Positions 1-35,289 of a stretch of 35,289 nucleotides of DNA are shown one piece after another. Source of the stretch: a virus; the IMG/VR virus record IMGVR_UViG_3300035670_000741, positions 1 to 35,289 of that record; one strand, given 5' to 3'. The notes beneath the pieces are model-generated. The model did not search any database and was not told the origin of the DNA. It saw only the letters and a list, made by a program, of their open reading frames with translations. A program made the position numbers and the translations under genes. How positions within the stretch are numbered: position 1 is the stretch's first letter; each line of letters starts with the position of its first letter.

Positions 1-4
1 TGTT

Positions 5-343
5 ATGGCTGAGATTCAACGAGATATTAAAGACCTTAAAAAATCTCAAAAAACAGCCAATGAACTACTTGTCCAACATATTAAGACTTCAACGGACTCC
101 CATCAGGAAGTAAAAGAAATAGTTAAAAGGCACGATATCGTTTTATTCGGTGACGAGGAGTTAGGCATTAAAGGGCATAATCAAGAAATTAAAGAGCTAA
201 GGGAAAGTATACAACCCTTCTTGAGCTTCTTATCTAACGCAAAACTACTCTGGACAATTTTGGGTGTTATAGGTATTTCAACAGTAAAAGACTTAATCGA
301 ACTAATTAGACCTTTTGTACTAAAGGTACTAGCAGGGAACTAA
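5..343 (+). CDS. Small coiled-coil protein with C-terminal membrane segment (holin/XhlA-like)
   Basis: This 112-residue protein begins with a charged helical stretch rich in Lys, Glu and Gln (about residues 1-75) that looks like a coiled coil. A hydrophobic segment near residues 80-100 (LLWTILGVIGIS and following) could cross the membrane once. This layout resembles XhlA-type lysis accessory proteins, but no specific family motif is visible. It lies just after the receptor-binding gene if the genome is circular, a usual place for lysis or host-attachment accessories. A promoter reading into it sits at the far right end of the window (35269-35274). It could equally be a membrane-anchored tail accessory. 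Coding status is fairly certain; function is a guess. Confidence 0.7.
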   Translation: MAEIQRDIKDLKKSQKTANELLVQHIKTSTDSHQEVKEIVKRHDIVLFGDEELGIKGHNQEIKELRESIQPFLSFLSNAKLLWTILGVIGISTVKDLIELIRPFVLKVLAGN

Positions 344-410
344 TATGCAGATAGCGAACTACCACGCTAAAAAAGGTAGGACAATTAGCTAATTTGATTG
401 TTTTTGTATT
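344..410 (+). other. Short intergenic gap with possible 15-codon ORF
   Basis: An ATG at 344, directly after the previous stop, opens a 15-codon frame ending near 391. It is too short to support as a gene. The segment just before 411 (GATTGTTTTTGTATT) resembles the segment before the protease gene at 23455-23467 and may be a promoter fragment, but its -10-like TATTAT overlaps the ATG at 411, so I do not annotate it as one. Confidence 0.2.
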
Positions 411-842
411 ATGACACCATTCCAACCAGAGGAAAGGGACTTAATTAGGCGTAATTCCAATTGGAGTTGTACCAGTTGCGGAAAGTCTAGCTTTGATAAA
501 GAGAAGTGGCTTATAGAAGCTACGCACAATGTACACAAAGACGACAGTAAAGGAGGCGAAGCACATTGTAGGGGTTGCCACTTACTAAAGGACTTAGAAA
601 TGGGTGATATGAAATCAGTCAATAGAATAGCAAATAGAATATGGAATACAGGATTAAGGCATTGGACAGAGTATGTAAAAAATCCATTCCTTATGCGACA
701 AGATAGACTTTGGCTTACTGAAATGCTATCGGGCTTGGAAATATCAGGACAAGTGCATATAAAAGAGAAAGTTAGTAGTGTAAACCAATTAAAAGACTAC
801 GTTGCGAAACAAATGCAAAACGTCAGGAAACGAAAGTATTAA
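411..842 (+). CDS. HNH-like zinc-binding protein
   Basis: This 143-residue protein has a CxxC pair (CTSC, about residues 20-23) followed by His-x-x-His (THNVHKD, about 44-49) and a second CxxC with flanking His (HCRGCH, about 52-57). That is the shape of a compact HNH/treble-clef nuclease centred on a zinc site. The C-terminal half is basic and helical and could bind DNA. Phages carry such proteins as free-standing endonucleases or as helpers of DNA packaging. It stands between the membrane protein at 5-343 and the glycosylation cassette, unlike packaging HNHs that sit beside terminase. The fold is recognisable; catalytic activity is not certain. Confidence 0.65.
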   Translation: MTPFQPEERDLIRRNSNWSCTSCGKSSFDKEKWLIEATHNVHKDDSKGGEAHCRGCHLLKDLEMGDMKSVNRIANRIWNTGLRHWTEYVKNPFLMRQDRLWLTEMLSGLEISGQVHIKEKVSSVNQLKDYVAKQMQNVRKRKY

Positions 843-851
843 GAACTTTAT

Positions 852-879
852 TTGCCATGAAGAAATAACATGATACAAT
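852..879 (+). promoter_or_regulatory. Promoter before the glycosylation cassette
   Basis: A -35-like TTGCCA (852-857), a 16-base spacer and an extended -10 TGATACAAT (-10 box TACAAT 874-879) lie in the only gap before the cassette. The ATG at 890 follows by 10 bases, so the transcript would have little or no leader. Confidence 0.5.
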
Positions 880-889
880 TGAAAACAGT

Positions 890-1174
890 ATGATGCCCTT
901 AGAGAAAAAGAGAAAATACATAATGACTATATCTAGTCAATTAACTACCATTATAGAAAACAGAAGAAAATCAGTAATTAGGCTTATGGTATTAAAGAAT
1001 AGCCTTTTCGATATGTGGAATAGAGCTACAGTAAAACTTGTAGCAGAAAAAGAAATAAACGAATTATTAGACAAAGTGAATCACACGTTAAACGAAAAAG
1101 AAGTAATAGACCCAAATGCTGATATGGATATTATTAGACAAATGCCAGAATATGAGGACAGGAGGGGAAGATGA
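890..1174 (+). CDS. Hypothetical helical protein heading the glycosylation cassette
   Basis: This 94-residue protein is basic at the N-terminus and predicted mostly helical; I recognise no domain. Its stop overlaps the start of the glycosyltransferase in the ATGA arrangement, so the two are probably translationally coupled. Two adjacent ATG codons (890 and 893) compete as the start. The last codons contain GGAGG and GGAAG, which can serve as ribosome-binding sequence for the next gene. It is the first gene behind the promoter at 852-879, so it may belong functionally to the sugar cassette, but nothing in it shows that directly. Confidence 0.65.
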   Translation: MMPLEKKRKYIMTISSQLTTIIENRRKSVIRLMVLKNSLFDMWNRATVKLVAEKEINELLDKVNHTLNEKEVIDPNADMDIIRQMPEYEDRRGR

Positions 1175-2331
1175 AACGAATGTTAGTATGGAGTGACAGC
1201 CCCAGTTGCACGACAGGTTTTGGCAAGGTCGCACAAGAAATATTAAAACGTGTTAAAGGTTACGAGATTACTGTTTTGGGTATAAACTATAATGGCGAAT
1301 TTTACGATAGGAATATCCACCCATACAATATATTCATGGCAAAAGACGACACAGGCTTTCTAGGTTATAGGAAGTTTGTACAAATGCTAACTACGCAAAA
1401 GTGGGACTTAGTTTTTACACATCAGGACTTAGGCATAATAAACGCTATAACTAAGTACATAGTAGACGAACGTGCTAAACAGAAATTCAAATGGGTTGCG
1501 TATATGCCAATAGATAACGCTGAGTTTTGGGATATGCAGTCAATACAAAATGCTGATGAAGTATTGGTCTATTCGCAGTATGGTAAAGACGTTATAACTA
1601 AAAAGAATCCAGAAGTAGGTGAACGTGTAAAGGTTGCTTATCTAGGGACTGATTTAGACAAGTTTAGACCATTAAAGAATAAACAAGAGCTACGCAGAAA
1701 GTGGTTTAACATAGAAGACCCTAATACATTTCTAGCGGTCAATGTAAATGCTAATAGGTGGAGAAAAGACCACCCTCATGGCATACTAGGCTTTAAGTAT
1801 TTCAACGATAAATATCCTAATAGTAAATACTACATTCATGCCCCTGTAAAAACAGTCGATGGAGATTTAAGAATCATGGCACAATCCTGTAGGTTAAAAG
1901 AAGGGGCTTTGATAACCAAAGATGACGTAAACCCCTTGCATGGATACTCCGAAGAAGAAGTTAATGAGATTTATAATTGTGCTGATGTAGTAATAAGCTC
2001 GACAATGGCGGAGGGATTTGGACTATCTATTACAGAATCATTTGGAGCTGAAATACCAGCCCTGTTTCCAAATCACACTAGCATAACGGAACTTATAGGA
2101 GCTAATGCCGAACGTGGTACGTTTATCAAAAATAGTGGTACTAAGCTCATGGCTTGGGATAAGTGTAGTTATTTTAGGGACATTATAGATTCAAAAGATT
2201 TGGGCGATAAGCTACAATACGTTATTGAAAATTATAAAGAAGTAAAAGCAAAAACTGTAATTGCTAAACAATGGGTAAAGCAATATACATGGGACAACAT
2301 ATATAAACTAATTTGGGATAAAATATTATGA
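1171..2331 (+). CDS. GT4-like glycosyltransferase (GT-B fold)
   Basis: This 386-residue protein is predicted to transfer a sugar from a nucleotide-sugar donor. The N-terminal domain has a glycine-rich loop (TGFGKV, residues 15-20) typical of GT-B enzymes. The C-terminal domain carries the E-x7-E signature EGFGLSITE (Glu281 and Glu289), which binds the donor sugar and nucleotide. Length is normal for GT4. It overlaps the upstream gene by 4 bases, and its own stop overlaps the SDR gene start, so the enzymes are made together. Acceptor candidates are a virion protein, a host surface glycan or modified DNA; the sequence does not decide. Fold call is strong, acceptor unknown. Confidence 0.85.
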   Translation: MKRMLVWSDSPSCTTGFGKVAQEILKRVKGYEITVLGINYNGEFYDRNIHPYNIFMAKDDTGFLGYRKFVQMLTTQKWDLVFTHQDLGIINAITKYIVDERAKQKFKWVAYMPIDNAEFWDMQSIQNADEVLVYSQYGKDVITKKNPEVGERVKVAYLGTDLDKFRPLKNKQELRRKWFNIEDPNTFLAVNVNANRWRKDHPHGILGFKYFNDKYPNSKYYIHAPVKTVDGDLRIMAQSCRLKEGALITKDDVNPLHGYSEEEVNEIYNCADVVISSTMAEGFGLSITESFGAEIPALFPNHTSITELIGANAERGTFIKNSGTKLMAWDKCSYFRDIIDSKDLGDKLQYVIENYKEVKAKTVIAKQWVKQYTWDNIYKLIWDKIL

Positions 2332-3206
2332 AAAGAATCGGAATTTCGGGTTGTCACGGCTTCATAGCCAATTATGTAGCATCTGAGCTAAAGAAAAGAG
2401 GATATACTGTTATAGGTACAGCTCACCATTTAGGTAGCCTACTAAGCAACGATTGGGACGAAATGTACATAACAGACGTTAGAGATAAAGCAGGTATGTA
2501 CTCAGTAATAGAGCATTGTGACGGATTTATTCACCTTGCAGGGTTGCTAGGCACATCTGAAAATATGCGACAGGCTGATTTACTAAACGAGGTTAATATC
2601 GGTGGGGCTTTGAACGTGTTAAACGCTTGTGATAACTTTGGGATTCCTTTAGCTATGATTGCGGTTGGAAATACCCAACACCTAAATCCATATAGTATAA
2701 GTAAGACGACAGCAGAAAGATACGCCCTTATGTATGCCAAGAGTTTTGGAACTAAAGTAAATGTAGTCAGAGCATTAAACGCTTTTTATCCTAATCAGAA
2801 GTGGGGTAAAGTTAGAAAAATAATACCTACTTTTATAAATCAGGCTTTAAGAAACGAGCCACTTCTTGTATATGGCGGTAAAGAGGGTTGCTCAAATATG
2901 GATATGGTTACAGCACATGATGTTGGTGTAGTACTTATTGAAGCTCTAGAAAATGCAAATGTAGGTGTTATAGGACAAATGTATGAAGCAGGTACGGGCG
3001 TTGCTTATCCTGTATACGAAATAGCTGAAAAGATTGTTAAATACTGTAATAGCAAAAGCGAGATTGTTGAAGTCCCAATGAGAGATGGAGAATTTAGTGA
3101 TACCATTATTGCGAAGAATCCATACCCAATTGAATACGAGGATTTTGACGAGGCACTAATGAAAACAATTGAATATTATAAAGCTGAATATGAGAAGAAA
3201 GATTAA
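2328..3206 (+). CDS. NAD-dependent epimerase/dehydratase (extended SDR), nucleotide-sugar type
   Basis: This 292-residue protein has an N-terminal Rossmann nucleotide-binding loop GISGCHGFIA (about residues 5-14, GxxGxxG) and the SDR catalytic YxxxK as YSISK (about residue 124 onward). These are the hallmarks of extended SDR enzymes that epimerise, dehydrate or reduce nucleotide sugars. It therefore probably makes or alters the donor used by the flanking glycosyltransferases. Length is close to the family norm of 300-340, slightly short at the C-terminus. The NUMOD4-HNH gene starts inside its last 17 bases. The exact reaction (4-epimerase, 4,6-dehydratase or reductase) cannot be read from the sequence. 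Confidence 0.85.
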   Translation: MKRIGISGCHGFIANYVASELKKRGYTVIGTAHHLGSLLSNDWDEMYITDVRDKAGMYSVIEHCDGFIHLAGLLGTSENMRQADLLNEVNIGGALNVLNACDNFGIPLAMIAVGNTQHLNPYSISKTTAERYALMYAKSFGTKVNVVRALNAFYPNQKWGKVRKIIPTFINQALRNEPLLVYGGKEGCSNMDMVTAHDVGVVLIEALENANVGVIGQMYEAGTGVAYPVYEIAEKIVKYCNSKSEIVEVPMRDGEFSDTIIAKNPYPIEYEDFDEALMKTIEYYKAEYEKKD

Positions 3207-3726
3207 AGGGTATCCTTTTTATGAGGTTGACGAAATTGGGAATGTTTATAGTCTTTCTAGGAAAGTGGCATACAAAGATAAAGGCGATATCAGAACAGTC
3301 AACGAGAAAATACTAAAAGGTGGACTTGATAGAGATGGCTACAGACATGTCACACTATATTTGGCAAATGGTAAGAAAACAACAAAGAAAGTACATAGAC
3401 TAATGGCTAAAGCATTTCTAACACCAATAGACGGAAAGACCTCCGTAAATCATAAGGACGGCAATAAAAGCAACAACTGTATAACTAACCTAGAGTGGTG
3501 TAATAACTCTGAAAATGTATCACACGCATATAGGACAGGGTTAACTAAACCCGCAAAAGGTGATAGAAACCATGCCACACGCATAAGCGATGCTAAACTA
3601 CAAAAAATGAGAGAAATGTACGATACTGGGAAGTTCACAATAGGTGAGTTACATAAAATATTTGGCATAAGTTTTAGTAGATGTTTTGTGTTAGTAAATA
3701 GAATAGAACGAAACGAGCAGAAATGA
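3190..3726 (+). CDS. NUMOD4-HNH homing endonuclease
   Basis: I start this gene at the ATG at 3190; a longer frame would need a TTG at 3169. The protein begins with a NUMOD4 module (YPFYEVDEIGNVYSLSRK), which binds DNA in phage intron-type endonucleases. A long segment ending GYRHVTLYLANGKK leads to an HNH_3-type nuclease core with VHRLMAKAF, then VNHKDGNKSNN and LEWC. The C-terminus has a helix-turn-helix-like stretch (TIGELHKIFGIS). It overlaps the SDR gene by 17 bases and the next glycosyltransferase by 4, so it sits inside the operon as a mobile but non-disruptive insert. Such enzymes normally spread themselves by cutting cognate alleles that lack them. Confidence 0.9.
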   Translation: MRRKIKGYPFYEVDEIGNVYSLSRKVAYKDKGDIRTVNEKILKGGLDRDGYRHVTLYLANGKKTTKKVHRLMAKAFLTPIDGKTSVNHKDGNKSNNCITNLEWCNNSENVSHAYRTGLTKPAKGDRNHATRISDAKLQKMREMYDTGKFTIGELHKIFGISFSRCFVLVNRIERNEQK

Positions 3727-4676
3727 ACCTCTTTAGTACTCAGTACCATATTTCTGTCGATTCTGGTCTTATTGACGATTTTACATCAATCGGTGTAAAA
3801 ATGTTTTATCCTGATGATACATGGGGTGATAAGATTAAGTTCTTTAGGTCAAATAGAGAACATGAGGGAAAGCCTAACTTTCATCTAGTATCATACGACC
3901 AGTTTTTAATGCTTGGTGACTTGGCATTCCTAATCCCATGTGAACAACTTTGGGGCGATTTTCACGAGCTAATGAAAGCACGAAATAATCCAAACGATAA
4001 GCTGATACTACTAACAGCACAAAACAACTTCGAGAGATTTATTCCAAAGGACTATGTTAAAAACCTACTATCACACGATAGCGAATTTCATAGAATATCA
4101 GGCTCACCAAATAAGATGTTGTACTTTAGTAAACCACTTATACTGTTAAACGAGCAAAAAGACCTCAAAAACGCATTCGAGAGTAAGAAGGTAACACTTT
4201 ATACCAACGGCTTTACAGGGGCTGGATTTGAGCCAGAATACACACTAGCAAAAGAGTTTCGTGACGAGTGGTTAAAGCATACAGGATATAACATACAATT
4301 CTATGGGCATGGTAACGAGCTAGGTCAAATATCTATGCCCGATGTACAACGTAATATGCTAGATTCAATGTTTACGCTAGTATTTAAGCGAAGGGAAACT
4401 TGGGGACAAATGGTAAATGAATCCATGCTACTAGGTACACCATGTATATTCAGTCGGGAATTTATAACCTCCACTTTTATTGACTACGAAATTACACCAG
4501 ATACAGCAGTTATAAAAGAGGGTGAATCTATACCCGAATTTGTGGATAGAATATTAAGCATGAGCTTTGATGAGTATGTATCACTATCCTACCAAGCCCA
4601 AGCGATTGCAGAGTTATTTACAAGCGAACAACCGAGAAGAAAACAATTAAAAAGGTTTATGGATAGATTGCTTTAG
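3723..4676 (+). CDS. Second glycosyltransferase-like protein (GT-B C-terminal domain)
   Basis: This 317-residue protein has a C-terminal part with the segment TWGQMVNESMLLGTPCIFSR, which matches the donor-binding part of GT-B enzymes where a Glu precedes a short helix and a Gly-Thr-Pro turn. The N-terminal half is divergent and I cannot place it in a numbered GT family. It starts inside the HNH stop (ATGA) and ends tail-to-tail with the minus-strand holin-like gene, overlapping by 4 bases. Together with the GT4 enzyme and the SDR it forms a two-transferase cassette, suggesting a glycan of at least two sugars or two different acceptors. Confidence 0.7.
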   Translation: MNLFSTQYHISVDSGLIDDFTSIGVKMFYPDDTWGDKIKFFRSNREHEGKPNFHLVSYDQFLMLGDLAFLIPCEQLWGDFHELMKARNNPNDKLILLTAQNNFERFIPKDYVKNLLSHDSEFHRISGSPNKMLYFSKPLILLNEQKDLKNAFESKKVTLYTNGFTGAGFEPEYTLAKEFRDEWLKHTGYNIQFYGHGNELGQISMPDVQRNMLDSMFTLVFKRRETWGQMVNESMLLGTPCIFSREFITSTFIDYEITPDTAVIKEGESIPEFVDRILSMSFDEYVSLSYQAQAIAELFTSEQPRRKQLKRFMDRLL

Positions 4677-4966
4677 CGACCCATCATTTGTTTATTATAT
4701 TGCTCTTTAAGAGCTTCTATATTGCCAAAGTTTTTTCTAAGATATTCTTGAATGGCTAGTAATTCGTTTGCGATAAATACCGAGCCGATGTTTTTCCATG
4801 CTTCCAAAGTAAACATTTCACCAGTTGTAAGACCATCTATAACCAAAAGCATAGCAGAAGATAAAGCGTAATATACAGGGACTTTTAATGGATTTGGTAC
4901 TTTATCCCAAAGTATATCGGCTTTAACGTATAACTCTTGCAACTTTGTTAGATTTACTTTTTTCAT
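4673..4966 (-). CDS. Holin-like small membrane protein
   Basis: This 97-residue protein has a central hydrophobic stretch (VYYALSSAMLLVIDGL, about residues 31-46) and a second moderately hydrophobic stretch (about 56-71), with charged ends. This fits a small phage holin that forms lesions in the cytoplasmic membrane. It is the last gene of a minus-strand block that includes an M23-type endopeptidase, the expected lysis partner. Its ATG overlaps the stop of the coiled-coil gene upstream (ATGA). Holins are too variable for a firm sequence call. Confidence 0.5.
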   Translation of the reverse strand: MKKVNLTKLQELYVKADILWDKVPNPLKVPVYYALSSAMLLVIDGLTTGEMFTLEAWKNIGSVFIANELLAIQEYLRKNFGNIEALKEQYNKQMMGR

Positions 4967-5325
4967 TTTCTTTTTTTATTAAATATTCTACTTAATAATA
5001 GCATAGCCAACTCTTTATTGCTAAGGTCTTCTCTTTGGTAAATATCTATTTGTGCTTTTAGCGATTTAAGTTCGCTTTCAAGTTCTGTAATATAAGTAGT
5101 TAAACTTCTTATTTCTTGATTCTTTCCACTTACTGTTCGTTCTAATTCTATGATGTCTTTAGTCTTTTCGTGTAGGGCTTGGTCTTTAGCACTTTCAAAT
5201 TGCTCTACTACTAGCTCTTTAGCTCTATCGGTAAATTCTGATTGACTTTTTAAGAGTTTATCGGTCAAGTTATCCATTTGCTTAACTCGATTAACATCGT
5301 TTGATTTTGGGGTAGATTTACGCAT
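4963..5325 (-). CDS. Coiled-coil protein in lysis-like block
   Basis: This 120-residue protein is highly charged, with heptad-like spacing from about residue 15 to 105 and no hydrophobic membrane segment. It ends in a basic tail (RIFNKKRK). No known domain is recognised. It lies between the endopeptidase and the holin-like gene, overlapping the latter by 4 bases, so it could act as a lysis regulator or a structural spacer. The ATG at 5325 is preceded by an A/T-rich stretch without Shine-Dalgarno sequence. Confidence 0.65.
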   Translation of the reverse strand: MRKSTPKSNDVNRVKQMDNLTDKLLKSQSEFTDRAKELVVEQFESAKDQALHEKTKDIIELERTVSGKNQEIRSLTTYITELESELKSLKAQIDIYQREDLSNKELAMLLLSRIFNKKRK

Positions 5326-5335
5326 TATTTAATGC

Positions 5336-6109
5336 TTAATAAGTTATTCCTAGAAGTCTTTTGATTAGTTTTACTAACCATGTAAGAAAACTAGGTGGTT
5401 TAATCTCCTCTGGAGGTAAAACAATCGGTGGTTTTACTTCGGGAGGTTCTACAGGCTTTTGCGATTGCTCGTAGCAAGGCTTACACCAATAGAATACAGT
5501 TCCGCTTTTAATTACTTCAACCATTTCTGATTTAGGAAAGGTTTTACCACAATTAACACATTCTTTAGTTTCTACAATCGGAGGTGTTACTACAGGTTCT
5601 TTGTATAGGATAATATCTCTTATAGGTGTTTTGTTGTAACTTCCAACTGCTATTGTGCCAATATGAATATGAGGTGGTACAGCACCAACTCCACTTGCTT
5701 GATTTTCAGCTTGTGTCATAACTGTAGCAATCACTTCGTTTGGTTTGAATCTGTACTTAGATGGCTTATCGCATTTCACATGGTAGATGATTATATGCAA
5801 GTTACCATAAACTAATTCAATACCACATTTCTTTTTCGCTTTAGAGTATAAGTATTGGTTTAATAGTAGACCTTCACTTGCGGTTACTTTGGTTCCTGCA
5901 ACTTGCGAAAAGTCTATTGCTCGTTCTTTAAGGTATGATTTATGGCTACCATCGGTGTATTTCTTATACCCTGATGGCAATTTAGCATTGTTAAACTCCG
6001 CTAGTACAGGTTTATAGTAGTTTTTACCATTGTAATAGTACGTTCCTACCTCATTTTGTACAGTTGGCAAGGAGTTAAAGTTTTTGTTATTTGCGAATAG
6101 TTTAATCAT
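5336..6109 (-). CDS. M23-like endopeptidase (endolysin candidate) with zinc ribbon
   Basis: This 257-residue protein has a degenerate lysostaphin-type M23 domain in its first 165 residues. His56 and Asp66 could match the H-x-D zinc ligands, and PPHIHI (His147, His149) matches the family HxH; a supporting His110 sits in YHVK. Such enzymes cut peptide cross-links of peptidoglycan at lysis. A proline-rich linker leads to a Cys4 zinc ribbon (Cys184, Cys187, Cys209, Cys212), another proline-rich linker and an amphipathic, basic C-terminal helix (FLTWLVKLIKRLLGI). That helix may disturb membranes. There is no signal peptide. H56 to D66 is longer than the usual spacing, so activity is likely but not certain. 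Confidence 0.65.
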   Translation of the reverse strand: MIKLFANNKNFNSLPTVQNEVGTYYYNGKNYYKPVLAEFNNAKLPSGYKKYTDGSHKSYLKERAIDFSQVAGTKVTASEGLLLNQYLYSKAKKKCGIELVYGNLHIIIYHVKCDKPSKYRFKPNEVIATVMTQAENQASGVGAVPPHIHIGTIAVGSYNKTPIRDIILYKEPVVTPPIVETKECVNCGKTFPKSEMVEVIKSGTVFYWCKPCYEQSQKPVEPPEVKPPIVLPPEEIKPPSFLTWLVKLIKRLLGITY

Positions 6110-6114
6110 AATAC

Positions 6115-6120
6115 ATTATA
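6115..6120 (-). promoter_or_regulatory. -10 box 5 bases before the endopeptidase ATG (leaderless candidate)
   Basis: On the minus strand TATAAT ends 5 bases before the ATG at 6109, the same spacing as at the late-operon HNH gene (16335-16346). No convincing -35 is seen. In such A/T-rich sequence chance is a real alternative. Confidence 0.35.
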
Positions 6121-6122
6121 CA

Positions 6123-6542
6123 TTATTTTTGTTTCCACGGCTTAAACTTGTCTTTATCTCTATCGGCAGGTTGCTCTTTAATAGGTTCGTGATGCCCCCA
6201 ATTCCCTTTGGTTTCTGACTGTGGTCTTTTGGTAGCACGGCCATCGCCTTCTAGTTTGTCGCTTTTAGGAGTGTCCTTTTTCTTTTCTTCGATGTATGGT
6301 CCCCCATCGCAATCGTTATCATCATCAGCTTTTTGCCCTACCATAGTGTTATCGCTAGGGCTTGGCTTTTCACTAGCATCTGTAGAATCCCAACTTTTTA
6401 TATCCTCATCGGTAACACCATCTGGAATTGAAACAGGAGGTGTAGGTGGAAGGTCATCTCCATCTGCAACTTGATTCATGTAACTATCCATAAAAGAATT
6501 TACATAAACTCTTTTACCAGTCTTATCTTTAACTTCTATCAT
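6123..6542 (-). CDS. Hypothetical charged, disordered protein
   Basis: This 139-residue protein starts with a short ordered part (MIEVKDKTGKRVYVNSF) followed by a long segment rich in Asp, Pro, Ser and Lys that is probably disordered. No domain is recognised. It lies between the endopeptidase and a membrane protein in the same direction with short gaps. The N-terminal ordered part may be a small binding motif. An opposite-strand frame of similar length is a shadow of this skewed composition. Confidence 0.6.
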   Translation of the reverse strand: MIEVKDKTGKRVYVNSFMDSYMNQVADGDDLPPTPPVSIPDGVTDEDIKSWDSTDASEKPSPSDNTMVGQKADDDNDCDGGPYIEEKKKDTPKSDKLEGDGRATKRPQSETKGNWGHHEPIKEQPADRDKDKFKPWKQK

Positions 6543-6557
6543 GTTAATCTGTTTAAC

Positions 6558-6983
6558 TTATAAACAAGCGAAGGCTACTTCTATAAGGTCTATTTTATCA
6601 TTTTCTACATCTTGAATTGCCTTTTCTACACCTTTAAGGTCTTTACCTTTCATTATGTAATCCCACATACAAGAACATTGTGTGTAGGTGGTTTCACCAC
6701 TAGTACAGGAGTCTACAAATAAAGATTTGTATAGTTTAATCAAATCTCTTTCGTCAAACGTAGGCGTAGTAGTAGGAGCTACTGTAGTTACAATAGCTTC
6801 TGTAGGTTTAATTTCTTCCGTAGGCTTTGGTGTTTCTGTAGGTTTAGCTACTTCTACAGTTTTAACTTCTGTAGGAGCTTTAACACTATTTTTTGTTAAG
6901 TTATTATTTATATTACTCATAACGCTAACAAATAGTAAGAATCCGCCAAATATCAAAAATGCTGTTTTCTTTTGTTCGTTCAT
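6558..6983 (-). CDS. Membrane-anchored Thr/Pro-rich protein
   Basis: I start at the ATG at 6983 rather than a TTG at 6998, because the upstream gene ends at 6985 and leaves a 1-base gap. The protein has an N-terminal hydrophobic segment (FLIFGGFLLFVSVM) acting as anchor or uncleaved signal. A long linker of repeated Pro-Thr-Glu units (KPTETPKPTEEIKPTE) follows, then a small C-terminal domain with four cysteines (positions in SCTSG, QCSCM, ACL) that could form disulfides outside the membrane. A surface-displayed or periplasmic role is likely. No family is recognised. Confidence 0.65.
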   Translation of the reverse strand: MNEQKKTAFLIFGGFLLFVSVMSNINNNLTKNSVKAPTEVKTVEVAKPTETPKPTEEIKPTEAIVTTVAPTTTPTFDERDLIKLYKSLFVDSCTSGETTYTQCSCMWDYIMKGKDLKGVEKAIQDVENDKIDLIEVAFACL

Positions 6984-6984
6984 G

Positions 6985-7134
6985 TTATTTTCTACCAATC
7001 TTAAATAAGTCAGTCAGTCTTTTAACCGCCTGTTGCCAAAGATTCAAATCTCCTTTGGACTTTTTGTGCTTATAACCTACACCATTTCTTTTTAGGAATT
7101 TGTGTAGTTTTCTTGCCTCGCGATTTTTGGACAT
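6985..7134 (-). CDS. Small basic protein, 49 residues
   Basis: This short frame starts MSKNREARKLHKF and ends DLFKIGRK. It is strongly basic and probably helical. It is supported by its fit: its stop lies 1 base before the ATG of the next gene, and it fills the space between that gene and the RNA genes. A -10-like TATAAT lies 9 bases upstream (7144-7149, minus). No function is recognised; nucleic-acid binding is plausible from charge alone. Confidence 0.5.
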   Translation of the reverse strand: MSKNREARKLHKFLKRNGVGYKHKKSKGDLNLWQQAVKRLTDLFKIGRK

Positions 7135-7166
7135 TTTGTTTATATTATATTAAGTTAAATATTTTT

Positions 7167-7262
7167 TGTGTTAGGAGGGACTCGAACCCTCACAGTAGAC
7201 GATATTCTAGTTTACGCTACCCTCCTGTCTAACAGGCGGAATTACCTATTTCCTTCTAACAC
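7167..7262 (-). tRNA. Unusual tRNA-like gene 1 (class II shape, anticodon uncertain, perhaps UAG/Leu)
   Basis: The acceptor stem is a perfect 7 bp (GTGTTAG with CTAACAC), followed by a 4-bp D stem GGAA/TTCC with loop ATAGGTAA, and a perfect T arm GAGGG-TTCGAGT-CCCTC. The middle is abnormal. The best anticodon arm is CGCCT-GTTAGAC-AGGAG with a G-A mismatch, giving anticodon UAG after U33. About 30 bases lie between it and the T arm, with a GTAG/CTAC hairpin, longer than usual class II variable arms. Position 8 is A instead of U. No CCA is encoded. It may be a true phage tRNA, a degenerate one or a tRNA mimic. Confidence 0.65.
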
Positions 7263-7266
7263 ATTT

Positions 7267-7364
7267 GGGCTAGAATAAGTGTAGTATGGCTTAGTGATAT
7301 GCTGTCTTTTAGCCCTATCCTTATCCACGACTACCCAAGAAAGCACTTGTTTTTTGTCTAGCCC
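7267..7364 (-). ncRNA. Structured RNA between the two tRNA-like genes
   Basis: Between tRNA-like genes 1 and 2, separated by only 4 and 6 bases, lies a 98-base segment closed by a perfect 8-bp stem (GGGCTAGA at the 5' end, TCTAGCCC at the 3' end). Inside it, nested complementary pairs continue: AAGT/ACTT, GTAGT/ACTAC and GGCT/AGCC. There is no TTC-containing T arm, so it is not a canonical tRNA. It is probably released when the flanking tRNAs are processed by RNase P and the 3' tRNA nuclease. I do not recognise its family. Confidence 0.5.
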
Positions 7365-7370
7365 GTTGTT

Positions 7371-7475
7371 TGCGAGGGGTTGGATTCGAACCAACGTGTT
7401 GCAGTACCTGCCTACTTATTGTTTCGTAGTCTTTCTAGGGTACAGACATCAATAAACCATCTCTGCCACCCTCGC
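7371..7475 (-). tRNA. Unusual tRNA-like gene 2 (anticodon not assignable)
   Basis: The acceptor stem is perfect (GCGAGGG with CCCTCGC), followed by TG, a D-arm-like segment (GCAGAGATGG) and a perfect T arm GTTGG-TTCGAAT-CCAAC. The central part is about 25-30 bases too long. One fold gives TCTGT-ACCCTAG-AAAGA with one mismatch and C instead of U33 (anticodon CCU). Another pairs GTACC with GGTAC around a 30-base insert. CTAC/GTAG and GCAG/CTGC hairpins also occur. No CCA is encoded. The ends are clearly tRNA-like; identity and function are open. Confidence 0.65.
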
Positions 7476-7481
7476 ATAACT

Positions 7482-7541
7482 TGTAAACGAACACCCCATT
7501 TCTGTTTACATCTTTTGCCGAATGTAAACGCTTTCAAAGAA
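7482..7541 (-). promoter_or_regulatory. Leader of the tRNA-like transcript with GTTTACA repeats
   Basis: Between the promoter and tRNA-like gene 2, TGTAAAC (7482-7488) and GTTTACA (7504-7510) can form a 7-bp hairpin. A third copy (7523-7529) could compete for pairing. The bases next to them (GGGTGTTC) also occur twice. This may be a processing or attenuation signal. Confidence 0.35.
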
Positions 7542-7547
7542 CACCCT

Positions 7548-7574
7548 ATTATACCCCTTCAATCCTATCTGCCA
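7548..7574 (-). promoter_or_regulatory. Promoter of the tRNA-like cluster
   Basis: On the minus strand a perfect TATAAT (7548-7553) overlaps the stop of the upstream gene. A -35-like ATGGCA lies 16 bases further upstream (about 7570-7575). It would start transcription near 7541 and feed the two tRNA-like genes, the structured RNA and possibly the lysis-like block. Confidence 0.5.
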
Positions 7575-8022
7575 TTTTATTCACTAGGTCTACTAACTGT
7601 TTGCATTTATCAATTAAGGTAGGCAGTTGTATCTCTGGTCTATCGTAATAGTCAATTTCCAATTGTTTAACCCTCTCCAACTTCTTTTCCTGACTAGCGT
7701 TTTCGTAATACTTTAGTTTTGCTCTTTCCTGCCTATTAGGTAGGTCTTGAGTTGGTTTGGTTTCGTAACCACCTTGTTCCATGAACTTAATAATCTCATC
7801 TTGCACGTCTTTCGCAGTCATCTGTAAAGGTACGTTATACTCGCTAAAGTGTGCTAGTAGGTCGAGTAAGGTTTGTTGGCGTATAGTATCCTTGATTCTC
7901 TTTTCAGTATACTCTATAGATTCCCATTGATGTTCTGGATACGACATGCACTTTGTTACTAACCCTTGCAATAGTAGGTTTATATCGCTAATTTGTTCTG
8001 CTTTGTATTTTCCTAGTTTCAT
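7549..8022 (-). CDS. Hypothetical helical protein
   Basis: This 157-residue protein is mostly charged and helical, with no membrane segment and no recognised motif. It is the last gene of the small-gene block, overlapping the preceding gene by 4 bases (ATGA). Its 3' end contains the promoter for the tRNA-like cluster. The early location suggests a host-takeover or accessory role. Confidence 0.65.
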   Translation of the reverse strand: MKLGKYKAEQISDINLLLQGLVTKCMSYPEHQWESIEYTEKRIKDTIRQQTLLDLLAHFSEYNVPLQMTAKDVQDEIIKFMEQGGYETKPTQDLPNRQERAKLKYYENASQEKKLERVKQLEIDYYDRPEIQLPTLIDKCKQLVDLVNKMADRIEGV

Positions 8023-8429
8023 TTTGTTTCTTTGAAATTTATGTTAGCTTTAACATCATTTGTTTTAATTGACTGTACAGTACCAATAACGTTCTCTTTG
8101 TTAATTAGTGTTCGCAGTTTGGATAGCTTATCTAAAATAGTATCAATTACAATCAAATCTTGCTTACGTTCACCAGTTGCGGTCATTCTATCATCTGGAT
8201 ATTGATTTTGAAGAATAAACGCTACCACCTGTAACTCCTCTTTACTGAACGCAGGGGCTAGGGCTTCCTTTGCAATTTCTTGTTCTATGTAATCCAAGAT
8301 TGGTTTTATATCTTTTGTCATATCACAATCTGTTGTAATACCTATACTTTCACGTCCTACACTACCAAACATCTTCAACGCACATTCTTTTATGAGCATA
8401 ACCAATTTCATATCTATTTCTTTTTTCAT
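8019..8429 (-). CDS. Hypothetical protein
   Basis: This 136-residue protein starts with a helical segment (MKLVMLIKECALKMFGSVG) and continues with alternating helical and charged stretches. The segment FSKEELQVVAFILQNQY resembles a short helical motif common in small phage proteins. It overlaps its neighbours on both sides by 4 bases, so it is translationally coupled. No function can be assigned. Confidence 0.65.
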   Translation of the reverse strand: MKKEIDMKLVMLIKECALKMFGSVGRESIGITTDCDMTKDIKPILDYIEQEIAKEALAPAFSKEELQVVAFILQNQYPDDRMTATGERKQDLIVIDTILDKLSKLRTLINKENVIGTVQSIKTNDVKANINFKETK

Positions 8430-8629
8430 GCTTCCGTAGGTGATTTTAGTTCAGGTATTACCATACCTTCTGGGCGTTTTGTTGGTATGTTCTTAAAGAA
8501 TGGTGTAACCTCGCCATTATCCCAATGATTCTTACACTCTACACATACATAAGAAATACAATCTTTATCATCACAAACTACGGCAATTCTGCCACCACAT
8601 TCACATTGTACTTCTCTGTATTTATTCAT
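8426..8629 (-). CDS. Small zinc-ribbon protein
   Basis: This 67-residue protein has Cys pairs CECGG (about residues 9-13) and CVEC (about 29-32), with two more cysteines between them (CDDKDC), making a likely zinc ribbon. The C-terminal half is proline-containing and charged. Such small zinc proteins often bind nucleic acid or regulatory proteins. It overlaps both neighbouring genes by a few bases. Confidence 0.65.
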   Translation of the reverse strand: MNKYREVQCECGGRIAVVCDDKDCISYVCVECKNHWDNGEVTPFFKNIPTKRPEGMVIPELKSPTEA

Positions 8630-8816
8630 TTTCCCTTTCCCCTAATTTAACCTCGCTATCCAACTCCATGATATTTGTTGACTGTAGTCTGTAAAGCGTA
8701 GGTAGTAATATGTCTAACTCACTCTTTAATCTCATCGCTTCTGGAGCATTTACCCACATCGCCTTATCAAACCACTTTTGTATAACAGCCGTGACTTTCT
8801 TTATATCTTTGTCCAT
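8622..8816 (-). CDS. Hypothetical small helical protein
   Basis: This 64-residue protein is helical and charged, with a C-terminal sequence (LDSEVKLGERENE) that resembles the C-terminus of the next gene upstream (LDSEVK). The shared ending suggests partial duplication or shared ancestry. It overlaps the zinc-ribbon gene by 8 bases. No domain is recognised. Confidence 0.6.
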   Translation of the reverse strand: MDKDIKKVTAVIQKWFDKAMWVNAPEAMRLKSELDILLPTLYRLQSTNIMELDSEVKLGERENE

Positions 8817-8834
8817 AATGTAATTAAAATAAAA

Positions 8835-9104
8835 TTATTTAACCTCGCTATCCAAGGACTGCAACTGTTTATAATACGGCTTCATTTTTTCGTGCCACAT
8901 TCTTAAAAACATATCACTATCCCATGCACCTGCGTTCTTCTCCCATTCAAGAATTTCTTTTAACAACTCTTGTATCGCACCCTTTCGAGTTTCATCTAAG
9001 AGTTGCTCGATGTAGGCATACAGCACTTCAGTCTTTGCACCATCAGCAACCATTTTGTATTTTCCCCAAAGTATCATTTTTTGTTCATCAGTCAATTTTG
9101 CCAT
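8835..9104 (-). CDS. Hypothetical helical protein
   Basis: This 89-residue protein starts MAKLTDEQKMILWGKYKMV and is predicted all-helical. It ends SLDSEVK, a motif shared with the neighbouring 64-residue protein. No family is recognised. The ATG at 9104 follows the stop of the repeat protein gene by 1 base, so the pair is likely coupled. Confidence 0.6.
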   Translation of the reverse strand: MAKLTDEQKMILWGKYKMVADGAKTEVLYAYIEQLLDETRKGAIQELLKEILEWEKNAGAWDSDMFLRMWHEKMKPYYKQLQSLDSEVK

Positions 9105-9105
9105 A

Positions 9106-9615
9106 TTAGTTTAGCTTTTCAGCTTCACATTTTAATTCCTCTATTTTCTTTAGTATTTCTGCTTTACGCTTCGCATTCTCACTTTCTTCTGGCAATCCTA
9201 GCTCTTTAAGTATTCCATATTCAACTACACCACCTTCAAACTTTCCACATGTAATAGTTTTATCGTCTTCTGATATTTCTCTCCAAGTACATATACCTGC
9301 GAACACTTTTAACCCAAATTTTAGAACTCCTTTACAAGTAACGTGTAGCCCTGCTGATATCCCATAATACCCACCAGCCTCGATAGACCCACCAGCCTCG
9401 ATAGACCCACCAGCCTCGATAGACCAACCAGCCTTGATAGACCCACCAGCCTTGATAGACTCACCAGCCTTGATAGACCCAGTCACAAATAAGCCCATAT
9501 CAAGTTCTACCTTTATAGACCCTGTAGTTTCAATAGACCCTTCTAGCTCGTATCTCCAACCTACGTTCTTTAATCCGTTATAATCTTTTGTTATTATTAT
9601 GTCTTTGTTTTCCAT
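9106..9615 (-). CDS. GSIEAG-repeat, beta-helix-like protein
   Basis: This 169-residue protein has about eight tandem six-residue units of the form G-S-I-x-A-G (about residues 46-95). The units put an aliphatic residue at a fixed place in each turn, as in beta-helical or beta-roll folds. A non-repeat region follows (KFGLKVFAGICTW, then TITCGKFEGGVVEYG), and a charged coiled-coil tail ends the protein. Similar GSIKAG/GSIEAG proteins are known to me from phages and uncultured bacteria, but I know of no assigned function. The repeat is encoded by near-identical 18-bp DNA units, so length may vary between isolates. Confidence 0.75.
   Translation of the reverse strand: MENKDIIITKDYNGLKNVGWRYELEGSIETTGSIKVELDMGLFVTGSIKAGESIKAGGSIKAGWSIEAGGSIEAGGSIEAGGYYGISAGLHVTCKGVLKFGLKVFAGICTWREISEDDKTITCGKFEGGVVEYGILKELGLPEESENAKRKAEILKKIEELKCEAEKLN
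9371..9478 (-). repeat. Six tandem 18-bp repeats inside the GSIEAG gene
   Basis: Six units of ccaccagcctcgatagac (plus-strand view) lie end to end. The first three are identical and the last three carry the same c-to-t change (cttgatagac), showing stepwise duplication. The repeat is in frame, so copy changes add or remove six residues. Confidence 0.95.
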
Positions 9616-9617
9616 GT

Positions 9618-9866
9618 CTATTTACCAAATCTTAATTTATCTTCTTGCATTTGTACACTATCTTTTGTGCCAAAGCCCGTTTGTACTACTACAACCTCTT
9701 GCGTTTGTTTTTGAGGTGTTTTTGGCAACGTGGATAGCCTTACAATTCCCCATAGGATAAAAGTAGCAAATAGAGCAACCGCAATAGCAATTACCCATTC
9801 GATAAATTCTAAATTGTCTTTTTTCTTTTTCTCCGCTAGGGTTATTATTTTAAAATCTTTTTTCAT
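9618..9866 (-). CDS. Small single-pass membrane protein
   Basis: This 82-residue protein has a basic N-terminus, one clear membrane segment (WVIAIAVALFATFILWGIV, about residues 24-42) and a hydrophilic C-terminal tail. The positive-inside pattern places the N-terminus in the cytoplasm. Its ATG lies 1 base after the stop of the 26-codon frame upstream. Possible roles include superinfection exclusion or membrane anchoring of early functions; neither is proven. Confidence 0.7.
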   Translation of the reverse strand: MKKDFKIITLAEKKKKDNLEFIEWVIAIAVALFATFILWGIVRLSTLPKTPQKQTQEVVVVQTGFGTKDSVQMQEDKLRFGK

Positions 9867-9867
9867 A

Positions 9868-9948
9868 TTAGTTTAAGCCTAACATAAAACTTAAAATTTC
9901 TCCTCTGGTAACTTGTTCACCATAGAGCTTTTTATATTCTTCTAACAT
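9868..9948 (-). CDS. 26-residue leader-like protein, putative sRNA target
   Basis: This short frame (MLEEYKKLYGEQVTRGEI then LSFMLGLN) is supported by its position. It begins directly behind a promoter region, its stop lies 1 base before the next ATG, and its start sits inside a 20-bp sequence identical to the start of the gene at 13079. It heads the operon running to 7549. Its start region is complementary to the predicted small RNA at 16195-16267, so its translation may set translation of the genes behind it. Product function unknown. Confidence 0.6.
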   Translation of the reverse strand: MLEEYKKLYGEQVTRGEILSFMLGLN

Positions 9949-9962
9949 TGTTCAGATGTTTT
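9943..9962 (-). promoter_or_regulatory. Conserved translation-start element, copy 1
   Basis: Read on the minus strand, the 20 bases run AAAACATCTGAACA, ATG, TTA. The same 20 bases occur at 13074-13093, also spanning a start codon. Within it ATCTGAACAAT is the exact complement of the single-stranded part of the predicted sRNA. There is no Shine-Dalgarno sequence here. Confidence 0.75.
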
Positions 9963-9974
9963 TAATTTATTCTG

Positions 9975-10008
9975 CTTATAGCTTACTTCAAGTTGCGTAG
10001 AATGTCAA
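9975..10008 (-). promoter_or_regulatory. Probable early promoter
   Basis: A perfect -35 TTGACA lies at 10003-10008 (minus). At 17-base spacing the -10 would be TAAGCT (9980-9985); a better box, TATAAG (9975-9980), is 22 bases away. The -35 and the shared downstream element argue for a real promoter; the exact -10 is ambiguous. Confidence 0.45.
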
Positions 10009-10011
10009 GAG

Positions 10012-10227
10012 TTAGTTTTCTTCCAGATATTGGGCTAATTTAGTAAGCCTCTTAAAATTCCTTTCAAAATTATGCTTTGGGGTATTGGTTTGTGATAACC
10101 AGTTGCTAACAGTTACAGGTGATACCCTGCATAGTTTAGCAATCATTCTATGCGATACCTCATATTTACGATGTAGTGTAATAATCAAGTCTTTGAATGA
10201 CGTTTGACGTGTATTAAACTCCTTCAT
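10012..10227 (-). CDS. Helix-turn-helix transcriptional regulator (Cro/CI-type)
   Basis: This 71-residue protein has a helix-turn-helix centred on SHRMIAKLCRVSPVTVSNWL (about residues 25-44), followed by a C-terminal helix. Size and layout match Cro-like phage regulators. It is the only recognisable transcription factor in the window, hence the best candidate to bind the operator-like half-sites near 16262-16311 or the TGTCGAT motifs near the origin. It is the last gene of the operon starting at 13079, itself a predicted sRNA target, so it may be part of the switch. Its start overlaps the nuclease gene stop by 14 bases. Confidence 0.75.
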   Translation of the reverse strand: MKEFNTRQTSFKDLIITLHRKYEVSHRMIAKLCRVSPVTVSNWLSQTNTPKHNFERNFKRLTKLAQYLEEN

Positions 10228-10660
10228 TTCTATAACTTATAAACTTATTTAATTTTAGGTCTATTCCAAATTCACTTGCAGACCTTACAACTTCTTCTGT
10301 TAAACGCTTGTACTTATTTTTAGATTGTACCAATTCGTTATGAGTAACAAAATATACAATTTTCTTTTTTCTTGATACCCAAAATCCTATACCATAATAT
10401 CTTCTAGGGTTGCCAAAATAAACAAAATCTAGCGGTCTTCTGGAGGTCTTTACACTACCTTCGATATTTACAGATGGGTCAATTATCTTATAGGCGAAGG
10501 GTTTATTCACACTTGATATTGTTTCGATCTGGTGTGGTTCGATTTTACTCATTTGGAAGTTGCCTTTTTTGACGAGCTTTAGCTCACAAATAAAGTCAAC
10601 CTTTGGGGCATACTTTCTGAGAAAATGTAGCAGTTCGGTCTGCAAACTCGATTCAGTCAT
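10214..10660 (-). CDS. PD-(D/E)XK nuclease-like protein (Holliday-junction resolvase type)
   Basis: This 148-residue protein has CELKL (about residues 25-29, the E-x-K part of a PD-(D/E)XK core), then the stretch KIEPHQIETI, KPFAYKIIDPS and RPLDFVYF. This order matches phage proteins annotated as putative Holliday-junction resolvases or endonucleases. The substrate would be branched DNA made by recombination and replication, cleaned before packaging. It sits downstream of the Sak4-like and SSB-like genes, which supports the role. It overlaps the upstream gene by 8 bases. Confidence 0.6.
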   Translation of the reverse strand: MTESSLQTELLHFLRKYAPKVDFICELKLVKKGNFQMSKIEPHQIETISSVNKPFAYKIIDPSVNIEGSVKTSRRPLDFVYFGNPRRYYGIGFWVSRKKKIVYFVTHNELVQSKNKYKRLTEEVVRSASEFGIDLKLNKFISYRNEGV

Positions 10661-11117
10661 GCTTATTGGTAGTAAGTAATTGTTCCCATTTTTTGCTACT
10701 CTCGTTGAATACCAATATGTCGTAGTGTTTTAATTCGTCTGCCGATAATTCCATGTCGACATAACCTTCTATGTACTTCTGCTCAGAACTGACAGTATAA
10801 CTATCTATAAACGGCATTCTATTCCAATAGAGGATATATTGCATGAATACATGAAGTGGCAACTCTACAAAATCATTCTTATCTGGTGTTAGTAACCTTT
10901 TTAATTCGTTCTCACATAGGCTCCACATAGAATCAGATCGACTTAATAAAGCAGGGTTTCTCTGCTTTTGCTTTCTTTTCTCAACTGCAATCGTGATAGC
11001 TTCCTGTATTTTGCCCATAAGTGCTTTAGATGGCTTTTGCACAACTGCATTGTCAAATATCATAGGCACGTCAAGACCTTTAACCTTTGGGAATATTCTT
11101 ACTAATACTTTATTCAT
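10653..11117 (-). CDS. Hypothetical protein in recombination operon
   Basis: This 154-residue protein has no motif I recognise. It is of mixed alpha/beta composition with a basic stretch (EKRKQKQRNP) that might contact nucleic acid. It is coupled to its neighbours: the 34-residue frame overlaps its start by 8 bases and its own stop overlaps the nuclease gene by 8. The context points to DNA recombination or replication. Confidence 0.65.
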   Translation of the reverse strand: MNKVLVRIFPKVKGLDVPMIFDNAVVQKPSKALMGKIQEAITIAVEKRKQKQRNPALLSRSDSMWSLCENELKRLLTPDKNDFVELPLHVFMQYILYWNRMPFIDSYTVSSEQKYIEGYVDMELSADELKHYDILVFNESSKKWEQLLTTNKHD

Positions 11118-11214
11118 GTTTCTTCTTTGCAGTTAAAATTAGGTGATTTATCCACCTCTGTACCCTTTCAGATACAAAGGTGAATTTCATTTGCTCTGGG
11201 GCTTGAGCTTTCAT
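11110..11214 (-). CDS. 34-residue small protein
   Basis: The frame MKAQAPEQMKFTFVSERVQR and following runs from the ATG at 11214, 2 bases after the Sak4-like stop, to a TAA that overlaps the next start by 8 bases. This exact fit in a tight operon is the main support. It is basic and helical. It could be a small DNA-binding helper; no family is recognised. Confidence 0.45.
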   Translation of the reverse strand: MKAQAPEQMKFTFVSERVQRWINHLILTAKKKHE

Positions 11215-11216
11215 GG

Positions 11217-11945
11217 CTATTTCTTATCGTAATAATTTAGCATTCTTTGACCTACTTCTGGAGTAAGCATTTCGCCATCGACATTAAATACTCCTGTTCT
11301 ATCCTTTTCTACAGTTGCGAATCCAGATTTAGTGTTTTCAACATTTATAACAGCGTCAAACTCATACTCAATGCCATCTCTTTGTTGAAGCTCCATACCC
11401 TTTTTGGTAACTATACCGCCTTGCATTTCGTAAGCTTGTTTAGTTCTACCTGTACAGATGATATGGACTTTACCATTCATAACAATTTTGTCTATTAGGT
11501 CTTTGTATAGCTTGTTACCTTTTACCCATGCCCCAAATGAGTTGGCATATCCTGATTTAGTCTTGAACTCTGTTTGTGATAGATTTTCTACAATCTCTAA
11601 AATGCCATTTCTGCCATTCCAGACATGAGAAAAAGAATCAATTATAAGCACGTTATACCCTTCTTTTATCACTAAGTCTATTAGATTGAAGTATCTTTTT
11701 GGGTCGTGGTCGTTGCCTGTTAGTGCATTGTAGTCTACCACATCAAAGTCGAACTTATTGGCATAATGAGTGCTAGAGATATTTTCTGTGTCAACTAAAC
11801 ATATTTTGCCATCTTTACCTGCCAATTCTTTTGCAAGTGTTAAAGCGGAATATGTTTTACCTGCTCCAGATGTACCTCGAAGAAGTAACGCCCATTTCTT
11901 TTGTAGTTTACTTGCTTTTTGAAATACCATTTTCTTTTCTTCCAT
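11217..11945 (-). CDS. Sak4-like RecA-type ATPase (single-strand annealing/recombination)
   Basis: This 242-residue protein has a Walker A GTSGAGKT (residues 24-31) followed by a RecA-like core and a Walker B hydrophobic strand (NVLIIDS). Phage proteins of this class (Sak4, AAA_24) act with a cognate SSB in recombination-dependent replication. The gene directly downstream of an SSB-like gene supports this. An internal Met at residue 6 could be the true start. It belongs to the operon starting at 13079. Confidence 0.8.
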   Translation of the reverse strand: MEEKKMVFQKASKLQKKWALLLRGTSGAGKTYSALTLAKELAGKDGKICLVDTENISSTHYANKFDFDVVDYNALTGNDHDPKRYFNLIDLVIKEGYNVLIIDSFSHVWNGRNGILEIVENLSQTEFKTKSGYANSFGAWVKGNKLYKDLIDKIVMNGKVHIICTGRTKQAYEMQGGIVTKKGMELQQRDGIEYEFDAVINVENTKSGFATVEKDRTGVFNVDGEMLTPEVGQRMLNYYDKK

Positions 11946-11971
11946 ATTTTCTGTACTTAATTTAGTTAGCG

Positions 11972-11987
11972 TGGGGCTTTCGCCCCA
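11972..11987 (-). other. GAAA-loop hairpin between SSB-like and Sak4-like genes
   Basis: TGGGGC and GCCCCA form a 6-bp stem with, on the minus-strand transcript, a GAAA tetraloop. No U-tract follows, so it is probably not a terminator. It may tune stability or relative expression of the two genes. Confidence 0.5.
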
Positions 11988-11992
11988 ACACT

Positions 11993-12586
11993 TTAGAATC
12001 CGAGTTCTGGGTCAATTGTTGACTCCTCCTCTTTTTTCTTTGCTTCCATACCCTTTTCGACTTCACCAAGAAAACTCTCCATGTCTAGATTTTGCTTTTC
12101 GCCTTTGTTAAAAGCGTCTACATCAAAACCATCGCTACTACCCTTGTAGTTAGCATCTCTTTGTTTCTGATATTCAGTATTTAACTTATAAAAGAATTCA
12201 CCATCTTTTTGTCCTTGACCGACTTCAAATTCAAATGGGATATTTACAAATCGTGCTTGTGAAAACCCTAACTTTTTCCATGCCTCTAACTTCTCAGAAG
12301 GTACAGACACTTCAATTGCCTTTAGAATTTCATAAGCCGTTGTTGCAACGACCTTGTCACCATTTTTAGCTACAAATCCTGCTCTGATTGGGTTTTTCAG
12401 CTTCCCATTATCATCATATCTGCACAACTGGGTTTCGACATATTCATCGTTAAAAGCTTCTAATTTCATTGTAAATTGTAAGACTGGGGCATCTGGATAG
12501 TTGCTTACAAAGTTTGGATTAACGGATTCTTTTCCTTTTACCACTTCCATTTTTGTTATTTTGATTTTTGATTTTTCGTATTGCAT
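11993..12586 (-). CDS. SSB-like protein
   Basis: This 197-residue protein has a beta-rich N-terminal part (about 1-135) and a charged, probably disordered C-terminal region ending in acidic residues and TIDPELGF. An acidic tail with terminal Phe is the typical SSB tip that recruits partner proteins. No OB-fold motif is clear enough to call alone; it could also be a DUF2815-like phage protein. Placement beside a Sak4-like ATPase supports single-strand DNA binding. A TATAAT box (12595-12600, minus) lies 8 bases before the ATG and might add an internal start of transcription. Confidence 0.6.
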   Translation of the reverse strand: MQYEKSKIKITKMEVVKGKESVNPNFVSNYPDAPVLQFTMKLEAFNDEYVETQLCRYDDNGKLKNPIRAGFVAKNGDKVVATTAYEILKAIEVSVPSEKLEAWKKLGFSQARFVNIPFEFEVGQGQKDGEFFYKLNTEYQKQRDANYKGSSDGFDVDAFNKGEKQNLDMESFLGEVEKGMEAKKKEEESTIDPELGF

Positions 12587-12595
12587 TATTATTTA

Positions 12596-12826
12596 TTATA
12601 AATTATTTTCATCATACCCTTCTGGTATATTTGAACAGGAGTAATCCTGTTCTTCTTCCGCCTCTATATCATAATCAATTTTTGTTATTCTTCGCTTTTT
12701 CTTTAATTTATTTAACTGCTCTAATACCCACGCTTTTTCTTTTTCACTTCTCGGAACAAATAATACATTATCTCCTGAAACTGCTCTTACAGCATCAAGA
12801 AGTGTACCTCTATTAAATTTAGACAT
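12596..12826 (-). CDS. Hypothetical acidic-tailed protein
   Basis: This 76-residue protein has a basic middle (LNKLKKKRRITK) and an acidic C-terminal half (EAEEEQDYSCSNIPEGYDE). No family is recognised. Its start overlaps the stop of the 86-residue gene by 8 bases. It precedes the SSB-like gene, which suggests a DNA-metabolism role by context only. Confidence 0.6.
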   Translation of the reverse strand: MSKFNRGTLLDAVRAVSGDNVLFVPRSEKEKAWVLEQLNKLKKKRRITKIDYDIEAEEEQDYSCSNIPEGYDENNL

Positions 12827-13079
12827 ATTTGAATTCTATTACATTATTAACATTTGCATCAATCTTTGTTAGGTAGTAGGTTAAACAATTACCAATTGCA
12901 ATTGCGTTATCACCATCTAAGACAATCTCTACACCTCGATTCCATAGTTTTAGTATTTTATATTCTGGGTCAAACCAGCCGTCCATGCTTACATCGTCAA
13001 TTGTAAGCGCAAAGCTCCAACCGCCATCGACGTCACACCTACAGAAATCTATTACTCTTAACTTTTTGAATATTAACAT
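12819..13079 (-). CDS. First gene of the recombination operon, putative sRNA target
   Basis: This 86-residue protein is beta-rich (WSFALTIDDVSMDGWFD and following) with no recognised domain. It lies directly behind the best sigma70-type promoter in the window and its start codon is inside the 20-bp element shared with the gene at 9948. There is no Shine-Dalgarno sequence; the leader is A/T-rich. Pairing of the predicted sRNA over the first two bases of its AUG would block ribosomes here and, through overlaps downstream, reduce the SSB-like, Sak4-like, nuclease-like and HTH genes. Confidence 0.65.
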   Translation of the reverse strand: MLIFKKLRVIDFCRCDVDGGWSFALTIDDVSMDGWFDPEYKILKLWNRGVEIVLDGDNAIAIGNCLTYYLTKIDANVNNVIEFKYV

Positions 13080-13093
13080 TGTTCAGATGTTTT
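13074..13093 (-). promoter_or_regulatory. Conserved translation-start element, copy 2
   Basis: This is the same 20-base sequence as at 9943-9962, again covering leader, ATG and second codon on the minus strand. It starts about 9-10 bases after the expected transcription start. ATCTGAACAAT in it is complementary to the predicted sRNA. Confidence 0.75.
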
Positions 13094-13108
13094 ATTTTAA
13101 TTACTTTA

Positions 13109-13137
13109 ATTATAAGCTAAGTACTATTCTTTGTCAA
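13109..13137 (-). promoter_or_regulatory. Consensus sigma70 promoter of the recombination operon
   Basis: On the minus strand a perfect -35 TTGACA (13132-13137) is separated by exactly 17 bases from a perfect -10 TATAAT (13109-13114). Transcription would start near 13102 and give a leader of about 22 bases. It is the strongest promoter visible here and overlaps the 3' end of the upstream gene. Confidence 0.9.
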
Positions 13138-13335
13138 CTCCTTCTTTTTGGCGATATATTCGATGGATTGTAACCATAGTTTAGCTTGGTCATCTTTGGA
13201 TTTTAACTTAGCTAAAATATCGTACCACCTGACACGTTCATTGATGATATCTTTAGCTCTGGTTTCAATATCAGAAAGCTCTTTGTTTAGCTCCCCGATG
13301 TATTTAAGTACCACCTTTATTTCTTCTTCGTACAT
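13117..13335 (-). CDS. Small coiled-coil protein
   Basis: This 72-residue protein is charged with heptad spacing over most of its length (VLKYIGELNKELSDIETRAK), consistent with a coiled coil. No function is recognised. It overlaps the 48-residue frame upstream by 19 bases, and its last codons contain the -35 of the promoter at 13109-13137. Confidence 0.6.
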   Translation of the reverse strand: MYEEEIKVVLKYIGELNKELSDIETRAKDIINERVRWYDILAKLKSKDDQAKLWLQSIEYIAKKKELTKNST

Positions 13336-13463
13336 GATTTATTATTTAATTTAGCTTGTTCATCTGCTCTAATCTCTTTTTCAATCTCTAGTAGCTCCGC
13401 AAGTCTTATTGGTATACTTTGATTGTACTTAAAGGCTTGTAGGAGGCGTGTAAAGAGGGTCAT
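13317..13463 (-). CDS. 48-residue small protein
   Basis: The frame MTLFTRLLQAFKYNQSIPIR and following begins at an ATGA overlap with the zinc-finger gene stop and runs into the next gene by 19 bases. The fit at both ends supports it. The N-terminal half is a possible amphipathic helix. No family is recognised. Confidence 0.5.
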   Translation of the reverse strand: MTLFTRLLQAFKYNQSIPIRLAELLEIEKEIRADEQAKLNNKSCTKKK

Positions 13464-13981
13464 TTTAACTGTTTAACTGATTCTATAAAGTTCAACCCAC
13501 GATACTCCATGAGCCACGCAATAGTATCACCATGCTTACCACAACCAAAACAATGGAAGTGATTATCTTTAATGGTAAAACTTGGGGTATCCTCGTTATG
13601 AAAGGGGCATAGCGCTAGGTAGGTAGATCCTCTTTTTTTGACTAGAATGTCACTAGAGATTAAAGATAATAGGTCGTAGGCTTTAGCACTTTCAATATCA
13701 TTCTCATTGATTCTAATACTGTCCTCTTTTCCACTTTCTAAGATTTCTTTGTAATACCTCCATTTCTGGAGTATCTGGTGTTGTTTATCATATTCTCTTT
13801 GTGCGTACTCTACAGCCCTATTCCAAACTATTGTATCGGGGTAGGTAGAATCTAATAACTCTAAATATAATTCACCAATACGAACTGCTAAATTGGCACA
13901 TTCAATAGCATATTCTCTTATCTTTTCGTTACATTCTTTAACAGTAACGTCAAAGGCTATTAGCGTATCTTTAATTATCAC
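13460..13981 (-). CDS. DnaG-type CHC2 zinc-finger protein lacking a primase catalytic domain
   Basis: The C-terminal 65 residues form a clear CHC2 zinc-binding domain: CPFH (Cys125, His128), then CFGC (Cys144, Cys147), followed by the conserved GDTIAWLMEYRGLNFIESVK. In DnaG this domain reads template DNA for primer start. Here it is at the C-terminus behind a helical segment, and there is no Toprim core. It may work with the DUF3987-type ATPase two genes upstream or with host primase. The start is a GTG with GGGAGGA about 9 bases before it, one of few clear Shine-Dalgarno sites in the window. Confidence 0.8.
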   Translation of the reverse strand: MIIKDTLIAFDVTVKECNEKIREYAIECANLAVRIGELYLELLDSTYPDTIVWNRAVEYAQREYDKQHQILQKWRYYKEILESGKEDSIRINENDIESAKAYDLLSLISSDILVKKRGSTYLALCPFHNEDTPSFTIKDNHFHCFGCGKHGDTIAWLMEYRGLNFIESVKQLK

Positions 13982-14198
13982 GATAACTCTTCCTCCCTGT
14001 TATAAACTTAAATTGCTTATAAGACATCTTTTCTATTCTTAATACTGTTCTATATATATCCTCGTCTTTATTGTAAATAGCAATATTTACACAACCATCT
14101 CCGATAGATACTATATTAAAAGCCTCGTCTCGATTCACAAGCAGATTATCGTCTTTATCGTATATCTTCATTCCCAAACTATAGTAAATATTATCCAT
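13971..14198 (-). CDS. Hypothetical protein
   Basis: This 75-residue protein is beta-rich with many Asp, Asn and Tyr residues. No domain is recognised. It overlaps both the ATPase gene (8 bases) and the zinc-finger gene (11 bases), so all three are coupled and likely act together in replication. GGGAG precedes its ATG by a few bases. Confidence 0.6.
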   Translation of the reverse strand: MDNIYYSLGMKIYDKDDNLLVNRDEAFNIVSIGDGCVNIAIYNKDEDIYRTVLRIEKMSYKQFKFITGRKSYRDN

Positions 14199-15702
14199 TT
14201 CTCTCCCTGTTTAATTTATTTATAACCATATTCAAAGTATTAGTTTCCGCTTCATTTATACGAATATCGTTATCTATAATTCGATATATAGTACCCCTGC
14301 TTCCGTTAGGCTTTTCTTCTATAACCATTGATTTATCGAACATACTACTCATAGCCAAAGAGACAGCTTCATTTAAACCTTGGGTAAAGTTACTACCTCT
14401 TATAACTTTAGCTTCTTTTATAGATGTCTTATCGACCCATTCGCCTTTATTCTGTATAAGTAGTTCTATGAGTTTTATATAGTCTGGTTTGTCTTGTTCT
14501 TCAAAGTACATTCTGTACCTATTCCCATAATACTCAGTAATTCCTATTGCCGATTCCAAAAACGATACATCAATAATGTGGTCTTCTGGATATTCGTATG
14601 CTGACATTATACAAGCCAACTTCATGGCACGTTCTGCTCTACCCCTTAATTCACCTGCTATATGCTGAGCCATTGGTAACTTCTGTAATCTCGCAATCTC
14701 TAGCTTATATTCTGCTAACAATCTGTCTGATTCGGGACTTAATGTATAGGCAGGTTTGTTGTCAAAGATAACATTTCTATATACATTGTAAAAAGCTAAT
14801 TGTATGGGTCTTATGTATGCTTCCGTTTCCTTTTTTACTTCTAAACCATTTTTAATATAATCATCTACTAAAATATCGGTATTTATTGGATTGCCCTTTG
14901 TAACGCATACAAAAGATCTCCTTGCCATTCCATTCGAAAGAAAAGAGTATAGGCTCTTTTTAAGATTTGCGTCTGTTAGAAAGTCTGTATTAGCAGAATG
15001 TACTAACATATTCATAGGGACATCTAATACAGGCTCTATACTCCTTTCAGTTTTTAGTACCCCTGCTTTAGTATCGCCATAGTAACCATCTATCATAATG
15101 TCTAAAAACATCTGATTAGTATCGTCTTTGCTCATGTAGTAATCTGCAAATTCGCCATGTTGAAAGGTTACGCAACCATAACCTACGTCTTTAAGCGATT
15201 TTCTATATGAATAGACTCCTTGTGGTGTACCTCTACTTAATTCAAAGGCGAAATTATGGGGCTCATTCATTCTAACATAGTTATTTCTTTGCTTTTTGTC
15301 GTTTGGATATAACTCTTTTGCTCTGTCTAATATAAGTTTTTTCTTTTCTTCTAACAGTTGGCTATACTTTGTATAAAACTCTTGTTGTACTTCCTTCATA
15401 AAAACCTGACCTACCAAATTTGTTACCCTGTCTTTACCTATTCCAGATCCTAAGAATAGTATCGTGTACATATTAAGATACATACCTTCCCTTCCATCGC
15501 CAATATGTAATTCAGACTTTACCATTGTTCTATTTAACCCAAGCGTCTGAGCAACTTTTGTATAAAACACTAACAAAGAGTATTCTAAAGGTACTTCTGG
15601 TATGTTTTTACCTATATATTCTACAAGGGCTATACTCGCTTTAGCAGGTATAAAATCTGACAAGTCGGTGTCCTTATCATATTTCGGTATTGTATATTTC
15701 AT
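14191..15702 (-). CDS. DUF3987-type replication ATPase (helicase/primase-like)
   Basis: This 503-residue protein carries a Walker A-like loop LGSGIGKDR (about residues 84-92) in a context typical of DUF3987 proteins, thought to be phage or plasmid replicative helicases or primase partners. The C-terminal part looks like a small winged-helix module (LIELLIQNKGEWVDKTSIKEA). It is the first gene left of the putative origin, pointing away from it, a common place for an origin-binding or helicase-loading protein. A degenerate -10-like TATAAA (15716-15721, minus) lies 13 bases before the ATG. Confidence 0.75.
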   Translation of the reverse strand: MKYTIPKYDKDTDLSDFIPAKASIALVEYIGKNIPEVPLEYSLLVFYTKVAQTLGLNRTMVKSELHIGDGREGMYLNMYTILFLGSGIGKDRVTNLVGQVFMKEVQQEFYTKYSQLLEEKKKLILDRAKELYPNDKKQRNNYVRMNEPHNFAFELSRGTPQGVYSYRKSLKDVGYGCVTFQHGEFADYYMSKDDTNQMFLDIMIDGYYGDTKAGVLKTERSIEPVLDVPMNMLVHSANTDFLTDANLKKSLYSFLSNGMARRSFVCVTKGNPINTDILVDDYIKNGLEVKKETEAYIRPIQLAFYNVYRNVIFDNKPAYTLSPESDRLLAEYKLEIARLQKLPMAQHIAGELRGRAERAMKLACIMSAYEYPEDHIIDVSFLESAIGITEYYGNRYRMYFEEQDKPDYIKLIELLIQNKGEWVDKTSIKEAKVIRGSNFTQGLNEAVSLAMSSMFDKSMVIEEKPNGSRGTIYRIIDNDIRINEAETNTLNMVINKLNRERNG

Positions 15703-15706
15703 TTTC

Positions 15707-15926
15707 TGTCGATGTTTTATATTAAATAGGCAGAAAAGGGGGTACTAGGAGACATCGACGAAACCTAGCATAATTCCCCCTTTTTTACCCACTTTGATAT
15801 TGTCGATTTTTATATTATTAAAAAGACTTTATACCTTTTTTTTAAACGAGTCAACAGGCTTATAGTAGTATTGAAAAGTTGTCGCAAAGCAACTTTCGCA
15901 ACTTTCACCAACTTTTTGTCGATTTA
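15707..15926. repeat. TGTCGAT motif repeats near the origin
   Basis: TGTCGATG (15707), TGTCGATT (15801) and TGTCGATT (15917) are direct repeats; an inverted copy (CATCGACG, 15753-15760) lies in the loop of the hairpin at 15736-15789. The first two copies continue alike (TTTTATATTAAA and TTTTATATTATTAAA). They may be binding sites for an early regulator or initiator. Confidence 0.5.
15736..15789. terminator. Bidirectional terminator-like hairpin upstream of the replication ATPase
   Basis: AAAAGGGGG and CCCCCTTTT flank CTAGG/CCTAG with a small internal loop. On the plus strand six Ts follow, on the minus strand TTTTC. It lies upstream of the gene at 15702, so in the minus direction it could attenuate transcripts entering from the right. 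Its loop carries the inverted CATCGACG motif. Confidence 0.6.
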
Positions 15927-16180
15927 AAAGTTGCTTTCTCTCACATATTTGGTATAAAAGTAGTAAATATATGTATCAACTTCTTAACTTTTACTACCCC
16001 ACATATATACCTTCTCTTTTACATAATTTATAGGAAAAATGTAAAAGAGGAAGTGTAAATACATATATAAAAATAGCAAAAGTTGAAAGTTGGTCTTGAA
16101 AAAGTGTATTTTATATCGGCATTATCGAGTAGTATCAACTTTTGGCACTTTCAAAAGTTGACGAAAGTTGATGAAAGTTG
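15874..16180. other. Putative replication origin with AAAGTTG iterons
   Basis: AAAGTTG occurs seven times in one orientation (15875, 15927, 16079, 16086, 16154, 16164, 16174) and four times inverted as CAACTTT (15890, 15899, 15909, 16136). The right cluster at 16154-16180 has an exact 10-bp period, one helical turn; the left inverted cluster has spacing of 9-10. Between the clusters lies very A/T-rich DNA with a long inverted repeat. Iterons beside an A/T-rich unwinding region next to a replication gene are the usual marks of an origin. Initiator protein is not identified. Confidence 0.7.
16009..16054. repeat. Long inverted repeat in the A/T-rich core of the origin
   Basis: Arms 16009-16024 and 16039-16054 match in 14 of 16 positions, with a 14-base loop. 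A second inverted repeat, GTAGTAAA (15960-15967) / TTTACTAC (15990-15997), lies to the left. Both could extrude as hairpins when the origin melts. Confidence 0.75.
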
Positions 16181-16194
16181 GCTTATTTTGGCAT

Positions 16195-16232
16195 AAAAAA
16201 AGGGCTAGACCCATTACAGGAAGTCTAGCCCT
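16195..16232 (-). terminator. Rho-independent terminator of the sRNA
   Basis: AGGGCTAGAC (16201-16210) and GTCTAGCCCT (16223-16232) form a perfect 10-bp stem with a 12-base loop. In the minus direction it is followed by a run of Ts (16195-16200), in the plus direction by none. It therefore stops minus-strand transcripts only. Confidence 0.9.
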
Positions 16233-16267
16233 CCAATCTGAACAATTGACTGCGTTAAAAGCACAGT
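16195..16267 (-). ncRNA. Predicted small regulatory RNA, antisense to two early start codons
   Basis: On the minus strand a transcript of about 72 bases is defined by a TATAAT box (16273-16278) and a perfect rho-independent terminator. It folds as a 6-bp 5' hairpin (ACUGUG/CGCAGU), an unpaired segment CAAUUGUUCAGAUUGG and the terminator hairpin. This is the usual plan of a base-pairing bacterial sRNA. The unpaired segment contains AUUGUUCAGAU, the exact complement of AUCUGAACAAU at the start codons of the genes beginning at 13079 and 9948. No protein frame fits in it. Expression is not shown; a shared DNA-binding site is the main alternative. Confidence 0.65.
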
Positions 16268-16311
16268 ACAATATTATACTACGAAGTGCTATACGATTGA
16301 ATGGTACTGTG
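16262..16311. promoter_or_regulatory. Operator-like inverted half-sites flanking the sRNA promoter
   Basis: CACAGTAC (16262-16269) and GTACTGTG (16304-16311) are perfect inverted 8-bp sites with centres 42 bp apart, four helical turns. The first covers the expected sRNA start site, the second lies just outside its -35 region and next to the upstream edge of the late promoter. This suits a DNA-looping repressor. The HTH protein at 10012-10227 is a candidate. Confidence 0.55.
16273..16301 (-). promoter_or_regulatory. Promoter of the sRNA
   Basis: A perfect TATAAT (16273-16278, minus) has a weak -35 TTCAAT (16296-16301) at 17-base spacing. Start of transcription is expected near 16266-16267. 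A weak -35 suggests dependence on an activator or strong repressibility. Confidence 0.6.
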
Positions 16312-16340
16312 TTTATCTGTTATTATATCTGTGGTATAAT
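16312..16340 (+). promoter_or_regulatory. Extended -10 promoter of the late operon, leaderless
   Basis: TGGTATAAT ends at 16340, and the ATG at 16346 follows after only 5 bases. The -35 is weak (TTTATC, 16312-16317, 17-base spacer). The transcript would begin at or within a base or two of the A of the ATG, so translation is probably leaderless. Confidence 0.75.
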
Positions 16341-16345
16341 AACAC

Positions 16346-17017
16346 ATGGGAAATTATATTTGTGAAAAATGTGGAATCAGTTTTTATCAAAGACCATCGC
16401 ACAGAGCCAGAAAAGTACATGCTATATGCTCTAGGAAGTGTGCTGTAAAGTTTTACGTTGGAGAAATGAACCATATGTATAAACGAGTGGAGAATACATG
16501 TGGAGTATGTAACAAAAAGTTTTTCACTACAGTATCTACTGTGCGAAAAACATGTTCAAGGGCGTGTGCTGGTATCATCATTCGGAAGCGTATTAGCTTA
16601 AAGTGTGATACTTGTGGTACTAACATAACTAAAGTGCCTGCTCTTCTACATAACCATAACTTTTGTTCGAGGACATGTGCAGATAAATTCCATTCTAAAG
16701 CGATGTCAGGGAGTGGCAATTCTAGGTGGATAGGTGGTGTACAGAAAGATGGCTATACTTTTGACTTTGATGACATTAAAAGAAGGATTAGAGTTAGAGA
16801 TAATAATAGGTGTCGGTACTGTTTATATAATAATCGTGAGGACATTACTGATAGTTTAGCTGTTCACCATATTGACTATAATAAACAGAATAACAGCAAT
16901 AACAACTTAATAACTCTATGTAATAGTTGTCACATGCACATACATAGAACAAAATACGAATGGAAAAGTCTATTAAGTGCTATAATAAGTAATGACGAAA
17001 AAGAAAAATCCAAATAG
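16346..17017 (+). CDS. HNH endonuclease with multiple zinc ribbons, packaging-associated
   Basis: This 223-residue protein has N-terminal Cys pairs in three treble-clef-like units (CEKC...CSRKC, CGVC...CSRAC, CDTC...CSRTC), about residues 5-115. The HNH core follows with RCRYC, then AVHHIDYNKQNNSNNNLITLC and CHMHIH. HNH proteins beside terminase stimulate or assist cleavage in cos-type packaging systems, which fits its place as first late gene, overlapping the small terminase start by 26 bases. The three tandem zinc units are probably for DNA binding. It could also be a homing endonuclease. Confidence 0.85.
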   Translation: MGNYICEKCGISFYQRPSHRARKVHAICSRKCAVKFYVGEMNHMYKRVENTCGVCNKKFFTTVSTVRKTCSRACAGIIIRKRISLKCDTCGTNITKVPALLHNHNFCSRTCADKFHSKAMSGSGNSRWIGGVQKDGYTFDFDDIKRRIRVRDNNRCRYCLYNNREDITDSLAVHHIDYNKQNNSNNNLITLCNSCHMHIHRTKYEWKSLLSAIISNDEKEKSK

Positions 17018-17444
17018 AAGTAATGCAGGGGCTCCAACAGAGCTTACTGGTGAGTTACGTCTTAAAATTAGAGAGCTGATTTTGGAAGGGTTGGAAGATG
17101 TAACTGTAGCACAAAGATTGGAAATACCTATTGGTACATTCAAAGGGTGGAAGTCTAGGAATTATAAATCTTTTGCCGATGATATGGAAAAATGGGATTT
17201 AATCTATCTAGGGAAGTTGGCACTTGGTAACACAAAACATTTATTATGCTCCGATGATGAAAAAATACGCAATGATATAACGAAGTTTGTGTTGTCAACA
17301 TTGCGAAAAGATGATTTCTCTACAAGGATAGAACAAAAGGTGGAAGGTGTTGACCTAACACTTGAATCTAAACAATTAAACGATTTATTAGATGAAGTAC
17401 GAAACATCTCTAAAAGAACGCCAAATAGCACAGAAAATAGTTAA
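16992..17444 (+). CDS. terS: Terminase small subunit
   Basis: This 150-residue protein has a helix-turn-helix in its N-terminal half (GLEDVTVAQRLEIPIGTFKGWK, split over about residues 31-52), used to recognise packaging sites. The C-terminal half is helical, as expected for oligomerisation. Size and position directly before the large subunit fit. It overlaps the HNH gene by 26 bases and the large subunit by 53 bases, so the three are a packaging unit. Confidence 0.8.
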   Translation: MTKKKNPNRSNAGAPTELTGELRLKIRELILEGLEDVTVAQRLEIPIGTFKGWKSRNYKSFADDMEKWDLIYLGKLALGNTKHLLCSDDEKIRNDITKFVLSTLRKDDFSTRIEQKVEGVDLTLESKQLNDLLDEVRNISKRTPNSTENS

Positions 17445-18777
17445 TCACTATTTCAAAAAAGACAACAAACCGATGGTATTGACCGATGGACAGCTTGATA
17501 TTTTTTTGGCAATAACAGATCCATATAACAAGAGAATCCATATCGAAACTACTACACAGTACGGCAAGTCGTTAGTAACAGCAATCGCTATATTATGGGC
17601 AACTGCCACACAGGGTGGTAATACTGTTATAGTCGCTCCAACTGAAACACAGGCTAGGATAATCATGTCCTATATTGTGGAACACGTTTTAGATAACTCA
17701 TTATTCACAAAGGGGCTTATTGACGTTTCTGGTATTGAAAAGTTTAAGACTGAAAGGGCAAAGGATTCGATAGTCTGGTCTGATGGTAAGTCTATACGTT
17801 GCTATACAGTAGGTGCTACAAGTACTACAGGTGTATCTGGGCGTAATATTATGGGCGTCTTCGCATCAAGAATCGTGGAAGATGAAAGTAATTTAACGCC
17901 CAATTCACATCACTCTAAGGTAGTTCGTATGCTTGGTGGTAACGTGCATAATTCTAAGATAGTGAAAATCGGCAACCCATTCTCTAAGTGGGATAACGAA
18001 ACTCCCCATCACTTTTACAAATCTAGTCTTAATGATAATTATAAGCACATTCATATTGACTATAAACAAGCCATAGCCGAAGGACGTTTAACACAGGAAT
18101 TTGTAGACGAGGCACGTTCCGAAATGTCCTCCAACGACTTCAAAGTCTTATACGAGGTAGAATTTCCCGATAACATGGGCGAAGCTCGTGTATTCACCGA
18201 AGCCGATATAATATTCAATAATAAGCAGTTTACAGGGTATACCTTTGCAGGGCTTGATGTATCTGGAGCAGGAAAAGACGACACGATATTTACAGTCGCT
18301 ACGGGACATAATGACGGCATGACTTTAACCTATAAGGATTTTATACAGGGGGATTTACAACAGAAAGCTGATTTTGTACATCAACTTTGTAAACAACAAA
18401 AAGTAAACTATCTAGGCATTGATGTTGTAGGAATTGGTAAAGGTGTATCTGATATTCTAGCCAATAAGCAAGACAGGACTTACGAGATACGAGAATATAT
18501 AGCAGGTGCTACGCCAAATAATCCCCTGTACGCTAACAAGAAGGCTGAATTGATATATTTACTAGGTGCTATGATGAGGGAGGGTAAAATAGGCAAATTA
18601 GACAGTATAGACATTGGTAGCATTCGCAAGGATATGCTAGGATTAAGTGAGAGGACTCTTGCAGACCGTAAGAAGAAAACTGATGACCCTACAAATTCAC
18701 CAGACCACCTCGACAGCTTACTAGCGTGTTTATATGCAAAACAAGCGGTAGGTGCGGTTAATATAGAATTTTTTTAA
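17392..18777 (+). CDS. terL: Terminase large subunit (packaging ATPase/nuclease)
   Basis: This 461-residue protein drives DNA into the procapsid. The ATPase has a Walker A-like TTTQYGKS (residues 53-60) and a Walker B ending in Asp-Glu (RIVEDES). The RNase H-like nuclease domain follows with AGLDVSGAGKDDT and GIDVVGIG, then Asp residues near the C-terminus (DHLDSLLACLYA). Length is typical. The start overlaps the small subunit. Confidence 0.92.
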   Translation: MKYETSLKERQIAQKIVNHYFKKDNKPMVLTDGQLDIFLAITDPYNKRIHIETTTQYGKSLVTAIAILWATATQGGNTVIVAPTETQARIIMSYIVEHVLDNSLFTKGLIDVSGIEKFKTERAKDSIVWSDGKSIRCYTVGATSTTGVSGRNIMGVFASRIVEDESNLTPNSHHSKVVRMLGGNVHNSKIVKIGNPFSKWDNETPHHFYKSSLNDNYKHIHIDYKQAIAEGRLTQEFVDEARSEMSSNDFKVLYEVEFPDNMGEARVFTEADIIFNNKQFTGYTFAGLDVSGAGKDDTIFTVATGHNDGMTLTYKDFIQGDLQQKADFVHQLCKQQKVNYLGIDVVGIGKGVSDILANKQDRTYEIREYIAGATPNNPLYANKKAELIYLLGAMMREGKIGKLDSIDIGSIRKDMLGLSERTLADRKKKTDDPTNSPDHLDSLLACLYAKQAVGAVNIEFF

Positions 18778-18780
18778 CAA

Positions 18781-20892
18781 ATGGCACTTTTTGATAATAT
18801 AAAATCCCTCTTTACCGAGAAAGCAGAAACTAAGGGCTTTAATGCTCAGGATATACAATCAGCATTTAGACCTTTAGGCGATAAAAGAAAATCCACAACT
18901 GTAGAAATCGCTAAAAGTTTACCTACCCTAACATTCCCAATTATTACAGCTCTAGCCTCTGACTTTTCTGGAATAAAGCTAAAACTACTACAGGGCGTTG
19001 AGGATAAAGAAAAACAAATTAAATATAATCCAGCCCTAACTAGTTTAATGTTTCCTAATGACCAGACTTCAAGGCTAGATTTATTCATGCAGTACTCAAT
19101 GTACATGGACATTGTAGGTGAAGTGTTTTGGTACGTTCCTAAAGCGAAACTAGGTAGAATGAGAAATATTTACACCCTAAATCCACTTGCATTACAGGAG
19201 ATTAGGTTTGACGATAATGGAACGCCTATATCCTATACCTTCACAAACGACAAATCACAACCAATTACATATTCCGCAGATGAGGTCTTAATGGATAAGA
19301 CAGTCAATTTGGGTGATTTAAGACGAGGATTTTCACCTGTAACTCCAATTGCTGAGAACATAGATACACAACAAGGTGCGATGGAATATAACAATAAATT
19401 CTTCGCAAACGATGCTACTCCATCGCTACTTCTTAAGGTCAAGAATACCCTAACAGAAGCTATGCGAAATATTATAAAAGCTAACTGGAAGCGTAACTTT
19501 GAAGGTGCTAGTAAAGCACATAGGTTTGGAATTATAGAAGGTGATACCGAAGTACAAACCCTAAGCTCTAGTCTAAGGGACATGGCATTCAAGGATATTT
19601 ACGAGGTTACAGATGGTAACATTTTAAGTAACTGGCGTGTATCTAAGACAATTATCGGGCAATCTGCTGATGTTAATCGTGCTAGTATCGAAGGAGCTGA
19701 ATATAACTATGCCAAGCGTGTACAAACTCCAAAGATGGAAAAGTTTATAGCCTTTTTGAATCATAAGTATTTACCTTTGTTCTTTGATAAGACCGATATT
19801 GTAGTAAACGATATTCGCTTTGAATATGAAAATCCTGTAACACAAGACAAAGAAACTACAGCACGAATTGCACAAATTGGAACTGGTAACAAGCAGTTTA
19901 TGTCTATAAACGAGGCTCGTGATATGCTAGGTTTAGAAAAATTAGAAGGTGAAGAATATGACGAAATCGAAATGCCAGAAGAACCAGTTGAAACACCAGA
20001 AGCTCCAGAACAACCGCAAGAAGAAAAGCCAGAGCCAGAGGATATGCCAGAAGACGACAAGGAAAAGCAAATCGAAAGTCTTAAAATGGCACTAGAAGGC
20101 ACTATTGAGGACTTAAAGGCTATGGAATCCTTTGAACAGGTTAAAGCTATGCAGGTTGCAGAAATTGAAAAGAAGCATATTGAAAAGGCATTAAAAAGAG
20201 AAGCCAAACTAGAGCCTATACTAGATACCTTCTTTGCAGAACAACAAGCTAGAGTAATTGCCAACTTGGAATCTCAGGGTGTAAAGAGTATTAAAGCCTA
20301 TGGCGATATACTAGATGACCCAAACGAAGTGAGCCTAATGTTTAACGCTATGTTTCCATTCTTCTCGAAGTTAGCAAAACAGGCTTGGAAAGATGCAAAT
20401 GATAGAACTGGTGTAAGACTCCCTGCTACTGAGGCGGAAATTGCTCAGGTTGCTGAGAATGTAACCCGAAAGGCGGTTTTAGAAGTTACTAGCAATACAG
20501 GAAAGGACTTAAACTCGATATTAGAACAAGCGGTTATTAAAGGCTCTAGCATTCCAGAGATAGCTAAAGAAATTGGGGCTTTGTACGATGGCTACAAAGG
20601 TGCTAGAAGTCGAGTTATTGCACGAACTGAAATCAATGCGGTTGTATCAGAGATTACCTACAATAACTACGAATCAGCACAACGAGATGGAATCATTAAA
20701 GGTTACTCATGGTTATCAGTTGGTGACGAGAGAACTCGTGATACCCATTCGGGAGCTGAAAGGCAAGGCGTGAAAAAAGTTGGTGAAAAGTTTAATCTAG
20801 GTGGTGAGTTAGCAAGGTATCCGGGAGACCCAAGCCTAAGTGCAGGTGAGCGTGTCAATTGCAGATGTACTTTGGTACCAGAGATTTTTTAG
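18781..20892 (+). CDS. Portal-MuF fusion protein
   Basis: This 703-residue protein has an HK97-type portal in its first 400 residues (for example YNPALTSLMFPNDQTSRLDL and NKFFANDATPSLLLK). An acidic proline-rich linker follows (PEEPVETPEAPEQPQEEKPE), then a C-terminal Mu F-like head morphogenesis domain (VIARTEINAVVSE, then WLSVGDERTRDTHS, ending ERVNCRCTLVPEIF). The portal forms the ring for DNA entry; MuF domains are usually carried on a separate minor head protein. The acidic linker may act as a flexible tether. Confidence 0.85.
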   Translation: MALFDNIKSLFTEKAETKGFNAQDIQSAFRPLGDKRKSTTVEIAKSLPTLTFPIITALASDFSGIKLKLLQGVEDKEKQIKYNPALTSLMFPNDQTSRLDLFMQYSMYMDIVGEVFWYVPKAKLGRMRNIYTLNPLALQEIRFDDNGTPISYTFTNDKSQPITYSADEVLMDKTVNLGDLRRGFSPVTPIAENIDTQQGAMEYNNKFFANDATPSLLLKVKNTLTEAMRNIIKANWKRNFEGASKAHRFGIIEGDTEVQTLSSSLRDMAFKDIYEVTDGNILSNWRVSKTIIGQSADVNRASIEGAEYNYAKRVQTPKMEKFIAFLNHKYLPLFFDKTDIVVNDIRFEYENPVTQDKETTARIAQIGTGNKQFMSINEARDMLGLEKLEGEEYDEIEMPEEPVETPEAPEQPQEEKPEPEDMPEDDKEKQIESLKMALEGTIEDLKAMESFEQVKAMQVAEIEKKHIEKALKREAKLEPILDTFFAEQQARVIANLESQGVKSIKAYGDILDDPNEVSLMFNAMFPFFSKLAKQAWKDANDRTGVRLPATEAEIAQVAENVTRKAVLEVTSNTGKDLNSILEQAVIKGSSIPEIAKEIGALYDGYKGARSRVIARTEINAVVSEITYNNYESAQRDGIIKGYSWLSVGDERTRDTHSGAERQGVKKVGEKFNLGGELARYPGDPSLSAGERVNCRCTLVPEIF

Positions 20893-20904
20893 GCATAAAA
20901 CATT

Positions 20905-23169
20905 ATGCGAATTAAAAACATACTAAACAATTTAGAGAAGCCAAGTGAAAAGCAGGTCAAGGTAGTGAAAAAGACTATCAGACTCAAGCCAATATTAAAA
21001 CTATTGGAACAGATTAGAGCAAAAGAATATACTGTTACTCAAGTCGATACACAGCCTATCGTAGAAGCCTTAAAACAGCTCCAAAATCGAATTATAGAGC
21101 TAGACAGTGCCAAAGATATATCTAGTAAACTTGATTCAGTTACAGAGGCAGTTAAAAGCATAGACGTAAAACCAGAGGTGAAGGTAGAGCAAAAGGATTA
21201 CAAGTTAGATACTAAAGAGATTGTTGAATCTATTGGTAAACTAATTCCACGCCTAGAAGCTATAAAGGCAACAGACCCCGAATCTATGAAGGTAGTAATG
21301 CAAGACGTTGTAGAAACCTTGTTTAATAGAAGTGCTAAAAGCTACCTTAATGTTAGATTATCAAATGGCAAGGACTTTATAAGTGCATTTGCTACAGCAA
21401 TAGCTAATAATAATAGCGGTGTCGCTACTGAGGTAACCTTGCAGAATGTACTAAGTACAGTTACCGAAGGAATTACAGGACTTATTGATACTAATAACGT
21501 AACAACAACTCTTTTAGGCTCTAATGAGGTATTTACAGGTGTTGGAACTGATATACTAAACTACTCTGCTATAGCAATTCAGGTAGATGTTGACGTTGCA
21601 GGTACATTACAAATTCAGTTCTCCGAAGACAATATAGATTGGCATATAGGAGAACAATACTCTATACCAGCAGTTACTTTAGGCGAGGCGAAATTCTTTA
21701 CCCCACCAGCACAAGGTGCTTATTATCGTATTAAGTTCATAAACGGAGCCACCCCACAGGGTAGGTTTCACGTACATAGTGTATTAAAGCCTAATCCAAT
21801 TAAGTGGAGTTCCCATAATATCAATAGTAACCTACATGATGACGATGATGCAGAATTGAACGTATCTGTATTGAAACTAAGGACAGCACAAGACAACTAT
21901 GTTTCAGGAAGTGCTACAAACAGTGGAAACTTTAAGGTATCTTTAGAGGAGTTTAACGGAACTGTAAAAACGGAAGGATTACCAGTTACATTAAAAGACA
22001 ACGCTCAATTAGATGCTTTTGGTAGACAAAGGAGTTCGGAGCCTACCACACGATTTGATGTAGAGTTTATTTACGATAAACAACCATTATTGGTAGATGA
22101 GGTTGTCGTTACAGGTGGAACTGCAACCCACGATACTAATTCAAGAGATGTCGTTTTAGCGGTCAATAACACGACAACAGGAACAAGTGCAGGGTTATAT
22201 TCTCATTATGATATCCCATACACAGCAGGGAATTCGCAACTTATAGATATTACAGGAACGCTTGATGATACAAACTTGGGCAATGGAATTGCTTATACTT
22301 TTGTTAGAACAAAGGTAAGTGGTAGTGTTGTTGAAACAGTTACACCTCAAAGCTCATGGTCAAACCTAACAACAGGTGTCAACTGGCAGTATTCCCATAT
22401 TTTAATGATAGACTTCCAATCGCTAAAAGTAGGTAGAATTAGGTACTTCTTGGTACAAGGCGGTGTCCCTGTACAAATTGACGAAGTACACAACGATAAC
22501 GTAAGAAAAACAGGGTATTGGCAACGACCTACACTTCCGCTTTATTGGAGAACTTATAATGGTGCAACCTATACTTATATGGAGATGGGCTATGGTGATG
22601 ATGAGAACGCAGTTGGTTTACGTTATAGAGTTACTAAAAACGCAACAGCCACGTTGAGGGCTATTTGTGGAACTGTAAAATCAGAGGGTGGAAAGCCTAT
22701 CTTAGAACTAGATGGTTTACCTTTTGGTATATCAAATAGGATAACACCTGTAGTTGTTTCGACAACACTTATTCCTATTTTATCTATAAGAATGGGTGCT
22801 AACTTTAACTCATTGGTAAATAGAGGACTTGCTCTAGCAAAAGGGCTTGATATTCAAACTGATAATCCTATTAACCTTCGTGTGTTATACAGACCAACAT
22901 TAACAGGTGCATCGTGGACTGCTGTAGATGCTAATTCTTTTATGGAATACGATGTAAGTGCAACTGCTGTAACAGGTGGCACTTTGGTTCAGGATATTCC
23001 AGTTGCAACTTCACGAAACATCGCTACAGGAATCAAAAACGCACTAGGGAGAACAATACTATCGCAAGGTCGAACAGGAACAAGTGACATATTGTCAATT
23101 TGTGCTATAAGAAGTAGCACTACAAACGCTAACGTGTCCGCAAGTATAAACTGGGAGGAGGTTAGGTAA
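20905..23169 (+). CDS. Large head-associated protein with coiled coil and jelly-roll-like domains
   Basis: This 754-residue protein has a helical coiled-coil N-terminal part (about 1-150), then a beta-rich domain with GTLQIQFSEDNIDWHIGEQY resembling jelly-roll modules of phage structural proteins. A linker with SNLHDDDDAELNV leads to a long beta-rich C-terminal region (about 390-754). It lies between portal and protease, where decoration proteins, head fibres or minor head proteins are found. It could instead be a tail or receptor-binding protein out of place. Function is inferred from context. Confidence 0.65.
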   Translation: MRIKNILNNLEKPSEKQVKVVKKTIRLKPILKLLEQIRAKEYTVTQVDTQPIVEALKQLQNRIIELDSAKDISSKLDSVTEAVKSIDVKPEVKVEQKDYKLDTKEIVESIGKLIPRLEAIKATDPESMKVVMQDVVETLFNRSAKSYLNVRLSNGKDFISAFATAIANNNSGVATEVTLQNVLSTVTEGITGLIDTNNVTTTLLGSNEVFTGVGTDILNYSAIAIQVDVDVAGTLQIQFSEDNIDWHIGEQYSIPAVTLGEAKFFTPPAQGAYYRIKFINGATPQGRFHVHSVLKPNPIKWSSHNINSNLHDDDDAELNVSVLKLRTAQDNYVSGSATNSGNFKVSLEEFNGTVKTEGLPVTLKDNAQLDAFGRQRSSEPTTRFDVEFIYDKQPLLVDEVVVTGGTATHDTNSRDVVLAVNNTTTGTSAGLYSHYDIPYTAGNSQLIDITGTLDDTNLGNGIAYTFVRTKVSGSVVETVTPQSSWSNLTTGVNWQYSHILMIDFQSLKVGRIRYFLVQGGVPVQIDEVHNDNVRKTGYWQRPTLPLYWRTYNGATYTYMEMGYGDDENAVGLRYRVTKNATATLRAICGTVKSEGGKPILELDGLPFGISNRITPVVVSTTLIPILSIRMGANFNSLVNRGLALAKGLDIQTDNPINLRVLYRPTLTGASWTAVDANSFMEYDVSATAVTGGTLVQDIPVATSRNIATGIKNALGRTILSQGRTGTSDILSICAIRSSTTNANVSASINWEEVR

Positions 23170-23441
23170 TGGCTAATATAGTAATAACCACAACGACAAA
23201 CGCCATTAAAGTAGTCTTTAACGGTTTATCTGATGTCGTTGGTGTAAGTAAAGGCACTTGGCAAAAAAGAAGCATTATTTCGATTGTAGAGAAGCCCGAC
23301 AGGATAGAAGTTTACGTTTCAGGCGAAAGACTATGGGAAGTGTCGTTTGATAATGTAGCATTACAGGTGGACAGTGTGAATAGTGTAGCACCTATAAGCA
23401 ATAGCGACTTGTACTCAAAGCTATCAGCTTTAGTCGAGTAA
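23169..23441 (+). CDS. Small beta-rich structural protein
   Basis: This 90-residue protein is beta-rich (IVITTTTNAIKVVFNGL, then DRIEVYVSGERLWEVSF). Its ATG overlaps the stop of the large head-associated gene by 1 base, with GGAGG upstream. It may be a partner or chaperone of that protein, or a capsid decoration protein. No family is recognised with certainty. Confidence 0.65.
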   Translation: MANIVITTTTNAIKVVFNGLSDVVGVSKGTWQKRSIISIVEKPDRIEVYVSGERLWEVSFDNVALQVDSVNSVAPISNSDLYSKLSALVE

Positions 23442-23442
23442 C

Positions 23443-23472
23443 TTGGATACATCGATTGTTTTGTGTAACAAT
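23443..23472 (+). promoter_or_regulatory. Candidate promoter before the capsid maturation genes
   Basis: TTGGAT (23443-23448) and an extended -10 TGTAACAAT (box 23467-23472, 18-base spacer) lie in the 37-base gap before the protease. The ATG at 23479 follows by 6 bases. It could boost capsid gene expression. Confidence 0.4.
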
Positions 23473-23478
23473 TAAAAC

Positions 23479-24330
23479 ATGGATTCAAAACAAATAATAT
23501 TCAAAACATTAGAACGAACTGAAAAGGGTATAAGAGTTATAGCCTCAGATGATACGCTAGACAGGCAAGGCGAACGAGTTATTGCCAAAGGTTGGGACTT
23601 AAACAACTTTATGGGCAATCCTGTTATGTTAGTATCTCATGATTATAAAAAGCTACCAGTAGGAACGTGGAAGGTATATCTCAAAGACGATAAGCTAATT
23701 GCAGAACCAGAAAAATACGCAAAAACACAAGACGGAAAAGATGTAAAATCCTTAGTTGACGATGGTATCTTAAACGCTGTATCAGTAGGGTTTATTCCAT
23801 TAGAGCGTGATTCTAGGGACTATACAGTTATCACAAAAGCAGAATTGTTAGAGATTTCGTGGGTATCAGTACCAGCCAATCCAAACGCATTACGAAGGGC
23901 TTTAGAGAAAGGATTTAATCCAGTTATCACAGATGAGCTACAAAAAGAGTTAGATAAAGAAGAAGTAGTTAAAGAGAATCGCAAGGCGAAACTCAAAATG
24001 TACAGAAAGGCACTAAAAGAATTACAAGATAAGCTAGGCATTGTAGTCGAAGGAAAAGTCGAAGAAGAAGTGCAACTACAACAAGTCGTGGAGGCTGTTA
24101 AGCCAGAACAAAAAAAAGAAGCTCCACAAACCAACAATGAAACAGAAACTCTAGTCACCGATAAGGTAACTGATGAGAAGGTAGATACACAAGTGCCAAA
24201 TGAGCAAGGACAGGCAACCCCTGTAGAAGCTCCAAAAGCAGAGGAAACCCCTATTGTGAATGATACCGATGCAGAAGTAGCCGAAGAGGTTAAAAAGCAA
24301 GTACAAGAGATTTTGTCAAAATTTATATAA
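23479..24330 (+). CDS. Prohead maturation protease (U35/HK97-type) with acidic C-terminal scaffold-like tail
   Basis: This 283-residue protein has the protease fold in its first 145 residues: NPVMLVSHDYKKLPVG with catalytic His54, and LEISWVSVPANPNALR with the catalytic Ser at 127 or 130. From about residue 150 the sequence is a long charged coiled coil and then acidic, proline-rich and low in complexity (about 190-270). This tail is longer than usual and may act as scaffold in cis. It removes the capsid delta domain during maturation. It precedes the major capsid gene, as in HK97. Confidence 0.85.
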   Translation: MDSKQIIFKTLERTEKGIRVIASDDTLDRQGERVIAKGWDLNNFMGNPVMLVSHDYKKLPVGTWKVYLKDDKLIAEPEKYAKTQDGKDVKSLVDDGILNAVSVGFIPLERDSRDYTVITKAELLEISWVSVPANPNALRRALEKGFNPVITDELQKELDKEEVVKENRKAKLKMYRKALKELQDKLGIVVEGKVEEEVQLQQVVEAVKPEQKKEAPQTNNETETLVTDKVTDEKVDTQVPNEQGQATPVEAPKAEETPIVNDTDAEVAEEVKKQVQEILSKFI

Positions 24331-24348
24331 TCTATTTCTAATAAGAAA

Positions 24349-25452
24349 ATGAAAGAAGAAACAAAGTTAGGGATTGCAGAAGCAGTAAAAGAAGCTGTAT
24401 CTCCAATCTTAGAAAAACTTTCTCAGGTCGAAGCACAAAAAGAAGTTGCTCACAAAGAAGTAGCTCCTGTTTTAAGTGAGAAAGCAAAACTTGCCAACTT
24501 CATTAAAGGTATGTACGAACTTAAAAAGTTCAACAACCCAGCCGTCTTAGAGAATGTTACAGGAAAGTCTGTAAACACTTTGACCGATGGTGCAGGTGGT
24601 TATGCAGTACCAGAAGGTTGGGCAAGAGGTATTGAGAAAGTAATGAATGATTTTGGTGTCGCAAGACGTGTAACCAGATTATTCCCAATGCCAACCGTTA
24701 CCTATAACATGCCAAAGAGAGCAACCTCTGCCTCAGTTACATGGGAAACAGAAGGTGCAGTCATCAACGGATCAGAGCCAACATTTGGAAATACACAATT
24801 GGTTGCTAAGAAATTAACAGCAGGTGTCGTATTAACAAACGAATCTATCATGGACATGAATGAAAACATGGTAGAATGGGTTTCTGCTGACATGGGTGAA
24901 TCTATCTCTGGTGAAGAAGACAATCAATTCCTTAATGGAACTGGTTCGCCTTTTACAGGTGTATTAGCAGGTGCAACCGAAGTTGTTATGGCTTCTGGTG
25001 ACACTAGCTTCGCTGATGTAAGTGCTGAATACTTGATTGATGTCAAGAATGCAGTACCTCATCAACACAGAGCAGGTTCTAGCTGGATAATGTCGGATTC
25101 GGTATTTGGTTTAATCCAGAAATTGAAAACAACCGATGGTATTCCTCTATACCAAACTCTAGGAAACAGCGATAACGGAACTCTATTAGGGTATCCTGTT
25201 GTATTATCTAGCAAGGCTCCTTCAACATCTGATGATGCAGTAGACACATCGTTTATTGCCTTCGGTAGATTTGACAAGGCGGTAGTACTCGGTCAATACA
25301 AATCCTTAAGTTTCAAACTTGGAACTGAAGGTACGTTTGACGGTGTAAACCTTCTTGAAGCTGACTCTAGTGCTGTTATTGCAGTCGAAAGAATTGCAAT
25401 GGCAATTGCTCACTCTGAGTTAATCGCAAGACTAACAACCGCAGCTTCATAG
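24349..25452 (+). CDS. Major capsid protein (HK97 fold)
   Basis: This 367-residue protein has an N-terminal charged helical segment (about 1-65), a delta domain expected to be removed by the protease. The HK97 core follows, with typical stretches GGYAVPEGWARG, SWIMSDSVFGLIQKLK and LLGYPVVLSSKAPS. It forms the icosahedral shell. The gene follows the protease by 18 bases and ends in a hairpin region. Confidence 0.92.
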   Translation: MKEETKLGIAEAVKEAVSPILEKLSQVEAQKEVAHKEVAPVLSEKAKLANFIKGMYELKKFNNPAVLENVTGKSVNTLTDGAGGYAVPEGWARGIEKVMNDFGVARRVTRLFPMPTVTYNMPKRATSASVTWETEGAVINGSEPTFGNTQLVAKKLTAGVVLTNESIMDMNENMVEWVSADMGESISGEEDNQFLNGTGSPFTGVLAGATEVVMASGDTSFADVSAEYLIDVKNAVPHQHRAGSSWIMSDSVFGLIQKLKTTDGIPLYQTLGNSDNGTLLGYPVVLSSKAPSTSDDAVDTSFIAFGRFDKAVVLGQYKSLSFKLGTEGTFDGVNLLEADSSAVIAVERIAMAIAHSELIARLTTAAS

Positions 25453-25463
25453 TTGTAGTTGGT

Positions 25464-25499
25464 TTTCGGGCTAGTCACTTAAGGGGTGGCTAGTCGAAA
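25464..25499 (+). other. RNA hairpin behind the major capsid gene
   Basis: TTTCG/CGAAA, CTAG/CTAG and CAC/GTG pair in order around a TTAAGGG loop, about 12 bp with small mismatches. No T-tract follows, so it is not a standard terminator. It may protect the capsid mRNA 3' end or lower read-through. Confidence 0.55.
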
Positions 25500-25519
25500 G
25501 CTAATTTAATAAAATAAAT

Positions 25520-25753
25520 ATGTTCAAAGCAGTTAAAAACTTTATTTATGCTGGAAAAACCTATCGCATAGGTGATTTTGTATCAGATAACATCGCAATG
25601 TTGCTTGGTAATAGAGTAGAAGGTCAATTAGACGTAAAAGTACCCCAAAAACAGATTGAAGTTAAAGAGGTACACATTAAGCCGAAGATGGTTGCAAAAG
25701 CTAGAAATAAGGCAATTTTAGGGGCGAAAAAATCTAAGGTAACTAAGAAATAA
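25520..25753 (+). CDS. Small head-tail region protein
   Basis: This 77-residue protein begins MFKAVKNFIYAGKTYRIGDF, a pattern common in small phage proteins just after the major capsid gene. The C-terminus is very basic (KARNKAILGAKKSKVTKK). A connector-associated or DNA-contacting role is possible. The stop overlaps the next ATG by 1 base. Confidence 0.65.
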   Translation: MFKAVKNFIYAGKTYRIGDFVSDNIAMLLGNRVEGQLDVKVPQKQIEVKEVHIKPKMVAKARNKAILGAKKSKVTKK

Positions 25754-26322
25754 TGTTAAACACACTTTCAGAGGTAAAATTATACTTAGGGGTAGCAGGT
25801 TCTGGTGACGATGTACGAATTGAGCAGTCAATGGACTATGCTCAGTCTGTTATAGAGTCCTATGTAGGTTATGCCTTAGAAGAAACTACCTATACAGATG
25901 AAAAATATTCTACAGATGGGGATTCGGAAATCATTGTGCTTAGTGTACCAAATGTTTCTAGCGGTGATACGTTTGAAGCGAAATGGGACGGTGAGCTTAT
26001 AGATAATACTGATAATGGAGATTACAACGTGGATTGGAAGTCTGGAGTTGTACATTTTAACTATGTACCTTCTAGGCAATTTAAGCTACTCAGCTTTACT
26101 TATACAGCAGGCTACACAACTGTACCAAACGATCTAAAAATGATATTTAATAATATCGTTCGAGATATTTGGAAGGGTAGTGAAACGCAAGGTACAGTAT
26201 CAAGTGAAAGGCTGGGAGATTATTCGGTATCGTATATCAATGGTGATAGTAACTTATATGGTAGGGACATTTTAACGCCATATTACGCAACGCTAGATAA
26301 ATATAAAAGATATGATTTCTAA
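25753..26322 (+). CDS. Head-tail connector protein (HK97 gp6-like adaptor)
   Basis: This 189-residue protein starts MLNTLSEVKLYLGVAGSGDD, matching the helical start of gp6-like adaptors (LxxVKxxLxI...DxxL). The rest is beta-rich with VPNDLKMIFNNIVRDIW near the C-terminus, also typical. It would form a ring under the portal. It overlaps the next gene by 11 bases. Confidence 0.8.
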   Translation: MLNTLSEVKLYLGVAGSGDDVRIEQSMDYAQSVIESYVGYALEETTYTDEKYSTDGDSEIIVLSVPNVSSGDTFEAKWDGELIDNTDNGDYNVDWKSGVVHFNYVPSRQFKLLSFTYTAGYTTVPNDLKMIFNNIVRDIWKGSETQGTVSSERLGDYSVSYINGDSNLYGRDILTPYYATLDKYKRYDF

Positions 26323-26626
26323 TTTATACGTTCATACCTTATCGGTAGAGCCTTTAACTCAAAGTGCAACCAAAAAGCAAACTTACGGAACTGCTTTTGA
26401 TATTCGATGTTTTGTACAAGCACTAGATACAGAAGATGCCCTACAGGCTGATGGTGTATTCCAATTCTTTTACAAGGGCTATTGTGATATAAACGAGGTT
26501 ATAAAAGAGGGCGATAGGGCGAGTTTTGATGGTGAAGTATTTATAATCAAGTCGATTGCACGATACAGGATACCAAATAGGGGAATTGCACACTTACGCT
26601 TTATCTTAGCTAAGGTAAAAGACTAA
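26312..26626 (+). CDS. Head-tail joining protein (SPP1 gp16-like)
   Basis: This 104-residue protein is beta-rich, with GTAFDIRCFVQALDTED and EGDRASFDGEVFIIKSIARY, the pattern of head closure proteins that plug the connector. Size and order (after gp6-like, before gp10-like) fit. The stop overlaps the next ATG by 1 base. Confidence 0.75.
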   Translation: MISNLYVHTLSVEPLTQSATKKQTYGTAFDIRCFVQALDTEDALQADGVFQFFYKGYCDINEVIKEGDRASFDGEVFIIKSIARYRIPNRGIAHLRFILAKVKD

Positions 26627-26994
26627 TGGTAGAAACACGAATAGAAGGGCTAAAAGAGGTTATGGAGGGTCTAATAAAGGCAGGGGCTACTGATAAGTGG
26701 CTAGACAAATTTGCTGATAGGTTTCTGCTTAAGGTAGAAAAAGAATCTAAAAAAGCAATAACGCAAATGAACGCTATTGACACAGGGCTTTTAAGACGTT
26801 CCATTTACGCAAGACGTGGCGGTGTCGCTAGAGGGTACGTTTCTACTAACACAAACTACGCCAAACACGTTCACGAAGGTGAGGGAAGCAACTACAAATA
26901 TGGCAAAAGACGGTTTATGGATTCGGGGCTAGAACTAGCATACGATTCGGTAGAATTAGAGCTAGATAAATATATTTATGATATGTTCAAATAG
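26626..26994 (+). CDS. HK97 gp10-like head-tail/tail protein
   Basis: This 122-residue protein has the family signature AIDTGLLRRSIYAR followed by TNTNYAKHVHEGEG, a conserved Tyr-Ala plus Glu-Gly region of HK97 gp10-like proteins. These act at the neck or in early tail assembly. It lies in the standard order between head closure and tail completion genes. Confidence 0.85.
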   Translation: MVETRIEGLKEVMEGLIKAGATDKWLDKFADRFLLKVEKESKKAITQMNAIDTGLLRRSIYARRGGVARGYVSTNTNYAKHVHEGEGSNYKYGKRRFMDSGLELAYDSVELELDKYIYDMFK

Positions 26995-26995
26995 T

Positions 26996-27409
26996 ATGAT
27001 AAACACATTAAAAGATTGGATAGAAACACAACTAGAAACAGTTACAGAGCTTACAGGGCGTGTTTACACGTTTGTTGACGACAATACGGAATTCCCTTGT
27101 GCTTTGATTAACTTTATTGGTACACAAGCTGAAGAACAGACTACCAATACAAATTGGAGGACATATTCCTTTAGAATCAGGGTGCAATATGATTTATCAT
27201 CTGGCACGATTACTGAGGACAATATAGACACCTACTTATATGATATTGTCGATTCGATTATAGATTTATTCGATACACAAAGACGAGCAAGTGGTAATGC
27301 TCATATTTTGTCCCCAGTTGGGGGCAGATTAGACTGGTTGGATACTAACAGGTCAATACGCTATACTGATATTACATTAGATTTTAAGAAGGTTACCAAC
27401 GCAAGTTAG
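26996..27409 (+). CDS. Tail completion protein (SPP1 gp17-like / DUF3168-like)
   Basis: I start at the ATG at 26996, 1 base after the previous stop; an in-frame ATG at 26978 would add six residues and overlap the previous gene. The protein (137 residues) begins INTLKDWIETQLETV, then CALINFIGTQAEEQTTNTNW and FRIRVQYDL, the pattern of tail terminator proteins. It would stop tail tube growth and bind the neck. Confidence 0.75.
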   Translation: MINTLKDWIETQLETVTELTGRVYTFVDDNTEFPCALINFIGTQAEEQTTNTNWRTYSFRIRVQYDLSSGTITEDNIDTYLYDIVDSIIDLFDTQRRASGNAHILSPVGGRLDWLDTNRSIRYTDITLDFKKVTNAS

Positions 27410-27441
27410 GTACATTTTACATAAATTATATTTTATAAATA

Positions 27442-28446
27442 ATGGCAAAGATTATAGGGCAAGATGTAGAGGTTGCATTAACAAAGGAATCTGTACGAGG
27501 TATAGTTGCAACAGCACAATCTACAGACTGGATTGCACGAGGTACGCTAGAAGTAACTCCTGTAAAAGAGATTGTAGAAATCATGGTAAACGAAGGTAGA
27601 ATTACTACCAGACGAGAAATTAAAGCGGTACATTTCGAAAATGAAATTACTATCACGATGCCAATGGATAGAAAGCACGTTGGTAAATACTTAATGGCAT
27701 TCTTTGGTAGTGTAGCAACACAAACTGCAACGCCACAAGCTAGTACCAATACTCATACCTACGCTATATTAGACACAGGTTACGTTCCATCTTATACGGT
27801 TACAGTATTGTATGGTGGTGAACAATATCAGTACGCTTTGGGTGTAGCTTCCAACGTAAAGGTAGAATTAACAACCGATGCAGAGCCTAAGCTATCCGTA
27901 ACATTCCTTACTAAAAAGCACACAACAACTACAGGACTTACACCAAGCTATCCAGCAAACTCTTACTTTTCACCAATTGATACGCAAGTGTATAGTACAT
28001 TAACCTATGCAGGTATCGGTGATGGAAACGAGGTATCTATTCGTGAGGCTTCTATTGAGTACACAAGAGATGTTAAGAAAATGAAATATCTTGGATCTGA
28101 TACTTATGAGAACGCTATTGGAGCTGATTTTGATGTTAAAGCACATATTGTAAAAGACTTTGATGAGGAAACATGGGCTTCAGGTGATACAACCTTTGCA
28201 CATGAGGATTATCTAGCCAATACCACAAGAGCTTTAAGAGTCAAACTTACAGATACAGCAACAACTATCGGAGCTTCAACAAACCCAACGATAACATTTG
28301 ATATTCCAAGTGCTAAGTTCACAGAGTATAAGACATCTCCAGAGTTAAAAGAGATTGTAGGTGAAGAATATGATGTTATGCCATTTGATGATGGTACTAA
28401 TGATGTTTCGATAGTAACCTTAATTAACGATATTACAGCTTACTAA
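27442..28446 (+). CDS. Major tail (tube) protein
   Basis: This 334-residue protein begins MAKIIGQDVEVALTKESVRG, common in tail tube proteins, and is beta-rich throughout, with a C-terminal half that may be an added Ig-like or duplicated tube domain (about 170-334). It precedes the tail-assembly chaperone and tape measure, the fixed place for the tube gene in siphoviruses. No Shine-Dalgarno sequence precedes it. Confidence 0.85.
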   Translation: MAKIIGQDVEVALTKESVRGIVATAQSTDWIARGTLEVTPVKEIVEIMVNEGRITTRREIKAVHFENEITITMPMDRKHVGKYLMAFFGSVATQTATPQASTNTHTYAILDTGYVPSYTVTVLYGGEQYQYALGVASNVKVELTTDAEPKLSVTFLTKKHTTTTGLTPSYPANSYFSPIDTQVYSTLTYAGIGDGNEVSIREASIEYTRDVKKMKYLGSDTYENAIGADFDVKAHIVKDFDEETWASGDTTFAHEDYLANTTRALRVKLTDTATTIGASTNPTITFDIPSAKFTEYKTSPELKEIVGEEYDVMPFDDGTNDVSIVTLINDITAY

Positions 28447-28448
28447 TT

Positions 28449-28739
28449 ATGCTAAAAATATCTATAGACGATAAAAACTTTGTTGAAGTTGAAGAAAATA
28501 TCAGCTTTGAAGCCTGTATTGCAGTTGGAAAAGAAATGTCAACTGATAGGTGGGCAGGTGGCGAACTGCTTATTAAAAAGCAGTTACGAAAGCTCGTTAT
28601 TGATGGTGTAGAAATTCAAGGTGATATATTCGAGAAGCTAAAACAGTCTAGTATGAAACTCGGCACTAAAGTCATGACAACTCTTATAGAACAATATACA
28701 GAGCAAATGTACGGAGGTGAAGGGGAAGGAAAAAAATAG
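28449..28739 (+). CDS. Tail assembly chaperone, short form (gpG-like)
   Basis: This 96-residue protein lies between the tube and tape measure genes. It is compact and charged (EVEENISFEACIAVGKEM), as in lambda gpG-type chaperones. It ends in a glycine/glutamate stretch directly at a slippery run of As before its TAG. It keeps the tape measure soluble and recruits tube protein. Confidence 0.8.
   Translation: MLKISIDDKNFVEVEENISFEACIAVGKEMSTDRWAGGELLIKKQLRKLVIDGVEIQGDIFEKLKQSSMKLGTKVMTTLIEQYTEQMYGGEGEGKK
28730..28736 (+). promoter_or_regulatory. -1 frameshift slippery heptamer A-AAA-AAA
   Basis: The zero frame reads GGA AAA AAA TAG; slipping back one base at the heptamer gives AAA ATA GGG CAG, open until 28936. 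A small stem GGCA (28740-28743) / TGCC (28753-28756) follows. This is the arrangement of gpG/gpGT frameshifting in tailed phages. Confidence 0.88.
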
Positions 28740-28936
28740 GGCAGGTGGCTCGTGCCATTGTCGGTGGTAGAGAGTCGCCTTACTATAACGAATTTTCTAT
28801 TGAGCTAGTTTCAATAGAAACAGGGTGGAGTGAAGATGTTATAAAGCGACAAAGTTATAAGTTTATTAGGCGTATGCTTTTGTTAAAAAGAGCTATGAAT
28901 GAAATAGAGAACAGAAAAGATGGCAGACATAAATAA
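28736..28936 (+). CDS. T-part of the tail assembly chaperone, made by -1 frameshift (gpGT-like)
   Basis: This frame is the -1 extension of the short chaperone and yields a fusion of about 162 residues with it. It would be read as IGQVARAIVGGRE after the slip; a GTG at 28745 is unlikely to be an independent start. The sequence ESPYYNEFSIEL is helical and typical of T domains that bind tail tube protein. It overlaps the tape measure start by 17 bases. Confidence 0.85.
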   Translation: MGQVARAIVGGRESPYYNEFSIELVSIETGWSEDVIKRQSYKFIRRMLLLKRAMNEIENRKDGRHK

Positions 28937-30545
28937 ACAAGTTTCAGTAAACTTCAAAGCGATAGATAACCTTTCTAGGTCTGTAGGTTCTATGCAACAG
29001 TCGCTAAAGAATCTCGAAAACGAAACTAAGAAACTTAATGGTGAAACTAACAAAGCTAGTGCATCTAATAAGGGCATGGAAACATCGATGTTTAGTGCTA
29101 CTGTCAAAGCCAACTTGATGTTCGGAGCTTTTAATCTTGGTATTGGTATAGTAACTAAACTTGCACAATCAGCTGTTCAGCTTGGCAAAAAATTTGTTTC
29201 TTATCTAGGCGAAGCATCGCAATCAGCAATTGATTTTGAAAGGTCACTTGGTACACTTGGAATAATTGCTAGTAGGACAGGTAACAACGAAGCAGAGGCT
29301 ACTAAGCAGGCAAAATTGCTGGGCAAAGAGTTAAAGATAGGTGTAGGTGCTTCTGCTGAGGCACTACAAAACTTAATGGCTTCAGGTTTGAATTTAGACC
29401 AGTCTGCAACTTTGCTTCGCAGGTTTACTAACGAAGCTATTACAGGAAAGTCTAAAAACTTATCACTTGCCGAAGCAGTTACGAACTTGTCTTTTGCATA
29501 TAAGACTGGAAATTCTACACTTGGTAATATGTCTGGTGTATCTGAAAACTTTAACGATATTGTTGAACGTGGTGCAAAAATAATGAAGATGAAAACTTCT
29601 GATATGAATGAAGCTCAGTTAGCAGAAGCAAAATATCGTGGAATGATAGACCTAACGAATCTAACACTAGGCAGTTCTGAAAAGCTTACAACTGGTTTAG
29701 TAGATGCACAATTTAGAGCCAGACTAATGGCAGATGAATTGAAGATTAGTGTAGGACAAGGTGTAAATGCAGTCTTATCTGAAATGGCGAATGTTATAAT
29801 GCCAAAAGTAGAACAAGGGTTTAGTAGTATGATGACATGGATAGATAAGGCAAAACTAGCATTTGAATCATGGTGGAAGTCTAATCAGGATTTTATTAAA
29901 CCACAGTTAGAGAGAATAGATGAAATAATTAAGAATGTAGCAACCAAGTTAGGTCAATTATTGCCACCTATTGGGGAAAATAAAGAAGCATTTGATAATT
30001 GGGCAAATGGAGCTTTAGAAAACGCTATAACAAAATTCGAAGATTTACTTACAGGTGTAGGGCATATAATAACCTACTTACAATCTCCAGAAGCAAAAAA
30101 AGCATTTGACGACACAGCCTACCTTATAGGAAGAATAGCAGATGCTATGTTTGCTGTAGTGAGAAATGTAGACAAGGCAATATCTGCATTTGATAGGTTT
30201 AAGACAATATTGAAAGGTATGGATAAAGTTATAGGTGGCGGTGTCATCGGCTCAACTTTTGGACTGGTAAAGGCAATCGCAACAGCAGGTAAATCTAACA
30301 ACGCACAAGGGACATCATTCTTCGGTGGGGGTATGACTACCGTTGGTGAAAATGGGCGAGAAAACGTCATTCTTCCACGAGGTAGTAAAATCATACCAAA
30401 CCGTAACTCTGGTGGCTCACAGGGCATTGTAGTCAACGTAAACGCACCTGTATATGGAGTTGACAATTTAGTAGCTACGATTACAAAGGCAGTTAATGAA
30501 GCACAGGGTAGACAAAATAAACTTGGAGATTACAACTTACTATGA
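28920..30545 (+). CDS. Tape measure protein (short)
   Basis: This 541-residue protein has a helical coiled-coil start, a hydrophobic segment (MFGAFNLGIGIV, about 61-72), a long helical body and a C-terminal part with GGGMTTVGENGRENVILPRG and GIVVNVNAPVYGVDNLV, typical of phage tape measures. Length sets tail length; at about 0.15 nm per residue the tail would be near 80 nm. It is encoded after the frameshifted chaperone, as expected. Start overlaps the chaperone extension. Confidence 0.9.
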   Translation: MADINKQVSVNFKAIDNLSRSVGSMQQSLKNLENETKKLNGETNKASASNKGMETSMFSATVKANLMFGAFNLGIGIVTKLAQSAVQLGKKFVSYLGEASQSAIDFERSLGTLGIIASRTGNNEAEATKQAKLLGKELKIGVGASAEALQNLMASGLNLDQSATLLRRFTNEAITGKSKNLSLAEAVTNLSFAYKTGNSTLGNMSGVSENFNDIVERGAKIMKMKTSDMNEAQLAEAKYRGMIDLTNLTLGSSEKLTTGLVDAQFRARLMADELKISVGQGVNAVLSEMANVIMPKVEQGFSSMMTWIDKAKLAFESWWKSNQDFIKPQLERIDEIIKNVATKLGQLLPPIGENKEAFDNWANGALENAITKFEDLLTGVGHIITYLQSPEAKKAFDDTAYLIGRIADAMFAVVRNVDKAISAFDRFKTILKGMDKVIGGGVIGSTFGLVKAIATAGKSNNAQGTSFFGGGMTTVGENGRENVILPRGSKIIPNRNSGGSQGIVVNVNAPVYGVDNLVATITKAVNEAQGRQNKLGDYNLL

Positions 30546-31828
30546 AAGACTATACTTTAATAACTTACGGAGCTTATAACCTAACATCTCCAAATATATT
30601 CACAAGTGATGATAATGGAGATGGTAGTGCTAACATTGACGTTGCTAGAGTACGAAACTCTAAAAATGCAGGGAGTACAGTTGTAGACTCACAGCTAAAT
30701 GAGAAGAACATATCGCTTAGTACAACTGTAGTTTCAGACGATTATCGGGAAATGATAGATGTCTATAATGAGCTACAACAAACTCTAGAAGAAAAGGGTC
30801 GCTATTTACGCTTTATTAGAACTTGGGATTTAATAACTCCAATGCAAACAGATACAGATTGGATTGCCTCAGGCGATACTGTAAATAGAGCCTACGATAC
30901 TGAAAATCGTGTCTTTTCTGGTAGTATAAGTTTCGATGCAGATGTTTCAGTAAGTAGTGATGATTTGGTTTCTATTTACAATACCTCGCTAGATGGTATT
31001 AACCTTGCCACAAGAGCTAATCAAGGTGATTTTGAATGTTTTGTGTATATTCCAGATAATACAAATGTAACAAGTGTTGTACTTAGGGTAGGTAGCTCGG
31101 TTTCAGGATATTATTCGCATACCTTTACAACTCAAGTCGATGGTACAGCCATACAAAATGGGTGGAATTTATTTGGCGAAGCATGGGGTAATTTTAGTGA
31201 AACTGGTGTAATTGACATTTCTCAGGTTGGTAGTTTTACGCAAGTTATTGTAAATTATAGTAGTTCACAAACTGATTTAACAGGTTTTAGACTAGGGGGT
31301 GTGCTATGGGAACTTGACAGTCAAACTACAAATTATAAAGTGTTTCCAACTGCTATCACCAAAGATTCCAATAGAGGTAATAATACCTACAGAGAGCTGG
31401 AACTGCAATTTGTAAACTATACAGGCTATGGTGAATCAAGTGCTTACGACACTGCTTATAGCGGTTCTGCTTTAACTGGAACTTCTAATGATGCCGATAT
31501 TCAGTTATACGGTTCCTTCGAGCCTATGCCTGTTTTAACCTATACATTCTCTAGTATAACTAATATGAAGGAGATTGTGCTTACTAACAATACAAATGGC
31601 GATGTAGTAACTATAGCCTCAGGTGATACGGCATGGAGTGCTAACGATGTAATTATAATAGACCTAGAGGGGCAGAAAGTTACCAAAAACGGAAACAACC
31701 ATGATTTTAGCGACGTACTACCACGATTTAGGCTAGGGCTTAATAAGCTAAATTTTGGGCTAACAGCTACAAATGAAAGTACAATAACACAAGATACATA
31801 TACTTTAGATTTGAAGGGGGAAATATAA
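30542..31828 (+). CDS. Distal tail protein with inserted carbohydrate-binding-like domain (evolved Dit)
   Basis: This 428-residue protein has Dit-like ends: an N-terminal beta domain (LITYGAYNLTSPNIF) and a C-terminal galectin-like part with VIIIDLEGQKVTKNGNNHDF, the pattern of Dit proteins. Between about residues 100 and 255 lies an inserted jelly-roll-like domain (WIASGDTVNRAYDTENR, then LATRANQGDFECFVYIPD), similar to carbohydrate-binding modules in evolved Dits. It forms the ring at the tail tip and may give a first, reversible contact with host glycans. Confidence 0.75.
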   Translation: MKDYTLITYGAYNLTSPNIFTSDDNGDGSANIDVARVRNSKNAGSTVVDSQLNEKNISLSTTVVSDDYREMIDVYNELQQTLEEKGRYLRFIRTWDLITPMQTDTDWIASGDTVNRAYDTENRVFSGSISFDADVSVSSDDLVSIYNTSLDGINLATRANQGDFECFVYIPDNTNVTSVVLRVGSSVSGYYSHTFTTQVDGTAIQNGWNLFGEAWGNFSETGVIDISQVGSFTQVIVNYSSSQTDLTGFRLGGVLWELDSQTTNYKVFPTAITKDSNRGNNTYRELELQFVNYTGYGESSAYDTAYSGSALTGTSNDADIQLYGSFEPMPVLTYTFSSITNMKEIVLTNNTNGDVVTIASGDTAWSANDVIIIDLEGQKVTKNGNNHDFSDVLPRFRLGLNKLNFGLTATNESTITQDTYTLDLKGEI

Positions 31829-31829
31829 C

Positions 31830-33371
31830 ATGGCACTATTAGTATCACAAACTAGCAATACATCGGGATTAAGCTACTACACAAGCACATATAGAATGTT
31901 ACAGACATTCACAATGCCTGTAGGTTACGACACTATTGAGTATGTAACGCTAACACTTCGTGAAGCAGGTACAATGCCCGGAAGTTATACAGTAGACATT
32001 TATGCAACCTCTGGAGGTTTACCTACAGGGGCAAGTTTGGCAAGTGCTAGTGTTACAAGTTCTGGTATTAGTAGCTCCTATGGTGAAGTTACGTTTAACT
32101 TTGCTGATATAACAGTTACAGCAGGGGCGAAATACGCCATTGTAGCAAAGCAGACTTCGACAACTTCGATTTCAAATAGTACATATTGGGGACACGCTGA
32201 TGGAGCTTCTTATTCAGGCGGAGCTTCTTATTACTCTAGCAACTCTGGTAGCTCTTGGACTGCTTTGTCAGGTGACTGGACATTTAAGGTCTATGGTACA
32301 TTAGGGGTAGTTATTCCAACAGTTACAACAGATACAGCAACTGCCACAGCCTCGACAACTGCTGATGTAGAAGGAAATGTTACAGATGCAGGTGGTGGAA
32401 CTGTATCTGAACGTGGTGCTGTTTATTCTAGTACAAATGCAACCCCCACAATTGGTGATAGTAAACTAGCCTCAGGTTCGGGAACTGGTACATTTACAGC
32501 TTCATTAACAGGGCTTACAGCAGGAACTTTATACTACATTAGGGCTTATGCCACTAACGAGGTAGGTACAGGATATGGTGATGTTTTAACCTTTACAACG
32601 GATTCAGTAGCCCCTACAGTCACCTCTGGAGCGGTTTCAGATTTAGCTTCTACAACTGCTACACTAGCAGGTGAAGTTACAGCTACAGGTGGATCTACTG
32701 TTACAGAAAGAGGCGTGTGTTGGAATACATCAGCCAACCCTACAACTGCTAACAGCAAGGCAACCTCTGGTACAGGCTTGGGAGCCTATACAGTAGGTGC
32801 TACAGGGCTTTCAACTGGTACGCTATATCATTACAGGGCTTATGCTATTAACTCGGTCGGTACGTCTTATGGAGATGATTTGACCTTCACAACAAAGAAT
32901 ACAGTAAAGAAATGGGCTCAGTCTTTTGTGGCAGGTGCAACTGGAACGCTGACTAAGGTTTCTATTTACTGTAAACTAGCAAGTGGTAGCTTTGCTCCTT
33001 TGAACTTATCTATTTATAGTGATTCAGCAGGTTCGCCAAATGCTATACTTTCAACTCCAACTGCTAAAGTTATTACAAATACAGATTATGCCTTTGTAGA
33101 AGTTACTACTAATCAAGCGGTCACATCTGGAACGACTTATTGGATTGTTATAAACGATACTTACTTTGCAGGGTTTTGGCATATTTGGTTGGGAGCTACA
33201 TCTCCAAGTGCTTATGCTTCAGGTGCGGTAAAATATACACTATCCTCAGCTCCAACTTCATGGATTAACACAAGCTACACAACGCACGATTTTACCTTTA
33301 GAACAAATATACAGCCATCGGTTACAGCAACCTACGCATTAAATATCAAAGCTAAAAGACGTTATAAGTAA
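31830..33371 (+). CDS. Tail fibre/receptor-binding protein with two FN3-like repeats between jelly-roll-like domains
   Basis: This 513-residue protein has an N-terminal jelly-roll-like domain (about 1-155, ending WTFKVYG), two FN3-like repeats (about 160-255 and 257-350, each with SERG/TERG and a Tyr-Ala-Thr/Ile-Asn turn), and a C-terminal jelly-roll-like domain (about 355-500) similar to the N-terminal one. The symmetric layout suggests internal duplication. Such repeats bind host surface sugars or proteins. GGGGGAA lies 8 bases before its ATG. It joins the Dit and baseplate genes. Confidence 0.75.
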   Translation: MALLVSQTSNTSGLSYYTSTYRMLQTFTMPVGYDTIEYVTLTLREAGTMPGSYTVDIYATSGGLPTGASLASASVTSSGISSSYGEVTFNFADITVTAGAKYAIVAKQTSTTSISNSTYWGHADGASYSGGASYYSSNSGSSWTALSGDWTFKVYGTLGVVIPTVTTDTATATASTTADVEGNVTDAGGGTVSERGAVYSSTNATPTIGDSKLASGSGTGTFTASLTGLTAGTLYYIRAYATNEVGTGYGDVLTFTTDSVAPTVTSGAVSDLASTTATLAGEVTATGGSTVTERGVCWNTSANPTTANSKATSGTGLGAYTVGATGLSTGTLYHYRAYAINSVGTSYGDDLTFTTKNTVKKWAQSFVAGATGTLTKVSIYCKLASGSFAPLNLSIYSDSAGSPNAILSTPTAKVITNTDYAFVEVTTNQAVTSGTTYWIVINDTYFAGFWHIWLGATSPSAYASGAVKYTLSSAPTSWINTSYTTHDFTFRTNIQPSVTATYALNIKAKRRYK

Positions 33372-34534
33372 TGAAAAGACTAACTGTTAAAGTTTACGAT
33401 AAAGCAGGTACTACCTTCAAAGGTACGTACGGTCAACTAAGTACCTACTCTTTTAGTAGCACAATCAACGGTGGCGTAGGCGAATTAAATTTACAACTAC
33501 CTAGAACTTTTGATGAGTATAATAGCGATAATACAGTCAACTTATTAGATGAGGTACAGATTTGGGTACAGGATAAGGACACGGTTGGCACGTCAGGTGT
33601 AAGGATTTACAGTGGTTATATTTCAAGAATCAGTACAGGGTATTCAGAGGGGCGTGATTTCGTACAGGTGTCCTGTTTAGGATATGTTAGTCGTTTGGCA
33701 AGGTCGCTAGACTGGAACGGTACTACACTACAAGTGGCTAGAAACTCACAAGACCCTGCCGATATGGTTATGGATATAATCGACAAGTATCAAATCAATA
33801 ACGACAATAGCAGAATAACCTACACAGCAGGGACGTCGGTTGTCGATTGTGGTTTTACAGTAACATATCAATCAGATAGCAAGTCGTGCTTAGAAAGTAT
33901 CGAGAAGGTACGAGAATTAGCAGGTAGTAATTACTACTGGAATGTTGACGCTAATAACCTACTATCATTCAAGGCATTTTCTACTACAGCAGACCACACC
34001 TTTACAATAGGGCGTGAAATCAGCTCGTTTCGAAAAGAGGTCAATATAGATGATTTGGTAAATACTGTACTATTTTGGAATGGCTTACAGGAAGATGATA
34101 CCAACTTTATAAGCAAAAGATACTATTCAGGAACTTCTAGGACTGCTTATTGGGAATCATTTAGTAAAAATACAGATTCGAGAATTACAACAACTGCTAC
34201 AGCCGATAAATTTGGAGATGCCTTTGTGGAAGCCAATAAAGACCCGAACGTATTATTAGAGTTTACCTTAAAGGATAATAACTTCGGTATTGGATATGAT
34301 ATTGAAAGTGTGAAGTGTGGACAAACGTGTAAGATACTAAATACAGCCGATACTGATTTAGTAGGGGTAGTATTTACAATTACACGAATTACATATACTC
34401 CAGAGCAAGTCAGTATTATTTGTGAAGATAAAAGAAGTCTAACAGGTCGTAGACTTGCGGATATTAAAAGAAACTTAGATAGTGCAGTTTATAGCGATGG
34501 TATAAGTACAGTTACATCAGTTGATACAGACTAA
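33371..34534 (+). CDS. Baseplate/tail hub protein (ReqiPepy6 Gp37-like)
   Basis: This 387-residue protein begins MKRLTVKVYDKAGTTFKGTY and has LLDEVQIWVQDKD and IYSGYISRISTGYSEGRDFV, typical of the Gp37-like tail hub family in actinophage and other siphovirus tails. It probably forms the central hub under Dit. Its ATG overlaps the previous stop by 1 base. Confidence 0.7.
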   Translation: MKRLTVKVYDKAGTTFKGTYGQLSTYSFSSTINGGVGELNLQLPRTFDEYNSDNTVNLLDEVQIWVQDKDTVGTSGVRIYSGYISRISTGYSEGRDFVQVSCLGYVSRLARSLDWNGTTLQVARNSQDPADMVMDIIDKYQINNDNSRITYTAGTSVVDCGFTVTYQSDSKSCLESIEKVRELAGSNYYWNVDANNLLSFKAFSTTADHTFTIGREISSFRKEVNIDDLVNTVLFWNGLQEDDTNFISKRYYSGTSRTAYWESFSKNTDSRITTTATADKFGDAFVEANKDPNVLLEFTLKDNNFGIGYDIESVKCGQTCKILNTADTDLVGVVFTITRITYTPEQVSIICEDKRSLTGRRLADIKRNLDSAVYSDGISTVTSVDTD

Positions 34535-34536
34535 TT

Positions 34537-35247
34537 ATGATATTACTAGAAACATTACAAAGATATTTACAACAGGGGTGGGTAGAAGTGCCATACACAT
34601 TGGTATATGTTTCCGCTAATACCTTTAAGGTAGAAGGTGCTGATGTACGTTCGTTCTTTCCTATCGGTACAATGTTATCACTAACACAAACTACAGTAAA
34701 ATATGGATATGTTGATGCTACACCTACATTCTCAACAGATACCACAATACGATTCAACGGAGGTACAGATTACACACTCACAAATGCTAGTATTACATCG
34801 CCTAAAATAGGTATAACTCCAAACCCACAAGGCTTTCCGCATTGGTTCAATTACAACGAAAACTGGACATCTTCGGGTACACAACCTACTATCGGAAATG
34901 GTACATTTGATGCGAAGTTTAGTATAAAAGGCAATTCGTGTTTTGTTAGGTATAACTTTGTCAATGGCTCAACAACAACCGAAGGCACTGGCAACTATTT
35001 TGTTAATTTACCTGTATCTAGTGCCAACTTAACCGCAAATAAGTCTTTCAATCTTACAGGTTACGCAGAAAATAACGCAACGAAGGGGTATGATGTACAG
35101 TCGGCTCGTATGGTAGATACTACAAAGTTTTACGTTATGATGAACGCCCCCTCTGATACAAATACGCTACCGTGGAATGCTACTAGCCCTTTTACATGGG
35201 CAGTTGACGACTACTGGTCTGCTACGGGTTTTTATGAAATTACATAG
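34537..35247 (+). CDS. Receptor-binding/tail tip protein
   Basis: This 236-residue protein has an N-terminal attachment part (about 1-75) followed by a C-terminal jelly-roll-like domain with WTSSGTQPTIGNGTFDAKFS and TTTEGTGNYFVNLPVSS, a pattern I recognise from phage receptor-binding and fibre proteins. It is the last structural gene and lies at the usual receptor-binding position. The gene ends 42 bases before the window end and is complete. Confidence 0.7.
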   Translation: MILLETLQRYLQQGWVEVPYTLVYVSANTFKVEGADVRSFFPIGTMLSLTQTTVKYGYVDATPTFSTDTTIRFNGGTDYTLTNASITSPKIGITPNPQGFPHWFNYNENWTSSGTQPTIGNGTFDAKFSIKGNSCFVRYNFVNGSTTTEGTGNYFVNLPVSSANLTANKSFNLTGYAENNATKGYDVQSARMVDTTKFYVMMNAPSDTNTLPWNATSPFTWAVDDYWSATGFYEIT

Positions 35248-35274
35248 GCTCTAAACGTCTACCTATGCTATACT
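35243..35274 (+). promoter_or_regulatory. Extended -10 promoter with inverted repeat, reading across the window ends
   Basis: TGCTATACT at 35266-35274 is an extended -10 element. It is preceded by an inverted repeat CATAGG (35243-35248) / CCTATG (35262-35267) that could be an operator. The remaining 15 bases plus 4 bases at the window start put the -10 box 19 bases before the ATG at base 5, but only if the two ends join. No good -35 is seen, which is normal for extended -10 promoters. Confidence 0.45.
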
Positions 35275-35289
35275 AATTCAACATTTATT

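Follow-up and report, generated by a model that had tools for sequence, protein, structure and literature searches.

A candidate small RNA of a virus with an 11-base complement to the start regions of two early operons

Introduction

The c4 RNA of phages P1 and P7 blocks translation at the ribosome-binding site, its complementary stretches probably lying in loops, and it controls the antirepressor operon and immunity (PMC12197685). In phage P22 the antisense RNA sar, which is encoded opposite the ant mRNA, blocks initiation of translation of this message (PMC12197685). The OOP RNA of lambda, an antisense RNA to cII, acts via RNase III, and its promoter is tied to replication (PMC12197685). Two further small RNAs, PreS in lambda and VpdS in VP882, act in trans by pairing with mRNAs and work with Hfq; the target of PreS is dnaN of the host (PMC12197685).

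Here a viral record of 35,289 bases was analysed, the whole of which is called the window in the following. An earlier note on this DNA had proposed that a small RNA blocks translation of two early operons and that no such system is known to be described in phages of this type. The latter statement is wrong in kind, because c4 and sar act by blocking translation initiation (PMC12197685). As to the former, an RNA-like unit and two elements complementary to it are present in the sequence, and the block is predicted from them. Like OOP, the candidate is a short phage RNA and its locus is also origin-like, but it has no overlapping target. Like PreS and VpdS it would act in trans on mRNAs, but its predicted targets are early genes of the phage itself.

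Results

Gene layout of the window

Leftward genes extend from about 4.7 to 15.7 kb and include those for a primase-like protein, a CHC2 zinc-finger primase part, a Sak4-like ATPase and a small HTH protein. The rightward block begins at 16,346 and encodes an HNH endonuclease, terminase, portal and capsid. Both blocks are separated by 643 non-coding bases (15703-16345). TGA serves as a stop codon in the genes of the window, which argues against genetic codes 4 or 25. A Shine-Dalgarno sequence is absent from most genes, including the ORFs at 13079 and 9948; despite this, the promoters of the window are of the ordinary-looking TTGACA/TATAAT kind. Portal and capsid share less than 30% identity with phage records, and the lineage is distant from known phages.

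The product names given in the earlier note for operon 1 fared unequally. The Sak4-like assignment is well supported (Table 1) and the HTH protein is weak by sequence and helical in the predicted model, whereas the nuclease is very weak (RecU-like, E 0.008) and no SSB was found. A Pfam search with the 86-residue product of the first gene of this operon gave no match.

Some features of the coding regions are recorded here in their own right. The portal protein (18781-20892) is a fusion with a head-morphogenesis domain. Tandem repeats of 18 bases at 9369-9480, inside the gene at 9106-9615, encode G-S-I-K/E-A-G repeats with a weak match to the FapA beta-solenoid. An exact repeat of 19 bases, ATTTAACCTCGCTATCCAA, is found at 8645-8663 and 8837-8855, near the 3' ends of two adjacent genes.

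Table 1. Positions of the small-RNA unit, its putative targets and related genes in the window
Feature	Position	Strand	Basis
Candidate small RNA, 73 nt, ACUGUGCUUUUAACGCAGUCAAUUGUUCAGAUUGGAGGGCUAGACUUCCUGUAAUGGGUCUAGCCCUUUUUUU	16195..16267	-	read directly from sequence
-10 box TATAAT of the small RNA	16273..16278	-	6/6 consensus
-35-like TTCAAT, weak, 17 nt upstream of the -10 box	16296..16301	-	3/6 consensus
5' hairpin SL1, CUGUG-CUUUUAA-CGCAG, 5 bp	16250..16266	-	predicted fold
Weak hairpin SL2, CAAUU-GUUCA-GAUUG, contains the seed	16234..16248	-	predicted fold
11-base seed, DNA ATTGTTCAGAT, RNA AUUGUUCAGAU	16236..16246	-	complementary to both start-codon elements
Intrinsic terminator, stem of 13-14 bp followed by seven T	16199..16234	-	terminator scan
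Target element 1, 20-mer AAAACATCTGAACAATGTTA, includes ATG at 13079	13074..13093	-	dyad AACAT-N7-ATGTT
Target element 2, identical 20-mer AAAACATCTGAACAATGTTA, includes ATG at 9948	9943..9962	-	sequence identity
Promoter of target operon 1, TTGACA-17-TATAAT	13109..13137	-	12/12 consensus
Promoter of target operon 2, TTGACA-17-TAAGCT (weak -10)	9980..10008	-	read from sequence
First gene of operon 1, 86 aa, no assigned function	12819..13079	-	ORF
26-codon ORF heading operon 2, stops just ahead of the 82-aa gene at 9866	9868..9948	-	ORF list
Sak4-like AAA ATPase, operon 1	11217..11945	-	PF13479 E 1.7e-14; PHROG 124 E 2.8e-12
Small HTH protein, 71 aa, last gene of operon 1, candidate binder of the dyad	10012..10227	-	weak HTH_23, HTH_3 and DicA matches

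The candidate small RNA and its surroundings

A unit of promoter, hairpin and terminator had been described at this locus. Its TATAAT box, 5' hairpin and terminator are found, whereas TTCAAT as a -35 box agrees with the consensus at only three of six positions. The promoter consequently rests on the -10 box and is missing from the list of the promoter scan. With a perfect -10 box, a weak -35 box and a terminator that is the only strong one in the whole window under a stricter scan, the unit is a candidate for a discrete short transcript. The fold of the candidate RNA is predicted at -24.2 kcal/mol, with a z value of -3.3 against shuffles for a 70-nt version. A search of Rfam 15 at the locus returned no family match, even at E up to 1.

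The seed had been regarded as unpaired. It is instead part of the weak hairpin SL2, which in the predicted fold leaves GUUCA alone free, so that five of the 11 seed bases are located in the loop; the cost of opening the seed is about 1.7 kcal/mol.

The non-coding stretch between the two gene blocks is rich in CAACTTT (11 of the 21 copies in the window), contains several inverted repeats and is origin-like. The sequence CACAGTAC occurs inverted on either side of the small-RNA promoter, 42 bp apart (16262-16311), with one copy just upstream of the rightward promoter. Upstream of the HNH gene a TATAAT box ends five bases ahead of the ATG (16335-16346), which suggests a leaderless or nearly leaderless mRNA. 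In the leader of the primase gene (15705-15790) a terminator-like hairpin carries the loop GUCGAUGU, complementary to ACAUCGAC, which immediately precedes the ATG of the primase gene. A cis version of the proposed control at this leader was considered, but ATCGAC recurs four times in the intergenic region as a DNA repeat, so that the complementarity lends no independent support.

Two identical elements at gene starts

That the RNA carries an 11-base complement to the starts at 13079 and 9948, covering A and U of the AUG, is confirmed in the sequence. The 11-mer ATCTGAACAAT lies at 13088..13078 and 9957..9947 on the minus strand, and its last bases are the A and U of the start codon. Both starts had been thought to have 11 bases in common, but the identity actually comprises 20 bases (Table 1). 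An ORF does start at 9948, as described; it has, however, 26 codons. A translation block on this short ORF could reach the following genes of operon 2 via coupling. The targets are located 3.1 and 6.3 kb from the small-RNA locus, and the RNA is not encoded opposite either of them. Within the element, a 17-mer has no stable fold (0.0 kcal/mol alone, -1.0 kcal/mol with its flanks at site 1).

In the window ATCTGAACAAT was found three times (both ORF starts and the complement in the RNA unit), compared with 0.06 occurrences expected. This expectation was derived from 100 shuffled windows (mean 0.06, sd 0.24, at most one per shuffle) and takes the place of the 0.02 given before. Duplex prediction, which the earlier note had recommended, placed 13079 and 9948 first and second among 52 gene starts: as single helices both reach -12.2 kcal/mol, and the next start follows with -9.2 kcal/mol. 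After opening of both strands, net duplex energies are -8.8 and -8.0 kcal/mol. Duplex energies of the whole RNA are not exceptional.

When the 5' 34 nt of the RNA are shuffled with dinucleotides preserved, a complement of 11 nt to the 20-mer arises with a probability of 0.00096. None of 300 shuffled RNAs had an equally good second-best partner, a statistic inflated by the mutual identity of the real targets. If all 52 starts are allowed as targets, 11% of the shuffled RNAs reach one partner at least as good. At other places in the genome, 0.58 matches of 11 bases to the 20-mer are expected and two were found; the second, at 15105 inside the primase gene, is without obvious meaning. The start-region complementarity of the small RNA thus exceeds chance with ranks 1 and 2 of 52 and a probability of about 0.001, and is weaker (0.11) with all starts.

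Additional contacts were considered and dropped. As a second contact, the loop of SL1, CUUUUAAC, can pair past the two starts with GUUAAGAG or GUUAGAAG, but shuffles of the sequence there gave the same or nearly the same (fractions of 0.03 and 0.66). Kissing loops are not claimed: the loops are complementary, yet the 17-mer of the target lacks a stable fold, and chance alone gives two or three outer pairs at 7% and 2% of positions, respectively.

Search for relatives

Viral contigs, genome contigs and phage and plasmid records, from which near copies of the window may be missing, were searched, and no relative carrying the small-RNA and early region was found. Scans with primase, TerL, portal and Sak4 yielded one relative (L026), whose TerL and portal are 35-41% identical; it has terminase, portal and other genes but lacks the early region. 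Viral contigs were also searched for further copies of the dyad, or of a promoter together with the element, but none had a promoter and a gene start arranged likewise, and the hits look like unrelated sequence. Genome scans for the host found nothing.

Discussion

A translation block by the candidate small RNA is the best single explanation of the locus, since its two putative targets head the ranking of the 52 starts and a chance complement has a probability near 0.001. We regard it as plausible, and give a phage-encoded RNA that acts on two operon starts by base pairing a little less than an even chance. Transcription from the leftward promoter would yield a 73-nt RNA that ends at the intrinsic terminator. 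Its weak second hairpin presumably presents GUUCA and is easily opened. The complement of the seed AUUGUUCAGAU is AUCUGAACAAU, which spans -9 to +2 at the first ORF in two leftward operons, and the seed would pair with it there. Since the target mRNAs lack a Shine-Dalgarno sequence and have short leaders of about 25 nt, such a duplex may bar ribosome binding and both operons would be lowered together. The promoter of the RNA is back to back with the HNH-terminase promoter and has the GTRGTATAATA -10 region in common with it. Therefore, the RNA is probably made together with the packaging genes. Both of these promoters have a poor -35 box and differ from the TTGACA promoters of the target operons. 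Replication and recombination genes might accordingly be damped when packaging and structural genes switch on, which is the weakest step of the proposal.

Several observations count against pairing. Its best partner is equalled in 11% of shuffled RNAs and the energies of the whole-RNA duplexes are ordinary, chance 11-base matches to the 20-mer are not rare, as the extra one at 15105 illustrates, and the -35 box of the small RNA is poor. Furthermore, the 20-mer identity extends past the seed. A dyad operator accounts for the extra bases, which pairing alone does not. The most serious rival takes the 20-mers at the start codons as DNA operators, through which a small HTH repressor, for instance the 71-residue protein, represses its own operon and the next, with the match in the RNA as a third, degenerate operator by its promoter. 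This is well motivated at the gene starts, because a 17-bp dyad, AACAT-N7-ATGTT with perfect 5-bp arms, is found within the 20 identical bases at both starts and an HTH gene is part of the same operon, directly upstream of element 2. Each dyad follows the start of one of two related promoters at a distance of about 20 bp and lies 38-40 bp behind a TTGACA box, and the site in the RNA unit is likewise close downstream of a promoter. The predicted model of the HTH protein is helical (pLDDT 79.7) and resembles phage repressors and antitoxins without a significant match (top Foldseek matches P2 C, P22 C2, HigA and HipB, all with E > 0.3).

The operator reading fits the site in the RNA poorly, however. 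There the 11-base core is intact and the flanking dyad arms are changed (CA..TG versus AC..GT; AACAT/ATGTT to CCAAT/ATTGA), the reverse of what a dyad operator needs. A seed needs the core and a dyad operator the arms, so that this pattern favours pairing over a shared operator. In addition, AACAT-N7-ATGTT has no further site in the window. Pairing is therefore placed first, with the case of both mechanisms to be added to it, and an operator function alone, which we hold to be unlikely, second.

Next in order, and rather improbable, is a coincidence, in which a genuine small RNA serves some other purpose, for example as an OOP-like RNA by a replication origin or on targets in the host, and its match of 11 bases is accidental. 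The RNA unit adjoins a repeat-rich, origin-like stretch of 450 bp, which would suit such a role, and the figures named above against pairing (0.58 matches expected elsewhere, the meaningless one at 15105, and an equally good single partner in 11% of shuffled RNAs) speak for it. They are opposed by the chance of only about 0.001 for a match in this RNA and in the pairing direction.

Less probable again is a combination, in which a repressor binds operators at sites 1 and 2, and the small RNA, as a separate second layer, targets the mRNAs of both operons. Dyad and seed overlap and are compatible, the 20-mer exceeds the seed, and an HTH gene and an RNA unit are both present, but two mechanisms are required. 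That no stable small RNA exists and that the hairpin merely terminates another leftward transcript or shields the primase operon from leftward transcription is highly improbable: the -35 box is poor and the scan does not list the promoter, but a perfect -10 box stands at the right distance and no upstream leftward gene needs a terminator, as the neighbouring operon runs rightward and away.

In its widest form, the base-pairing explanation describes a timer of the lytic cycle, in which a single RNA, its promoter and that of the terminase standing back to back, shuts down two early operons, whose mRNAs are without Shine-Dalgarno sequences, via one identical 20-base start-codon element that is also a repressor operator. 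We consider this form doubtful. If base pairing is true, an RNA that coordinates two early operons of its own phage would represent an early-to-late switch at the RNA level, and control of the c4/sar type would be extended from immunity to when lytic genes are expressed. The proposal makes a concrete prediction, with 11 bases and two targets.

Comparison with known phage RNAs

With sar of P22 the candidate has in common that a small phage RNA is proposed to block initiation by base pairing. In contrast to sar, it is encoded away from its targets and would form 11 pairs with them, and hence is not a cis-antisense RNA. The likeness to c4 of P1 and P7 comprises a short phage RNA, pairing at the start region and a block of translation, all of which are so far features of a candidate here. 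There is no sequence relation to c4, as the small-RNA locus has no Rfam match, and two separate early operons with one common element would be the targets. The proposed mechanism would thus be of the c4/sar kind, and its variation would be the joint targeting of two distant early operons.
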